Assembly: GCA_009909085.1 (NCBI GenBank)
Contig: JAAANX010000065.1
Location: 1-64,000, forward strand
DNA from: Cyanobacteria bacterium GSL.Bin1
GTDB lineage: Bacteria > Cyanobacteriota > Cyanobacteriia > Cyanobacteriales > Rubidibacteraceae
DNA: 64,000 bases
Reading direction: 5' to 3'
Below the pieces are notes generated by a model. The model was not told the origin of the DNA. It did not search any database and saw only the letters and a list, made by a program, of their open reading frames with translations. Made by a program: the position numbers and the translations under genes. Below are positions 1-64,000 of this stretch, piece by piece; position 1 is the stretch's first letter; each line of letters begins with the position of its first letter.

Positions 1-2
1 CT

Positions 3-59
3 TTAGGGGAAATAGATGCTTCACCAAAACCTTTTGCCATGACCAATCCTGATTGCTAG
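3..59 (+). CDS. Possible C-terminal tail of a gene cut by the window edge
   Basis: One frame is open from the window edge to a TAG at 57-59 and reads as an 18-residue tail ending SPKPFAMTNPDC. Nothing in it identifies a family. It is listed because the other two forward frames stop within it (one at 4-6), and because the next gene starts soon after on the same strand. It may be chance. Confidence 0.25.
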   Translation, partial: LGEIDASPKPFAMTNPDC

Positions 60-94
60 ATGGATTCTAATAGCATATTACAGCTTCATTTTTC

Positions 95-439
95 TTGCGC
101 TTACCCTGCATTTATTGCGTTTTATGGAATCCTCCACAAACTGTCACAATTACTACTCAACAATATCTGGATGTGAAAGAAAAAGGAGAATGGGTTAATC
201 AAGCTAAGAAAAATAACTCTCTTTGGAATGGACAGAAACTATTAGGATTTATTTTAGGTGCAATAGGAGCAATTATGTTGCTGAACGCAACAAGCATGGA
301 TACGACAGTTACAACAACTACTGGTAATCGTGTTAGTAACATTGGCTTGATGCAAGAACAAGATCAACAAACTATGACTGGGGGGATTATTTTAATAGTT
401 GGAGTTGTCTTATTTGCTTTAGATAAAAATAAAGAATAA
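95..439 (+). CDS. Hypothetical small membrane protein
   Basis: The product is not recognised. The frame starts with TTG and no good ribosome site is visible, so the true start may lie elsewhere; the frame is open back to a TAG at 71-73. The 114-residue product has a soluble N-terminal half with a charged stretch (DVKEKGEWVNQAKKNN). Two hydrophobic segments follow, at about residues 49-66 and 96-110, which suggests two membrane passes separated by a Thr-rich loop. It converges on sdhA. It could also be the remnant of a longer gene whose 5' end has decayed. Confidence 0.45.
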   Translation: MRLPCIYCVLWNPPQTVTITTQQYLDVKEKGEWVNQAKKNNSLWNGQKLLGFILGAIGAIMLLNATSMDTTVTTTTGNRVSNIGLMQEQDQQTMTGGIILIVGVVLFALDKNKE

Positions 440-479
440 AATCAGACAATTAAACTGAGAGCATTATCATTTTTTCGAC

Positions 480-2468
480 TTACTTATAGGATCGCGTTGA
501 GAACTTGACCTCCTCATAAACTAAAGGTTCTTTTTGCAACATCGGTTCTTTCTCCTCTCCTTGATATTCCCAAACGCCAACAAAGGCATAATCTTGATCA
601 TTTCGTTTGGCTTCACCAGAAGAAAGAAAACCGCTTTTGACTTCCTCATCTTTTTCCGTGTATTGATGTTCAACGCGAAAGTGACTCCCGCAAGATTCTT
701 CTCGCATTAGTGCATCTCGGCACATTAAGGCGCCAAACTCGATAAAGTCAGCCACACGCCCGGCACGTTCTAATTCCTGATTAATACTAGTTTCGCTGCC
801 AACGACTTTCACATTCTGCCAGAAGTCTTCCCGGAGGGCAGTAATATCACTGAGGGCTTGCTTTAATCCGTCTTTAGAGCGACTCATTCCACACTGATTC
901 CACATAATCTCACCGATTTGTTTATGGAAGTAGCGTGGGCTAGCTTTTCCTGTCGTTTTATTCCCAAGCAAGCGTTTGATTTTATCTTGGGCAGCTTTTT
1001 CTGCAATCTCAAACTCTGGTGCATCGGTTTTGACTTTTCCCGAACCGGATAAGCCAACCGTTCCGGCTAAATAATGACCAATGGTGTAAGGTAAGACAAA
1101 GTAGCCATCCGCTAAACCTTGCATCAGTGCCGATGCACCGAGACGGTTTGCCCCATGATCGGAAAAGTTTGCTTCCCCAGCGACAAAAAGCCCAGGGAGA
1201 TTACTTTGTAAGTTATAGTCCACCCAAAGTCCGCCCATGGTGTAGTGAACTGCGGGATAAATCATCATGGGGGTTTGATAAGGGTTAGTGCCAGTAATGC
1301 GGTTGTAGATGTCAAAGAGGTTTCCGTAGCGTTCCGAGATGGTTGTTTCCCCAATACGAGAAATAGCGTCACGAAAGTCTAAAAACACCCCAAAGCCTGT
1401 GGGTGCAACGCCTCGCCCTTCATCACACACTTCTTTTGCAGCACGAGAGGCAATGTCACGGGGGGCAAGATTACCAAAACTGGGATATTTCCGTTCTAAA
1501 TAGTAATCTCGGGCTTCTTCTGGGACATCATTGGGGGAAAGTTCACCGTTTCTGATTTTCTGCGCGATCGCGCGCTCTTTCGGCACCCAAATCCGTCCAT
1601 CATTCCGTAGCGATTCTGACATCAAGGTTAATTTCGATTGTTGATCGCCCTGTACAGGAATACAAGTGGGATGAATCTGCGTATAACAGGGATTGGCAAA
1701 CCCCGCCCCTTGACGATAAGCCCGATAGGCAGCAGTGACATTACACCCTTGGGCATTGGTTGAGAGGAAGTAAACATTGCCATAGCCTCCCGTACACAGC
1801 ACCACACAATCTCCTGCCCAACGTTCAATTTCTCCCGTCACCAGATTGCGAGTAATAATGCCTTTCGCTTCTCCATCCACCACTACTAGTTCCAACATTT
1901 CATGGCGGTTATACATCTTGACTTGTCCGGTTGCAATCTGACGGCTCAATTGCTGATATGCTGCGAGTAAAAGCTGTTGTCCGGTTTGTCCTCGTGCGTA
2001 AAACGTGCGACTGACTTGCGCCCCCCCAAAGGAACGATTCGCCAGTAGCCCGCCATATTCTCGGGCAAAAGGCACCCCCTGGGCCACCATTTGATCAATA
2101 ATATTGACACTGACTTGGGCTAAGCGATAGACATTTGCTTCTCGGGAACGGTAATCTCCGCCTTTTATGGTGTCGTAAAACAACCGATAAACCGAATCCC
2201 CATCATTCTGGTAATTCTTAGCAGCATTAATCCCCCCTTGCGCTGCAATGGAGTGGGCGCGACGGGGACTATCTTGATAGCAAAAGCAACTGACTTGATA
2301 GCCCATCTCTGCTAAAGACGCAGCTGCGGATGATCCGGCTAGCCCAGTTCCCACAACCAGGATGTGATATTTGCGTTTGTTAGAGGGGTTCACTAACTTG
2401 AGATTGAACTTATGGTTATCCCATTTCTCAGCGAGAGAACCGTTGGGAATATTAGACTCTAATCTCAT
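480..2468 (-). CDS. sdhA: Succinate dehydrogenase / fumarate reductase flavoprotein subunit
   Basis: SdhA oxidises succinate to fumarate on covalently bound FAD and passes electrons to the iron-sulfur subunit, feeding the plastoquinone pool of the thylakoid or plasma membrane. The 662-residue product has a Rossmann FAD motif VGTGLAGS at residues 39-46 and HSIAAQGG at 72-79, whose His72 is the expected FAD-attachment residue. Long N-terminal extension and overall length resemble the SdhA that pairs with single-subunit b558-type anchors rather than the shorter proteobacterial SdhA. The matching sdhC lies upstream on the same strand, but two small genes (DUF4160, DUF2442) sit between them. No sdhB (iron-sulfur subunit) is in the window; in cyanobacteria it is commonly unlinked. 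The ATG start gives the full FAD domain. Confidence 0.95.
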
Positions 2469-2532
2469 TTTTGTTATTTATTCTTAGTTATTTTTAAATT
2501 TCTTCTTTTCTATTCGGGGGGCGATGCGTCCC

Positions 2533-2820
2533 TCAGTAGCTGGTCACAGATGAATGATAATTATTAACTGAAATCGTTTCCCCTGTAACAACAGAATACA
2601 GCACATCTGGGTCTAAATCTGCACCATTAGACCAATAAATTGTTCCCCATTCAGGATTAACTTCAACACTTCGGAAGTAGTTTAAATCTTGTAATGGTTC
2701 AAAGATACCAGAAAATTCAATCAGTTTACGAATATCAACAATTCCTTCGCAACCATCCTCAAATTTGAGATAAATTTGATAATCCTCTTGGGGAATGACT
2801 TGAATAATATCTTTTAGCAT
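2533..2820 (-). CDS. DUF2442 domain protein
   Basis: A 95-residue protein of the DUF2442 type: an N-terminal beta-rich segment (IIQVIPQEDYQIYLKFEDG), then GIVDIRKL and the family-typical WGTIYWSNGADLDPDVLY. It begins 3 bp after the stop of the DUF4160 gene and has a GGAG ribosome site inside that gene's end, so the two are very likely translated together. DUF2442 and DUF4160 genes are often found as a pair and have been suggested to be toxin-antitoxin-like, though as far as I know the biochemistry is not established. Here the pair interrupts sdhC-sdhA, so it probably shares their transcript. Confidence 0.85.
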   Translation of the reverse strand: MLKDIIQVIPQEDYQIYLKFEDGCEGIVDIRKLIEFSGIFEPLQDLNYFRSVEVNPEWGTIYWSNGADLDPDVLYSVVTGETISVNNYHSSVTSY

Positions 2821-2823
2821 GAT

Positions 2824-3045
2824 TTACTCCAAAGGCTCAATTTTACAGATGGGCTGTTGATTTCTTGCGCGTTCCCAATTTTCTCTTAATTCTGTTTGGT
2901 GAAGGGTGGCCCATTCTATTACTAAGCCCAGAACTCTTGGTGATAACTTTCCTTGCAAAATTGATAGACTATTGATGTCAATGATCGCTTTCTGTTTATT
3001 GTAGCGAACGTGGAAATGAGGAGGCGAGTGATCGTTATAATACAT
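2824..3045 (-). CDS. DUF4160 domain protein, possibly lacking its normal start codon
   Basis: The protein carries the DUF4160 signature MYYNDHSPPHFHVRYNKQKA and the conserved WATLHQTELRENWERA stretch. The first ATG is at 3043-3045, but in-frame codons upstream (3046-3084) read I-P-E-I-S-R-F-L-G-I-I-I-T, which matches the usual family N-terminus (M-P-x-I-S-x-F-x-G-I-x-I). The codon where the family has Met is ATC at 3082-3084. There is no ATG, GTG or TTG between it and the in-frame TAG at 3097-3099. The gene is therefore either started at the internal ATG, losing 13 residues, started from a rare ATC/ATT codon, or decaying. It pairs with the DUF2442 gene 3 bp downstream. Confidence 0.8.
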   Translation of the reverse strand: MYYNDHSPPHFHVRYNKQKAIIDINSLSILQGKLSPRVLGLVIEWATLHQTELRENWERARNQQPICKIEPLE

Positions 3046-3133
3046 AGTTATAATAATTCCAAGAAAACGGCTAATTTCTGGGATAATGGAGCGTATCTAG
3101 ATTATCTTTTTCTCGATCTGATTCGGTCACTGA

Positions 3134-3934
3134 TTACTGGCCACTGGTCGCTGTTTTGTAATCAATGGTAATTGTTCCCTTGCCATCCCAATCTTTAATT
3201 TGTGTCAGAACTGTTTTTGCTTGCACTAACTGAATATTGGTTGTTTCAGAAACCAAAACGAAAGCAGGAATCGACGCAAAGCCAATAAAAACTACAATGC
3301 TATAAACCAAGGCGAAGCGATTTAACCAGTAGCGGGTGCGCTCATTCCGTAAGCCTAAACTTTGAAATAGACTGGTTGCACCATGAGATAAGTGCCAACA
3401 TAACAGCCCCATGCTAATGATATAAAACAGCGATACATACCAAAATTCACTGGAAAAGCCATAGATCATCATGGCATACACATCTTGAGTCAGATGATTG
3501 CCAAGGGAATATGTGAGTTGTCCAAATTCGGGGTGGACTTTCTGAACGGTGAAGTGGAGGAGATGAAAAATAATATAGATCAGTACAACTGCGCCACTGT
3601 AAGTCATATAGCGAGATGCACTGCTGGCTTGTATCCATTGATTGTTGACATAACCAATCGGACGCGCTGCATTATTTTCTAGTTTCAACTGCACCGCCAT
3701 CCAAATATGAACCCCCACCATTAATAATAGTCCGATGCGAAGTGCCCAAAGAATTTCTCCTGGCAAAATGTCATGGAGGAAATAGGCATACTCGTTAATT
3801 TCTTCAGGGGATAAAAAGATCTGTAAGTTGCCAAGCAGATGCCCAAAAACAAAGATGACCATCCCTAAGCCGGTAATCGCCATTAAATATTTTTTAATCA
3901 GGGAAGGAATCTTGCGAGAAGTAACAACACTCAT
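3134..3934 (-). CDS. sdhC: Succinate dehydrogenase cytochrome b558-type membrane anchor
   Basis: The 266-residue product has five hydrophobic segments and matches the cytochrome b558 family of succinate dehydrogenase/fumarate reductase anchors found in Bacillus, Bacteroidetes and epsilon-proteobacteria. One polypeptide binds haem and quinone and replaces the SdhC+SdhD pair. Conserved family stretches include KYLMAITGLGMVIFVFGHLLGNL near the N-terminus (split over the first membrane segment) and the later LLHF and SHGATSLFQSLG regions. Histidines in the membrane segments (for example FGHLLGN, HLLHF, WHLSHG) are candidate haem ligands. It is first in the sdhC-DUF4160-DUF2442-sdhA string. The ATG gives the canonical N-terminus. 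Confidence 0.9.
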   Translation of the reverse strand: MSVVTSRKIPSLIKKYLMAITGLGMVIFVFGHLLGNLQIFLSPEEINEYAYFLHDILPGEILWALRIGLLLMVGVHIWMAVQLKLENNAARPIGYVNNQWIQASSASRYMTYSGAVVLIYIIFHLLHFTVQKVHPEFGQLTYSLGNHLTQDVYAMMIYGFSSEFWYVSLFYIISMGLLCWHLSHGATSLFQSLGLRNERTRYWLNRFALVYSIVVFIGFASIPAFVLVSETTNIQLVQAKTVLTQIKDWDGKGTITIDYKTATSGQ

Positions 3935-3981
3935 GAAAAGCAGTTGATTTTCAGATTGAAAACAGCCCTATTGTATTTTAT

Positions 3982-6138
3982 TTACCCATGTGATTTCACA
4001 ATTTGCCCAAAATCGGCTAAAACTCGGGCATGATTGCGCAGTAATCCCAATAAACACAAACGATTTTGCTGAATCGCTGGGTCTTCTGCCATTACTAACA
4101 CGCTATCTTCCCCATCAAAGAAAGTGCTGACGGTTGGGGTAATTTCTCCTAAGCCATCCACCAGTTGCTGATAGTTCCGTTTTTCACGGCTAGCTTGGGT
4201 TTTGGGCAGCAGTTCAATTAATGCGTCGTAAAAAGCTTTTTCGGAGTTTTGTTCAAATAAATTAGGATCAACGACGCCCCGAGGATCAAGCGTTTGCAGA
4301 TCGAGGGTTCCTTTTTCTGCTAAGCGAGTAGAACGATTGACCGTCTCGTAAATGGAATCTAAGATTTGGTTGTCGCGGATCTCTTGGAGGAATTGTGCCC
4401 TGGCTTGGACATCTAAAACGGCTGTTAATGCCCGTTGGGTATATTCTTCGTCGTTTTCGCCTAAAACTGCATTGATCAGGTCATAATCAATATTTTTCTC
4501 TGATAAAAGGGTACGTATCCGCTGCAAGAAAAAGTCTTGAAGTTGGGAAAGTAACGTTGCAGTGTGTTCACTTTCGCCAAAAGTTTGAATAAAGTGATCG
4601 ACTCCTTGTTTGAGGAGTTGTTGGAGGTTCAAAGGCAGATTGTCGCCCCAAATAATGCTAATAATCCCATTGGCGGCGCGACGGAGGGCAAACGGATCAG
4701 AGGAACCACTGGGAATCATTCCTAAGCCAAAAATGCTAACCAGGGTATCTGCGCGATCGCTGATGGCGACGACTTGGGCAACCATTTGGTCAGGCAGATC
4801 ATCATGTGCCCCTTTCGGGAGATAATGTTGAGAGATGGCACGAGCAACAATTTCCGCTTCGCCACTAGCAAGGGCATATTTTTCCCCCATAATCCCCTGG
4901 AGTTCTGGAAATTCTCCAACCATTTGCGTGACTAGATCAGCTTTACAGAGTTGCGCAGCCCGTTGAATTTGCTGCTTCTCCGTTTCCGAGACATCTAGCT
5001 GTTCACACACCCAGCTGGCGTATTCTTGAATCCGTCTCACCTTGTCTCCCACTGATCCCAGTTTTTCTTGGAAGGTAACTGTATCAAGTTGGGGAATATA
5101 ATCGGCTAAAGGTTTACTTAAATCCGTATTGTAGAAGAATTGACCATCAGCTAAGCGCGCGCGAATCACCCGTTCATTGCCGCGGATAATGATCTCGGCT
5201 TTCTTGGGATCGCCGTTAGCAGCCGTAATAAAGTAGGGGAGGAGTTCTTTTGCTGTTTTGTCTTTCCAGACTGGGAAATAGCGCTGGTGGCTAATCATTT
5301 CTGTAGTGATCACTTCTGGAGGAAGATTGAGAAACTCATCATCAAATTTACCCGTGATCACAAAGGGAAATTCCACTAAGTTGGTCACTTCGGTCAGTAA
5401 GTCTTGATCCAGAACCGCGTATCCCCCTTCGGTTTGGGCTTGCTGTTGCACTTGTTGCGCGATCGCGCTTTTTCTTACTTCCGGATCAACGGTAATTTTT
5501 GCTTCGGCTAAAGTCTCTACATAGTTCTCGGGATGAGGAATCGGAATTTCTTGCGGAGATAATACCCGATGACCCCAGGATCGATTCGTGCCCTGAATGG
5601 TTTCTGATCCATTTTCTAAAGCGACAGACAAGACTTGTTCATCAAGTAACGTAACTAACCAGCGAATCGGGCGGGGAAACCGTAACTCCCCATCTCCCCA
5701 GCGCATAAACCGTTTCCCTTCCAGGTTAAAAATCCAATCTGGGGTCAATTCCTGCAAAATTTCGGCAGTCTTGCGACCAGTAATGACTTTTTTAATAAAA
5801 ACAAAGTCTCCCTTTTCTGTGGGGCGAATTTCCAGGTCTTCTACGGCAATCCCTTGTTTTTTGGCAAAGCCTTGCGCTGCTTTTGTTGGTTCGCCGTCTT
5901 TAAAGGCAGCACTGGCGGGGGGACCTTTAATTTCCTCTTCGCGATCCGCTTGTTTCTCGGGTAATCCGCTAATGACAACCGCTAATCGGCGAGGCGTTCC
6001 ATAAACCTGAATCGTTTCCGGGGTTAAAAACTGTTCTTGTAGCGTGTTGGGAATGCGAGTTTGCCATTGCGCGATCGCGCTTTCGATAAAATCTGCGGGG
6101 AGTTCTTCGGTGCCAACTTCTAAGAGAAAACTTACCAT
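3982..6138 (-). CDS. glyS: Glycine--tRNA ligase beta subunit
   Basis: GlyS is the beta chain of the bacterial alpha2-beta2 glycyl-tRNA synthetase and binds tRNA(Gly); the catalytic alpha chain (glyQ) is not in this window. The start was set at the ATG giving [17 protein letters not shown], the canonical beginning; an upstream ATG would add 15 residues with no family counterpart. The product is 718 residues, normal for the family. Recognisable blocks are GTPRRLAV near residue 50, [21 protein letters not shown] and, near the C-terminus, [24 protein letters not shown]. It converges with nothing and stands alone between sdhC and the tRNA-Asn gene. Confidence 0.95.
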
Positions 6139-6288
6139 GATCCAAGGAGAACCGTCCAAAAGTCCGTTACAACAGTCTAGCAACTTGTGGGCGCATTGCG
6201 GTAAGAGAAAATTTTGATTTACCCCTTGCCAAGAGATTACCCCTGTGTTTATAATAAATTACTGTTGCTTCAAAGGCAACGGCTGTAA

Positions 6289-6360
6289 TCCTCAGTAGCT
6301 CAGCGGTAGAGCGGTCGGCTGTTAACCGATTAGTCGCAGGTTCGAATCCTGCCTGGGGAG
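6289..6360 (+). tRNA. tRNA-Asn (anticodon GTT)
   Basis: A full cloverleaf can be drawn. The acceptor stem is TCCTCAG against CTGGGGA with discriminator G at 6360. The D arm is GCTCAGCGGTAGAGC. The anticodon stem GTCGG/CCGAT encloses the loop CTGTTAA, with anticodon GTT. The T arm is GCAGGTTCGAATCCTGC. CCA is not encoded. An A+T-rich stretch (TTTATAATAAAT at 6248-6259) lies upstream. Confidence 0.97.
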
Positions 6361-6376
6361 TTTTAAGTAATTTGAT

Positions 6377-6406
6377 ATAACCACAGAGACACAGAGGACA
6401 CAAAGG
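6377..6406 (+). repeat. Dispersed ACCACAGAGACACAGAGG-type repeat, copy 1
   Basis: This 30-base stretch begins ATAACCACAGAGACACAGAG and ends ACAAAGG. A diverged copy lies in inverted orientation at 8484-8513; about 24 of 30 positions agree. Repeats of this general sequence are familiar as short dispersed elements in cyanobacterial genomes. Confidence 0.6.
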
Positions 6407-6480
6407 TTCCCAAGGTGTGTCTTGAGGTTTTTCGAGAGAGATTTAAACCGCCCTTGCTGGGAGTTACTTATTGGGGAGGC

Positions 6481-7419
6481 TTAACGTTGGCGAGGAAGGG
6501 AGTTTCTTTCCCAGAAGACGCCATCGGCATACCCTTGAATGGTTGGATTGTGTTCTGCCATGGCTAGCCGTTTTTGCGCCAAACAAGCATAGTCGAGATC
6601 AATTTCTACCCCACTGTAGTTGCGATTTAGTTTTTTTGCGACCACAGCAGTGGTTCCCACGCCTAAAAAGGGGTCAAAAATCATATCCCCTTCTTGAGAA
6701 CTGGCTAAGATGATTTTTGCTAAGAGTTTTTCCGGTTTCTGTGTCGGATGATCAGTATTTTCAGGCATTGACCAAAAGGGAACTGTGAGATCTGACCAGA
6801 AATTAGAAGGATGCGTCAAACGATAATTGCCTTGTTTTTCTTCTGTCCAATCTTTCGGTTTTCCATTCACTTTATAGGGTGCAATCACTTTCTTTTTCAA
6901 TTTTACTGCCTCAGGATTAAAATAATATTGATCCGAAACTGTCCCAAACCAAATATCCTCAGAACAGTTTTTCCAATTTGACTTTGCACCGCGTCCTTTT
7001 TCTCGTTCCCAAGTAATCCGATTCCGAATAATAAAATATCGAGACATGATCCGATAAATTGCGTTTGATGAGACCCAATCCCCGCAAATATAAACAGATG
7101 CAGTTGGTTTTAAAAGTCTTACCAATGGCTGCAACCATTGCTCCATCCAGACTTCATAATTTTCATCCGTCATTTTTTGGAAGCGACTGCGATTAAAGGT
7201 TTTACTCAAGTTATAAGGCGGATCAATAAATAATAAATCAATAAAATTGTTAGGAAGTTGATCGATAACTGTAAATATATCTTGCTGAATAACTTGATTA
7301 ATAATTTGTTCTAACGGAACGGACTGCTGAAGTGTGAGTAACTTTTTTTTATAGTCATTTTTTTCTTGTTCGTTGAGGGTAATCGTTCGATTTCGGTTTG
7401 CTTTGTCTGTCTGTGCCAT
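6481..7419 (-). CDS. Orphan beta-class adenine (or N4-cytosine) DNA methyltransferase
   Basis: A 312-residue S-adenosylmethionine-dependent DNA methyltransferase. The catalytic motif IV is DPPY at residues 66-69. HPTQKP (224-229) precedes motif I, DPFLGVGTT (249-257). Catalytic motif first, target-recognition region in the middle and SAM motif last is the beta-class order seen in M.RsrI or M.HinfI. DPPY points to N6-adenine methylation, although N4-cytosine is possible. The target is unknown. No restriction endonuclease gene is next to it, so it looks like an orphan, possibly with an epigenetic role. Downstream is tRNA-Asn; upstream is trhO on the same strand. Confidence 0.9.
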   Translation of the reverse strand: MAQTDKANRNRTITLNEQEKNDYKKKLLTLQQSVPLEQIINQVIQQDIFTVIDQLPNNFIDLLFIDPPYNLSKTFNRSRFQKMTDENYEVWMEQWLQPLVRLLKPTASVYICGDWVSSNAIYRIMSRYFIIRNRITWEREKGRGAKSNWKNCSEDIWFGTVSDQYYFNPEAVKLKKKVIAPYKVNGKPKDWTEEKQGNYRLTHPSNFWSDLTVPFWSMPENTDHPTQKPEKLLAKIILASSQEGDMIFDPFLGVGTTAVVAKKLNRNYSGVEIDLDYACLAQKRLAMAEHNPTIQGYADGVFWERNSLPRQR

Positions 7420-7562
7420 TAGGTTTAAATTAGAGGATTTAATTCAACTTTTGGTGATTGTCAGTCTAACCTAAGGTGCTTTAAATTTTCCATTGGAAAT
7501 TGTCTATGGACGAATTTTACCCAGCGTTACCATTACCTTACTCTACACGCAAGAGCTAACTA

Positions 7563-8474
7563 TTACTTTGAAATGTTTGCGCCAACATGCTTTTGATTGC
7601 GTTGTTTAGCCAGTTCTTGTTGTCGCCGACGTTCTGTGCAGCGATCGCGCTGTTTTTCCGTTAAGCGATCATAGCAATAAGGGCAAGAAATCCCTGGTTC
7701 ATATTTTTCTGATTGGCGATCTGTAGGGGATAAAGGCTGGCTGCAGGCATAACAGAGTTCATAGTTTCCGGTTTCTAAATCCTCAGTAACTGCAACTCGT
7801 TGATCAAAAACAAAACATTCCCCTTCCCATAACGATTCCTCTGAAGAAACCGTTCCTAAATAATTCAAAATTCCGCCATTGAGTTGATAGACTTCCTCAA
7901 ATCCTTTTTCAACTAAATAAGCACTCGCCTTCTCACACCGAATGCCTCCCGTGCAAAACATTGCAATTTTCGTATGCTTTTTCGGATCAAGATTTTCTTC
8001 CACAAATTCAGGAAATTGACGAAAACTATAAGTATGGGGAGAAATCGCATTTTGAAAGGTTCCCACTTTATATTCGTACTCATTGCGAGTATCAATCACT
8101 AACACTTCTGGATCAGAAATAATCTCATTCCACGTTTTGGGGTCAATGTGTTCTCCCGTGGTAATTGCTGGTTCAATTTCATCAACGCCCATCGTCACAA
8201 TTTCCGGTTTAATTTTCACCTTTAAACGAAGAAAAGGCAGTTCCTGTGTCTCTGTCAACTTGGGTTGAATATCTGCAATTCGTTCATCTTCTTCGAGAAG
8301 TTTAAAAAACTGATCAATACTGTCTTTTTCACCCGCAATTGTGGAATTAATTCCTTCTTTCGCTAAAAGAATTGTTCCCATAATGCCGTTATTTTCACAA
8401 AACGTCTTGAGCTTACTTTGTAATGTCTCTAACTGATCTAACTCAATAAACTTATAAAACGTAGCAACAATCAT
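7563..8474 (-). CDS. trhO: tRNA uridine(34) hydroxylase, rhodanese family
   Basis: TrhO (formerly YceA) hydroxylates the wobble uridine of certain tRNAs to 5-hydroxyuridine using molecular oxygen. The 303-residue product has the family N-terminal domain (GTILLAKEGINSTIAG at 33-48), a rhodanese domain with VIDTRNEYEY (127-136) and the active-site loop CTGGIRCEK with Cys174 and Cys180. A cysteine-rich C-terminus follows (CYACSQPLS, CPYCYDRL, then RRRQQ). A strong ribosome site AAGGAGG sits 6 bases before the ATG, inside a dispersed repeat. cmoA-like and cmoB genes follow on the same strand upstream, giving the later steps of the same modification pathway. Confidence 0.93.
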   Translation of the reverse strand: MIVATFYKFIELDQLETLQSKLKTFCENNGIMGTILLAKEGINSTIAGEKDSIDQFFKLLEEDERIADIQPKLTETQELPFLRLKVKIKPEIVTMGVDEIEPAITTGEHIDPKTWNEIISDPEVLVIDTRNEYEYKVGTFQNAISPHTYSFRQFPEFVEENLDPKKHTKIAMFCTGGIRCEKASAYLVEKGFEEVYQLNGGILNYLGTVSSEESLWEGECFVFDQRVAVTEDLETGNYELCYACSQPLSPTDRQSEKYEPGISCPYCYDRLTEKQRDRCTERRRQQELAKQRNQKHVGANISK

Positions 8475-8480
8475 TTTTAA

Positions 8481-8487
8481 CCTCCTT
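8481..8487 (-). promoter_or_regulatory. Strong ribosome-binding site of trhO, inside a dispersed repeat
   Basis: On the minus strand the sequence reads AAGGAGG, six bases before the trhO ATG. Many starts in this window lack a good Shine-Dalgarno motif, so this one stands out. Its bases overlap the end of the repeat copy at 8484-8513. Confidence 0.75.
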
Positions 8488-8513
8488 CGTGCTCTTTGTG
8501 TCTTTGTGGTTAT
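8484..8513 (-). repeat. Dispersed ACCACAGAGACACAGAGG-type repeat, copy 2 (inverted)
   Basis: On the minus strand this copy begins ATAACCACAAAGACACAAAG and runs into GCACGAAGG. It forms the 5' leader of trhO and supplies part of its ribosome-binding site. With the copy at 6377-6406 it brackets the methyltransferase and trhO genes in inverted orientation. Confidence 0.6.
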
Positions 8514-8531
8514 TTTAATCTCTTATTACAC

Positions 8532-9242
8532 TTACTTGATCGCTAAAAAACCTTCAAAACAAATATATTTCATCACTGTTGTAATATCAACAAACCCCGC
8601 TCTTTCGAGTAAGCCTAAATTTCCAGCCCGAGAAAACGGTTCTAAAATCCCTTTCAGACTACGATTTTTAGCAATAATTTCATCGCCAGAATAGCCTTGG
8701 TTTAATTTATAATCTGTATAAAGTGTCGTCATCATATCTTGAAAACGGGCATCCGGACTGCGGACTTTTTCAAATAAAAGAAAGCCCCCTCCCCAATTCA
8801 GGGCTTCATAAATTCGATTAAATAAAACTTGACGATGTTTCGGCTTAATAAACTGCATTGTGTAGTAAGCAATAATTAAATCAGCCTTTTCTAATTCTAA
8901 ATCAATTAAACTCTCATTGCGAATTTCAATATTGGGAAACGGTTGGCACAGATTTTGGGCATAATTCACCATGTCAGCTTCGATGTCAATGCCAATAAAT
9001 TGCACTCGTTTCTTGTTATGATGTTTGGCTAAACCAGCCAACAAAGTTCCTGTCGAGCAACCTAAATCGTAACAGATTGACCCATCACCTAAGAAGAAGT
9101 CAGATATGCTAATCCCTAATTCATGGCTGGTTTCATAAAAGGGAATGGATTTCTTGATATGCTGATCAAAGTGTTGACTAATTTCACCACTAAATGACCA
9201 ATTGGCATTACCCGCTTCAATTTGATCTCCTACATTTGTCAT
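8532..9242 (-). CDS. cmoA: Carboxy-SAM synthase-like methyltransferase (CmoA-like)
   Basis: CmoA turns SAM and prephenate into carboxy-S-adenosylmethionine, the donor used by CmoB. The 236-residue product follows the CmoA pattern along its length: FDQHIKKSIPFY (25-36), the SAM motif YDLGCSTGTLL (58-68), acidic IGIDIEADM (83-91), TMQFIKPKHRQ (128-138), GGGFLLFEKV (151-160), then the helix after NQGYSGDEIIAKNRSL. Arg194 there aligns, from memory, with the E. coli arginine (Arg199) reported to hold the carboxylate of the cofactor. Overall identity looks moderate, so a generic methyltransferase remains possible. The nearby trhO and clear cmoB favour CmoA. Confidence 0.8.
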   Translation of the reverse strand: MTNVGDQIEAGNANWSFSGEISQHFDQHIKKSIPFYETSHELGISISDFFLGDGSICYDLGCSTGTLLAGLAKHHNKKRVQFIGIDIEADMVNYAQNLCQPFPNIEIRNESLIDLELEKADLIIAYYTMQFIKPKHRQVLFNRIYEALNWGGGFLLFEKVRSPDARFQDMMTTLYTDYKLNQGYSGDEIIAKNRSLKGILEPFSRAGNLGLLERAGFVDITTVMKYICFEGFLAIK

Positions 9243-9328
9243 TATTTTTGATTGATCAGGGCAAGGTTATTTTCAAAACTGAACTTACTACGTGAATTGA
9301 GAAAAACGATGATTGGTTTACCTTTAGT

Positions 9329-9589
9329 TTAAAGTGGTTTTCGGATCACTGTAATTCCCATGGCAATTAAGCCCACATTTCTAAAGAGACTCCCCAGAAT
9401 TTGTAGGATATCAGGAAGCGGTAGTAACGCAACAGCAAGGTTAAGAGAAATTCCAATCAAAAAAAGCGCGATCGCGCTGGGTGAGAACACTTTGGCTTTT
9501 AAAGAATCAATTCCAAACTCGGAAATAAGATGTAACCTGGGAGCAGCGATCGCGGTTGTTCCAATGATCCAGCGTAAAGATTTTGTCAT
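9329..9589 (-). CDS. Hypothetical small membrane protein
   Basis: An 86-residue product not recognised as a known family. Two hydrophobic stretches are clear: SAIALFLIGISLNLAVALL (about 38-56) and the C-terminal GSLFRNVGLIAMGITVI (about 66-82). The N-terminus, TKSLRWIIGTTAIAA, is also hydrophobic. It lies between the cmoA-like gene and nadA on the same strand, with room for its own promoter. The opposite strand also has an open frame, but this one reads as a plausible membrane protein. Function unknown. Confidence 0.5.
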   Translation of the reverse strand: MTKSLRWIIGTTAIAAPRLHLISEFGIDSLKAKVFSPSAIALFLIGISLNLAVALLPLPDILQILGSLFRNVGLIAMGITVIRKPL

Positions 9590-9694
9590 TTCCCGGTTCT
9601 TGCCGCAGCAGTTTTCGAAGACGGCGATCTTAAGCTAATTTGTAGCCAAAATCAGCTTTGTCAGCCACGAATACATCCCAATTTCTTGATCAAC

Positions 9695-10663
9695 TTAACT
9701 CATTTCTAGCATCCGTTGAATTGGCTTTAAAGCCGCCACCCGAATCTCTTTAGAAAGCGTCACTTCCGGTTGGCGATGTTTCATCGCGAGATAGAGTTTT
9801 TCTAGCGTATTTAACCGCATATACGGACATTCATTGCAGGCGCAATTATTCATCGCCGGTGCTGGAATAAAGGTTTTATTGGGAGTGGCTTTTTCCATTT
9901 GATGAATAATGCCGGGTTCAGTTGCCACAATAAACTCAGACTGAGCACTTTCTTGAGAATACTTGAGTAAAGAAGTTGTGGAACCAATATAATTGGCGTG
10001 ACGTAAAACGGGTTCTTCACATTCCGGGTGAGCGATAATTTCTGCTTCGGGATGAGTGGTTTTCAGCTGGACAATTGCTTTTTCCGAAAAGGTTTCATGA
10101 ACAATACAGCTGCCTTCCCATAAGACTAAATCGCGTCCGGTTTGCTGCATCACATAGCGCCCTAAATTGCGATCCGGTGCGAAAATAATTGGCTGATCTT
10201 CGGGGATTTGATTGACAATTTTCACTGCATTAGAACTGGTGCAAATAATATCGCTCATTGCCTTGATTTCGGCGGTGCAGTTGATATAGGAAATCACTAA
10301 ATGATCGGGATATTGGGCTTTAAATTCGGCAAATTCTTTGGGAGGGCAGCCTTCCGCTAAAGAACAACCCGCATCTAAATCAGGAATTAGTACCAGCTTA
10401 TCGGGGTTCAAAATTTTTGCTGTTTCCGCCATGAAATGAACCCCAGCGAAAACAATTACATCTGCATCGGTATTGGCAGCTTTTTGGGATAAGCCCAGGG
10501 AGTCGCCAATGTAGTCAGCAACGTCTTGAATATCTCCTTCCTGGTAGTAATGGGCTAAGATGACTGCATTCAGTTCTTGTTTGAGGGTATCAACAGCAGT
10601 GACTAAGTCGGTTGGAATTGTATTCGCGTTTGATTTCGATTTGGCAAAAGCAGTTGTAAACAC
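9695..10663 (-). CDS. nadA: Quinolinate synthase
   Basis: NadA condenses iminoaspartate with dihydroxyacetone phosphate to make quinolinate in NAD synthesis, using an oxygen-sensitive [4Fe-4S] cluster. The 322-residue product carries [20 protein letters not shown] (37-56), [12 protein letters not shown] (76-87) and the cluster cysteines expected in DAGCS (Cys100), WEGSC (Cys186) and NECPYM (Cys279). The end motif [11 protein letters not shown] is typical. Length is normal. It sits between the cmoA-like and cmoB genes on the same strand but has no obvious functional link to them. Confidence 0.95.
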
Positions 10664-10730
10664 AGTTGTGTCCGATTTTTTGAATTATAGTTAGTTGTAC
10701 CAAATATTATAGTTAAATTTACCAAAATTG

Positions 10731-11705
10731 TCAGGTGGGGGCTTGGGCAATCATAATGGCTCGTAGAGGGGCTGGATAACCTTCAATGGTTTGACTGTGG
10801 TCGGTGGGATCTAGAAAGTTTTCCAAGGAGTGGGAGGTGATCCACTCGGTGCGTCGTTGTTCTTGAATGGTGGTAGCGGTGACATCGACTAAGTTGATCT
10901 CGGTGAAGCCAGATTGTTTTAACCAGGATTCTAAAGTGGCGCAATTGGGAATTGACCAAACATTGCGCATCTTGGCGTAGCGTTTTTCGGGGATGAGAAC
11001 ATCAGTGTAGTCTTCTGGGACAACAAGGGTTTCTAAAACCAGTTCTCCGCCCGGTTTAAGGCTATCCCGTAGCGTTTGAAGATGATCCAGCGGCGATCGC
11101 TGATGATACAAAACGCCCATTGAAAAAACGGTGTCAAAGGCTTGTAAGTTTTCTGGAAGGTGTTGCACGCCCAACGGTAAGACATAACCGTTAATGTCAG
11201 GTAAATAACGACGGATCACTTCATACTGCATCGTGTACAAAACAGAAGGATCTAAACCGATAACTAAGTTTGCCCCCATTCCCAGCATTCGTAAGGCGTA
11301 ATAACCGTTACCGCAGCCAATATCTAAAACCGTTCGGTCTTTTAATGGGGTAATGTGATCCGCCAGTCGTTGCCATTTCCAGTCGGAACGCCACTCGGTA
11401 TCAATATAGACGCCAAATAATTCTAGTGGACCTTTGCGCCAAGGGCGGAGTTGCTTTAAGCCGGTTTCTAACTGTTGATCAGTCGTCTCATCGGTGTCTT
11501 CTTTGCAACCAATTTTGACATGATGTTGCAGTTCCACTCGACTCGGTTTTAAATCAGGGAGGTTCTCAACCACGGCTTGCCATTCTAAAAAATGTCCATG
11601 TCGTTTGGGTTGTAAGGCAGTATCTACTGCTTCGGGAAGTGTTTCTAACCAGGGGGCGGCAGGAGATGCTGCCAGTTGGTCATAGAGAGGCTGGTAGTCA
11701 AACAT
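10731..11705 (-). CDS. cmoB: tRNA U34 carboxymethyltransferase
   Basis: CmoB transfers the carboxymethyl group of carboxy-SAM to 5-hydroxyuridine at tRNA position 34, giving cmo5U, which widens wobble decoding. The 324-residue product is a convincing member. PWRKGPLELFG contains Lys91, IDTEWRSDWKW follows, the SAM motif is LDIGCGNGYYALRM (127-140), FSMGVLYHQRSPLDHL contains Tyr200, and the C-terminal TIEGYPAPLRAIMIA contains Arg315. Lys91, Tyr200 and Arg315 fall at the same numbers as residues reported to recognise the carboxylated cofactor in E. coli CmoB. It ends just before xdhC on the same strand; trhO and a cmoA-like gene lie within 4 kb. Confidence 0.94.
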   Translation of the reverse strand: MFDYQPLYDQLAASPAAPWLETLPEAVDTALQPKRHGHFLEWQAVVENLPDLKPSRVELQHHVKIGCKEDTDETTDQQLETGLKQLRPWRKGPLELFGVYIDTEWRSDWKWQRLADHITPLKDRTVLDIGCGNGYYALRMLGMGANLVIGLDPSVLYTMQYEVIRRYLPDINGYVLPLGVQHLPENLQAFDTVFSMGVLYHQRSPLDHLQTLRDSLKPGGELVLETLVVPEDYTDVLIPEKRYAKMRNVWSIPNCATLESWLKQSGFTEINLVDVTATTIQEQRRTEWITSHSLENFLDPTDHSQTIEGYPAPLRAIMIAQAPT

Positions 11706-11720
11706 CAGGGATAGTTTTGG

Positions 11721-12524
11721 CTAAACGTGAGGGGAACATACATTAGCACCTGTTATCCCCTGCTGCAAGAGTTGCGCTGCCACCGCGATCGCGATTTCAC
11801 GGGGATGTTTGCCGGTAATCCCCTCAATTCCAATCGGACAGGTGAGGCGTTGCAGTTCCGTTTTGGCGACTCCTGCCTCTTGGAGATATTTTTCAAAGCG
11901 CGATCGTTTGGTTTTGCTGCCGATTAGCCCGAGGTAAGCAAATTGATTGTGGGTAAATGCGGCCTGAACAATTTGGAAATCCCGTGGGTGTAAATGAGTC
12001 ATCACGAGGATATAACAGTTCGCTGGGGCGGTTTCTAGGACAGTTGTCGGAGAAGGGGTAACAATCTTTTCGCAATGGCTGGGAATTTGAGCCGGAAATT
12101 CTGATTCTCGTTCATCAATCCATTTAATTTTAATCGGTAAGCCAGTGAGAACTTGCACAATCGCTCGCCCCACATGCCCTGCTCCAAAGAGATACAATAC
12201 AGTCTGCTCGGGCAAAAAGGGTTCCAGAATTAGACTCACCGTTCCCCCGCAACACTGATACAGTTTTGGGGATAGGGTGTACTCGCGACGAGAAGGGGCA
12301 GTTTGTGAGGTAGCGAGTAACTCCCGCGCCTCCTGGATGGCTTCATATTCCAAGTTACCGCCACCAACTGTACTAAACGAGTGATCTGCCGTCACCACCA
12401 TTTTTGCCCCCGCTTCCCGCGGTGTGGAACCTTGGGCATCCAATAGCGTAACCAGCACACAAGGGGTTCCTTCTGTTAACAACTGATTGAGAACCGGTAG
12501 CCACTCTTGGTAAAGTCCTGACAT
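11721..12524 (-). CDS. xdhC: XdhC family protein, xanthine dehydrogenase maturation
   Basis: XdhC binds molybdenum cofactor, supports its sulfuration and inserts it into xanthine dehydrogenase. The 267-residue product has the N-terminal CoxI/XdhC domain (LLDAQGSTPREAGAKM at about 28-43; VGGGNLEYEAI), the CCGG motif, and a Rossmann-type domain with LFGAGHVGRAIV and LGLIGSKTKRSRFE. The final conserved block is CPIGIEGITGKHPREIAIAVAAQLL. It follows xdhB with a 3 bp gap, so xdhA, xdhB and xdhC form one operon transcribed leftwards. Confidence 0.93.
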   Translation of the reverse strand: MSGLYQEWLPVLNQLLTEGTPCVLVTLLDAQGSTPREAGAKMVVTADHSFSTVGGGNLEYEAIQEARELLATSQTAPSRREYTLSPKLYQCCGGTVSLILEPFLPEQTVLYLFGAGHVGRAIVQVLTGLPIKIKWIDERESEFPAQIPSHCEKIVTPSPTTVLETAPANCYILVMTHLHPRDFQIVQAAFTHNQFAYLGLIGSKTKRSRFEKYLQEAGVAKTELQRLTCPIGIEGITGKHPREIAIAVAAQLLQQGITGANVCSPHV

Positions 12525-12527
12525 GGT

Positions 12528-14829
12528 TTAATCTTTCAGTGCTTCAATTGCCATTAAAATGCGCTCTGGTGTCGCCGGAGCGTTCAGTTTGGGAATTTTT
12601 TGATAGTTGGCACTGGCTGCCACTGCATCACGGAGGGCTAGAAAAACAGAAATGCCCAGCATCAAGGGCGGTTCCGCTACGGCTTTTGAGCGGTAGATGG
12701 TGTCCTCTCGATTTTCATTATCAAAGAGGTGAACATGAAATTCATTGGGAATATCTCGCCCAGTAGGAATTTTATAGGTGCTAGGGGCATGAGTCTTGAG
12801 AATGCCTTTATCATCCCACCACAGTTCTTCGGTGGTTAGCCAACCCATCCCTTGAACAAATCCCCCTTCAATTTGACCCATATCGAGGGCAGGATTTAGA
12901 GATTTGCCCACATCATGGACAATATCGGTACGGAGGAGATTATATTCTCCGGTGAGGGTATCGATGATGACTTCTGAAACGGCTGCCCCATAAGCGAAGT
13001 AAAAGAAGGGACGACCTTTGGCGGCTTTGCGATCCCAAGTAATTTTGGGGGTTGCATAAAAGCCAGTGGAGGAGAGAGAAATGCGGTTGGCATACGCCAG
13101 TTGTACCAGTTCAGCAAAGGGGATCGCTTGATCGCGCATTTGAACCCATCCCTCTTTAAAGACCACCTCATCAGGGGCAACTGAAAAATGTTTGGCAGCA
13201 AACTCCACCAATCGTTCTTTGATCGTGCGGGCTGCTGCTTGAGCCGCTTTCCCGTTGAGATCCGAACCACTTGATGCAGCCGTTGCGGAGGTATTCGGCA
13301 CTTTACTGGTATTTGTCGCTGTGATCCGCACTTGCTTGAGATCAATTTGAAATTCTTCTGCCACCACCTGACAAATTTTCTGGTGCAAGCCCTGACCCAT
13401 CTCCGTTCCACCATGATTCAGTTGCACGCTGCCATCTTTATAAATGTGTACCAATGCCCCGGCTTGATTCAGCATTTTCAGGGTAAAGCTAATGCCAAAT
13501 TTAACCGGTGTCAGAGCAATCCCTTTTTTCAAGATCCGGTTCTGGGCATTAAACTCCCGGATCTGTTCCAATCGTGTCGCGTAGTCACTGCGTTCCTCTA
13601 ACTCCGCAATCAGGTCCTGGATAATATTATCTTCTACTTTCATCCCATAATGGGTGAGACTGCGCTCTCCCAGTGCATCTGCCGGATCGTAAAAATTGCG
13701 CTTGCGAACCGTTAAGGGGTCTTTTCCCAGATAGCGGGCAATTTCATCAATGATCGATTCAATGGCTAACATTCCCTGGGGTCCGCCAAACCCTCGGAAC
13801 GCAGTATTTGAGACTTTGTTGGTGCGACAGCGATAACTGGTTACTTTTGCATCGGAGAGATAATAGGCATTATCCGTATGAAACATGGCGCGATCCGCGA
13901 TCGCGTTGGACAAATCCGCTGACATCCCGCAATTGAGCTGGTGACAAATATCGAGCCCGGTAATCAAGCCGGTTTCATCAAATCCCACTTGATACTCCAC
14001 ATGGAAATCATGACGTTTTCCGGTCATTTTAATATCGTCATCGCGATCGAGCCGTAATTTCACCGGACGATTAGTTTGCCACGCCAGCGCTGCTGCAATA
14101 CAGGCAATCAACGAGGCTTGACTTTCTTTCCCGCCAAATGCCCCACCCATCCGGCGCACTTCCACTGTCACTGCATGATCCGCTAAGCCGAGTGTCTTTG
14201 CAATCAAATGCTGCACTTCCGAAGGATGTTGCGTCGATGACCAACAGTGCATTTCCCTATCATCACCCGGGGTTGCCAAAGCAATTTGACCTTCCAGATA
14301 AAAATGGTCTTGCCCGCCGATTGCCAACGTTCCTTCTAGCCGGTGTTGCGAGTCCGCCAAACCCCTTTCTGAGTCTCCCTGTTGCATGACATAAGTTTCA
14401 CCGACAAAATCGCTTTTTGCCAGCGCTTGTTGGGGGGTTAAGACTGTTGGCAGTTCCTCATACTCAATCACCGCTTGTTGGGCAGCTTGACGGGCGAGGG
14501 CAATACTTTCCGCAGCCACTGCCAGTACCGATTGACCGGCATACAACACTTCTTCTTCCGCAAAAATCGGGTCACCGTCAAATACCGGTGCAACATCGTT
14601 CATCCCCGGCAAATCTTGTGCAGTCATTACCCCATAAACCCCTGGTAGGAGACAAGGCTGAGTATCCATTCTTTTAATGCGAGCATGAGCATAAGGGCTT
14701 TGCAGAACATAAGCGTGTAAGCAGCCTGCCGGTTCGCGAATATCATCGGTATAGGTTGCTGCACCAGTGACGTGCAACTGCGCACTTTCGTGGGGATAGG
14801 GGCGACCGACACTGCCTTTAGCGGGAGAA

Positions 14830-14849
<20 letters not shown>
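12528..14849 (-). CDS. xdhB: Xanthine dehydrogenase molybdopterin-binding subunit
   Basis: The large catalytic subunit hydroxylates hypoxanthine and xanthine to urate at a molybdenum centre. The 773-residue product has the N-terminal a/b hammerhead domain (GRPYPHESAQLHVTGAATYTDD), GGQDHFYLEGQ, the MGGAFGGKE loop, FRGFGGPQG, and GTEMGQGLHQK. AVAEPPLMLG near the C-terminus contains the expected catalytic glutamate at residue 726. Length matches bacterial XdhB. The start overlaps the end of xdhA by 20 bp, which supports translational coupling and a stable two-subunit enzyme. I infer a xanthine dehydrogenase, not an aldehyde oxidase, from the xdhA and xdhC partners and the neighbouring deaminase. 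Confidence 0.94.
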
Positions 14850-17404
<2,555 letters not shown>

Positions 17405-17509
17405 CAGCCACGCGATGTGCTTCGGACAGTCGCAAAGCGACATCGCGCATTCCTAGGTAAAATATTAATCGCGCTATCATAACAGTGTTTCTCATCGCGA
17501 TAAAGCCTC

Positions 17510-18301
17510 ATGTATCAAACCGATCCGCCTTTACCGCCCAAAGAGACCCTTCCCACCATGTACGATCTCAAAAGTGAAGATCCAGAGGAACCGGGTTTGC
17601 CTGACGAATTTCATGATTTACAACCGCAACTGCTACGGGAAACGTTTCAACCCCCGACCTATTCCCCCGAAGAAATTTTTATTGGCACGGACCTCAATCT
17701 TTACTACGATGTCCGTCATCCCCAATGGTATAAACGTCCTGACTGGTTTGCAGTGGTGGGTGTATCTCGTCTTTATGAACAGCAAGATTTACGCTTGAGT
17801 TATGTGATCTGGCAAGAAGGGGTCAGTCCGCTGGTGGCGGTGGAGTTGCTTTCTCCTGGTACGGAAAAAGAAGATTTAGGGCAAACCTTGCGAGATGTTA
17901 CTCAACCACCCACTAAATGGGAAGTATATGAGCAGATTTTGCGGATTCCCTATTATGTGGTGTTTGATCGCTACACGGATCGATTGCGGGCATTTACTTT
18001 ACAAGGAGAACGATATCAGGAGTTAGATTTAGAAAGGGGGCAACTTTGGATTCCCAGTTTAGAACTAGGGTTAGGATTATGGTCGGGAAGCTATGATGGG
18101 ATTAATCGCCAGTGGTTGCGTTGGTTGGATGAGCAAGGAAACTGGATTCCTACCATAGTGGAACAGCGGGAACAAGAACGGCAGCGAGTGGAACAAGAAC
18201 GACAACGAGCCGACCAAGAGAAACAAAGGGCTGATCGCTTGGCGCAAAAGCTGAGAGAATTAGGCATTGATCCCGATACGCTTTCCTCACAAGAGGTCTA
18301 A
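17510..18301 (+). CDS. Uma2 family (DUF820) putative endonuclease-fold protein
   Basis: Uma2 proteins have a PD-(D/E)XK nuclease-like fold, are greatly expanded in cyanobacteria and have no settled role. The 263-residue product has the typical blocks FIGTDLNLYYD, KRPDWFAVVGV, SYVIWQEGVSPLVAVELLSPGTEKEDLG and YYVVFDRYTDRLRAF. From about residue 210 it ends in a charged coiled coil of repeated EQERQRVEQERQRADQEKQR heptads, a common tail in this family. It stands alone with loosely spaced neighbours. Confidence 0.85.
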   Translation: MYQTDPPLPPKETLPTMYDLKSEDPEEPGLPDEFHDLQPQLLRETFQPPTYSPEEIFIGTDLNLYYDVRHPQWYKRPDWFAVVGVSRLYEQQDLRLSYVIWQEGVSPLVAVELLSPGTEKEDLGQTLRDVTQPPTKWEVYEQILRIPYYVVFDRYTDRLRAFTLQGERYQELDLERGQLWIPSLELGLGLWSGSYDGINRQWLRWLDEQGNWIPTIVEQREQERQRVEQERQRADQEKQRADRLAQKLRELGIDPDTLSSQEV

Positions 18302-18427
18302 CGTTGACAATGCTCATCCAGATTGCCAATAAAACTAACTGTAGTAGTTAGACGACTCCTTACCAACATGTCCCTTTGAGAAATAGCAAAATATTTTGAA
18401 TAACTATAGGTTTGTGTAGACAGAGGG

Positions 18428-18452
18428 AACGAGAACAATAGCGCTTCTCGTT
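18428..18452. other. Stem-loop upstream of the cupin gene
   Basis: AACGAGAA and TTCTCGTT form a perfect 8-bp stem around a 9-base loop. No T-run follows, so it is not a clear terminator. It may be an operator or leader structure in the 238-bp spacer between the Uma2 and cupin genes. A second, weaker stem (CTAACT/AGTTAG) lies at 18335-18351. Confidence 0.35.
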
Positions 18453-18539
18453 ATTTGATGCGAAATTTACAGCTATCTCTTGCCATGACACTTATCCTAA
18501 AATCGATGATTGTCAACTCGAATCGAGAGCTTCAGGTTT

Positions 18540-19160
18540 ATGTCTACTGGTCAGGATTGGATGGTTACAGAAACTGGGCAGTGCCAACTCTGCCCCACCC
18601 CTCGAGAATGGGATTTGCTGGAAACGCCTTACTATTTCCATCGCTTTTTAACCGAGATCGACGATCTGCTGAAGCAAGCAACGACAGAGGATCAATGTGA
18701 TTGCCTTCCTCAACTCCGCCAACTGGTGCGAAAACTTGTCCTCAATTCCTATTGGCTGCAAACTCAGCGACCCAAGCCTTCCGCCATGACCAATACAGCT
18801 ACCCTTAACCTTTACGATGAAATCGGGTATCCGCTCACTGTTCAAATCGAGACTTATCAACTGGGAACCCAATCATCAATTCATAATCATGGTACTTGGG
18901 GGATTGTCACGATTTTGCAAGGGCAGGAAAAAAATATGTTGTGGCAACGAGCACCTCAGCCCCAGTTTCCTGACAAGATCATGCCAGTGGGAGAAAAAAT
19001 CCTAGGTGTCGGAGATGTGATTAGCTTTACCCCAGAGGCGATCCATTGTGTGCAGGCAATTGGGGAACAGGAGTTGGTCACGTTCAATCTCTATGGGGAA
19101 ACTAATCGTAGACACAGATTTGAATTTGACCCAACCACTCACCGAGCGAAGCCTTACTAA
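18540..19160 (+). CDS. Cysteine dioxygenase-like cupin protein
   Basis: A 206-residue cupin resembling cysteine dioxygenase family proteins, which oxidise thiols with a 3-His iron centre. SSIHNHGTWGIVTILQGQEKN supplies two metal histidines (the two H of HNH), and FTPEAIHCVQAIG supplies the third. The start chosen is the ATG giving MSTGQDWMVTETG; an upstream TTG would add 10 residues. The substrate cannot be read from sequence. The selO gene begins 16 bp after its stop, so the two are probably co-transcribed. Confidence 0.75.
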   Translation: MSTGQDWMVTETGQCQLCPTPREWDLLETPYYFHRFLTEIDDLLKQATTEDQCDCLPQLRQLVRKLVLNSYWLQTQRPKPSAMTNTATLNLYDEIGYPLTVQIETYQLGTQSSIHNHGTWGIVTILQGQEKNMLWQRAPQPQFPDKIMPVGEKILGVGDVISFTPEAIHCVQAIGEQELVTFNLYGETNRRHRFEFDPTTHRAKPY

Positions 19161-19176
19161 ATCGGTTGAAGACCCT

Positions 19177-20616
19177 ATGGCTGCGAGTAACCCCTTTTTT
19201 CAATTACCTTATGAATCAGCTTTAGAATCCTTGGGGGATGCGTTTTATGATCGCGTTCAACCTGCTACCTTCCCTCAACCCATTCTTCGGTTCCGTAATG
19301 ACGAGCTGCTGATTCAACTTGGCTTAGATCCAAAACAGGTGACAGATGCCCACTTTCTTGAAGCTTTCGGTGAGTTCCAAGCTTCTCCCCACCCCTGTGT
19401 TGGACTAGCCTTGCGCTATCACGGCCATCAATTTGGTCAATATAATCCCTACTTGGGGGATGGACGAGGCTTCCTCTACGGTCAAGTGCGGACTCCAACC
19501 GGGCAATTGCTGGATTTTGGCACCAAGGGCTCAGGTCAAACCCCCCATTCGCAAGGGCGAGATGGACGGATGTCTTTGCTGGGGGGAGTGCGAGAAGTTT
19601 TGGCAGCGGAAGCTCTCCATCGTCTAGGAATCTCTACCTCCCGGGTACTTTGTTTGATCGAAACGGGAGAGGTCATTACTCGCGAGGATGAATCAGCCCC
19701 AACCCGATGTGCAATCATGGTTCGCCTTAGTCACTCCCACATTCGCTTTGGCACATTTGAGCGCTTGGAGTATTATGATCGTCGGGATTGCGTGCGCCAA
19801 CTTCTCGATTATGTAGTGCAGCATTACTACAGTCATCTCTGGAAACAACCTGATCAAGATCGACATTTCTATGCGGCCTTGGTGCAACGAACAGCCCAAC
19901 TGGTGGCGCAGTGGATGGCGGCAGGCTTCTGTCATGGGGTCTTGAACACGGACAATATGTCGATCACTGGGGAGGGCTTTGACTATGGTCCCTATGCCTT
20001 TATTGGAACTTACCTTCCCTACTTTACCCCTGCCTCCTTTGATCGTTGGGGGCGGTACAGTTATCGCAATCAGCCGAGAATGTGTCGCTGGAACTTGGCA
20101 ATGCTGCAACGTCCCTTAGCCTTGGTGATACCGCAGAGTGAGCTAGAGGCCATCTTGGAATCATTTACGGCGGAGTATGAACGAGCCTACCAGCAAGCGA
20201 TGCTCGGTAAATTGGGCTTTGATTATTTGCCTGAAGCCGATGCCGAAATGTTACTTCGCGTTACTGTAGAGTTCTTATTTAGGAGTCAAATGGGCTATCA
20301 TCAATTTTTTCTAGAACTGCGACGCCAATTTTCTTCCCAGTGGCGAGAGAATCCAGCGACTATCTTTGCTGATTGCAGTTTTCTCAATTCTAAGGAACAG
20401 GCGATCGCGCTCAACCCCTGGCGAAGGTTGTACTATCGCTTACTACAAGAACAACCCGAGACGGAGATGCCTGCCATTGCTGAACGGTTGACTGCTCATA
20501 ATCCCAAGCAGGTGCCTTTACAGTCGACGATCAAGGAAGTTTGGGCAGGGATTGTCCAAGGGGATGATTGGCATCCCTTTAACAAACTTCTGGCTCGGTT
20601 GAAACGTGATGGCTAA
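19177..20616 (+). CDS. selO: Protein adenylyltransferase SelO
   Basis: SelO (YdiU) is a pseudokinase that transfers AMP to protein hydroxyl groups and has been tied to redox homeostasis. The 479-residue product has the family start NPFFQLPYESALESLGDAFYD, LRYHGHQFGQYNPYLGDGRG, the nucleotide-binding TKGSGQTPHSQGRDGRMSLL (G-loop region), MVRLSHSHIRFGTFE, and the catalytic/metal blocks HGVLNTDNMSITGE and DYGPYAFIGTY. Bacterial SelO normally lacks the C-terminal selenocysteine, and none is seen here. The ATG was chosen because it gives the canonical N-terminus just after the cupin stop. An oxidative-stress link with the cupin is inference. Confidence 0.95.
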   Translation: MAASNPFFQLPYESALESLGDAFYDRVQPATFPQPILRFRNDELLIQLGLDPKQVTDAHFLEAFGEFQASPHPCVGLALRYHGHQFGQYNPYLGDGRGFLYGQVRTPTGQLLDFGTKGSGQTPHSQGRDGRMSLLGGVREVLAAEALHRLGISTSRVLCLIETGEVITREDESAPTRCAIMVRLSHSHIRFGTFERLEYYDRRDCVRQLLDYVVQHYYSHLWKQPDQDRHFYAALVQRTAQLVAQWMAAGFCHGVLNTDNMSITGEGFDYGPYAFIGTYLPYFTPASFDRWGRYSYRNQPRMCRWNLAMLQRPLALVIPQSELEAILESFTAEYERAYQQAMLGKLGFDYLPEADAEMLLRVTVEFLFRSQMGYHQFFLELRRQFSSQWRENPATIFADCSFLNSKEQAIALNPWRRLYYRLLQEQPETEMPAIAERLTAHNPKQVPLQSTIKEVWAGIVQGDDWHPFNKLLARLKRDG

Positions 20617-20645
20617 TGCGGGTTGAACGAACCTTTCGACACTGG

Positions 20646-22058
20646 TTAAGCTAAGTGTTGGTGAACGGTATCAACAAGATAATGACTCCAATGCTGAGCC
20701 ACTTCTAAATGCGCTGCTTCCACCATGACACGAATCACAGGTTCAGTTCCAGACGCTCGCACCAGAACTCGCCCTTGATCGCCCATTGCTTGCTCGGCTT
20801 GTGTAATCGCGCTCTGCAAAGGATCACAATCTTGCCAAGCACCCCGTTTTTCCACATCCTCGACCCGCACATTGTTCAATAACTGGGGATAGGTTTCAAA
20901 ACTCTGATCTCGCATTTCACTTAAAGATAAGCCCAAATGACGGGTCAAACAAGCTAAATGGAGAGCTGTTTGTACCCCATCCCCACTGCAGCTGTAGTGA
21001 TGGCAAATCACATGACCAGACTGTTCTCCTCCCAACATTGCCCCGGTTTCCCACATCTGGGCTTGCACATGCTGATCGCCCACTGGGGTGCGGATGAGGC
21101 AACCACCTAGTTCTTCCCACGCCCGTTCAAAGCCTAAGTTAGCCATAACGGTTGCAATTAAGAGATCATTGGGGAGTTGCGATTGACTTTGGAGAAGTTG
21201 ACCCCAAAAGTAGAGAATATAGTCGCCATCCACGATCCGTCCTTGACGATCGACGGCTAAAACGCGATCGGCGTCGCCATCAAAGGCAAAGCCCATGTCA
21301 GCTTCAGTTTCGCAAACGGTTTGTTGCAAGATACGGAGATTGGTGGAGCCACAATCGACATTAATGCGGTTGCCATCGGGCGTTTCATGAATCGAAATCA
21401 CCGTTGCGCCTAAGGCTTGGAATAATGATGGTGCAACTTTTACAGAGGCTCCCCAGGCCAAATCAAGCACAATTTTGAGGCCCGCTAAAGGACGATTGCT
21501 CGGTAAAGACTGTTCTAAGGCATGGGTATATTGTTGCACAAGTCTCTGACGGGGATAATGCTGCCCCCAGTTGACATGAGGGGCAGTAAATGCTTTATTG
21601 CCGCGAACACCGGCTTCGATCGCGCTGGCTTGCGCTTTCCCTAATTTCGTTCCATTCGCCGTAAAAAACTTGATGCCATTGTCTTCTGGGGGATTATGGC
21701 TGGCTGAAATCATGATCCCGCCGATGGCATCGGTATGGGCAGTGAGATAAGCCACACAGGGGGTTGGACACAACCCTAGATTCCAGACTTCTAATCCGGC
21801 AGCGGTTAACCCTGCGGTGAGGGACATCGCAAGCATATCACTAGAGTTACGAGAATCTTGACCAATCGCGATCGCGCCGATTCCTGATTGCTCTTTATAC
21901 ATTTGTCCTGCCCAAAACCCGACAGCGAGGGCAAAAGGGGCCGTTAATAAATCTCCCGCTTGTCCGCGAATGCCATCCGTGCCAAAGAGTTTACCCTTAG
22001 GAAGCGGGGGTAAATTCAAAAAAGAATTAGCAGCCACTGCAACAACCATTTGACTCAC
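20646..22058 (-). CDS. glmM: Phosphoglucosamine mutase
   Basis: GlmM converts glucosamine-6-phosphate to glucosamine-1-phosphate for peptidoglycan and lipopolysaccharide precursors. The 470-residue product has [10 protein letters not shown] (23-32), the phosphoserine loop [15 protein letters not shown] with Ser120, the metal-binding loop [19 protein letters not shown] and the C-terminal phosphate-binding [14 protein letters not shown]. It converges with selO, the two stops lying about 30 bp apart. Confidence 0.94.
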
Positions 22059-22113
22059 TCCTCACACAAAATAAAATAATTTACTTTGGAGGATAGCATG
22101 ATCCAGCACTTCT

Positions 22114-22413
22114 CTAAAGCCCCTGTGCAGTTAACCGTTGTTCCATGACTTCCCAACTCACGCCTCGTTCAATATATTGCGGCTGATCAGGGGAATAAGG
22201 ACTTTGTGCGCGGTCAATACTGAGAATTTTGGCTTGTTCTGATAAAACCGGAACATCTGGGTCATAAGCGGTGGCACCGGTTAAAGAACTGGAAAAGCCC
22301 TTAAAAATCAAAATCTGGTCAGTTTCTCCTTCGGTTTCTACAGCCAGCAGTAATACCTCTTCGGGATGTTTCAACGTATATTGTTCTAAGCGTTTTTCTG
22401 GCGTACTCATCAA
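22114..22413 (-). CDS. Conserved cyanobacterial hypothetical protein
   Basis: A 99-residue soluble acidic product. It starts STPEKRLEQYTLKHPEEVLLLAVE and contains IFKGFSSSLTGATAYDPDVPVL and ERGVSWEVMEQRLTAQGL. I recognise it only as a conserved cyanobacterial type, without a function. Its start overlaps the stop of the DUF3177 gene by 4 bp (ATGA), so the two are translationally coupled. Confidence 0.75.
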   Translation of the reverse strand: MMSTPEKRLEQYTLKHPEEVLLLAVETEGETDQILIFKGFSSSLTGATAYDPDVPVLSEQAKILSIDRAQSPYSPDQPQYIERGVSWEVMEQRLTAQGL

Positions 22414-23009
22414 TCCTCCTGCATGGCAGTCCGTCCTTCTTTCGCTAAACGAACAATAACAAAGTAAGCGAGAGAAGCGACATAAAGCACTAAACCCATC
22501 ATCCCCAATATACCGAGAAAACTAGCTGTGGAATTGGGATGAAACCACTCTTTGTAAAGTTGGGGGGCTTCCAACCACACTTGGCAATAGGGCTGTTGTT
22601 GAAATTCTTCAGAGAAGGCACAAGCGAAAAAGGGCAGATTCGCGATCGCGCCCAAAGCCGAATAAACCGTTACCGCCCAGCGCCAAGCCGTAAACACAAA
22701 TTTCAAGGGACGTTGCGGTTGATCAATTAAATCCTCGTTAATATCGGCCCAAAACCAGAGGGAAACAGGAATTAACACGCGAGCCAACAATCCCGAGAGA
22801 TAGCCAAACGCCCATCCCGGAATCATCAAATAAACCGTAATCATTAATAGGCTAGACACCCGCCAATAAATCACTAGTAAACGTTGCATCGTCTGCGCTT
22901 TCTGGATAAATGCCCACAACAATAAAATGAGAGGGATCAGGACTGTAAATAAAACCGCCAGTCGATAGTCTATCCAGACCAAAGGGCGATACCAAACGTC
23001 CGCTTCCAT
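22410..23009 (-). CDS. DUF3177 family membrane protein
   Basis: A 199-residue protein with about five hydrophobic segments: LAVLFTVLIPLILLLWAFI near the N-terminus, VSSLLMITVYLMIPGWAFGYL, VLIPVSLWFWADI, WAVTVYSALGAIANLPFFACA and the C-terminal FLGILGMMGLVLYVASLAYFV. It matches the DUF3177 pattern of cyanobacterial integral membrane proteins of unknown role. It is the first gene of a two-gene unit with the small gene downstream. Confidence 0.8.
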   Translation of the reverse strand: MEADVWYRPLVWIDYRLAVLFTVLIPLILLLWAFIQKAQTMQRLLVIYWRVSSLLMITVYLMIPGWAFGYLSGLLARVLIPVSLWFWADINEDLIDQPQRPLKFVFTAWRWAVTVYSALGAIANLPFFACAFSEEFQQQPYCQVWLEAPQLYKEWFHPNSTASFLGILGMMGLVLYVASLAYFVIVRLAKEGRTAMQED

Positions 23010-23172
23010 AATTGACCTCTACTTACCAACAACATCCGTTATCTTACCAACTGCTGGGTCACGGAAGATTATGTTCTGGTCAGGATGATCAACAGAAGTT
23101 TCTACGCTTGGATTTGCGAGAGGGGAGGTTAATCCGGTATGGTTGCCGTGTTGAGTCTAACGGGAAATAACC

Positions 23173-23928
23173 ATGAGCCAAGAATCGGGTGTTAAAACAG
23201 ACGAGAAAAAACAGCATTTTGACGATATTTACATGGAATCGAGTCCCGTTCCTTTCAAAGAACGGATTATCGATGCTTTAGACTATATTTCTGACAATAA
23301 TAACCGGCAAACCTTTGATCGCTTGATTCTACCGTGGTGCCAAACCCAGGGGGGAAAAGGGATTCCTTATGTTGATCTCTGTTGCTGTTTTGGCAATACC
23401 ACCCTCGCGATCGCGCACGATATGACAGTGGAGGAAATTCGGGAAAACTGGAAAGATGAGCAAAGTGCGCAACACCCCCTTAAACCCCGTCGCCTAAACT
23501 TACAAACCACTGGCATTGATATTTCGGAAAATGCCCTTAACTACACGCAAAAGGCAGGCATCTTTGATCAAATCATTCAAGCCGATCTCAACCAGCCCCC
23601 TGCAGAAAAGAAACGCCAAGTTCTGCAAACCATGGAAAATGCCGATATCTTGGTTTCAACGGCCGCTTTAGTCTATTTAGAAGAAAGCGCGATCCGAGAT
23701 CTAATTGCTGCGTTTGCCAAAGCCCCTCGTGACGGGTATTGCCTAGTTAACTTCCTCAATCCCTTTGGTTTAGAGAAAGCTGATGCCACAAAGCGTATTC
23801 TCCTAGAACATCTCAATTTTGTCGGCAGTACCGCAACTCGCCACCGCCGACTCTCCTCTTTAGAACAAGAAAACTATCCCGGTGAAGAATGGTCACTGTT
23901 AGAAATTTGGGTTCTCAAGCGCAATTAA
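23173..23928 (+). CDS. Class I SAM-dependent methyltransferase-like protein
   Basis: A 251-residue Rossmann-like methyltransferase homologue. The usual glycine-rich SAM motif is replaced by VDLCCCFGNTTLAIAHD. An acidic loop follows at TTGIDISENALNYTQ, then ADLNQPP, and NADILVSTAALVYLEE marks motif IV. The substrate is unknown. The N-terminus is charged and polar (SQESGVKTDEKKQHFDDIYMES). It stands alone between the DUF3177 and murE genes. The triple cysteine in motif I is odd and could reflect metal or thiol chemistry, or simply drift. Confidence 0.75.
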   Translation: MSQESGVKTDEKKQHFDDIYMESSPVPFKERIIDALDYISDNNNRQTFDRLILPWCQTQGGKGIPYVDLCCCFGNTTLAIAHDMTVEEIRENWKDEQSAQHPLKPRRLNLQTTGIDISENALNYTQKAGIFDQIIQADLNQPPAEKKRQVLQTMENADILVSTAALVYLEESAIRDLIAAFAKAPRDGYCLVNFLNPFGLEKADATKRILLEHLNFVGSTATRHRRLSSLEQENYPGEEWSLLEIWVLKRN

Positions 23929-23946
23929 TGGCTTGTTAACCGTTTC

Positions 23947-23973
23947 GGGGCGAACCATTAATGGATCGACCCC
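23947..23973. repeat. Imperfect GGGCGAA-type hairpin
   Basis: The spacer downstream of the methyltransferase-like gene contains GGGGCGA, the palindrome CCATTAATGG and TCGACCCC. The outer arms pair imperfectly. It resembles a degenerate member of the GGGCGAAC/GTTCGCCC hairpin family seen at 37926, 53093 and 57782. Confidence 0.4.
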
Positions 23974-24112
23974 AATCAACTCACTGCATCAAACTTGATT
24001 ATGACGTTGAACCGGGAAAAGAGGGGAATAAACACCTATACTGAAAAGAAATTTTTGGAGCGACAATAAGAAAAAATTGTCAGCGCCGGTATCGGTTTGA
24101 GGAGGAAAAATC

Positions 24113-25609
24113 ATGAAGCTACGTGAGTTACTCGGAACGGTTCCCCAGCTTTCCCAAGCGTCTTACTCTCCGAATTTAGAGCAAGAAGTGAAAGCGATTG
24201 TGACCAATTCCCATCAATGCCAAGGGGGAGAGTTATTTATTGGCTTACCGGGAACGCGAGTGGATGGGGGCGACTTTTGGCGCAGTGCCCTGGCCAGTGG
24301 CGCGATCGCTGCCATTATTTCCCCAGATGCAGCCAAGCGTTATCCGCCAGCAGCAGACTTTCCGGTTTTTTCCATCGACAAAATCAATGATGTTTATGCG
24401 CAATTAGCCGCTGCTTTTTACAACTATCCGTCTCAAAAGTTGAAGCTGGTTGGCGTCACCGGAACCAATGGCAAAACCACCACTACTCATCTCATTGAGT
24501 TTTTCCTCTCCGCAGCCCAGCATCCAACTGCCCTTCTGGGAACCCTCTATGCGCGATGGCAAGGCTATAACCAAGTGGCAACCCACACCACTCCTTTTCC
24601 AGCGGAATTACAAGCACAATTAGCAGAGGCGCTTGCTGCCGGCAATGAATATGCAGTTTTAGAAGTCAGTTCCCATGCTTTAGCCCAAGGGCGCGTCAAA
24701 GGTTGTGAGTTTCAAGTTTCAGTGTTTACCAATTTAACTCAAGATCACCTGGATTTTCATGAAACCATGGAAAACTATTTCCAAGCCAAAGCCCTCCTCT
24801 TTCGACCCGACTATTTAAAGGATCGCGCCATTATTAACCAAGATGACCCCTATGGACAACGCTTAATTGAAGAACTTGCCCCAGAAAAGGTCTGGTCTTA
24901 TAGCCGCGAAAATACCAATGCGGATCTCTATCCAGAAAACCTGGTTTACGAAGCCAGTGGCGTGAAAGGGACTTTAAAGACACCGCAAGGGGAGATTCCC
25001 TTCCGTTCTCCGTTAGTTGGAGAATTCAATCTTTCTAATTTATTGGCAGCGGTGGGTGCAGCACTACACCTGGGGGTGGAATTGGAAACAATTGCCCAGG
25101 CGTTACCTCAGTTTAAGGGCGTTCCGGGACGCATGGAACGGGTGGCAATCGATCCCAATCCAGAAATTAGTGTGATTGTCGATTATGCCCACACTCCAGA
25201 TAGTCTCGAGAACTTATTACGGGCGGCGCGTCCTTTTATTCCCAAGCGGATGATTTGTGTCTTTGGCTGTGGGGGAGACCGCGATCGGACAAAACGCCCA
25301 ATCATGGGAAAAGTGGCAAGTGACTTAGCGGATATTCCTGTGGTCACCTCTGATAACCCTCGTACCGAAAACCCCCAGCAGATTATTGATGATATTCTGG
25401 ATGGTATGGACAATGTTGAAACAATTGTCGAGCGCGATCGCGCGGTTGCTATTGCCAAAGCCATTCAAATGGCAGAACCCGGGGATGGTGTCTTAATTGC
25501 CGGCAAAGGTCATGAAGACTATCAAATTCTAGGGACAGAAAAAGTTCATTTTGATGATCGAGAAGAAGCCCGAAAAGCCCTAATGCAGAGAGGAAGTAGC
25601 ATCGGTTAA
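24113..25609 (+). CDS. murE: UDP-N-acetylmuramoyl-L-alanyl-D-glutamate--2,6-diaminopimelate ligase
   Basis: MurE adds meso-diaminopimelate to the peptidoglycan precursor using ATP. The 498-residue product has the P-loop VTGTNGKTTTTHL near residue 116 and YAVLEVSSHALAQGRV. It also has FTNLTQDHLDFHETMENY, YAHTPDSLENLL, and DNPR at 414-417, the signature that selects diaminopimelate over lysine. A clear ribosome site (GAGGAGG) sits before the ATG. Length is normal. Confidence 0.96.
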   Translation: MKLRELLGTVPQLSQASYSPNLEQEVKAIVTNSHQCQGGELFIGLPGTRVDGGDFWRSALASGAIAAIISPDAAKRYPPAADFPVFSIDKINDVYAQLAAAFYNYPSQKLKLVGVTGTNGKTTTTHLIEFFLSAAQHPTALLGTLYARWQGYNQVATHTTPFPAELQAQLAEALAAGNEYAVLEVSSHALAQGRVKGCEFQVSVFTNLTQDHLDFHETMENYFQAKALLFRPDYLKDRAIINQDDPYGQRLIEELAPEKVWSYSRENTNADLYPENLVYEASGVKGTLKTPQGEIPFRSPLVGEFNLSNLLAAVGAALHLGVELETIAQALPQFKGVPGRMERVAIDPNPEISVIVDYAHTPDSLENLLRAARPFIPKRMICVFGCGGDRDRTKRPIMGKVASDLADIPVVTSDNPRTENPQQIIDDILDGMDNVETIVERDRAVAIAKAIQMAEPGDGVLIAGKGHEDYQILGTEKVHFDDREEARKALMQRGSSIG

Positions 25610-25636
25610 CCTGAATTTCCCTGAGTCAGAGATTAC

Positions 25637-25655
25637 GCCTCCTGTTTAAGGAGGC
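25637..25655. terminator. Possible terminator hairpin after murE
   Basis: GCCTCC and GGAGGC form a perfect 6-bp stem around TGTTTAA, 27 bp after the murE stop. No T-run follows, so termination by this hairpin alone is doubtful. Confidence 0.4.
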
Positions 25656-25767
25656 ACCTGTGCCGTAAGCACTTAATCTGAATCGAGGAACTTGCACTGG
25701 AGGAGTTAGAATTTTTTATTAAAGAAATGTTGAATTTTGATCTGAAATAAAAATCTCCAAAAATACC

Positions 25768-26343
25768 ATGCAAGTTGATATTTCAAATGTAATTTCAGGT
25801 TATGCACAAGGGCTTTTTTTAATGGCAGATGAAAGTGGAGAAATTGGTTGGTATGCCAGTCGTTCCCATGCCATTATTCCTTTAAATGAAAAGTTTTGTT
25901 ATCCCAAATCGCTGCAACGATTTATTAACCAAAATCGGTTTGAAGTTGCAATTAATCGTGATTTTGCGGGTGTTTGTAATGGCTGTGCTGAGCGGGAAAC
26001 AACTTGGATTTCATCTGACTTAAAGTCAGTTTATTGGCAACTTTATCAAGCCGGGTTTGCCTTTAGTTTTGAAACTTGGCAAGGCGACGACTTAGCAGGT
26101 GGTGTTTTAGGAATTGCGATTGGTGGGGCATTTATTGGGGAATCCATGTTTTATCAGATTTCGGAAGGGTCAAAAGTTGCCTTAGTGAAGTTAGTCGAAT
26201 ATTTACGAGCTAGAGGTTTTGTCCTCTTTGATGCGCAAATGCAAAATCCTCATTTAGCTCGCTTCGGGGCGTATGAAGTGACGGAAAAAGAGTATAAGAA
26301 AATGTTAGAGCAAGCGATTCAAAAGCCTTGTCAGTTTCTTTAG
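25768..26343 (+). CDS. aat: Leucyl/phenylalanyl-tRNA--protein transferase
   Basis: Aat adds Leu or Phe from charged tRNA to N-terminal Arg or Lys of proteins, marking them for ClpS/ClpAP degradation (N-end rule). The 191-residue product has [19 protein letters not shown], the [13 protein letters not shown] motif, and [20 protein letters not shown], and ends with [19 protein letters not shown]. It converges on the VTE6-like gene with a 4 bp overlap of the coding ends. Confidence 0.92.
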
Positions 26344-27107
26344 AGGGGAAAAACAAGCGCCATCATGCCGGCAATCAATGCCCCAATCAATGTATTAATA
26401 ATATTAACCACTTCATTCGTTAAAAGATCAAACTTTTCCTGCAGAGTTGCCCCAATTAAACTTTCTAAATTGGTCGCAATAAAGGCAGCAATAATACAAT
26501 ATAAAATCCCTAGGGCAGAGGTTAAACCGACACTCCAACCGACACCGGCAATCACAGCAGAAGCCAATAGTCCTGCCAGGGTTCCTTCTAAACTGACTGC
26601 CCCCTCTGTACCAGGAGTAACCGGCTTTAAACTCGTAATTAAAAAGGTCCGTTTCCCGTAGGCTTTTCCCACTTCACTGGCTGTGGTATCGGATAATTTC
26701 GTGCTAAAACTGGCCACATATGCGAGTAACAAAATCGGTGTCGGGATTATGCTCAAATCAGGACTTTGATTGAGGGCAATACCGAGGGCACAGACGGTCG
26801 CTACTAACGCGGATCCCCAGACATTTTCCGGACCCCTCGCCCCAGAACGCTTTTCCGCAATACCGGCTGCTTCTTTTTGCGCTAACCCAATGCGAGTGAC
26901 TGCTGAACCCACTAAAAAGTAAAACATTACCACCGTGTAACCTTGCCAGCCTAAGATTCCCCAAATGAGAACTCCCAATAACCAAGCATTGGCTAATCCA
27001 GCTGGGGTTAATAATTTTTTCGGAGCGATAATTGCAATTAATAATAAGATAGTGTTGAGAGCGACTGCGACAAGCCAAGGAACCAAAACTGAAGGGAAGT
27101 TGCTCAT
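26340..27107 (-). CDS. DUF92/TIGR00297 membrane protein, VTE6-like phytyl-phosphate kinase homologue
   Basis: A 255-residue integral membrane protein of the DUF92 family. The plant member VTE6 phosphorylates phytyl phosphate so that phytol released from chlorophyll can be used for tocopherol and phylloquinone. Conserved blocks are [53 protein letters not shown], and [19 protein letters not shown] (SxxPVxPGTxGxVSxxG). Several hydrophobic segments lie between these. The enzymatic role in this organism is inferred from the family. Confidence 0.85.
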
Positions 27108-27177
27108 TGCTCATTTTGAGATTAAATTTGCCACAATGGTACGCGATCGCGCGACTCGTTAGCAACAGGAGAAAGCT

Positions 27178-27609
27178 ATGAAAACGCCCATTTTTCATCT
27201 CGCAATTCCCGTTAAAGATATTACCGTAGCCAAAACGTTTTATGTCGATGGCTTAGGCTGTGAAGTGGGAAGAGAAACAGATCGCGCTGCCATTCTCAAC
27301 TTCTACGGACATCAACTGGTTACCCACACCACAACTGAAGAATTAACCCCCCAAAAAGGAATTTATCCCCGACATTTTGGCATGATTTTTCCCAGTGAAG
27401 AGGATTGGGAAGCAGTCTGGAAACGAGCAACTGCTCAGGATTTAACCTTCTATCAATCAGCAAAGCATCGCTTTCCGGGGGAACTTACTGAACATCGAAC
27501 CTTCTTTTTACAAGATCCCTTTTATAACCTGCTGGAGTTCAAATACTATCGTTATGCCGAAGCCATTTTCGGTGGGCGCAATTTAACTGCAGTGGGAGAA
27601 AGAAATTAA
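27178..27609 (+). CDS. VOC (glyoxalase/dioxygenase superfamily) protein
   Basis: A 143-residue single-domain vicinal-oxygen-chelate protein. FHLAIPVKDITVAKTFYVDGLGCEVGR is the first beta-alpha unit with a metal His, and DPFYNLLEFKYY carries the C-terminal metal Glu. The central RHFGMIFPSEEDWEAVW holds a second His. The substrate is unknown. A GGAG ribosome site precedes the ATG. It is followed by the beta-helix protein on the same strand. Confidence 0.85.
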   Translation: MKTPIFHLAIPVKDITVAKTFYVDGLGCEVGRETDRAAILNFYGHQLVTHTTTEELTPQKGIYPRHFGMIFPSEEDWEAVWKRATAQDLTFYQSAKHRFPGELTEHRTFFLQDPFYNLLEFKYYRYAEAIFGGRNLTAVGERN

Positions 27610-27639
27610 AGACCTTGTTAGACCAAAAGGAGAAACGCT

Positions 27640-29412
27640 TTGAACCCTCTCACCTGCGCCAGTATTTACCTTAGCTTAACCGTCAGCGCTGTGCTGCCAA
27701 TATTTGTGGCCCCGACGATAACCCAGTCAGTGCAAGCGCAAACGACAGAAACAATTCTTTATGTTGATGCCAATACGGGCAACGATGAAACCGCAAGCGG
27801 CACTCGCGACAGTCCCTACCAAACCTTAACGCAAGCAATTGCAGCCGCCCCTGCCAATGCCGTGATTCAATTAGCCAATGGCACCTATAGCGAAGACACC
27901 GGAGAAACCTTCCCCATTGTGGTAAAAAAGCCCTTAGAAATTCGTGGGCATCCCAGTAGTCAAGGGTATCAGGTAAAAATTCAGGGGGGAGGGGAATTTT
28001 ATAGTCCCACTGGGGCGGGGCAAAGTGTTGCCATTGCCCTGTTAGAAGATAGTACCCTCACCGGCGTCAGCGTCACCAATCAGCGCGATCGCGGAATTGG
28101 AGTTTGGATTGAAGGAGCCAGTCCAACGTTGATCAAAAATACCTTTGAACGGAATGATAACACTGGAGTAGCCGTCAATGGCAAAGGGGCAGCTGTTATC
28201 CAAGATAACTATTTCTACAGTAATTCTGGCAATGGCATGGTGATTTACGGACAAAGTCAACCCACAGTTGAAAATAATACCTTTGAACGCACCGGGTTTG
28301 GCATTAGCATTACCCAAGAGGCAAGCCCCGAGTTAATCGGTAATGAAATTAAGCATAATCGCATTGGTGTCATGGTAGAAGGGAACGCCCAACCGATTCT
28401 TCGAGAGAACCTAATTGCCCTCTCCACAGAAGATGGACTCGTCGCCATCACCAATTCACGCCCCAACCTCGGTACATCCGATGCGCCCGGTGGCAATATT
28501 TTTCGCAGTAACCGCGGGCAAGCAATTAAAAACTTAACCAAAACTTACACGATTCCTGCCAGTGGGAATCAAATTGCGGGAGAGACGACCGGTCAAATCG
28601 ATCTCAGCGCAACCGTTGCTGAAACTGCCCCCATTCCCCGTGATCCATTACCCCTTGCCGAAACGCCGAACCAGGATCCCTCGACCAACGAATCCAACGC
28701 TGCTGAAAGGGCTCCCATTCCCCTCAATCGTAATTTATCACCTCTCCCTGCAACCTCTAATCAAGGTACCGCTACTAACGAATCCGACTCTGATTCCTCC
28801 TCTGGAGAATTGGTCTGGACGGCACCGAATTATGTTCCCCCCGCTAATTCGGAATCTAATACCCCACTCCCCCCACTCAATCGCTCATTATCATCATCTC
28901 CTTCCGAGTCTCAACGGGCACTTCCTCCTAGCCAACCCCTCTCCTTAGACCCTCCCCCTCCAGAATCAGTTCCTAGTCATAACACTAGTAACGCAAATAA
29001 TACAACGACTAATGCGAGTTCTAACCGTTCTAGCGGTAGAAGTCTCGAAGAACTCTTAGTTTTAGAACCCAATGCTTCGCCGCCCAATTCCTCCCCTCGC
29101 CGTAATGCCAATTCCTTACCTGTTCCCAGTGGGAATATCCCTACTGGACAGCCGTTTCGTCCGGGTGCGTCACCGGAAGAGCGAGTCACGGCTGTCGGGG
29201 GACAGTATCGCGTGATTGTAGAAATTACTCAAGCCAGTGATCAACGTCGTGTTCAAGAGATTGTTCCTCAAGCCTTTGCAAGCCGTTATCAAGGACGACC
29301 AGTTATGCAAGTGGGCATTTTCCGCACCACAGCCAATGCTGAAGAAATTCGTCAAAAGTTACGACAAGCGGGGTTACAAGTCCAAGTTATCGCAGTGAGT
29401 AACGATCAATGA
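27640..29412 (+). CDS. Exported DUF1565 beta-helix protein with SPOR-like C-terminus
   Basis: The 590-residue product starts from TTG with an AAGGAG ribosome site 8 bases upstream. A signal peptide ends about residue 33 (VQAQ). DUF1565 follows (ILYVDANTGNDETASGTRDSPYQTL), then right-handed beta-helix repeats (SPTLIKNTFERNDNTGVAV, QPTVENNTFERTG, SPELIGNEI, QPILRENLI). A long Pro/Ser/Asn-rich linker runs from about 330 to 510. The C-terminal 70 residues (GGQYRVIVEITQ...VMQVGIFRTTANAEEIRQKLRQAGLQVQVI) look like a SPOR peptidoglycan-binding module. I infer a periplasmic or cell-wall protein; enzymatic activity is unknown. Confidence 0.85.
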   Translation: MNPLTCASIYLSLTVSAVLPIFVAPTITQSVQAQTTETILYVDANTGNDETASGTRDSPYQTLTQAIAAAPANAVIQLANGTYSEDTGETFPIVVKKPLEIRGHPSSQGYQVKIQGGGEFYSPTGAGQSVAIALLEDSTLTGVSVTNQRDRGIGVWIEGASPTLIKNTFERNDNTGVAVNGKGAAVIQDNYFYSNSGNGMVIYGQSQPTVENNTFERTGFGISITQEASPELIGNEIKHNRIGVMVEGNAQPILRENLIALSTEDGLVAITNSRPNLGTSDAPGGNIFRSNRGQAIKNLTKTYTIPASGNQIAGETTGQIDLSATVAETAPIPRDPLPLAETPNQDPSTNESNAAERAPIPLNRNLSPLPATSNQGTATNESDSDSSSGELVWTAPNYVPPANSESNTPLPPLNRSLSSSPSESQRALPPSQPLSLDPPPPESVPSHNTSNANNTTTNASSNRSSGRSLEELLVLEPNASPPNSSPRRNANSLPVPSGNIPTGQPFRPGASPEERVTAVGGQYRVIVEITQASDQRRVQEIVPQAFASRYQGRPVMQVGIFRTTANAEEIRQKLRQAGLQVQVIAVSNDQ

Positions 29413-29529
29413 CAAAATCAGGGCAAGAGAGGAAAATAGGAAGATAAATAATAAATTTGGTGTGAAGGCGGTTTTTTGAATCTCTTTCACCACTTAAAGA
29501 AGCGTAAATCAATCAAGGTAAACAGAACC

Positions 29530-30711
29530 GTGAAATTAATTACGATTATCGGCTCAACGGGTTCAATTGGGACGCAAACCTTAGAAATTGCCGCGCAATA
29601 TCCTGAAGAATTTAAGATTGTTGGACTGGCAGCTGGAAATAATATCGAATTATTAGCCAGACAAGTGGAACAGTTTCGTCCCCAAATTGTTGCTACCTGC
29701 TATGAGGAAAAATTGCCGGAATTACAAGCAGCGTTAGCGGGCTTAGATTACGAACCGATTCTCCTGGCTGGGGAAGAGGGCGTGGTGGAAGTGGCTCAAT
29801 ATGGTGATGCCGAAAGTGTGGTCACGGGGATTGTCGGCTGTGCTGGTTTATTGCCCACTCTCGCAGCAATCAAGGCCGGAAAGAATATTGCTTTGGCCAA
29901 TAAAGAAACCTTGATTGCCGGGGCACCAGTGGTTTTACCTTTAGTAGAAAAACATGGGGTGAAGTTACTTCCTGCTGACTCCGAACATTCTGCGATTTTT
30001 CAATGCTTACAAGGCGTACCGGAAGATGGATTACGACGGATTTTATTAACGGCGTCTGGTGGGGCATTTCGTGACTTACCGGTAGAACAGTTGCCAACGG
30101 TTAAAGTTGCTGATGCCTTGAAACATCCCAACTGGTCGATGGGTCAGAAAATTACCATTGATTCGGCAACTTTAATGAATAAAGGCTTAGAAGTGATTGA
30201 AGCGCATTATCTCTTTGGAGTCGATTATGACCAAATTGACATCGTGATTCATCCTCAGAGTATTATTCATTCCCTGATTGAGTTACAAGATACATCTGTT
30301 CTCGCACAGTTGGGGTGGGCAGATATGCGTTTACCCTTACTTTATGCCCTTTCCTATCCGGATCGCCTCTATACCGATTGGGAACCCTTAGATTTAGTGA
30401 AAGCGGGAAGCTTGACCTTTAAAGACCCGGATCATGATAAATATCCATGTATGCAACTGGCTTATCATGCTGGCAAAGCTGGTGGGTTAATGCCGGCTGT
30501 TTTAAATGCGGCAAATGAGCAAGCAGTGAGTCTATTTTTAGAAGAAAAAATCGGCTTTTTGGATATTCCGCGTCTCATTGAACAGGTCTGCGATCGCGCT
30601 GCTAACTATAATACCCAAACTCCAAGCCTTGAAGATATCCTAACAGTCAATCAACAAGCCAGACAAGATGTTCTCTCTGCCGCCCAATCCTTAAAGACGG
30701 TAACTGCGTGA
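29530..30711 (+). CDS. dxr: 1-deoxy-D-xylulose 5-phosphate reductoisomerase
   Basis: Dxr makes 2-C-methylerythritol 4-phosphate, the committed step of the MEP isoprenoid pathway that feeds carotenoids, chlorophyll phytol and quinones. The chosen start is a GTG giving [17 protein letters not shown], the standard N-terminus; a TTG at 29476 would add 18 residues not seen in the family. The product is 393 residues, with [40 protein letters not shown], and [23 protein letters not shown] as substrate and metal motifs. Its stop overlaps the GTG of the next gene by 4 bp. Confidence 0.95.
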
Positions 30712-31538
30712 CCTATCCTCCTTTTTCCGGCTGGTCACTAGATGAACGTGACCCGAAAACCATTCAAACTTGGCTCGCTGGGTTTCAGTGGTTTTATGAC
30801 CATTATTTTCAAGCAGAAACAGAGGGGTGGGAACATATCCCAGCTTCAGGGGGCGCACTACTGGTGGGTTCCCATAACGGCGGACTGGCTGCTCCTGATA
30901 CGATGATTACCATCTATGATTGGTTTCAGCATTTTAGCACCGAACGACCCGCCTATGGACTGATGCATTCTCATATGTGGAAAGCGTACCGCCCCATCGC
31001 CCAAATTGCCAGTCGCATGGGTGCGATACAGGCCAATCCGCGCCTGGCGATTCCCGCTTTACGCAGAGAGGCTTGTGTTTTAGTGTATCCAGGTGGCGGA
31101 AAGGATGTCTTTCGTCCGTATTGGGAACGCGATCAGATTAAATTTTTTGATCAGCAAGGCTTTATCAAATTAGCATTGCAAGAGAAGGTTCCGATTGTTC
31201 CTGTGGTGTCTTGGGGCGCTCATGAAACGTTATTCGTTTTAGCGGATATTTATGAACCGATGAAAGCCTTTCTGGAGACGTTTGACCTCCCTTGGCTATT
31301 TAACCTTGATCCAGAAGTATTTCCCATTTATTTGGGCTTGCCGTGGGGGGTGGCATTTGGTCCCTTGATCAATATCCCCCTTCCCGCCAAAATTCGGGTG
31401 CGCCTTTGTCCACCCATTGTCTTTGAGCGTTATGGACGAGACGCCGCCAAAGACTTGGACTATGTTCAGCAGTGCTATGACACTGTGGTGGAACAGATGC
31501 AAAGGCAGCTCAATCAGTTAATTGCCGAATCTAGTTGA
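30708..31538 (+). CDS. Lysophospholipid acyltransferase-family (PlsC/DGAT-like) protein
   Basis: A 276-residue acyltransferase-like product. [26 protein letters not shown] holds the expected catalytic His but with an H-x7-D spacing instead of the usual HX4[18 protein letters not shown] and [17 protein letters not shown] match the later acyl-acceptor blocks. This pattern resembles bacterial relatives of type-2 diacylglycerol acyltransferases and plastid phytyl ester synthases; the acceptor here is unknown. It starts from GTG overlapping the dxr stop (GTGA), so it is coupled to isoprenoid synthesis. Confidence 0.8.
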
Positions 31539-31678
31539 ATAACCGGGGGGAGATGACTCACTGGGGCAGGCTTCATTTCCCCTCGACTGTCAAGGATGAA
31601 GACCAAAATGAGATAAACGACTGCAATCAGAATTGAAAATGCTCCCGTCGCGATCGCGACAATCTTTCCTTTCGTCAT
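31514..31678 (-). CDS. Small single-pass membrane protein (54 aa)
   Basis: An ATG-started frame of 54 codons reads TKGKIVAIATGAFSILIAV followed by VYLILVFILDSRGEMKPAPV. One transmembrane helix (residues 6-29) is followed by DSRGEMKPAP. I recall similar 50-55 residue proteins with a TGA...LDxRGEM-PAP pattern across cyanobacteria, but cannot name a function. Its 3' end overlaps the end of the acyltransferase gene by 25 bp on the other strand. Confidence 0.65.
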   Translation of the reverse strand: MTKGKIVAIATGAFSILIAVVYLILVFILDSRGEMKPAPVSHLPPVIQLDSAIN

Positions 31679-31864
31679 GAAAATTACAAGAGGCAGGACA
31701 TTTGATAATCTAGCATACGGGATGTGGAAAGCTCTCGTTGTCTGGAACGATGTGGTCAGACGGCTAACTTGTTGAGTGTCATTCAGTTTACGATCACTTT
31801 ACCCTTTTATTAGCTCCGGTTTTTGCCAGATGATTTGCCCATAATATTCTGTTTTCTTAAACTT

Positions 31865-32800
31865 TCAATTCGCTTCTTGTGAATCATCAGAAAAACTAAT
31901 TTGATTCGATTCATATTCAGGGGGTTCAATATGAATCAGAATTCGCGCCGGGCTAAAATATTCTTCTAATTTTTGTTCTACCGCTTCAGTAATGTCATGC
32001 GCCGCTTCCACATCATCACTATCCACAATCATGTGCATTTCAATAAACACTTGTCGCCCCACCACGCCTCGAGACGCAATATTGTGACAATTAATGACAC
32101 CTGGGACTTGCATGACAATCCGATAAATCACTTCTGGAGGGATGGCAATTTCATCCACTAACCACGGTAAATTCTCTCGTAAAACTTTCCAGCCACTCTT
32201 GAGGACTAAAAGGGCAACCGGAAACGCAAGAATGACATCTAACCATTGCAATTGCGAGATCTCCCAGATTTGAGCTTGCCACATTCCCACCAAGCCCAAA
32301 ATAACAACCAGGGTAATCCAAACATCGCCCATTGTATGGTAAGAATCCGCTACCAAAATCGGACTATCTAACTGGAGTCCAATCCGACGTTCGTAAAAGG
32401 CAACAAAGATATTAATCCCTAAGACAATAATTAACAACCATAGTTCCCAACTACTCAACTCAATGACAGCAGCCCCTTCAATCAGACGCTCGATGATGCG
32501 CTGGAGAATTTCAAAGCAAGTGATACCTAAAAAGGCAGCAACGCCCAATGCCCCCAATGCTTCATATTTTTGGTGTCCGTAAGGATGTTCGCGATCGGGC
32601 TGAGGAGACGCAAACTGATTACTCACTAAGCCCAAAACATTATTCGCACTATCCGTAAAACTATGCAAGGCATCCGCTTGAATACTTAACGAACCGGTAA
32701 AAAAACCCACCACGACCTTGAGTCCCATGACCAACAGATTGAGGATGAGGGTAAGAATGAGGACTCGGCGGACTTGGGGGCGATTATCGTTCGTCGTCAT
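31865..32800 (-). CDS. Cation diffusion facilitator family transporter
   Basis: A 311-residue CDF exporter with about six membrane segments and a cytoplasmic C-terminal domain. The metal site in TM2 is HSFTD (His46, Asp50) and in TM5 HTMGD (His155, Asp159), an arrangement usually tied to Zn2+ (or Co2+/Ni2+) more than Mn2+. HPYGHQKYE follows TM2. The C-terminal domain has VIYRIVMQVPGVINCHNIASR and VFIEMHMIVDSDDVEAAHDI. Its start overlaps the purK 3' end by 17 bp, so it is part of the nblS-purK string. Metal specificity is inference. Confidence 0.88.
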   Translation of the reverse strand: MTTNDNRPQVRRVLILTLILNLLVMGLKVVVGFFTGSLSIQADALHSFTDSANNVLGLVSNQFASPQPDREHPYGHQKYEALGALGVAAFLGITCFEILQRIIERLIEGAAVIELSSWELWLLIIVLGINIFVAFYERRIGLQLDSPILVADSYHTMGDVWITLVVILGLVGMWQAQIWEISQLQWLDVILAFPVALLVLKSGWKVLRENLPWLVDEIAIPPEVIYRIVMQVPGVINCHNIASRGVVGRQVFIEMHMIVDSDDVEAAHDITEAVEQKLEEYFSPARILIHIEPPEYESNQISFSDDSQEAN

Positions 32801-33917
32801 GGGGATACCAAATTTCCGAAACTTGATCCGCGATCGCGCTGGCTTCGGCGATGCTCTCTCCTAAAACCGTAACATGACCCAGCTTCCGTCCAGGACGAGC
32901 TTGAGTTTTCCCATACCAGTAAACATGAGTATTCGGGAGAACCTCGAGTTGCTTCCGCTTTTCTAAATATTGTTCAGTTGCGGATTCATACCCCAATAAA
33001 TTCACCATTACGGCTGCTGCTGCCTTCATTTGCGGTGGCGTCAGCATTTCACCGGTAACCGCTTTCAAGTGCATCGCAAACTGAGAAACCTCGCACGCAT
33101 CCAGAGTATAGTGCCCTGAGTTGTGGGTACGGGGGGCAATTTCATTGACGAGAATGTGATGATCTTCGGTGAGAAAGAACTCAATGCCAAAAATGCCAAT
33201 CCAATCGAGTGCCGAAAGGAGGGTTTGCGCGATCGCGCTAATTTCTGCTTCTAATGTTTCAGAAATCCGTGCCGGTGCAATCACCCGCTGACACACTTGA
33301 TGATGCTGATAGGTTTCCACAATTGGATACACCACTGTTTCCCCATTTACCCCGCGCGCTGCCATGACCGCCAACTCACACTCAAAGGGAATAAAATTTT
33401 CTAGGAGAACTTGCTCACCTTTTAACTGTTCCCATACCTGATCCAAAGACCATTCATCATCAATAATAAACGTTCCCTGTCCATCGTAGCCATGACGTCG
33501 GACCTTGGCCACAACGGGTAATTCATCAACCGGAAAATCGGTTTCTCCTGCAATCACATTCTTAAATGCAGGAACCGGTAAGCCTAATTCCTGCAAATAA
33601 CAGCGTTGTTCATACTTATCCAACAACGGCGCCAGAGAAGACAAACTGGGACGAAATAATACCTGATCCCGCAAGCGACTCAATCCTGCTTGATCAATAA
33701 ACTCATTTTCAAACGTGATCACATCACAATTCTGAGCCAATTTTTCGGTTGCCTCTAAATCAGATAAGGGGGCAATAATACTTTCCTCTGCTACCGCCAC
33801 CGCCGGATCATCCGGATTTACTGCTTGTACCCACAGAGAGACGCCTAGTTTTTGCGCCGCTTGTCCCATCATCCAGGCAAGTTGTCCGCCGCCAATTACA
33901 CCGACACGTTGACTCAT
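32784..33917 (-). CDS. purK: N5-carboxyaminoimidazole ribonucleotide synthase
   Basis: PurK is an ATP-grasp enzyme that carboxylates aminoimidazole ribonucleotide in purine synthesis. The start chosen is the ATG giving MSQRVGVIGGGQLAWMMGQAA, whose ATGA overlaps the stop of the upstream pentapeptide gene; a GTG two codons earlier is also possible. The 377-residue product has ITFENEFID, VAKVRRHGYDGQGTF, FECELAVMAARG, FFLTEDHHILVNEIAPRTHNSGHYTLDAC and VNLLGYE. PurE is not in the window. Confidence 0.94.
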   Translation of the reverse strand: MSQRVGVIGGGQLAWMMGQAAQKLGVSLWVQAVNPDDPAVAVAEESIIAPLSDLEATEKLAQNCDVITFENEFIDQAGLSRLRDQVLFRPSLSSLAPLLDKYEQRCYLQELGLPVPAFKNVIAGETDFPVDELPVVAKVRRHGYDGQGTFIIDDEWSLDQVWEQLKGEQVLLENFIPFECELAVMAARGVNGETVVYPIVETYQHHQVCQRVIAPARISETLEAEISAIAQTLLSALDWIGIFGIEFFLTEDHHILVNEIAPRTHNSGHYTLDACEVSQFAMHLKAVTGEMLTPPQMKAAAAVMVNLLGYESATEQYLEKRKQLEVLPNTHVYWYGKTQARPGRKLGHVTVLGESIAEASAIADQVSEIWYPHDDER

Positions 33918-34417
33918 AAACACCCCAACGAATCACGAGTAGCAACACCGGTTTCCTCATTCACTCCGCTTGCCATTTCGCAAAGCTGATCGATTTGTTG
34001 ACTATCAAGAACCGCATTGGTAAAGTCAGCACCGGCAATATCAGCATTTTCAAAAATGGCTCGGCTGAGAATGGCATCTTCTAAGATGGTCTGACTCAGA
34101 TTCGCATTGGTAAAATCAACCCCATTGAGGACCGTAAACGTTAAATTAGCCCCGTGTAAGTTGGCATCTTTCATCACCGATGCGGTAAAAATCGAACCTC
34201 GTAAGTCCGCTTCAGTCAAATTGGCTGCACTTAAATTGGCATCAGACACCTCTCGCAGCTGCAAGGTTTCCCCAGATAAATCTTCCCCTGAGAGATCGGC
34301 ACTAATCAAAGATTCCCGTTGAAAGCGAGTAGAGGTTTGGGCTTCCGCATTGAACGGTAAGACCAAAACAATGCACACCAGTAATAAACAAATCACTTGC
34401 ATAACTTTATTGATCAT
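33914..34417 (-). CDS. Exported pentapeptide-repeat protein
   Basis: A 167-residue product with a signal peptide (hydrophobic residues 7-22, cleavage near NAEAQ). About a dozen A(D/N)LxX pentapeptides follow (LISADLSGEDLSGETL, ANLSAANLTEADLRGSIF, ANLHGANLTF, DFTNANLSQTILEDAIL), predicting a right-handed quadrilateral beta-helix. The tail QIDQLCEMASG...RDSLGCL has two cysteines that could pair. I infer periplasm or thylakoid lumen. It starts 11 bp after nblS and overlaps purK, so it is co-transcribed with both. Role unknown. Confidence 0.87.
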   Translation of the reverse strand: MINKVMQVICLLLVCIVLVLPFNAEAQTSTRFQRESLISADLSGEDLSGETLQLREVSDANLSAANLTEADLRGSIFTASVMKDANLHGANLTFTVLNGVDFTNANLSQTILEDAILSRAIFENADIAGADFTNAVLDSQQIDQLCEMASGVNEETGVATRDSLGCL

Positions 34418-34428
34418 TTTTTAATAAA

Positions 34429-36474
34429 CTAATTCGATTCGGAATTCATTATTAATTGTTCATCTTTCAGGGTGGCTTGTCCATCCTCATTTTTCACTAA
34501 CGCCGATTCATCCACTAACAAATCGAACCAAAACGTCGTTCCGACCCCTAACTCACTCACTAAGCGCACCATACTATGATGTTTCTCCACAATATTGCGG
34601 ACAATGGATAGACCTAACCCGGTTCCCTCTAAGGTATGGACCTGATTTTCCACGCGGAAAAAGCGGTCAAAGATTGCTTCTTGGTCTTCGTTATCAATGC
34701 CAATTCCAGTATCAGCAACTTCCACTCGGACTTGCGGACTGGGTTGATAGGGATGATCCTCTGGATCAAGTAAATAAGCACGAATCATCACTTTTCCGCC
34801 CGGTTTGCTGAATTTCAAGGCATTTCCCACCAAATTGGCAAAGACTTGTAACAGCAAATCATAATTGCCCATCACCGGCGGGAGATCCGGTTGTACCTCT
34901 TGCAAAAGTTCAATTTCTTTATCTCTTGCGTTGAGATGATAACTCCGCAACGTTTGTTCAATGGGCTGATTTAAGTCCACCGCACCCATTTGATAGACTT
35001 TTGAAGATTCTAGACGAGATAAATCAAGAACATCATTAACTAAGCGGGTGAGTCGATCCGTTTCACTATTTGTAGTTTGCAAAAACTCTTTCCGTTCTTC
35101 TTGTGTCAGTTCTTCTCCATATTCAGAGAGCGTTTCAATAAACGACTTAATGTTGAATAATGGCGTTCTCAGTTCGTGGGAAACGTTGCTGATAAATTGA
35201 CTTTTGGCTTTGTTTAACTCGACTTCCCGGGTGATGTCTTGCACGGTAATGGCAAGCCCCTTAATCGTCTCGCGATATTGGTCTAAAACGCGAGTCAGCA
35301 TAATCCGTACCGTTCGTTCATGAGGGGTAGTGAGGGTAATCCGAAATTCTCCCCCTTCTTTATAGGAGTCTTCAACCGGATCGTTCTCTTCTCCATCTTC
35401 TCCATCATTTCCTTCTGCTGAGGCTTTAGCAATGACTTCTTGTAAGGGACCGCTAATTTCCATATTGACTTCGTGGGGAAGATGATGTAGTACATTTTCT
35501 CCTGTCATTTCTCGTCCTTCCCAGCCAAAAATCCGTTCGGCGGTGGGGTTGACTAACATCACGTGCAGATTTGTATCAATGAGAACTGCACCATCAGCAA
35601 TGGTAGAAACTAGTGTTTCTAGTTTCGCTTTCTCTGCTGTCAGTTCTTCAATATTTTGTTCTTCATACCGGGCTAACCGTTCTGCCATGTAGTTGAAGCT
35701 AGAAATCAGTTCCCCTAACTCTCCGCCTAAAGGGAGTTCGATCCGTTGCTTGAAGTTCCCGGCAGCAATATTTCTCACCCCTACTAATAGTTCTTTAATA
35801 GGCTTAGTAATGGTCAATGCATTAAACACCGCACCTAAAATGACCATCGCCCAAATGGAGATAAAAACTGCAATTGTCACATCCCGCGTTAAGTTCGAGG
35901 AAGCAACCACGGTTGGGTTGGGGTTAATTCCCACCGCGAGAACGCCTAAATACTCATTCTCGTAGCTGAGAGGAACAAAAACATCCGTCACTTCCCCATT
36001 CGGTGTGGGATGTTGACGCACTAACGGTTGTTCCGAATCAGGAGAATAACTATCGGGGAGTTGGATGCGCCGTTGGATGGTTAGGGTATTATCTCCTTCC
36101 GCTTCTGAGAAGGGAATGCCAAACCGAATTTTCCCATCCGGTTCGGCGTAGAGAATGTAACGGACACTAGAAGTGCTACTATAAAACCGGCCTGAAAAAA
36201 GAGCCACCTCAGTCAGGTCATCTTCAGCAACCAGGGGCGCAATATTGGCAGCGAGAAGCAGTCCTAAATCCCGACCGAAACGAGTATCGTTCATCCGTGC
36301 ATCTTGTTGAATGGTGTTGACCGCCCAAAACGTTAAGCCGCTCATCACTAGAGAAACCACGAGCGTTCCCACAGCCATTAAACGAGTTTGCAGCGTGAAT
36401 TCTGACCACCAACGGGCAAGAATTTCTCTGATTGTATTCAATGCGCCAACACCTTTATTTCGCGATCGCGACAA
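34429..36474 (-). CDS. nblS: NblS/DspA (Hik33)-type sensor histidine kinase
   Basis: A membrane sensor kinase that in cyanobacteria controls responses to high light, nutrient limitation, cold and osmotic stress. The 681-residue product has TM1 (about 32-52), an extracytoplasmic sensor region containing NDTRFGRDLGLLLAANIAPLV, TM2 near 205-225, a HAMP domain (TKPIKELLVGVRNIAAGNF), a coiled segment, and a PAS domain (LETLVSTIADGAVLIDTNLHVMLVNPTAERIFG). HisKA follows with VSHELRTPLFNIKSF (His433), then HATPase motifs NLVGNALKFS, DTGIGI and EGTGLGLSIVRNI. The TTG start has an AAAGGGA site; a second TTG 33 bp downstream is also possible. An acidic loop (GNDGEDGEENDP) interrupts the PAS region. Confidence 0.92.
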   Translation of the reverse strand: MSRSRNKGVGALNTIREILARWWSEFTLQTRLMAVGTLVVSLVMSGLTFWAVNTIQQDARMNDTRFGRDLGLLLAANIAPLVAEDDLTEVALFSGRFYSSTSSVRYILYAEPDGKIRFGIPFSEAEGDNTLTIQRRIQLPDSYSPDSEQPLVRQHPTPNGEVTDVFVPLSYENEYLGVLAVGINPNPTVVASSNLTRDVTIAVFISIWAMVILGAVFNALTITKPIKELLVGVRNIAAGNFKQRIELPLGGELGELISSFNYMAERLARYEEQNIEELTAEKAKLETLVSTIADGAVLIDTNLHVMLVNPTAERIFGWEGREMTGENVLHHLPHEVNMEISGPLQEVIAKASAEGNDGEDGEENDPVEDSYKEGGEFRITLTTPHERTVRIMLTRVLDQYRETIKGLAITVQDITREVELNKAKSQFISNVSHELRTPLFNIKSFIETLSEYGEELTQEERKEFLQTTNSETDRLTRLVNDVLDLSRLESSKVYQMGAVDLNQPIEQTLRSYHLNARDKEIELLQEVQPDLPPVMGNYDLLLQVFANLVGNALKFSKPGGKVMIRAYLLDPEDHPYQPSPQVRVEVADTGIGIDNEDQEAIFDRFFRVENQVHTLEGTGLGLSIVRNIVEKHHSMVRLVSELGVGTTFWFDLLVDESALVKNEDGQATLKDEQLIMNSESN

Positions 36475-36621
36475 GATTGTCCCTTTTATTTTGGCATATT
36501 TTTGTCAGTTGTTCGGTTTAGTCAGACTGTGCTTAACTGAGCTTAAGGTCATGGCGAAACCAAAATCAAAGTGGAATTGAGCAAGCTAGGATAATAAGGC
36601 TGTGTTGTAAATGAAACGGAC

Positions 36622-37917
36622 ATGATCGAACGTTATACTTTGCCCGCAATGGGGGACCTCTGGACAACCGAAGCAAAGTTAAAAACTTGGTTGCAGGTCG
36701 AGTTAGCGGTATGTGAAGCCCAAGCCGAATTAGGTTATATTCCAGAGACTGCCTTAACAGAAATTAAAGCCAAAGCTGATTTTGATCCGCAACGGGTACT
36801 CGAAATTGAAAAGGAAGTTCGTCATGATGTGATTGCCTTTTTAACCAATGTTAATGAATATGTGGGGGAGACTGGGCGCTATATTCATTTAGGTTTGACC
36901 AGTTCCGATGTCTTGGATACCGGGATTGCGTTGCAGTTGGTGGCGAGTCTGAACTTGATTCTCGAAGAAATAGAAGCCCTCGCCCAAGCAATTCGCTATC
37001 AAGCACAGCAACATCGTTATACGGTAATGGTCGGACGATCTCACGGAATTCATGCTGAACCGATCACGTTTGGTTTTAAACTCGCAGGCTGGTTAGCAGA
37101 AATCTTCCGGCATCGCGATCGCGCGATTCATCTCCGGAATGAAATTGGGGTCGGTAAAATTTCGGGTGCCGTGGGAACCTATGCCAACCTTGATCCAAGA
37201 GTGGAAGCCCTGGCTTGTGAAAAGTTAGGGTTACAGCCGGATACCGCTTCGACACAAGTGATCTCGCGCGATCGGCACGCCCAGTTCTTGCAACAACTCG
37301 CTGTCTTAACGGCTTCTCTGGAACGCTTTGCTGTTGAAATCCGTAACTTACAACGCACCGACGTTTTAGAAGTGGAAGAATATTTTGCCAAAGGGCAAAA
37401 AGGATCATCGGCAATGCCTCACAAACGTAACCCGATTCGTTCAGAACGTCTAACTGGATTAGCCCGAGTCGTGCGCGGAAATGCCATGACCGCCTTAGAA
37501 AATGTCGCCCTATGGCACGAACGAGATATTTCCCACAGTTCGGCAGAGCGCGTCATTTTCCCCGATAGCTGCATTTTAACCCACTTCATGCTCCATGAAA
37601 CCACTGATCTAGTCAAAAATCTCTTGGTCTATCCCGAAAATATGCAGCGGAATATGAACGTTTACGGTGGAGTCATTTTCAGTCAACGCGTGTTACTCAC
37701 CTTAGTCGAAAAAGGCATGACGCGGGAAGATGCTTATCAAGTCGTTCAAGAGTGTGCCCATCAAGCCTGGAATCAAAGTGACGGCAACTTCTATCAATTA
37801 ATTTCTCAAAACCCAACAGTTCAGAGAACTCTATCTAAAAGTGAGATTGAAGCTTGTTTCGATCCGCAACATCATCTCCAAAATTTAGATGACATTTATC
37901 AGCGCTTAGGCATTTAA
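36622..37917 (+). CDS. purB: Adenylosuccinate lyase
   Basis: PurB acts twice in purine synthesis, splitting fumarate from SAICAR and from adenylosuccinate. The 431-residue product has RYTLPAMGDLWT at the start, HDVIAFLTNVNE, HLGLTSSDVLDT, GRSHGIHAEPITFG, and the mobile loop KGSSAMPHKRNPIRSE with Ser262/263. It is divergent from nblS, about 150 bp apart. Confidence 0.96.
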   Translation: MIERYTLPAMGDLWTTEAKLKTWLQVELAVCEAQAELGYIPETALTEIKAKADFDPQRVLEIEKEVRHDVIAFLTNVNEYVGETGRYIHLGLTSSDVLDTGIALQLVASLNLILEEIEALAQAIRYQAQQHRYTVMVGRSHGIHAEPITFGFKLAGWLAEIFRHRDRAIHLRNEIGVGKISGAVGTYANLDPRVEALACEKLGLQPDTASTQVISRDRHAQFLQQLAVLTASLERFAVEIRNLQRTDVLEVEEYFAKGQKGSSAMPHKRNPIRSERLTGLARVVRGNAMTALENVALWHERDISHSSAERVIFPDSCILTHFMLHETTDLVKNLLVYPENMQRNMNVYGGVIFSQRVLLTLVEKGMTREDAYQVVQECAHQAWNQSDGNFYQLISQNPTVQRTLSKSEIEACFDPQHHLQNLDDIYQRLGI

Positions 37918-37925
37918 TGCTGAGA

Positions 37926-37945
37926 GGGCGAACAGCGGTTCGCCT
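37926..37945. repeat. GGGCGAAC...GTTCGCC hairpin repeat
   Basis: GGCGAAC and GTTCGCC pair over a 4-base loop, starting 10 bp after the purB stop. It belongs with similar hairpins at 53093-53112 and 57782-57801. All are intergenic at gene ends, so they may serve as terminators or be small mobile palindromes. Confidence 0.6.
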
Positions 37946-38105
37946 ATGCAGTTATTAGCCCCTACATCAAATAAGAAACGAGCCAAATTTTTGTTTGGAG
38001 AAGGAATTGAGGCATTTTCTTTGAATTCAAATTTCTGGAGAGTAAGGTCAAAAATTGTTTATGGAACAAGTCTTTCATGATCTAAATCTAACGATGTATG
38101 AATTT

Positions 38106-38196
38106 ATACCATTTATCAAAAGTCACTGGAAACATAGCCCCAGTTTGTAGAAAGGTCTGACTTAGGATCTCTCTAACCACTTTTGAGAATTGGTAT
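38106..38196. repeat. MITE-like element with 18-bp inverted ends
   Basis: ATACCATTTATCAAAAGT at 38106-38123 pairs with the reverse complement of 38179-38196 (ATACCAATTCTCAAAAGT), 16 of 18 positions agreeing. The element is 91 bp in total and has no coding capacity. It looks like a miniature inverted-repeat element or its relic. Confidence 0.45.
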
Positions 38197-38445
38197 TAGA
38201 TCACCTAAAAAGTTTCTGCAAAAACGACGAGCTTGCCAGCGCGATCGCTGCTTCTGTTATCCACCACCTTGAACTTTAAACCAATTTTGAAAAGCGCGAT
38301 TATTTTAGGGGAAAGAAAGCGCGATCCGTTATTACATTAAGCAAGTTTCAGCGCGATCAATAATTCAATTTTTGATAAAATATAAACAGCTAAATCTAAT
38401 AGAAAATAAAAGATCATTGATCAAATTTAAGAGAGGTATCAAACA

Positions 38446-38712
38446 ATGGGAATGCCCTGTGAAGTCAACAGTATTCTAAAATTAAAGCCCTCCCAAGGCT
38501 ACCCTGCAAAATTAGAAATGGGTAAACGATATCAAGCTGTTAAAGAAGATTACAGAATTATTCCTGTAGATGTTCCCATTCTATTAGTCGATGAAAATTG
38601 GCTGGCTCATGCAGATATTAAAATTTGTAAGCTGATTTGGGAAAATGGAGTAACTACCGTAGAATTTGAAATTGATCGAATTTATCAAACGCCATTCTTG
38701 ACAAAAGAGTAG
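38446..38712 (+). CDS. DUF2584-like protein
   Basis: An 88-residue protein beginning GMPCEVNSILKLKPSQGYPA and continuing with YRIIPVDVPILLVDENWLAHADI. The GMPxEVNS start and the xYRIxPxDVP block are what I remember of the DUF2584 family found in Bacillales and cyanobacteria. Function unknown. It leads a three-gene unit, the next gene starting 4 bp after its stop. Confidence 0.7.
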   Translation: MGMPCEVNSILKLKPSQGYPAKLEMGKRYQAVKEDYRIIPVDVPILLVDENWLAHADIKICKLIWENGVTTVEFEIDRIYQTPFLTKE

Positions 38713-38716
38713 CAAT

Positions 38717-39556
38717 ATGTTTAAAACTAAATGGCTATGCTTGACCAAAGCAATTAGCTATGAATTTGATTATTTAGCGCGAAAATTCCAATTAATTCAG
38801 GCTTTAATATTTTTTGTATTTCTGATTGTCCTAGTGATTATTTCTTTAGGCGATACCCAATCATTTTTCATTGGCGAGGATAGTCCAATCCCCGATGAGT
38901 GGATATTACTGAAAGATAAAAATATTGCTACATTTATATCAATTACTGTCATTATAAGTTCCTATGTTCTACCGTGGCTATCTAGCTTTTTAGCAAGTCG
39001 AGAAGAGGCGAAAGAAATTTCTGTAGCAGTTCAAGAAAATGTTATTCCAGCCGTTAATATCGAACTAATTAAATTAAGAGATGAGATTGTAGGGAAGTTT
39101 AACTTAGATGGAACGGTACGAATCTCTGTCTTTATTCCTGTTCGTCAAGGATTTTTACAATGGGCTTTTAGGATAGTTTGCTATACTTATGAGATTCGTC
39201 CTAAAGAACTAAAAGCACGGCTAGACCTTAATGAAGGAGTCATTGGTTATACCTTTCTTAGAAACCAAAAACATTGCATAGAATTTATTGATGTTTCTCC
39301 TAATGCTCGTTTACCTGCAAGCTACAAACCCCTATCAGGAGAAAATTCAACCCTAATTAATCGGGATATACAAGCTGTACTGGTCGCTGCGATGTTCGAG
39401 GAAGGATCAGTTGCAGGATTGTTAGCAATTGATACCTATGAAATTGACAACATCCCAAAAATGGAGGATAATTTGCTGCATGATACAGCATTAGACTGGG
39501 TCATAGAAAGAAGCAACGTAATTAGGTTGATCTGGAGAGTAAGTAATGACATCTGA
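38717..39556 (+). CDS. Membrane protein with GAF-like domain
   Basis: A 279-residue product. Two transmembrane segments, FQLIQALIFFVFLIVLVIISLG (about 24-46) and FISITVIISSYVLPWLSSFL (about 75-93), are followed by a cytoplasmic segment resembling a GAF fold. That segment contains VRISVFIPVRQGFLQ, LNEGVIGYTFLRNQ and a long VLVAAMFEEGSVAGLLAIDTYE strand pair. No output domain is visible, so it may sense or regulate through a partner. The next gene overlaps its end by 11 bp. A+T content is higher than in the flanking housekeeping genes. Function unknown. Confidence 0.65.
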   Translation: MFKTKWLCLTKAISYEFDYLARKFQLIQALIFFVFLIVLVIISLGDTQSFFIGEDSPIPDEWILLKDKNIATFISITVIISSYVLPWLSSFLASREEAKEISVAVQENVIPAVNIELIKLRDEIVGKFNLDGTVRISVFIPVRQGFLQWAFRIVCYTYEIRPKELKARLDLNEGVIGYTFLRNQKHCIEFIDVSPNARLPASYKPLSGENSTLINRDIQAVLVAAMFEEGSVAGLLAIDTYEIDNIPKMEDNLLHDTALDWVIERSNVIRLIWRVSNDI

Positions 39557-40305
39557 ATTGTTGTCACGCATTCCCAAGCACAGAAGAGTCCTCAAAGAAG
39601 TTATTGAGGATGGGAGTGCTAAAACATTTGTCTATGAAAGTTTAGAAGAGGAAACCAAATCAGCTTCTAATCGCTTAGTCCGTTGGTTGAAAGCAAGACG
39701 CAGGAGACATAAGCCTCGGGACAAAAGAAAATTTAGCCTCTACCGTAGAAGACGCTGACTATTTAGCAAAAGGTGTTCTTTCTGGCTTAGAAACTCGTTA
39801 TCACGACATTTCCTTTGCTTGCTTTTGGAATCAACGCTTCTCTCCCTTCGATATTTCAGATTTACAAGTCGCACCCATTCTCAAAAAATACCAAGAACCC
39901 GCTCAAGCAAAGGTTAACTATTTAATTATTGTTAAATCCATTATTTCCGGGGCTTGTGTTGTCAAAACCAATTTAACCAATCTCATTCAAAAAATTGAAC
40001 CTGAACAGATTTTTGTCGTCGCCCCTGTTATCTATGAAGGTACGGAAGAAAAACTCAAAGCCGAGTTTGAAGAAGACATCTATCGAGGTGCGCTTTCCAA
40101 TGGGTTGGAAACCGACCCTTGGATCGCACCTCAATTTCACTTCTTTTACTTCGCCCGTGATGATAAGCGTAAAAAATCAGGTGAAGTGATTCCTGGAATC
40201 GGCGTTATGGTTTATAAGCGATTAGGATTTGAGGGACAAGCAGAGAAGAATAAATATGTTCCAGAACTTGTCAAAACTCGAAGACAAAAAATGCTAGCTC
40301 GTTAA
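39546..40305 (+). pseudogene. Unknown gene interrupted by a +1 frameshift
   Basis: The first frame starts at an ATG with a GGAGAG site, overlapping the upstream gene, and reads TSELLSRIPKHRRVLKEVIE...SASNRLVRWLK before degenerating into a run of Arg/Lys codons that ends at 39758. From 39691 the +1 frame is open to a TAA at 40303-40305. It reads QDAGDISLGTKENLAS, DADYLAKGVLSGLETRYHDI, KVNYLIIVKSIISGACVV and EQIFVVAPVIYEGTEEKL, but has no start codon before 40105. Joining the frames near 39690 gives about 252 residues. The VNYLIIV...VVAPVI part vaguely recalls a phosphoribosyltransferase fold. A decayed gene, sequencing error or programmed shift are all possible. Confidence 0.65.
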
Positions 40306-40366
40306 TTGGGATTAAGGAATTAAGAAGCGCGATCAAGATTGACTATTAAAATCTTAATCCTTTATG

Positions 40367-40456
40367 CTAACTGGAACGAGAAACAAAGAAAATAGCTGCT
40401 AAAACAATTAAACCGAGTAAGGCGAGGGGAACGAGAAAATTAATCGGTTCAATCAT
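40367..40456 (-). CDS. 29-aa single-transmembrane peptide coupled to the rsmB-like gene
   Basis: The ATG overlaps the stop of the methyltransferase gene (ATGA at 40453-40456). The frame encodes MIEPINFLVPLALLG followed by LIVLAAIFFVSRSS: a short N-terminus, one hydrophobic helix of about 20 residues and a basic tail. Size and shape are those of small photosynthetic or respiratory complex subunits, but it matches none I can recall (PetG/L/M/N, PsbM/T/30, PsaM). Confidence 0.55.
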   Translation of the reverse strand: MIEPINFLVPLALLGLIVLAAIFFVSRSS

Positions 40457-41874
40457 TTCATTTCCTGCTGATCGTTGCGTCTATCTAAAATTTTAAGCCT
40501 TAACCCTTTGGGAATCTGGGAGTGAAGTACGCCATTTTTATATATACCGCAGCCTAACTCGTAGTTATCGTAGCGTACATGAACAAAACCCGGTTCTACG
40601 GACGTATTGACAAGTTGGGATTCTCCCAGGAAAAAGCGTTGCACTGCACTGAAATGATGTAGCAAGATAACATTGCGCTTAATCTGAGATCCAAAGCGTT
40701 GCAAGGCAGAAGTGGTAGGTTTATTGCTGATTCTCATTAAAGGAATGCCAAGCGTTTGTACATGAACTTCTGATGTAGGTTGACAAGTGGAATCCGCAAG
40801 CCAGATTTTATCTTTCCCTTTCATCCATAGCTGAAACGGAGAAAAAATCTCTGGATCAATCCCAAATCTTTCACAAAACCATGGGAGATACCGAGGATTT
40901 TGAACAAGTTGAGGTTGAAACTCAATAGGGAATTGATTCGTTATTCCTGTGGTTTCTAAATGATTATCACTGCGCCGAATCCGAGCGACGAAAAATCCTC
41001 CAGTATTATTAAAATGAGGAAAGTAGCGTTGGGCTTGTACTAAATCTTTACGAAACGTTTGTCCTTGCCATTGTTGTAATCCGGGCATTCCTTTTAATTG
41101 CCGAATCGTAGCGGATTCAAGAACACCGCGATCGCGCAATACGGCATCAATCACTGCTTCGTTTTCTTCCGGGGCAAAGGTACAGGTACTATAAACAACA
41201 ATCCCGCCCCGTTTCACCAATTGTAGGGCACGATGCAATAATTGCCGTTGCGTGGCAGCAATTTTTTGACTGTACTGGAAATTGTAGGGGTTACGAGTAA
41301 CCTTTCCTTTTCGCAGTGTTCCCTCTCCAGAACAAGGCACATCGACTAGTACCCGATCAAAGGAATGATTTTGTAACGGAATCGTCTTCCCATCATAATT
41401 GGTCATCACGACATTCGAGACTCCCATTCGATCTAACATCGCCCGTAATTGAGAGAGACGAGAGATTTGGGCTTCATTGGCGACCACCGTTCCGGTTCCC
41501 TGTAATCGTGTTGCAATTTGCACGGTTTTTCCGCCAGGGGCTGCACATAAATCTAAAATGCGTTCTCCCGGTTGTGGATCAAGCATTGTCACCGCACTTA
41601 AGGCAATTTCTTCTTGCAAGTTATACCAACCTGTGGCAAAGGGAAGCGTTAAGCCTGGTTTTTGCCAATTATGCACACGGAAAGCGTTGGGATACCAGGA
41701 CAAGGGTTCAAAGGAAAGATTCTGAGATTCTAGAAATTGTTTTACTGCTTCTGGTGAGGTTTTGAGGGGATTCACCCGAATGCAAGTCGGTAGAGGTTGC
41801 GCGATCGCGCTTTGAAAGGCTTCTGGATCATTAATTAAAGATTGATATCGTTCCAATAAAGATTCTTTAATCAC
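40453..41874 (-). CDS. RsmB/NOL1/NOP2-type RNA m5C methyltransferase
   Basis: A 473-residue SAM-dependent RNA (cytosine-5) methyltransferase. The N-terminus has IRVNPLKTSPEAVKQFLE and GWYNLQEEIALSAVTML. The SAM motif is LDLCAAPGGKT, and the catalytic cysteines lie in VDVPCSGEGT and VYSTCTFAPEENE. The C-terminal third (FERFGIDPE...HVRYDNYELGCGIYKNG) resembles the RsmF-type RNA-binding extension. Whether rRNA or tRNA is modified cannot be read from the sequence. It overlaps a 29-codon membrane ORF. Confidence 0.88.
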   Translation of the reverse strand: MIKESLLERYQSLINDPEAFQSAIAQPLPTCIRVNPLKTSPEAVKQFLESQNLSFEPLSWYPNAFRVHNWQKPGLTLPFATGWYNLQEEIALSAVTMLDPQPGERILDLCAAPGGKTVQIATRLQGTGTVVANEAQISRLSQLRAMLDRMGVSNVVMTNYDGKTIPLQNHSFDRVLVDVPCSGEGTLRKGKVTRNPYNFQYSQKIAATQRQLLHRALQLVKRGGIVVYSTCTFAPEENEAVIDAVLRDRGVLESATIRQLKGMPGLQQWQGQTFRKDLVQAQRYFPHFNNTGGFFVARIRRSDNHLETTGITNQFPIEFQPQLVQNPRYLPWFCERFGIDPEIFSPFQLWMKGKDKIWLADSTCQPTSEVHVQTLGIPLMRISNKPTTSALQRFGSQIKRNVILLHHFSAVQRFFLGESQLVNTSVEPGFVHVRYDNYELGCGIYKNGVLHSQIPKGLRLKILDRRNDQQEMK

Positions 41875-42050
41875 AATTACAATTTAAACTAACTTGAGAA
41901 CGTCTTGATCCTCGACTAGCACGCGCTGAGTGTTCCTACTACACTAATACACTGAGGCGGAAATAAAGCTACTATTAAAAGCAGAAGTTGAATCAGAAAT
42001 CAATATAGAACCGAACTTTTTAGCTATAATCAAAAAGCGATGTATTACAG

Positions 42051-42251
42051 GTGAACTTGGACGTGATGAACGACCATATGGAACCTATCCTTATTGACTC
42101 CACAGATGAGCAGGCAGTAAAAGATTTGGTGGTATCTCTCATTCGGACTGAGTCTACAGAGTACACCGTCCTGAATGAGCGCCGAGAGGACATTACTCAC
42201 GAGATTAAAAAGCTCGTATCACTTAAGACTAGAATGATCGAAGGCCAGTAG
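42051..42251 (+). CDS. Hypothetical small protein
   Basis: A 66-codon frame from GTG (or 61 codons from the ATG at 42066) encodes a soluble, charged helix-rich product: NDHMEPILIDSTDEQAVKDLVVSLI and NERREDITHEIKKLVSLKTRM. No family is recognised. A TATAAT-like sequence lies at 42025-42030. It might be a regulatory or antitoxin-like protein, or a remnant; nothing proves expression. Confidence 0.35.
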   Translation: MNLDVMNDHMEPILIDSTDEQAVKDLVVSLIRTESTEYTVLNERREDITHEIKKLVSLKTRMIEGQ

Positions 42252-43105
42252 CCTGAGAACTGTCTATTCTCTTGCTTCACCCCCAAGCTGTCTCCTTTAA
42301 CACAACAGAAATCGTCTGCTGTGTAGCAACTCTCTGCGATTGACGATTTTGGTTTCCCTAGAAATGCAAGCAGCGCGAGTAAGGTCTGCAGGAGGTCGGG
42401 TTTCGTTGCCTCAAGCCGACGGTCATAGAATTTTTATAATCCGAGCCAAAAGTTAGTGTTTTTAGTGATTGTTTGCTTAACTTTTCTCATTCGCCCAATT
42501 CCTTTTACAGCCGAATGGGTGTAAGCGATTGCTATTAATAAAACTAAACAAGTCAGGCGTTCAATACTTGCCTGTGAACCAGGGTAAGCGCAAGAAAAAA
42601 GAAGCGGTAATATGCTAAAGGAAAGCGCGATCGCGCTTTCTCTAAATCTCGATACTTCAGGAAATATTTGCCTTTCGTTAAGTTGTCACCGAGATCAGCA
42701 TAAATTGGAGCTTCAACGGAGCGAATTTCCGGTGGACGAGGGTAGTCTCAGACGCTTTCCTGGTTTAGTCCTGGCAGCTTGCGAAGGAGAGCAGCAGGTA
42801 CACGCCTTTCCCCTAGTTTACTTTTTTGCTTGCTCTCGAAAGTCAAGTTTTTATTACAAAAATTTACATTAAGTTATAATAATTTACATCATGTGAATTA
42901 GTTATTTGCTTGAAAAACTAACCATAAAAGTCCAATGGACCAAAACTTGATTTGGCGAACTGCAGTCTGGTTTGGCACTAAAATCTGACTGACTTTCTCG
43001 GGAATTTCGGACTCTGGACCTAGCTATAGCAGTCCCACTGGCAAAATTTTAGCTCTGAAGTCCTATCCACCGAAAATTTACACCTAAAAAAATTTAGAGA
43101 TTTTT
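42252..43105. other. Gene-poor spacer, about 850 bp
   Basis: No supported gene. An 86-codon frame at 42612-42872 has no family features. It holds a 20-bp perfect palindrome at 42621-42640 and a stem GTCGG/CCGAC near 42396-42421. The sequence between 42260 and 42460 reads like decayed coding DNA but I cannot name it. The A+T-rich right half leads into the HEAT-repeat gene. Confidence 0.5.
42621..42640. repeat. 20-bp perfect palindrome centred on HIP1
   Basis: GAAAGCGCGATCGCGCTTTC is its own reverse complement and contains the HIP1 core GCGATCGC extended symmetrically by six bases on each side. Confidence 0.7.
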
Positions 43106-43351
43106 ATGGAACTCCATCAAATTGAAACTGATCTCGATAGCCCTAATCCTCAAAATCGCCTGAAAGCCATTACTGAATTAAGGCAATATGAACCGGTTTT
43201 GGCTGTCCCTTTACTCAAGCAAAGCATGAATGACCAAGAATTTATGATTCGTTCGTTGGTGGTAATCGGTTTAGGAGCTCAGCAAACTGATAAAGCCTTT
43301 GAGTTGTCTGATTACCAAGTGGTAGCTGCTGCTTTGGAGGGACTTGTTTAG
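43106..43351 (+). CDS. HEAT-repeat protein, apparently internally deleted
   Basis: The 81-residue product begins MELHQIETDLDSPNPQNRLK and continues AITELRQYEPVLAVPLLKQSMNDQEFMIRSLVVIGLGAQQTDKAFE, one HEAT unit. It then ends abruptly with LSDYQVVAAALEGLV. From memory, cyanobacterial proteins with this N-terminus are about 200 residues and end with a similar QVVxAxLEGL. This copy thus looks like start and end joined by an in-frame deletion of the middle HEAT repeats. Its TAG directly abuts the ATG of crtW, so both are probably translated from one mRNA. Confidence 0.65.
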   Translation: MELHQIETDLDSPNPQNRLKAITELRQYEPVLAVPLLKQSMNDQEFMIRSLVVIGLGAQQTDKAFELSDYQVVAAALEGLV

Positions 43352-44086
43352 ATGTCACGACAAAAAATTAAGACAAGTCAAGACAATTTTCTAGGAATCA
43401 CCATTGCCTTAACAATTATTGGACTGTGGATGAGCTCTCTGTTAGTTTTCTTCACCTGGGAGATTTCTCAGAATCACCTTCCGCAAATTTTAATCGCCAT
43501 CTGGTGGCAGACTTTTCTTTACACCGGTCTATTCATTACTGCCCATGAAGGGATGCATGGGCTCATTTGCCCTCAACACCTTCAATTCAATCATCTGATC
43601 GGTTTGACCGCTGTTAAGCTATACGCTCTTTTTCCCTATAAAAAATTACTGGCTAAACATTGGTTGCATCATCGCCATCCTGCCAGTTCTCTCGACCCCG
43701 ATTTTCATGATGGAAAAAATAGCGCTTTTTGGGCTTGGTACTGTCACTTCCTGAAAAACTACTGGAGTTGGAAGCGGTTGGTGGGCTTACTTGCTACTCT
43801 CAGCTTCATCAGCTTCAGCTTAGACGTGCCTCTGCTTAATCTCTTTTGCTTTGTCCTACTGCCTTCAATGTTGAGTTCACTGCAATTATTTTATTTTGGG
43901 ACTTTTCTCCCGCATCGGAAACCCCAGGGAGGATATTGCCATCCCCATCGTGCTCAAAGTACTGCTCTTCCCGTTTTTTGGTCATTCATTACCTGCTACC
44001 ATTTCGGCTATCATCAAGAACATCACGAACAGCCCAATGTTCCCTGGTGGCAGTTGCCAGGAATTTATCATCGCACCCAGGGTTAA
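43352..44086 (+). CDS. crtW: Beta-carotene ketolase
   Basis: CrtW is a membrane di-iron oxygenase that adds 4-keto groups to beta-rings, making echinenone or canthaxanthin (pigments used, for example, by the orange carotenoid protein). The 244-residue product has the histidine clusters HEGMH (65-69), HWLHHRH (103-109) and HQEHH (221-225). It also has the family blocks [54 protein letters not shown] and [11 protein letters not shown]. Four or so hydrophobic segments fit an integral membrane enzyme. It follows the HEAT-repeat gene with no gap. Confidence 0.92.
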
Positions 44087-44111
44087 GGATGATGTCCTAA
44101 ATTTCTACTCT

Positions 44112-44252
44112 TTACTTTTCCCTTTTTGCTTCTTCGTGCGTTTTCCCGATTGCAATCAAAACGAATAACCCGGAAATCAAGACTCCAACAACGACACCAG
44201 CACCAAAACAAAGAAAATATGCCATGGCTATCCCCAGGTAAATAATTTCCAC
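44112..44252 (-). CDS. Small single-pass membrane ORF
   Basis: A GTG-started frame of 46 codons (or 37 from the ATG at 44225) encodes one long hydrophobic helix, GAGVVVGVLISGLFVLIAIG, followed by the charged tail KTHEEAKREK. It converges on crtW. No family recognised; the charged tail and lack of internal stops are the only support. Confidence 0.35.
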   Translation of the reverse strand: MEIIYLGIAMAYFLCFGAGVVVGVLISGLFVLIAIGKTHEEAKREK

Positions 44253-44438
44253 AGTACAACCTCTTATCGATTAGTTGCTATTAATCAAAGTGGGGATTAA
44301 CCAGAGCGTTAACTACAAATTTTTTGCCAGTCTCCTTTCTTTGTTAGCCCTGTGCAGAAGCAAATGAAGAGAATGTGCTGATGTTAGTTCTTATCTTACC
44401 TTGAAGCTCATGGTTATTGGCTGATCATTCCAAATAGT

Positions 44439-44463
44439 AGAGAAGATGCGATCGCGCTTCTCT
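44439..44463 (+). terminator. Hairpin with T-rich tail
   Basis: AGAGAAG and CTTCTCT form a 7-bp stem around a loop containing GCGATCGC. It is followed on the plus strand by TTTATATTTTC. It lies just past the ldh stop, so it could also act on the minus-strand transcript, though the T-run is on the plus side. Confidence 0.45.
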
Positions 44464-44496
44464 TTTATATTTTCTTTAGGAACACTCTCTAACGCC

Positions 44497-45471
44497 TTAA
44501 AGGGTGAGTTGATCAATTGTTTTCCGCAAAACCTGCCCTGATTGTTGTAATTGGTCCCGTTCTTGATCGGATAGGGGTAAATTAACAATTCGGCTGACTC
44601 CCTGAGCGTTAGTGACGGCAGGTAAACTCAAACAAACATCTTTAATGCCAACAAAATCTTCAATCAGGGTACTCACGGTTAAAATTCGATTTTGATTGCG
44701 TAAAATCGCTTGTACAATTTGAGTCACCCCTAAACCGATCGCGTAACTCGTTGCCCCTTTCCGTTGAATAATCTCGTAAGCGGCATTTTTAACTTCTTCA
44801 AAAACGTGAGCCAATTTGCCCGGAGGCATTTCTCCTTCCAGAATAGGCATCCCAGAGATATTCAGAGCACTCCAAACCGGAACTTCACTATCGCCATGTT
44901 CGCCAATAATGTAAGCATGGACGCTACGGGGATCAAGTTCAAATTTTTGGGCAAGAAGGGAACGAAAGCGAGCGGTATCTAAAACGGTTCCCGATCCTAA
45001 AACTTGCGATGGGGGTAAACCAGAGAATTTTTGCGAGACATAGGTCATCACATCCACAGGATTCGTCACAATCAGGATAATCGCCTGGGGCGCATAACGC
45101 ACCAGATCGGGAATTAAACTCCGGAAAATTTCCACATTACGAGAGACCAAGTCAAGACGACTTTGTCCGGGTTTTTGTTTTGCCCCAGCCGTGATAATGA
45201 TAATATCGGCATTGACTGCATTTTCAACCGTTCCCGCGTAAACCTGAGTGGGTTCGACAAAGGGTAAGCCATGCGTTAAGTCCATCACTTCCCCTTTCAG
45301 TTTTTCTTGATTGATATCAACAATCACCATTTCATCCAAGGTATTTTGGATGAGAAGCGAATAGGCACAAGCCATTCCGACTTGTCCTGCACCAATAATG
45401 ACACCTTTTCGGGAGGGAACGCGCGAAAACTCGGTCTCGTTTCTTGGGAACTCGTAAAATAGTTGATTCAT
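44497..45471 (-). CDS. ldh: L-lactate dehydrogenase
   Basis: NAD-dependent L-lactate dehydrogenase interconverting pyruvate and lactate. The 324-residue product has [17 protein letters not shown] (23-39), the substrate loop [14 protein letters not shown] with Gln99, [10 protein letters not shown], and catalytic His192 in [12 protein letters not shown]. Gln at the loop position, rather than Arg, marks lactate over malate dehydrogenase. Fermentative lactate production in the dark is a reasonable role. It lies downstream of a flavodiiron gene on the same strand, with a strong stem-loop between them. Confidence 0.93.
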
Positions 45472-45510
45472 GATGATGCCTCCCGTGGGTTGTGATTCTT
45501 TTATCGTTAA

Positions 45511-45534
45511 CCCCCCTCTGTGTGTTGAGGGGGG
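45511..45534. terminator. Strong stem-loop between flavodiiron gene and ldh
   Basis: CCCCCCTC and GAGGGGGG form a perfect 8-bp GC-rich stem around TGTGTGTT, 8 bp after the flavodiiron stop. No T-run follows. It may terminate, attenuate or stabilise the upstream message. Confidence 0.5.
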
Positions 45535-45541
45535 AGAGAGA

Positions 45542-47266
45542 TTAGTAATGATTGCCGACTTTCCGGTGGTGAACGGCAGTTAAAGATTCCGGTTTCGAGA
45601 CGCGCCCTTGGGTAATTTTGTTGTAAACAATCCAATGATCGCTGCATTCCATCCGGCTGACAACTTCGCATTCCAGGTAAGCCAAGGCATCAGTGAGAAT
45701 GGGCGATCCATTGTTAGCGGGTTGGGTATTGACTCCTTCAAAGCGGTCCGCACCCGGCTTAAATCGCTTCAGGAAGTGTCGCATTAAATGTTGATAGTTC
45801 CCTTCTTCTAAGATGTTGAGGACAAACTGGTCACCCACCTGCATTAAGGCTTCGATCGCGCGGTCTTTTGCCACCGCAATACTAATTCCTGGGGGATCAA
45901 AACTGGCTTGGGCAACCCAAGAGGCTAACATGGCACTTTTGAGGTCGCCTTTTTTGGCGGTAATAATATAGAGTCCCCCACTTAAGCGTCCCATGGCTTT
46001 ATCTAAATCCCCATCGAGGGACTTCATTTGTTTCACGGTTTTCTCCCGCTGTAGCCATTGTCCGAGGTCGGTTCCCGCTTCTTCACAGAGTTTGTAAGTC
46101 CCTTCGCCAGGAGTATCGGTAATCCGAATCGCCGGGAAGACTTCTTTTAAGCCTAAATCAGAGAAACGGGTTTTAATCGGATCAATCGGTTCATCATCTT
46201 CGCCATAGGATTCAAACACCCCCATGGCTTGTTTGGAAGAGACAGAGGCGAGAATCGTTCCTAAGGTTGCACTGGCTTCTTTGGCTTTTTCCCCACTGGC
46301 GGGGGGCATTCCGACCACTACTGCACTGGATCGTTCCACCAGTTCTCGCACTTCTTGTTGATCCGCTGCCAACAAGTCCATCATTTCCACATTGATGCCA
46401 GTTTTGGTAATGCCATAAGCAATGGCTTGGGAGGCGCGATCGCTGTAACCGTAATCAGAAACATAGAAGAGGGCAACCGTCTTTTCTGCCTTCGCTTTGT
46501 TCTCACTCCAGGTGCGATAGCGATCAATTAATTCTTCGACGTTGTAACGTAAAATTGGGCCATGACCATTGGCAACCATTGCTACGTCACCGAGTTTCCC
46601 CATTCGTTTTAACGCCGATAGCACAGAACGCGCATTCGGTCCCATCAAACAGTCATAATAAAATCGATAATCAGGGGCAATTGCTTCTAGATCAGTATCC
46701 AGCAAATCATCACTGCAATAGTGCATACCAAACACATCGCAAGTAAACAAAATGCCGGTTTCCCAATCGTAAGTCAACATGGTATCGGGCCAATGTAAGT
46801 TGGGGGCATTCACAAACTCTAACTGATGACCCTTGCCGAGATCCAGTTGTTCACCCGTTTTCACCACTTGCCGTTCAAAAGGCTGATGCACAAACCCTTC
46901 TAAAAACTGAATTGCGACTTTACTCCCCACAACAACGGCTTGGGGGGCGATTTCCAACACATCTTTAACTAAGCCACTGTGGTCGGGTTCGGTATGACTA
47001 ATGACAAGATAATCAATTTCTGTCGGATCAATTAAAGCTTTGAGTTGGGATAAATATTGATCGCGGAACTTTTCATGGGAGGTATCGACTAAAGCGGTTT
47101 TCTCTCCTCGAATCAAAAAAGAATTATAAGTGGTTCCATTTTGTAAACCAAATTCAATATCAAAGCGATCGCGGTCCCAATCTAGGCAACGAATTGCCGT
47201 GGTATCCGAAGTCAGATCGGCCGTTTGAATCGTTAAACGCTTTTGTTGTACGGGTGTTGCAACCAT
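45542..47266 (-). CDS. Flavodiiron protein (diflavin flavoprotein, Flv3-like)
   Basis: Cyanobacterial flavodiiron proteins reduce oxygen to water with electrons from photosystem I, protecting against light fluctuation. The 574-residue product has the three expected domains: a metallo-beta-lactamase-like di-iron domain (HTEPDH at 91-96, NLHWPD with His158, Asp177), a flavodoxin-like domain (about 265-410, [16 protein letters not shown]) and a C-terminal flavin reductase domain (about 425-574). The intact H-x-E-x-D-H ligands suggest the Flv3 (or Flv2) type rather than Flv1/Flv4, which lack some. The partner is not in the window. Confidence 0.92.
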
Positions 47267-47350
47267 AATGGTCCCTCCCTCAATTTATATTAATTTTTGT
47301 GTATATCTTCAGTATCTCATACTCTTTTCTGAATCTTGACATCCTCATCC

Positions 47351-47366
47351 CACTGAGCCTTCAGTG
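47351..47366. repeat. Short hairpin upstream of the flavodiiron gene
   Basis: CACTGA and TCAGTG pair around GCCT, within GACATCCTCATCC...ATAGCCGGAG. The setting recalls ends of IS200/IS605-type elements, but no transposase is present and the match is weak. Confidence 0.25.
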
Positions 47367-47446
47367 ATAGCCGGAGTTCTCTCGTAACATTTAAGATAAA
47401 TTAAAAGGTTTAGCATTTATTCTCTGCCTAAAGTAACAAAAGAGGG

Positions 47447-48340
47447 TTAATTCTGTTGCATAATTTCCAGATAAATATGTTCTAAACGAACTGGTTGTCG
47501 CGTGAGAGAGTCTAGAGGAACCCCGGTAAAGGAATCAACAATTGTTTGGAAGTCTTGTAACTGTGGCAGCCAAAAGGCTAACTCATTGCCATAGCGACGT
47601 GGGGTATAACCGAGTTCTTTTCCACGTTCAATTGCTTTTTCTTCTGCTGGGGTTTGAATCGTAATAATTTCTGCTGCTGGAATGACATTTTTTAGATTGT
47701 CTAACGTTCCTTCTGCAATAATTGCTCCAGATTTGATAATACCAATTCGTTGACACAGTTTTTCTGCTTCATCTAAAAGATGAGTGGTTAAGAGAATCGT
47801 CATTCCCGAGTCTCGTAAATTGTTAATTAAGGCCCAAATTTCATAACGCGTTTCGATGTCTAAGCCAGTGGTTGGTTCATCTAAAATGACTAGTTGCGGT
47901 TGATGAATTAAAGCAACCGCAATATTAAGGCGGCGTTGCATTCCGCCGCTAAGATTAGCAACAACACTGGTGGCACGATCGCGTAATTGAATGGCTTCTA
48001 AACACCACTCAATTCTAGCTTTTCTTTTTTTGCGATTTAAGCCATATAATTGACCGTAAAAATTGAGATTTTCTTGGCAAGAAAGACTTTTATACAGTAA
48101 ATTCTCTTGCGGTGCAATCCCAATTAAGCCTTTGGTTTGTTCGGTAATCGGTTGTTGATTAAATTCAATCGTGCCGCGATCGCGCAATAATAAATTACAC
48201 AAAATATTAATCGTGGTCGTCTTCCCCGCACCATTCGGACCTAATAATCCATAAACTTCTTCTGGATATGCCGTTAACGAGAGATTTCGCAACACCTCTC
48301 GCGATCCATACGCCTTACCTAACCCCTCAATTTTGAGCAC
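47447..48340 (-). CDS. ABC transporter ATP-binding protein (ABC-2 exporter type)
   Basis: A 297-residue ATPase with Walker A GPNGAGKTT (34-42), signature LSGGMQRR (130-137) and Walker B VILDEPTTGLD (151-161). A DrrA/NatA-type C-terminal extension follows (VIPAAEIITIQTPAEEKAI). It pairs with the permease whose stop lies 3 bp upstream. The substrate cannot be read; the divergent FAD/Rieske carotenoid-like gene next door offers no proof of a link. Confidence 0.9.
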   Translation of the reverse strand: MLKIEGLGKAYGSREVLRNLSLTAYPEEVYGLLGPNGAGKTTTINILCNLLLRDRGTIEFNQQPITEQTKGLIGIAPQENLLYKSLSCQENLNFYGQLYGLNRKKRKARIEWCLEAIQLRDRATSVVANLSGGMQRRLNIAVALIHQPQLVILDEPTTGLDIETRYEIWALINNLRDSGMTILLTTHLLDEAEKLCQRIGIIKSGAIIAEGTLDNLKNVIPAAEIITIQTPAEEKAIERGKELGYTPRRYGNELAFWLPQLQDFQTIVDSFTGVPLDSLTRQPVRLEHIYLEIMQQN

Positions 48341-48343
48341 AAA

Positions 48344-49117
48344 TTACAGTCTCCTTTCTCGTCGTAGCATTCCCTGATAAGACAGCCAACCGCCGCCCAT
48401 CATCAACGGTGTAAACACCACCAGAAAGCCTAAATGAGATTGTAAATCACTGAGGGATTCCTCTTGTGCCCAAAGCCCTAACAACGCTTCATTCATGTGA
48501 TAAATGGGATTAAACGCTGCAATATTAAGCAAATTTTCAGGAAATAGAGAAGCAGGGAGAAATGTTCCCCCTAAAATGAGTAAAGGAACCCCAAATGCAG
48601 CAACCAGTGCATTAACATCTTCGGTTCGACGAGCTAACTGAGTCCCTAAAATGAAACCGAGACCGACATAAGCAGATATACTCATTAAAATAACCAATAA
48701 ACCGGATAATAAATGCTGTTCAATGCGGACGCCGAGAAATGCACCAACACAATAAACCAATAGCCCTTGACCAATACCAATACAAGCATGGGCAAGAAAA
48801 ATTCCCAGGAAATAGGAGAAGCCACTTAACGGCGAAAGGAAGAGACGTTTCAAAGTATGTTGTTCTCTCTCCGCCACCACTGTCGCCACGCTTCCCCCCA
48901 AGCAGCTAAAAAAAAGGGCTGCCCCCACTAGGGTTACAGGCGCAGCATTCGTAAACGCTTCTGCGGTGGATAAATTAGCGCGTTCTGCCAAAATTACGCC
49001 ATTGAGAAGCAAAATTGTAATTGGGAAGATGCCCCAAAAAATTAAGCTGCGTCGTCGTCGTCCCAATTCTAATAAAATGCGCTGGGCCACTGCTATCGTC
49101 TCGCGCCAATATTTCAT
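48344..49117 (-). CDS. ABC-2 type transporter permease
   Basis: A 257-residue permease with six hydrophobic segments. It contains the typical cytoplasmic loop [20 protein letters not shown] and later [26 protein letters not shown] and [13 protein letters not shown]. It is the membrane partner of the ATPase immediately downstream. Its start is only 29 bp from the divergent FAD/Rieske gene, so their promoters must overlap. Confidence 0.88.
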
Positions 49118-49146
49118 TGTGTGAGGAATTATCGCTTCTGTCTTTT

Positions 49147-51093
49147 ATGGATCAACGTCAATCATCTAACTTTCCTTTGCTTTCGTCAATTTCTCGTCGC
49201 AGACTACTACAACTGTTAGGAGTGGGAACTGTAACGAGTGTTTTGGGTTACTCGCGTTTAGTGAAACCCCAACCCGCGATCGCGCAAACCCGTGATCTTG
49301 CCCTACCCACTCACCTACAAAATCAAAAAAGTGTCGTTGTTGTCGGGGCTGGTTTAGCTGGTTTAGCCTGTGCTTATGAACTGAGTCAGCGCGGGTTTCA
49401 AGTGACGCTGTTAGAAAAATCTCCCCAACTCGGCGGAAAAATTGCCAGTTGGGACATTCAAGTGGGAGAAGAAACCTTCCGCATGGAACATGGTTTTCAC
49501 GGCTTCTTCCCGCAATATTACAACTTTAATCGTCTGCTTGAAGAACTCAACTCCAAGAATAATTTGCATTCCCTTGAGTTTTATTCTGTTGTCTTCCGCG
49601 ATGGGGAATATAACCCCGAAGTGTTCCGTCCTAATCATTCTGCGTTTCCTTGGAATATCGTTGATCTAGCGATCTCTTCCGCTAACCGTCTCCGCTGGGG
49701 AATCGATCTCACGGATCGAAAACATTGGGAAGTCTTCCGAGAAATTGGGGGATTTCATATTCCCGATACTTTTAAACGCTTAGATAATATTGCTGTTTCC
49801 GAGTGGGTGGAAGGCAGTTTTCCCCGTGGCTTATATGATTTATATTTCCTTCCCTTTGCCAAATCCAGTCTTAATGCACCGGATAAACTCAGTGTCGGGG
49901 AACTGATGCAATTTTTCCACTTCTACTTCTTTGGCAATCCCGAAGGATTGGCGTTTAATGGCACGAATGATGATATGGGAACGAGTATTGTTACTCCCAT
50001 TGCCAAGGCAATACAAAACCAAGGAGGAACCATCGTTACCGAAGCAGAAGTGACGAAAATTCAGTGTCAAGACGGAAAAATTACGTCTCTCAACTACCAG
50101 AAAGGAACAGCGCAACCGAAAGCCCCCTTCTGGGTCGAAAAAAATCCTCATCTTAGTGATGAAAGTATTAGCTACTATGGCGCAGGAGATAACGTCTATC
50201 TCCCCACAAAAGATGCAACCGAAGCCATCTCTCTTACCTGTACTCATCAGGGCTGTACAGTCAAACCCCAAGCCGATGGTCAATTTTTGTGTCCCTGTCA
50301 TGGGTCCTTATTTGCAGCCGATGGTACAGTTCTCAGTGGTCCGGCTAAACAGGATTTACCCCGTTTACAAGTGGTGCAACAGAAAGATCGTGCAATTCAA
50401 CTGGTTGGAACAAACCCCGATGACCAGAGCGAACACAACTTAGTTGCCGATTATTTTGTCTTTGCTACGGATGTTCCTGGAGTCAAACATTTATTCTCCC
50501 TTGCTGAAGGAGAGAGCAACCCCGAACAAACCGCAAAAATCAACGAACTAGCGGTTGCTGATCCCTTTGCAGTATCAAGATTCTGGTTTAATCAAGATTT
50601 TGATTGGGAACACAGTAACTTTGCCTCTCTCTCTGGCTATCATCTCACCGATAGCATTTGTTTGTATCATCGCATCCAAACCGAATACATTGCATGGAAT
50701 GAAAAGACTGGGGGAAGTGTCGTCGAACTCCACGCATATTGCTATCCTGAAGCGGAATTTCCGGATCAAGTCACATTATTGAATACGTTCGAGGCGGAAC
50801 TCTATGAAATTGTTCCTGAACTCGCAAATGCCACCATGTTGCATCGCGAACTCGTTAATCAAAAGAATTTCTCGGGTTATCCTCCCGGAAGCTACGCAAG
50901 CCGTCCAACAACGGAAACGGAAATCGCGAATCTATTTTTTGCCGGAGACTGGGTGAAAATGCCCTTTCCCTGTGGCTTAATGGAACGAGCGGTGAGTAGT
51001 GGTTTTTTAGCTGCCAACGCAATTTTAAATCAGCAAGGCTTACAACAGCGTCAGTTGTTATCGGTGAAACCAGAAGGCATTTTTACAATTTAG
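49147..51093 (+). CDS. Tat-exported FAD oxidoreductase with internal Rieske domain (carotenoid desaturase-like)
   Basis: The 648-residue product begins with a twin-arginine signal ([12 protein letters not shown], cleavage near AIAQ, residue 47). A phytoene-desaturase-like FAD domain follows ([21 protein letters not shown] at 63-83; [28 protein letters not shown]). A Rieske [2Fe-2S] domain is inserted at about 355-400, with ligands Cys365-x-His367 and Cys382-x-x-His385 and disulfide-type Cys370/Cys384. The FAD domain resumes and ends with [25 protein letters not shown]. The architecture recalls the CrtU/CruE beta-carotene desaturase/methyltransferases that make aromatic carotenoid rings. That role is inference; nearby crtW is suggestive. 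An in-frame upstream extension was rejected because it would run into the divergent permease. Confidence 0.8.
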
Positions 51094-51337
51094 ATCCGAA
51101 ATAGTGTTTTTGTCACTCTTGTGTACTGCTTGTTATGGTCAATTCTAATTCTACCAGTCTGATGTAATAGAGGCATCGCCTTCTCTCCTTACGAATCGTG
51201 GCTGATCACCTGTCATCTGACATCGAGTGTAATACTATAGGTTTAAAATCAGTTATCATAAATCGATGATTGGTATGTCAATAATCACTATTTTCATGCT
51301 TTATAAGCCAAAGATTTGAAACGAGCAATCCAAGCCT

Positions 51338-51688
51338 GTGTTATTTCGATTAATTTTCAAAGGTCTGTTATTAACACTACTGGGGTTAGGGGGATGTCAT
51401 CCAAAAATAACATCAATTGCGACATTAGATCAGCAAAAGGAAGCCAACTCACTGGTTTATGTGCAAGGAACTGTGCGCGATCGCGCCCCTTTAATCAAGC
51501 AGACCGCCTACCAACTTCAAGACCAAACGGGAAAAGTCTGGGTGATAACGACGAAACTGCCACCAGAAAGTGGTCAAACCATAACCATTCAAGCCAAAAT
51601 AAAATCAAAATCAATTGTTCTCCAGCAGCAACAGTCTCAGGAACTTTATTTACAAGAAGTCCGACAGCTTCCGCAATCCTTAAAATAA
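51338..51688 (+). CDS. Small lipoprotein with OB-fold-like domain
   Basis: A GTG-started 116-residue product. The N-terminus is a lipoprotein signal ending in GLGGC (Cys20). The rest (NSLVYVQGTVRDRAPLIKQTAYQLQDQTGKVWVIT...GQTITIQAKIKSKSIV) has the beta-strand pattern of a bacterial OB-fold. It probably sits on the outer face of the inner membrane. Function unknown. It precedes ctpB on the same strand by 82 bp. Confidence 0.6.
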   Translation: MLFRLIFKGLLLTLLGLGGCHPKITSIATLDQQKEANSLVYVQGTVRDRAPLIKQTAYQLQDQTGKVWVITTKLPPESGQTITIQAKIKSKSIVLQQQQSQELYLQEVRQLPQSLK

Positions 51689-51770
51689 TCAGGGTTGGTT
51701 ACTCTTTTCATCATAATTTAAGTTTCAATTGTAACTGTGTTGAGAACGCACTCGCTCTTGAGAAGATAAT

Positions 51771-53072
51771 ATGAATCAAATTCCCTGCCACCGCTTAAAA
51801 CAGTACTTGCGCTCGCTAACTTTGGCTGGAACCATTATGAGTGTTTCTTGGTTGATGCCAAGTGTCACCGCACCCGCGTCAGCGACGCTGACCGAAAGTC
51901 CAAAAACCCTAGTTGATGAAGTTTGGCAAATTGTCAATCGCAATTACGTTGATCCGGACTTTAATCATGATGACTGGGAAGCGACCCGAGAGGAATTATT
52001 AGAACGGAATTACACCTCAAAGGAAGAAGCCTATCGGGCGATTCGTCAAGCACTCAACAAACTCAATGATCCCTACACTCGCTTCCTTGATCCCGAGGAA
52101 TACGAATCTTTAACGACACAAACCTCAGGAGAATTATCAGGGGTCGGTTTACGCCTCGAAATTAATGAACAAAGTCAATCACTGACAGTGGTCGAACCCA
52201 TTGCGAACTCTCCCGCTGCCGCTGCTGGAATTCAGGCTGGGGATGAAATCGTTGCCATTAACGGTCAGCCGACGTCGTTACTCAGCTTAGAACAGGCGTC
52301 GGAGTTAATTCGGGGTGAGTCGGGAACTGAAGTCAAATTACAACTCTCTCGGGCTGGCAAAGGCTTGTTTGCTTTAACCTTAACTCGTGCTCAAATTGAA
52401 TTGCCTCGGGTCACTTATGAACTCCGAGACACGAATCAAACTCGCATTGGTTATATCAAAGTCACAGAGTTTAGTTCCCATGCTGCTGAACAAATGCGAG
52501 AAGCCATCCTGGATTTAAAAGAACAAAATGCCGAGGCTTATGTACTTGATTTACGGAACAATCCAGGGGGATTACTTTATGCGAGTATTGAAATGGCAAG
52601 AATGTGGTTAGAACAGGGTGCGATTGTTTCCACTGTTGATCGCGGCGGCGGCGATCGCGATTTTCAAGCCAATAGTACACAGCTAACGGATCGCCCTTTG
52701 GCGGTACTGGTGAATGGCAATTCAGCCAGTGCCAGTGAAATTTTAGCCGGTGCCCTGAAGGATAATAAGCGAGCGGTCATTGTTGGCAGTAAAACTTATG
52801 GCAAAGGAACAGTGCAATCGGTAAGTGCGCTCTCGGATGGATCAGGTTTGGCGGTCACCGTAGCCCGATATTATCCCCCGAGCGGAACCGATATTAATCA
52901 AACTGGTATTCAACCGGATATCAAAACCGCTTTGAACCGCAGCGACCAATTGCGGTTATCGGCAAATCCAGAGTTGCAGGGAACCCAACAAGATCCTCAA
53001 TATGTCAGCGCGATCGCAGCCTTGAATCAACGTCTGGGCAAAGTAACGATGGAAGCTACCTCGTTCAATTAA
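51771..53072 (+). CDS. Carboxyl-terminal processing protease (S41), CtpB-like
   Basis: A 433-residue exported S41 protease. The signal peptide covers about residues 1-38 (PASATL). The N-terminal domain VDEVWQIVNRNYVDPDFNHDDW is followed by NDPYTRFLDPEEY, a PDZ domain (LRLEINEQSQSLTVVEPI...GIQAGDEIVAINGQP) and the Ser/Lys catalytic dyad in SASASE (318-323) and YGKG (Lys345). Cyanobacteria have CtpA (D1 maturation), CtpB and CtpC; the N-terminal sequence fits CtpB best by memory. Its substrate is not known. Confidence 0.88.
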   Translation: MNQIPCHRLKQYLRSLTLAGTIMSVSWLMPSVTAPASATLTESPKTLVDEVWQIVNRNYVDPDFNHDDWEATREELLERNYTSKEEAYRAIRQALNKLNDPYTRFLDPEEYESLTTQTSGELSGVGLRLEINEQSQSLTVVEPIANSPAAAAGIQAGDEIVAINGQPTSLLSLEQASELIRGESGTEVKLQLSRAGKGLFALTLTRAQIELPRVTYELRDTNQTRIGYIKVTEFSSHAAEQMREAILDLKEQNAEAYVLDLRNNPGGLLYASIEMARMWLEQGAIVSTVDRGGGDRDFQANSTQLTDRPLAVLVNGNSASASEILAGALKDNKRAVIVGSKTYGKGTVQSVSALSDGSGLAVTVARYYPPSGTDINQTGIQPDIKTALNRSDQLRLSANPELQGTQQDPQYVSAIAALNQRLGKVTMEATSFN

Positions 53073-53092
53073 TGAGTCGCCATTAAACTTCA

Positions 53093-53112
53093 GGGCGAAC
53101 CGCGGTTCGCCC
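53093..53112. repeat. Perfect 20-bp GGGCGAACCGCGGTTCGCCC palindrome
   Basis: The 20 bases are their own reverse complement. They lie in the 79-bp gap between the convergent ctpB-like and rplY genes, where they could act as a shared terminator. It is the best copy of the hairpin family also seen at 37926 and 57782. Confidence 0.75.
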
Positions 53113-53151
53113 CGAGTGCTAAGAAAAGGAAAATTCGATGATGGGGGTACA

Positions 53152-53802
53152 CTAAACGGAAACATCGCCCAATTCTTCAACCACACCGCCTTCGATGCTT
53201 TCTTCGCCTTCACTTTCGGCTTCTTCTTCGGCTGGTTCTTCGGTTCTCCCTTCGACAATCGTTAAAACGGTACGCTCGGGATCATCACTGGCTGTAACTC
53301 CTTCCGGTAGGTTTAATTCACTAATGTGCAGCGTTGTCCCAATGGGCATATCAGTGACATCAATATTAATCACTTCCGGAATTTGACTCGGAGGGCACTG
53401 AATTGTTAATTCCGTAATCACTTGTTCAAGGAGTCCGCCTTCTCTAACGCCTTCGGCTTCACCTTCAAGATTGATAGGAACCACAACTTCCACGCTATCT
53501 TGACCGGCTACTGCAAATAGGCTGAGATGATAAATATCCGGTCGCCAAGGATGAGTTTGGACTTCCCGAATTAAAGCTCTTCCTTTCCAAGAAGCTTCAG
53601 GAACGTTCACTTCGACAAGGGTGTTATTCACAGAAGCATCTTTAAGCAACAGTTCCACATCTTTGGCTTTGGCAACCAAAGACATTGATTCAGCGCCGTT
53701 ATGTCCATATAAAGCAGCAGGAATTAAACCTTCACGACGTAATGCTCTGGGTTTACTGCCTTCGGGTCGGGTTTGGCATTCAAATTTAACAGTTGTTGTC
53801 AT
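53152..53802 (-). CDS. rplY: 50S ribosomal protein L25 (CTC form)
   Basis: A 216-residue bL25 of the long general-stress (CTC) type that binds 5S rRNA. The N-terminal L25 domain has TRPEGSKPRALRREGLIPAALYG and VQTHPWRPDIYHLSLFAV. The C-terminal beta domain has LEQVITELTIQCPPSQIPEVINIDVTDM, then a highly acidic tail (EEPAEEEAESEGEESIEGG). It lies 45 bp downstream of purA on the same strand. Confidence 0.93.
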   Translation of the reverse strand: MTTTVKFECQTRPEGSKPRALRREGLIPAALYGHNGAESMSLVAKAKDVELLLKDASVNNTLVEVNVPEASWKGRALIREVQTHPWRPDIYHLSLFAVAGQDSVEVVVPINLEGEAEGVREGGLLEQVITELTIQCPPSQIPEVINIDVTDMPIGTTLHISELNLPEGVTASDDPERTVLTIVEGRTEEPAEEEAESEGEESIEGGVVEELGDVSV

Positions 53803-53847
53803 GGTTTGTTCTTGAGTGAGTTAGGTGTTCAGATTTGCAATCAGGAA

Positions 53848-55278
<1,431 letters not shown>

Positions 55279-55439
55279 CTACTAACTGGGATGATTCCAG
55301 CTAGTTAGCTAGCAGCACCGTTTTAACCTGCAATTTTCATTCCAGGGAATGGCTGACAAACTACAATATTTATCACTTAAACTGGGAATTGTCAATTCTG
55401 ATTCGCTCGTTCGTTAATAATTTTAAGGGGAGATTGATT

Positions 55440-56471
55440 GTGGCACTGTATGCAGAATTACATCGTCATCTCGGGGGATCGGTGGTTCCTCGTGTGTTGT
55501 GGCGCTATTTTCAACGACGGGATACTGCAAAAGCGGAAAAATTTGACAATTATGCTGAGTTTGAAGACTTTTACACCCGCCCTCGCAATACTTTAGAAGA
55601 ATATTTAGAGTTACACACCTTAGTGGAAAGTGTCCAGACTCTCGAAACCTTACCCTATTTTATCTATCGGCTGATTCGGGGAGCATATGTGTTTGAAAAC
55701 CTCGCTTATCTCGAATTACGCTATACCCCCTATTTACGAACCGATGAAAGCCTAGACTCTCACCAACGCATTACTCAGATGCGGGATATCGTGAAAATTG
55801 TCGGGGAAGCCAGCAAGGTGGGAGAATATCCCATAATCACCAGTCAGATTCTCTGTATGCACTCTCGGCTCTCCTATGAAGTGAATCGGGCAATTATCGA
55901 TTTAGCAGCCGATCACCCGGAGTATATTTGTGCAGTGGATTTAGCGGGGGGAGATGCTCTCTATGCAGAACGGTTGGATGAATTAAAAGGATTATATCAC
56001 TATGCGCGATCGCGCGGTCTGAAAACAACGGGTCATGTCTTTGAAACCACTGATGGCTTATACCCCGATTTATTACCCTATTTAATGCGCATTGGTCATG
56101 GCATTCAAATTCCCCTCAAATACCCGGAACTCCTCCCAGAAGTGGCAGAACGGGGACAATGTTTAGAAGTTTGTCCCACCACCTACACCAAAACCGGAAC
56201 CTTAGATAATCTTTCACAACTGAAAACCGTATTTGACCGTTGCTTTGAAGCGGGCGTCGATATTGCCATCTGCACGGATAATGCGGGCTTACACAATGTT
56301 CGGTTACCCTTTGAATACGAAAACCTGCTCACCCTTGATGTCATTGATTTTGAGCAACTCCAAGCCTGTCAAGAAGCTGCCTTCCGCCATGCCTTTGCTT
56401 GGCCCTATAGTCAACCGCCAGCTTCGTTATTAACCGGATTATTACAGGGCGGTTATGATCATCAGTTGTAA
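55440..56471 (+). CDS. Adenosine deaminase-family protein, cyanobacterial type
   Basis: A 343-residue amidohydrolase of the adenosine deaminase superfamily, clearly different from the one at 16.4 kb. It starts at GTG with an AAGGGGAG site, giving (M)ALYAELHRHLGGS; His8 and His10 are metal ligands. The usual acidic residue after HxHL is Gly here. GHVFETTDG supplies the His/Glu pair, RIGHGIQIP another His, and ICTDNAGLH the metal Asp. Residues PRNTLEEYLELHTLVESVQ fit a conserved cyanobacterial type of unknown substrate. It is divergent from purA, so a purine role is plausible but unproven. Confidence 0.82.
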   Translation: MALYAELHRHLGGSVVPRVLWRYFQRRDTAKAEKFDNYAEFEDFYTRPRNTLEEYLELHTLVESVQTLETLPYFIYRLIRGAYVFENLAYLELRYTPYLRTDESLDSHQRITQMRDIVKIVGEASKVGEYPIITSQILCMHSRLSYEVNRAIIDLAADHPEYICAVDLAGGDALYAERLDELKGLYHYARSRGLKTTGHVFETTDGLYPDLLPYLMRIGHGIQIPLKYPELLPEVAERGQCLEVCPTTYTKTGTLDNLSQLKTVFDRCFEAGVDIAICTDNAGLHNVRLPFEYENLLTLDVIDFEQLQACQEAAFRHAFAWPYSQPPASLLTGLLQGGYDHQL

Positions 56472-56507
56472 ACTTAATTTTTTAGCTCAATTTTTTTGAG
56501 AAGAAAC

Positions 56508-57749
56508 TTAGATTCGTTCCAAAACTCCCACGCATTCTATATGCTTGGTTTGTGGGAATAAATCTAAACCAACCATATCTTTAAGTTGATAGATCTCTTT
56601 ACACAAAGCATGGAGGTTACGAGCAAAACTTTCGGGACTACAGCTAACATAAACTAACTGTTGCGGGGGAGATTTTAAAATTTGTTTAAGGACTTTTTTC
56701 GGGAGTCCACTACGAGGCGGATCAACAATTAAACTGGATTTTTCGGCAGGAAGCGTTTTGAGATATTCCGATAGAGAATCTTCTGTTCTGCCTCGAAAAA
56801 TGCGGAGGTTAGCGACACCTAAATTTTCTTGATTCTGCTTGGCGGCTTCAATTGCTAAGGGATGTTCTTCAATGCCAATGACTTCTTTGGCAAAGGGGGC
56901 ACTCATTAAACCAAATAAGCCCATGCCACAATAACTCTCGATCAGCATCTCGGGTTGAAAAGCTTGGATGGGACGCACCACTTGTTCAACTAAGATCGGT
57001 AACATGGGAGTACTGCCTTGCCAAAAGGCATGGGCAGGAACGACTAATTGATAAGTTACTCCGGTCAACGGATGGATTAATTTTTCATTTAACCAAGCGA
57101 CTTCATCCGGTTCCGGATTTTCCGGTCCAATGTAGGTTTCGCCAATTTTAGTGCCGCGAATGAGAACATTGAGAATCCCTTTACTGGTAAAGCGGTGAAA
57201 GTGTTCTTGACGTTCTTTTTGGAGGGCGGCATCAACGGTTTCTACACAGATCGGGCATTCTTCATTGCGCATCATATCTACTCCCAAGACTTGCCAAAAT
57301 CCCGGCTCACCGGGTCCGTGGAGTTTGATACTATTGCGATAGCGGTAAGGGGTAGGAGAACCGATGATCCCTCGCAAAGGCAGAGGACTAGCCGGATGAT
57401 CCTTGTCAAAATAACTTCTGAGGCGAGTCTCTTTAATAGCTAACTGCGCTTCGTAGTTGATGTGTTGGAATTGGCACCCCGCACAAGTTGTGAAATGTTG
57501 ACATTGAGGCGTTGCGCGATCGCGGCTGGGTTCTAAAACTTCTACCGGCTTCAATAACAGACGACGCTTCCAGTTGCGGATCACTTCTCCTTTTATCGTT
57601 TCTCCGGGAATACTCCCCGGAACGACAATCGTTTTCCCGGCGAGAGTTACTTCTCCAAGGTATTTATTGTTAAACCGTTCGATGGTAACGGTGAGAAAGT
57701 CTCCGCGTTGTAACTGTTTAAGATTAACTGTGTCTTGTGATTGAACCAT
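56508..57749 (-). CDS. rlmD: 23S rRNA (uracil-C5)-methyltransferase, RlmD/RumA type
   Basis: A 413-residue RNA m5U methyltransferase. An N-terminal TRAM domain (LQRGDFLTVTIERFNNKYLG) is followed by [4Fe-4S]-type cysteines at 83, 89 and 92 (CQHFTTCAGC), with a further CPIC downstream. SAM-binding IESYCGMGLFGL follows, then IVDPPRSGL and the catalytic cysteine in VYVSCSPESFARNL. The ATG giving MVQSQDTVNL was chosen over a TTG nine codons upstream. Cyanobacteria often have one or two RlmCD-like enzymes, so whether U1939, U747 or both is modified is open. Confidence 0.9.
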   Translation of the reverse strand: MVQSQDTVNLKQLQRGDFLTVTIERFNNKYLGEVTLAGKTIVVPGSIPGETIKGEVIRNWKRRLLLKPVEVLEPSRDRATPQCQHFTTCAGCQFQHINYEAQLAIKETRLRSYFDKDHPASPLPLRGIIGSPTPYRYRNSIKLHGPGEPGFWQVLGVDMMRNEECPICVETVDAALQKERQEHFHRFTSKGILNVLIRGTKIGETYIGPENPEPDEVAWLNEKLIHPLTGVTYQLVVPAHAFWQGSTPMLPILVEQVVRPIQAFQPEMLIESYCGMGLFGLMSAPFAKEVIGIEEHPLAIEAAKQNQENLGVANLRIFRGRTEDSLSEYLKTLPAEKSSLIVDPPRSGLPKKVLKQILKSPPQQLVYVSCSPESFARNLHALCKEIYQLKDMVGLDLFPQTKHIECVGVLERI

Positions 57750-57781
57750 TAATTCTGACAACGTGAGAAGAGACAAAATAG

Positions 57782-57801
57782 GGGCGAATGATGATTCGCC
57801 C
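57782..57801. repeat. GGGCGAAT...ATTCGCCC hairpin repeat
   Basis: Two 8-base arms pair perfectly around GATG. It lies in the gap between the rpe stop and rlmD start on the minus strand and is a variant of the hairpin family at 37926 and 53093, with compensating base changes (AAC/GTT to AAT/ATT). Confidence 0.65.
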
Positions 57802-57824
57802 TGACAAAAATGATGTAAGGTAAC

Positions 57825-58520
57825 CTAGACACTGGCTAATTCAGGTTCGGGACGCTTGCTATTCCGGATGCCTTCAATTGCAGTCGCATAATCATCCGCT
57901 TTAAAGACTGCCGATCCTGCAACAATGGCATTGGCGCCCGCTTCTAAGACCTGCCAAGTGTTATTCCCCTTCAAACCGCCATCAACTTCAATCCAAGGAT
58001 CAAGTCCGCGTTCATCGCACATTTTTCGTAACTGACGGATTTTCGGTAGAATGGCAGGGATAAATTTTTGTCCGCCAAACCCCGGATTAACACTCATGAT
58101 CAAAACTAAATCACAGAGTTCGAGAGTATAGTCAATGAGTTCCAAAGGCGTACCCGGATTGAGAACAACCCCAGCCTGCTTTCCTTGGTCTTTAATCAGT
58201 TGCAGGGTGCGATGCAGGTGAGGAGAGGCATTATGTTCCGCGTGAACGGAAATAAGATCAGCGCCGGCTTGGGCAAAGTCCGCCACATATTTTTCCGGTT
58301 CGACAATCATTAAGTGGACATCAAGGGGCTTTTGGGTTAATGGACGAATGGCATTGACGACCAAGGGACCAATGGTGATATTCGGAACAAAACGTCCATC
58401 CATCACATCCACATGAATCCAATCCGCACCGGCTTGATCAACAGCTTTAATTTCTTCTCCTAAACGACTGAAATCAGCAGATAAAATAGAAGGTGCAATA
58501 ACGGTTTGTTTTTGGCTCAT
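57825..58520 (-). CDS. rpe: Ribulose-phosphate 3-epimerase
   Basis: Rpe interconverts ribulose-5-phosphate and xylulose-5-phosphate in the Calvin cycle and pentose phosphate pathway. The 231-residue TIM barrel has [32 protein letters not shown] (metal His and Asp), [27 protein letters not shown] and [10 protein letters not shown]. The ATG with a GAGG site was chosen over a TTG three codons upstream. Confidence 0.95.
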
Positions 58521-58608
58521 TGTGAGCAATCCTCAATTATTTCTTATATTTTAGTGTTAATTTTAACAAAAAATTTAACATTTCTTCGGAAACATTGGAA
58601 CGCAACCT

Positions 58609-60204
58609 ATGAAAAAAACGTTAGCGGGAGTATTGGGGAGTCTTTGTGGTTTAAGTTTAATTAGTCCCCTGCTTGCCCTTGATTATTCCGTTGGGGAACT
58701 GGGGATTAATGCTCGTCGTCTTCAGGAAGCGCCTTATAATTTACTGGGACGAAAAATTGCCATTGGACAAGTGGAAATTGGTCGTGCCGGAAAATTTGGT
58801 TGGGATAAAGCAGCAATTGGCAATTATCCGTTAACGCTTGCTGATGTTTTTTATCGCGATCGCGTTGCGAATCCGAATCAACATCTCGATCCCCATGCGG
58901 TAATGGTAGCAACGGTTATGGTGTCTCAAGAAAAGCGGTTACAGGGGGTTGCCCCAGCCGCAAAACTCTACAGCAGTGCGGTGGGGTCATTACGGCAAGC
59001 AGGGCAACCCGAAGAATGTCTCACAGCGCAATATATAGCCTTACGAAACAGTGGAGATGTCAGGGCAATTAATTTTAGTTTTGGAGACTCATTAGACCGG
59101 GATCCGCGAGAAAACCCAGCCCTCGATGGCAATGCGCTACTGACGCGTTGTGTGGATTGGTCCGCCCGAGTTCACAATACCTTGTATGTCATTGCCGGGA
59201 ATCAAGGGGAAGGGGGCATTCCGATTCCTACTGATCTCTACAATGGCATCACTGTTGCTTATAGTATGCAGCGCGATCAAAAATATACGAAAGTCGGGTT
59301 TCCTAATCTGGGTGGTGACCCCATCGGCATCGGTCGCCGCTTAGTGGCGAAAGAAATTAATACGAAAGGACGCTCAGGAGTTAGTTTAGTTGCGCCTGGG
59401 GATAATATTAGTGTTTATCATCCAGAAAACGGAGTGATTAGTGCCACTGGCACCAGTTTTGCTGCTCCTCATGTCACCGGTAGTGTTGCCCTCTTACAAG
59501 AATATAGCGATCGCGTTTTACAGACACTTGCCAAAACTGAACCTTCTCCCTTTCCACCCCGCTGGAGTCTCGATGCTCGCAATCACGAAGTGATGAAAGC
59601 GGTTTTACTCAATGCTGCTGATAAAATTGAAGACCCCTCCCTTGGCATGAGTCGCAACCTTTATAGCAAGCAAAATCGCACTTGGCTTGACTCCAAAGCC
59701 TATGATAATCCAGAAATTCCCCTTGACTTAGAACTAGGGGCAGGTCATCTCAATACGTTGCGGGCTTATCAGCAGTTTAGTGCCGGACAGTGGCATCCTG
59801 AACAAACTGTCCCGAATCGGGGCTGGGATTATCGCGAAGTTACTGCCAATTCCCATCAAGACTATAAAATTGCCCAACCGCTAGCTGCTGGAAGTTATGC
59901 GACGGTGACGTTAACCTGGGATCGGTTGGTGGAATTGAAAGACGAGAATCAGAATGACCGCTATGATCTTGGCGAAACCTTTCGCGATCGCGGTTTAAAT
60001 AACTTGAATCTCTTTTTAGTTCCTATCGGCAAGCCCTCTGGAAAAACTAGCCACTGTGCTTCACTCAGCGAAGTGGATAGTGTTGAACATATTTTCTGTA
60101 AAGTCCCTGAAACCGGACGCTACAAAATTCGCGTTCAATTCGCTGAACAGACTCATCATCCAAAGCAATCTTATGGGTTAGCTTGGTGGACCATTGCAGA
60201 GTGA
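58609..60204 (+). CDS. Exported S8 (subtilisin-like) protease homologue with altered active site
   Basis: A 531-residue product with a signal peptide (residues 1-24, LLALD). The subtilase domain has the Ser block GTSFAAPHVTG (Ser283), the oxyanion Asn in VIAGNQGEGG and a His block DPHAVMVATVM (His96) lacking the usual HGTxVA form. At the expected Asp position the strand reads KIAIGQVEIGRAG, with Glu56 in place of the VxDTG aspartate. A beta-rich C-terminal domain follows from about 400 (YATVTLTWDRLVELKDENQNDRYDLGETF, which looks calcium-binding). Either a Glu-His-Ser protease or an inactive relative. It converges on the SWIM gene with a 34 bp overlap. Confidence 0.82.
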   Translation: MKKTLAGVLGSLCGLSLISPLLALDYSVGELGINARRLQEAPYNLLGRKIAIGQVEIGRAGKFGWDKAAIGNYPLTLADVFYRDRVANPNQHLDPHAVMVATVMVSQEKRLQGVAPAAKLYSSAVGSLRQAGQPEECLTAQYIALRNSGDVRAINFSFGDSLDRDPRENPALDGNALLTRCVDWSARVHNTLYVIAGNQGEGGIPIPTDLYNGITVAYSMQRDQKYTKVGFPNLGGDPIGIGRRLVAKEINTKGRSGVSLVAPGDNISVYHPENGVISATGTSFAAPHVTGSVALLQEYSDRVLQTLAKTEPSPFPPRWSLDARNHEVMKAVLLNAADKIEDPSLGMSRNLYSKQNRTWLDSKAYDNPEIPLDLELGAGHLNTLRAYQQFSAGQWHPEQTVPNRGWDYREVTANSHQDYKIAQPLAAGSYATVTLTWDRLVELKDENQNDRYDLGETFRDRGLNNLNLFLVPIGKPSGKTSHCASLSEVDSVEHIFCKVPETGRYKIRVQFAEQTHHPKQSYGLAWWTIAE

Positions 60205-60971
60205 ACTTGCTTCTGCACTTGCTCTAAATATTGCTGTACGGCTTGCGCCTCAGTTCCTGGTAAGGGAAAGCGACCTAATACTTCTAAAACCGTTTGATCC
60301 GTTTCCGCATTTATCTGCATCAGTGCCGAATCTAGAGGCTGATCATATTGGCAAAATGCTTCTAACTTCCAATCCAAATCGGCTGTTGATGTTTCCGGAG
60401 TCGTTGTTTGTGTCAGTTCTTCTTCGCTGAATTGTTCTGTCTCTCCTCCAAGATTTTGCTGACGAATCATCCGAATTTCTTCTAAAATTTCTGAGCGAGT
60501 TCGTCCGCGCAGCTGAAATAAAACAAAGGGATCTTCACTAAAGCGATCTGCGAGTTCATAATAAACGGCAGCAATATGTTTGCAAGGATTCTTGGGATCA
60601 GGACAATTACAACGGGAATGAACATCAGAAAGTGAAAAGGGGAATAAACTTAAGCCATTGGCAATAAAAACTTCCTCAATATTTTCTGGCATTTCGCCGG
60701 CTAATAATTGTGCGGAAAAAATGGCTTTTTCTGCTAAAGTTTGAATGACATAGTGCCAATCCTCATCACTAAAGGGGTCTAATTTAATCCAGAGGTGATA
60801 CGGTTCATCAGCCGTCCCTTGCACATCAGCCGTTACTTTAGCGCCTTCAAAATTAATACTGAGAATATTGCCTTCTCGGGCATAGTTCCGACCCCGTTCC
60901 AGTCGTTTTTTAAACCGGTATTTTTCTAACAGATCCAGCCACTGCAATGCCCACCATTGTCGTTCTGTCAT
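60171..60971 (-). CDS. SWIM zinc-finger domain protein
   Basis: A 266-residue protein. The N-terminal region (RFKKRLERGRNYAREGNILSINFEGAKVTADVQG) leads to a SWIM-type zinc motif CxCx6CxH at Cys121, Cys123, Cys130 and His132 (CNCPDPKNPCKHIAAVYYELA). The rest is helix-rich and acidic, with LRGRTRSEILEEIRMIR. Bacterial SWIM proteins of this pattern often accompany SNF2 helicases; none is in this window. The 3' end overlaps that of the S8 protease gene. Role unknown. Confidence 0.85.
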   Translation of the reverse strand: MTERQWWALQWLDLLEKYRFKKRLERGRNYAREGNILSINFEGAKVTADVQGTADEPYHLWIKLDPFSDEDWHYVIQTLAEKAIFSAQLLAGEMPENIEEVFIANGLSLFPFSLSDVHSRCNCPDPKNPCKHIAAVYYELADRFSEDPFVLFQLRGRTRSEILEEIRMIRQQNLGGETEQFSEEELTQTTTPETSTADLDWKLEAFCQYDQPLDSALMQINAETDQTVLEVLGRFPLPGTEAQAVQQYLEQVQKQVHSAMVHQANP

Positions 60972-61062
60972 AAATATCTTGTCCTTTATCGTTGGATATT
61001 ATACATCTAAGTAAGTTAAGAAAAGGAGAAATTGGTCATGCTATGTACAATGGAAAATCGCG

Positions 61063-61827
61063 CTAGTCTCCTTGATCTTCTGTACCTTCATCATCTAGAT
61101 CGTTGTCCAGTATTAAACGATCAGAATCTGGTAGCAAAACTTGAGCTACTTCTGGAAAATGTTGTTGCATACACTGATCGCAGACGCCGTGGGTAAATTC
61201 TACGTCAGAGTGATGTTGGATAAACGTCTCAACCGTTGACCAATACCCTTCGTCATTACGAATTCCTTTACAATAAGAGCAAATGGGAATCAGACCGTCC
61301 ATGATCTCTATTTTTTCTAACGCTTGTGCCAATTGAGAAGAAACTCTCTTGAGTTCTAATTGGGTAACCACTTGACGCGCTAAAGCTTCCAAACTGTTTT
61401 TTTGTCCTTCTGATAATGTTTTTGGCTGGCGATCAATGACACAGAGCGTGCCAATCACATATCCTTGGGGGGTAATTAAAGGAACACCAGCATAGAAGCG
61501 AATGCCTGGAGCACAGGTAACTAAAGGATTCTCGGCAAAGCGTTGATCGCACATCGTATCGTTAACGATCATTGTTGTTTCACCTAAAATGGTGTGAGCG
61601 CAAAATGAGACATCTCGACTTGTTTCCTCAACGTTGAGACCTATTTTTGATTTAAACCACTGGCGATCTCCATCAACTAAACTAATTAAGGCAATGGGAA
61701 CATTGCAAATAAAAGCTGCCAGTCTAGTAATGTCATCATATGCCGATTCAGAAGGAGTATCGAGGATTTGATATTGTCGAAGGGCTTCGAGTCGGGCTGC
61801 TTCTAACGCAGAGGGCTTAGCTTTCAT
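61063..61827 (-). CDS. GAF-domain protein with C-terminal CxxC pair
   Basis: A 254-residue cytoplasmic protein. The start (ALEAARLEALRQYQILDTPSE) and GAF domain (VPIALISLVDGDRQWFKSKIGL; FCAHTILGE; FYAGVPLITPQGYVIGTLCVIDR) are typical of GAF proteins fused to kinases or cyclases. A coiled helix follows, then PICSYCKGIRNDEGYW and FTHGVCDQCM (Cys183/186 and Cys216/219), a likely zinc or redox module I remember from other bacterial sensors. There is no output domain, so it may act through protein contacts. The ATG with an AAAGGA site was chosen over an upstream TTG. Confidence 0.85.
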   Translation of the reverse strand: MKAKPSALEAARLEALRQYQILDTPSESAYDDITRLAAFICNVPIALISLVDGDRQWFKSKIGLNVEETSRDVSFCAHTILGETTMIVNDTMCDQRFAENPLVTCAPGIRFYAGVPLITPQGYVIGTLCVIDRQPKTLSEGQKNSLEALARQVVTQLELKRVSSQLAQALEKIEIMDGLIPICSYCKGIRNDEGYWSTVETFIQHHSDVEFTHGVCDQCMQQHFPEVAQVLLPDSDRLILDNDLDDEGTEDQGD

Positions 61828-62112
61828 AATGATTCCTTTGGTACTCAATTGCTACAATCCCGAATTCGGTAGCTAACTTGAGTAATCTCCTCACAGAAAC
61901 TAAATCATTTCATCACGGTGATTAAGAGTGATCTCAAGACAATTTACTTAAAGAGGCAAGGAATTGTTGATTCACTACAATAGTCTTTACTGCTTACTAT
62001 CTTCTATAAAAACTGAGTCGTCATCCCGTCTCAGTTATTAAACTTAACTCAAGGGAGAATAGAAAAAAAACTGAACTCTCTTTTCAAGCTCAAGTTCCAA
62101 CCAATCTAAACC

Positions 62113-62865
62113 ATGGCTACTTCCTCCACTACACCAGCTTTCAAGGGAATAAGGGATGAAAAAATCGTCCTTTTTTCAGCGGTACAAGTTTCCAAGTGGT
62201 ATCAAATGGGAGAGGTGCAGGTGCAAGCGCTCAAATCCGTGGATCTGCAACTGTACGAAGGGGAGTTTGTCGTGTTCTTAGGGGCATCGGGGAGCGGCAA
62301 ATCAACTTTACTGAATATTTTAGGCGGATTGGATATTCCCAGTACGGGTGAAATCTTTTTTCGGGGAAATAACCTCACCACCGCCAGGGAAGCGGAGTTA
62401 ACGCAATATCGTCGGGAAAATGTGGGGTTTGTCTTCCAGTTTTATAACTTGATTCCTAGTTTGACCGCAGCCGAAAATGTTGCCCTCGTGACCGAATTAG
62501 CCCATCATCCTATGTCCCCGAAAGCTGCATTAACCTTAGTCGGATTAGAGGATCGCCTCAATCATTTTCCTGCCCAACTTTCAGGCGGCGAACAACAACG
62601 GGTTGCGATCGCGCGCGCCATTGCCAAACGTCCAGAGGTCTTATTTTGTGATGAACCCACGGGCGCGTTAGATTTTCAGACTGGAAAGCGAGTGTTAGAG
62701 GTGTTGAATCAGGTGAATCAAGAATTTGGCACAACCATTGCGGTCATTACCCATAATGCCGGGATTGCTGAAATGGCAGATCGCGTCTTGTTGATGCGCA
62801 GTGGGGAGATTGTAGAGATTCGAGAAAATGAAACTAAAAAATCCCCTGACCAACTGGAGTGGTAG
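62113..62865 (+). CDS. ABC transporter ATP-binding protein, MacB/LolD/DevA type
   Basis: A 250-residue ATPase with Walker [10 protein letters not shown] (57-65), signature LSGGEQQR (156-163) and Walker B VLFCDEP (176-182). The MacB/LolD-like [20 protein letters not shown] start and [18 protein letters not shown] are present. Such ATPases work with FtsX-type permeases to drive export or lipoprotein/glycolipid transfer through an HlyD-type adaptor. The permease gene starts 2 bp after its stop. The 285-bp upstream spacer holds only A+T-rich sequence with no element I can name. Confidence 0.92.
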
Positions 62866-62867
62866 CA

Positions 62868-64000
62868 ATGATTTCGCCTTTAGATCGGAAACTTTTTCGG
62901 GAGTTGTGGCAACAATGGGGACAACTGAGCGCGATCGCGCTAGTGGTGGCTTGTGGCATTGCTTGTTTTGTCTTGATGCGCAGTGGCTACCATTCCCTCA
63001 ATTTGACACAAAGGGCTTATTATGAGCAGTATCGCTTTGGAGAAGTCTTTGCCGAACTCAAGCGCGCCCCGCAATGGCTAGAGCAAGAAATTGCAGCGAT
63101 TGAGGGAGTCGCACAAGTGCAGACGCGCATTGTTGCTGATGTCACCCTTGATGTACCCGGATTAGATGAACCCGCCAGCGGACGCTTGATTTCTTTGCCT
63201 AAACACCGCGAAGGAATGCTCAATGATTTATTTATCCGTCATCCCGGAGAGTTTCCTGATCCGCAACACTCAGAAGAGGGATTAGTCAGTGAAGCCTTTG
63301 CCAAGGCCAATGATCTCAAGCTGCAAAGTAAAATTGGCGCAATTCTAAACGGACGCTGGCAAGCCTTACAAATCTCAGGCATTGCCCTTTCTCCTGAATA
63401 TGTCTATGCGGTTTCGGGTGCGGGGAGTCTTTATCCGGATGATCGACGCTTTGGGATTATTTGGATAAATGAAAGCGCTTTAGCCAATGCGTTTGATCTC
63501 GATGGCGCATTTAATAGCGTTTCGCTGACCTTAACCCCGAATGCAAATGAAACGGCTGTGATTGCGCAATTAGACGATTTGCTCGATCCCTACGGTGGAT
63601 TAGGGGCATATGGCAGAGACGATCAAGTGTCGCATCGGATTATTAGTGATGAAATCAAAAGTTTAGAAGTTTCCGCGACGATTCTGCCCACTCTCTTTCT
63701 CGCGATCGCTGCTTTTTTATTGCACGTTTTGCTCTCTCGCCTCATTGCCACGCAACGACAACAGATTGCAGTACTCAAAGCCTTTGGTTACAGCAACGGT
63801 CAAGTCGGATGGCACTACCTCAAGTTTATTCTGGTTGTCTTCAGTGCTGGGGCCATTTTAGGAGTCGGATTAGGATTGCAACTGGGATACGGCTTAACGC
63901 AAATCTATACGGATTTTTTCCATTTCCCCTTATTGCGTTACGAAGCTGGTTTACCGTTAGTGGTTGCTGCCTTATTGGTCAGTGGTGGGGCAGCTTGTGT
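62868..64000 (+). CDS. FtsX-like ABC transporter permease, partial at window edge
   Basis: The first 377 codons are present; the gene runs off the window. It starts ISPLDRKLFRELWQQWGQLS. TM1 is AIALVVACGIACFVLMRSG, followed by a large extracytoplasmic domain from about residue 40 to 265. A set of hydrophobic segments follows (TILPTLFLAIAAFLLHVLLSRL; FILVVFSAGAILGVGLGLQLGYGL; LVVAALLVSGGAACV), with RQQIAVLKAFGYSNGQVGWHYL between them. That is the FtsX/MacB permease pattern. It is translationally adjacent to the ATPase gene. The substrate is unknown. Confidence 0.9.
   Translation, partial: MISPLDRKLFRELWQQWGQLSAIALVVACGIACFVLMRSGYHSLNLTQRAYYEQYRFGEVFAELKRAPQWLEQEIAAIEGVAQVQTRIVADVTLDVPGLDEPASGRLISLPKHREGMLNDLFIRHPGEFPDPQHSEEGLVSEAFAKANDLKLQSKIGAILNGRWQALQISGIALSPEYVYAVSGAGSLYPDDRRFGIIWINESALANAFDLDGAFNSVSLTLTPNANETAVIAQLDDLLDPYGGLGAYGRDDQVSHRIISDEIKSLEVSATILPTLFLAIAAFLLHVLLSRLIATQRQQIAVLKAFGYSNGQVGWHYLKFILVVFSAGAILGVGLGLQLGYGLTQIYTDFFHFPLLRYEAGLPLVVAALLVSGGAAC

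Follow-up and report, generated by a model that had tools for sequence, protein, structure and literature searches.

We suggest that a Halothece/Dactylococcopsis-type cyanobacterium probably has a functional cmo5U34 pathway whose parts came from separate sources. We infer the enzymatic steps in this host as follows: TrhO would hydroxylate U34 using O2, a class II CmoA, from a lineage otherwise of phages and plasmids, would make carboxy-SAM (Cx-SAM) from SAM and prephenate, with the carboxylate putatively held by Lys197 (position 203 in E. coli CmoA) in place of Arg199, and CmoB of the Pseudomonadota type would then move the carboxymethyl group onto ho5U34. With less confidence, we lean towards the hypothesis that there are two carboxy-SAM synthase classes with swapped charge at positions 199/203, and that the class II form, found in DNA hypermodification of phages and in peptide-type clusters on plasmids, was drawn, perhaps repeatedly, into cyanobacterial tRNA wobble modification and paired there with an independently acquired CmoB.

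The gene locus and its conservation

All three genes were detected in the window (the whole stretch of 64,000 nucleotides that was analysed) and on one strand, the minus strand, as the initial annotation had proposed: trhO (7563..8474; 303 aa; NCBIfam NF001133), encoding the oxygen-dependent tRNA U34 hydroxylase, the cmoA-like gene (8532..9242; 236 aa), encoding a predicted carboxy-SAM synthase that tree and residues assign to class II, and cmoB (10731..11705; 324 aa; TIGR00452), encoding the tRNA U34 carboxymethyltransferase. The nadA gene, encoding quinolinate synthase (9695..10663, minus strand; NF006878, 475.6 bits) and absent from that annotation, sits between cmoA and cmoB and is probably a bystander. 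A NadA-like ORF, judged by translation, also follows cmoB in a Halothece MAG (L037). The nadA-cmoA gap (9243..9694) has 452 bases and includes an unassigned 86-aa ORF on the minus strand (9329-9589).

Compared with the E. coli pathway, the window genes are loosely linked, nadA parting cmoB from cmoA. The trhO gene adjoins cmoA on the same strand in the five genomes of the genus that carry the set, with 702 bases between them in G121, and cmoA and cmoB are about 470 kb apart in G054; these two do not form a stable operon.

The CmoA-like, CmoB and TrhO proteins were found in the same five of the six genus genomes examined, and G293 has none of them. Among 292 genomes of the phylum, the CmoA-like protein was detected in nine and CmoB in seven, all seven of which also have the CmoA-like protein (hypergeometric 1e-12 by genome and 2e-6 by genus, neither corrected for kinship). 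The two genomes with CmoA-like protein and without CmoB are G038, which is 73% complete, and G149, whose partial match (residues 3-148 only) is counted in the 9/292 and left out of the residue tables. TrhO is common in the phylum (128/292 genomes). With this co-occurrence in the genus and the phylum, a cmo5U34 route in a cyanobacterium, as put forward in the initial annotation, is the best reading.

TrhO and CmoB

The E. coli cmo5U34 pathway consists of TrhO/TrhP, CmoA, CmoB and CmoM, and, as in that pathway, the window TrhO and CmoB pass the curated family cut-offs. TrhO scored 328.5 bits with NF001133 (cut-off 170), and its relatives with solved structures are 4f67 and 9j5o, of which 9j5o bears the name tRNA uridine(34) hydroxylase. 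CmoB scored 464 bits with TIGR00452 (cut-off 275) and shares the E. coli recognition residues Lys91, Tyr200 and Arg315, which stand at exactly the E. coli numbers, in agreement with the earlier claim. Lys110, Gly130, Asp152, Met196 and Gly197 are also retained, and Gln181 aligns with the conserved Glu182.

The CmoA-like protein and the loss of Arg199

The genome-wide search gave a single CmoA match. The protein scored 146 bits with TIGR00740, the equivalog for canonical CmoA, below the cut-off of 193.3; the CmoA of Synechococcus phage S-B43, a proven synthase, also falls below it with 115.6 bits, so this threshold leaves out a genuine synthase. The AlphaFold2 model (mean pLDDT 91.6) had its best PDB matches in 4gek, 4iwn and 1im8 (TM 0.85-0.92). 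Both the fold and the SAM site place the protein in the CmoA superfamily, with Tyr39, Asp62, Gly64, Ser66, Asp89 and Glu164 kept, and the E. coli CmoA contacts Asn90, Asp117 and Asn132 are replaced.

Arg199 of E. coli CmoA binds the S-carboxymethyl carboxylate, according to the available text of Byrne 2013 (PMC3663124), where its conservation serves as an argument for carboxy-SAM, rather than SAM, being the ligand of CmoA-family proteins. In the alignments of the window protein, Asn193 (codon 8664..8666, minus strand) is in register with Arg199, and Lys197 (codon 8652..8654, minus strand), the proposed replacement basic residue, is the equivalent of Glu203. Thus E. coli CmoA has Arg/Glu at 199/203 and the window CmoA has Asn/Lys, which is another class. 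We considered a register error, since Arg194 stands one residue later in the genus, and rejected it because Lys198, Leu202 and Pro208 anchor both sides gap-free, because family f32 has no Arg at the place of Arg194, and because the helices begin and end at a constant offset in the models of both classes. The initial annotation had named missing carboxylate-binding residues as evidence against the pathway; this is literally the case, Arg199 being Asn193, but it is not decisive, since a proven relative also lacks Arg199.

Two classes of CmoA

In 161 aligned CmoA rows, which are not a neutral sample, a basic residue was found only at position 203 in 96 and only at 199 in 64, with one row basic at both and none at neither. 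On a tree built without column 203, this position is basic in 43/43 rows of the class II side and acidic in the 30/30 others. Residue 31 also distinguishes the classes: it is His in all 48 thinned class II rows and Met in 98% of 42 thinned class I rows, and the window protein has the class II-specific His28 (codon 9159..9161, minus strand) at the place of E. coli Met31. The window CmoA was placed in class II by a tree without columns 199 and 203, together with these residues. The branch of the class split has support of 94/87 (not starred), and the split is essentially one deep event and therefore not repeated coevolution.

To our knowledge, SpCmoA is the sole class II member with published activity. 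The CmoA of phage S-B43 has Glu199/Arg203 and makes carboxy-SAM, so the loss of Arg199 does not rule out function; the available text of PMC12783734 gives its Cx-SAM kcat as 2.33 s-1 vs 0.23 s-1 for E. coli CmoA, i.e., ten times higher. We found no literature report, by title or abstract start, of the 199/203 exchange or of a phage-type CmoA in cyanobacteria; '199' and '203' are absent from the main text of PMC12783734, as are 'Arg199' and 'R199' from the available text of PMC7496830 and PMC10491745.

The loss of Arg199 and the score below the CmoA cut-off could also be read as signs of an ordinary SAM-binding protein or methyltransferase that makes no Cx-SAM, in which case CmoB would make mo5U34 from SAM or stand idle. 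A SAM-dependent side reaction is reported for CmoB and its K91A mutant in the available text of PMC4482062, and a PF01596 O-methyltransferase in the genome might supply mo5U anyway. We regard this as unlikely, given that this residue pattern also occurs in a phage synthase of proven activity, that the CmoA-like and CmoB genes closely co-occur, and that CmoB retains Lys91, which is described as disfavouring SAM.

Origin of the gene set

The genus CmoA groups with phage, plasmid and f32 proteins in a clade supported at 100/98, and its constraint to class I was rejected (AU p 6.9e-5). Outside the genus, its nearest relatives are L163 (55%), encoded on a Burkholderia plasmid next to a peptide-modifying MNIO gene, within a cluster that has TglH- and TglI-like parts, and L176 (54%), from a phage, where its neighbour is a CmoX-like DNA methyltransferase. 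Gene transfer would have run towards the cyanobacterial tRNA modification route.

The CmoB nearest to that of the genus, among the loci compared, is from Pseudomonadota, and 57 of the 79 Pseudomonadota-type cmoB loci have a class I cmoA inside the fetched stretch. Both observations are compatible with the transfer of a complete gammaproteobacterial cmoAB module, after which CmoA diverged. Against it stand the AU rejection of a class I genus CmoA, the position of this protein in the phage, plasmid and f32 clade, and the GC content of 0.367 for cmoA vs 0.475 for cmoB, and we consider such a history extremely unlikely. For CmoA, whole-block transfer from gammaproteobacteria is rejected by the tree and AU test. 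The idea of a transferred module, raised in the initial annotation, is thus not sustained: CmoA differs from the proteobacterial kind, CmoB is Pseudomonadota-like, and two proteins of different kinds imply that the set was assembled and not moved as one block.

The hypothesis that the CmoB proteins of the window's genus and of family f32 share one origin was rejected (AU p 0.0101) in a test of 48 rows drawn from the fetched set, which favours relatives of the window CmoB; the CmoB tree excludes the genus duplicates L129, L156, L157 and L175, plus L154. For the CmoA proteins of the genus and f32, a shared origin was not rejected (AU p 0.086), so that CmoA may have been recruited once or twice.

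Use of carboxy-SAM and tRNA decoding

The phage S-B43 CmoA/CmoX/CmoY system for DNA 5cxmC, as described in the available text of PMC12783734, has a proven Cx-SAM synthase of the same class as the window CmoA. The acceptor there is DNA cytosine through CmoX, whereas CmoB and tRNA are proposed here. The window genome has two PF00145 cytosine-C5 methyltransferases, and neither is CmoX-like: both read IGNA(V/I) at motif X, without the CmoX-marking Arg (Arg350). Within the scope of our searches, CmoB is therefore the only recognised user of Cx-SAM.

The CmoA homologues TglE (3-thiaglutamate) and MccS (microcin C) make Cx-SAM as well, and their acceptor differs from that proposed here in being a peptide, according to the available text of PMC10491745. 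Such pathways, and the MNIO gene and CmoX-like methyltransferase beside L163 and L176, suggest that the window protein might supply Cx-SAM to a different acceptor, whether DNA, a peptide or a small molecule, as is probably the case for its closest relatives, the link to CmoB being secondary. However, both cytosine-C5 methyltransferases have GN and not Arg at motif X, no MNIO gene was found beside cmoA at the window locus, and in the six genus genomes the CmoA-like protein, CmoB and TrhO are either all found or all lacking; we find this explanation highly improbable.

Among the 42 tRNA genes found in the genome, each of the six boxes concerned has both a U34 and a G34 tRNA, and there is thus no decoding gap that needs cmo5U34. 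Apart from an absent C34 tRNA-Val, the genome survey found no missing tRNAs for codons ending in A, G or a pyrimidine, and the suggestion that the modification would extend wobble decoding is not borne out.

Discussion

The cyanobacterial route had been described as under-described, but its parts are already published. Kim 2015 places CmoB in cyanobacteria (PMC4482062, available text), and Sakai et al. 2019 (PMC6599085, available text) note that Dactylococcopsis salina carries cmoAB and that trhO is near cmoA in cyanobacteria. The D. salina cmoAB/trmR/trhO set is among the closest precedents, this cyanobacterium sharing the gene set and the proximity of trhO to cmoA, although the CmoA class and Arg199 loss are not discussed in that text. 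Our literature search found neither an activity for the window CmoA-like protein nor tRNA mass spectrometry of a cyanobacterium.

The comparison brings into view a whole CmoA lineage, with one member proven, that lacks Arg199 and has a basic residue four positions on, which changes how such enzymes get found and annotated. The 199/203 difference offers a simple mutational test of carboxylate holding. Taken together, one cofactor-making enzyme would connect phage DNA hypermodification with bacterial tRNA modification.

Results

Gene content of the locus

The minus strand carries, in this order, cmoB (10731-11705; NCBIfam 464 bits, cut-off 275), nadA (9695-10663), a 452-base gap, the cmoA-like gene (8532-9242; 146 bits, under the cut-off of 193.3) and trhO (7563-8474; 328.5 bits, cut-off 170), nadA thus standing between cmoB and the cmoA-like gene. 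The gap holds an unassigned 86-aa ORF (9329-9589, minus), membrane-like by eye, and trhO is adjoined by an N6/N4 DNA methyltransferase gene (PF01555; 6481-7419, minus) that looks like an ordinary orphan methyltransferase. The alignment confirmed the initial annotation in that CmoB Lys91, Tyr200 and Arg315 stand at exactly the E. coli numbers; in 93 CmoB rows, some of them duplicates of the genus, Lys91 is invariant, Tyr200 is found in 90 (3 His) and Arg315 in 91 (2 gaps).

The AlphaFold2 model of the CmoA-like protein (mean pLDDT 91.6) best matched E. coli and H. influenzae CmoA among the solved structures searched (TM 0.85-0.92). Arg199 of E. coli CmoA forms a salt bridge to the carboxy-SAM (Cx-SAM) carboxylate, and its conservation is taken, in the portion of PMC3663124 available, to indicate that carboxy-SAM is the cofactor held by the family. 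The initial annotation treated the carboxylate-binding residues as decisive for the CmoA assignment; Arg199 is indeed absent (window Asn193 aligned), and the result is not decisive, given an active phage CmoA without it. The aligned residue is Asn or Ser in other genus members, Ala in f32 (a family of another class) and Lys in G286, a cyanobacterium of another family; position 203 is Lys in the genus, Arg in f32, and Glu or Asp in proteobacterial CmoA. The two positions are separated by one helical turn, where a single predicted helix ends: in the window model it covers 186-196 and is followed directly by Lys197 (position 203), and in a class I model (L109) it covers 191-202. All elements from window residue 120 onward keep a constant 5-residue offset between the models. 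Lys197 would contact the Cx-SAM carboxylate.

The CmoA of Synechococcus phage S-B43 resembles the window protein in being basic at 203 and not at 199 (Glu199/Arg203 in our alignment) and in scoring below the cut-off (115.6 bits), and was reported to form Cx-SAM with a kcat of 2.33 s-1 vs 0.23 s-1 for E. coli CmoA (PMC12783734, in the part available; the strings 199 and 203 are absent from its main text). Because this enzyme makes Cx-SAM, the loss of Arg199 would, by analogy, not abolish synthase function per se.

Two classes of CmoA

We aligned 161 CmoA rows (the window, the E. coli reference stretch and 159 loci) after dropping 22 loci (second fetches of included genomes, the identical L171 and the partial match of genome G149). 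This sample is non-neutral: a viral scan with a class II alignment supplied 80 rows (the best 80 of 569 confirmed), and the 79 loci fetched with CmoB supplied 57 class I rows. In it, 64 rows are basic at 199 only, every one with Glu or Asp at 203, 96 are basic at 203 only, one is basic at both and none at neither. Of the matched records, 6 of 83 from phages and 8 of 51 from plasmids were looked at. The row basic at both is L176:2036-3825, a viral contig.

A tree of 73 rows built without columns 199 and 203 is an independent check on the split, placing 30 rows, all acidic at 203, on one side and 43, all basic at 203, on the other (support 94/87). The split between the proteobacterial-type class I and the phage/plasmid-type class II is one deep event. 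Since 199 and 203 themselves define the classes, only other columns are informative in the residue comparison, thinned at 80% identity to 42 class I and 48 class II rows, where position 31 is His in 48/48 of class II and Met in 98% of class I. This His (window codon 9159-9161) is a second class-specific residue. At 199, class II varies (Glu, Gln, Ser, Ala, Asn, Asp, Thr, once Arg), with 203 constantly basic.

Distribution and origins

Of 292 genomes sampled from the phylum, 128 yielded TrhO (E up to 1e-20), 9 a CmoA-like protein (E up to 1e-12; the G149 match is partial) and 7 CmoB (E up to 1e-30). Because only some of the first-look candidates of each genome were scored, absence is no proof. 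All seven CmoB genomes, which form three groups (the window's genus, f32 and G286), have a CmoA-like protein, and six have TrhO, which was not found at E 1e-20 in G286. CmoA-like without CmoB was found in G038 (f32, 73% complete) and G149. The co-occurrence chance values, 1e-12 by genome and 2e-6 by genus, take no account of kinship and serve only as description. In the genus the same 5 of 6 genomes have all three, and all three were missing from G293 (99% complete).

The trhO gene adjoins cmoA on the same strand in 5/5 genus members with both. In G121 the two are separated by 702 bases; in the window, G292, G054 and G294 they are direct neighbours. The G294 contig is that of the Halothece MAG locus L037 and ends inside trhO. 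The cmoB gene lies on the cmoA strand past nadA in the window, is divergent from cmoA in G121, G294 and G292 (here with a Uma2-family gene in between), and is ~470 kb away in G054; the association is loose, with no fixed operon. In G286 (L154:5870-7659) cmoA and cmoB are adjacent, and this CmoA (Lys199/Glu203; 198.8 bits) scores above the TIGR00740 cut-off. No CmoA was found within the fetched stretch at 22 of 79 CmoB loci (L038-L116), many of them Methylococcales.

Inside class II, the genus CmoA shares a 100/98 clade with the f32 proteins, with L163 from a Burkholderia stagnalis plasmid (55%) and with L176 from a phage (54%). Grouping it with class I was rejected (AU p 6.9e-5), and holding it with f32 alone was not (AU p 0.086). 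The genus CmoB sits among Pseudomonadota in the sampled rows, its closest named relative among the matches listed being the Halothece MAG (77%); the remaining 79 of 80 loci (best 80 of 578 relatives) are 52-57% identical and mostly Gammaproteobacteria. A joint CmoB clade of genus and f32 was rejected (p 0.010). The nearest TrhO outside the genus, among the phylum genomes searched, belongs to members of the same order (best 55-56% identity), and TrhO therefore seems to fit vertical descent. GC content (cmoA 0.367, trhO 0.390, cmoB 0.475) is weak evidence, in keeping with mixed origins.

Discussion

The genome has at least 42 tRNA genes with anticodons assigned, a lower bound because scoring covered 150 of 266 candidates and the assembly consists of 210 contigs. 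U34 and G34 tRNAs are present for Leu (CUN), Val, Ser (UCN), Pro, Thr and Ala, and C34 tRNAs for the same boxes except Val. The proposal that cmo5U34 extends four-codon-box decoding is thus not supported; cmo5U is not needed to fill a decoding gap and could fine-tune reading, above all of GUG.

Both PF00145 cytosine-C5 methyltransferases of the genome have the ordinary GN at motif X, which leaves CmoB as the only Cx-SAM user that our searches recognised. The only PF01596 O-methyltransferase found in the genome (L147:1231-2070) is a possible TrmR, and the mo5U and cmo5U branches may therefore coexist in the host.

Downstream of the L176 CmoA is a cytosine-C5 methyltransferase in which an Arg aligns with CmoX Arg350; it also carries SPPC, the motif by which CmoX has been selected in print. 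In Firmicutes phages/plasmids (L159, L160, L164, L166, L167), the cytosine-C5 methyltransferases close to class II CmoA lack SPPC in the frames read and may be other carboxymethyltransferases. In the L163 cluster (L163:7084-12944), CmoA stands between an MNIO peptide-modifying gene of MbnB/TglH type (PF05114) and a gene that combines a TglI-like part with a methyltransferase part; a radical SAM gene comes next. This cluster probably uses carboxy-SAM to modify peptides, in the manner of the 3-thiaglutamate (Tgl) pathway. The CmoA homologues TglE and MccS are reported to make Cx-SAM in peptide pathways (review PMC10491745, in part), and given such neighbours L163 may be of the TglE kind.

The gene set, taken initially for an under-described route, is already in print: in the available parts of both papers, Kim et al. 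2015 list CmoB in some Cyanobacteria (PMC4482062), and Sakai et al. 2019 report cmoAB and trmR without trhP in Dactylococcopsis salina, trhO having been found via D. salina and its nearness to cmoA in cyanobacteria (PMC6599085). The CmoA class, the exchanged residue and the mixed origin of the set were not found in a search of titles and abstract starts.

Taken together, the sequence of the locus points to a known pathway whose carboxy-SAM synthase is unusual in being of phage and plasmid type; cmo5U in vivo, CmoA activity and the role of Lys197 are predicted. The striking point is that each CmoA class has retained its own basic residue.
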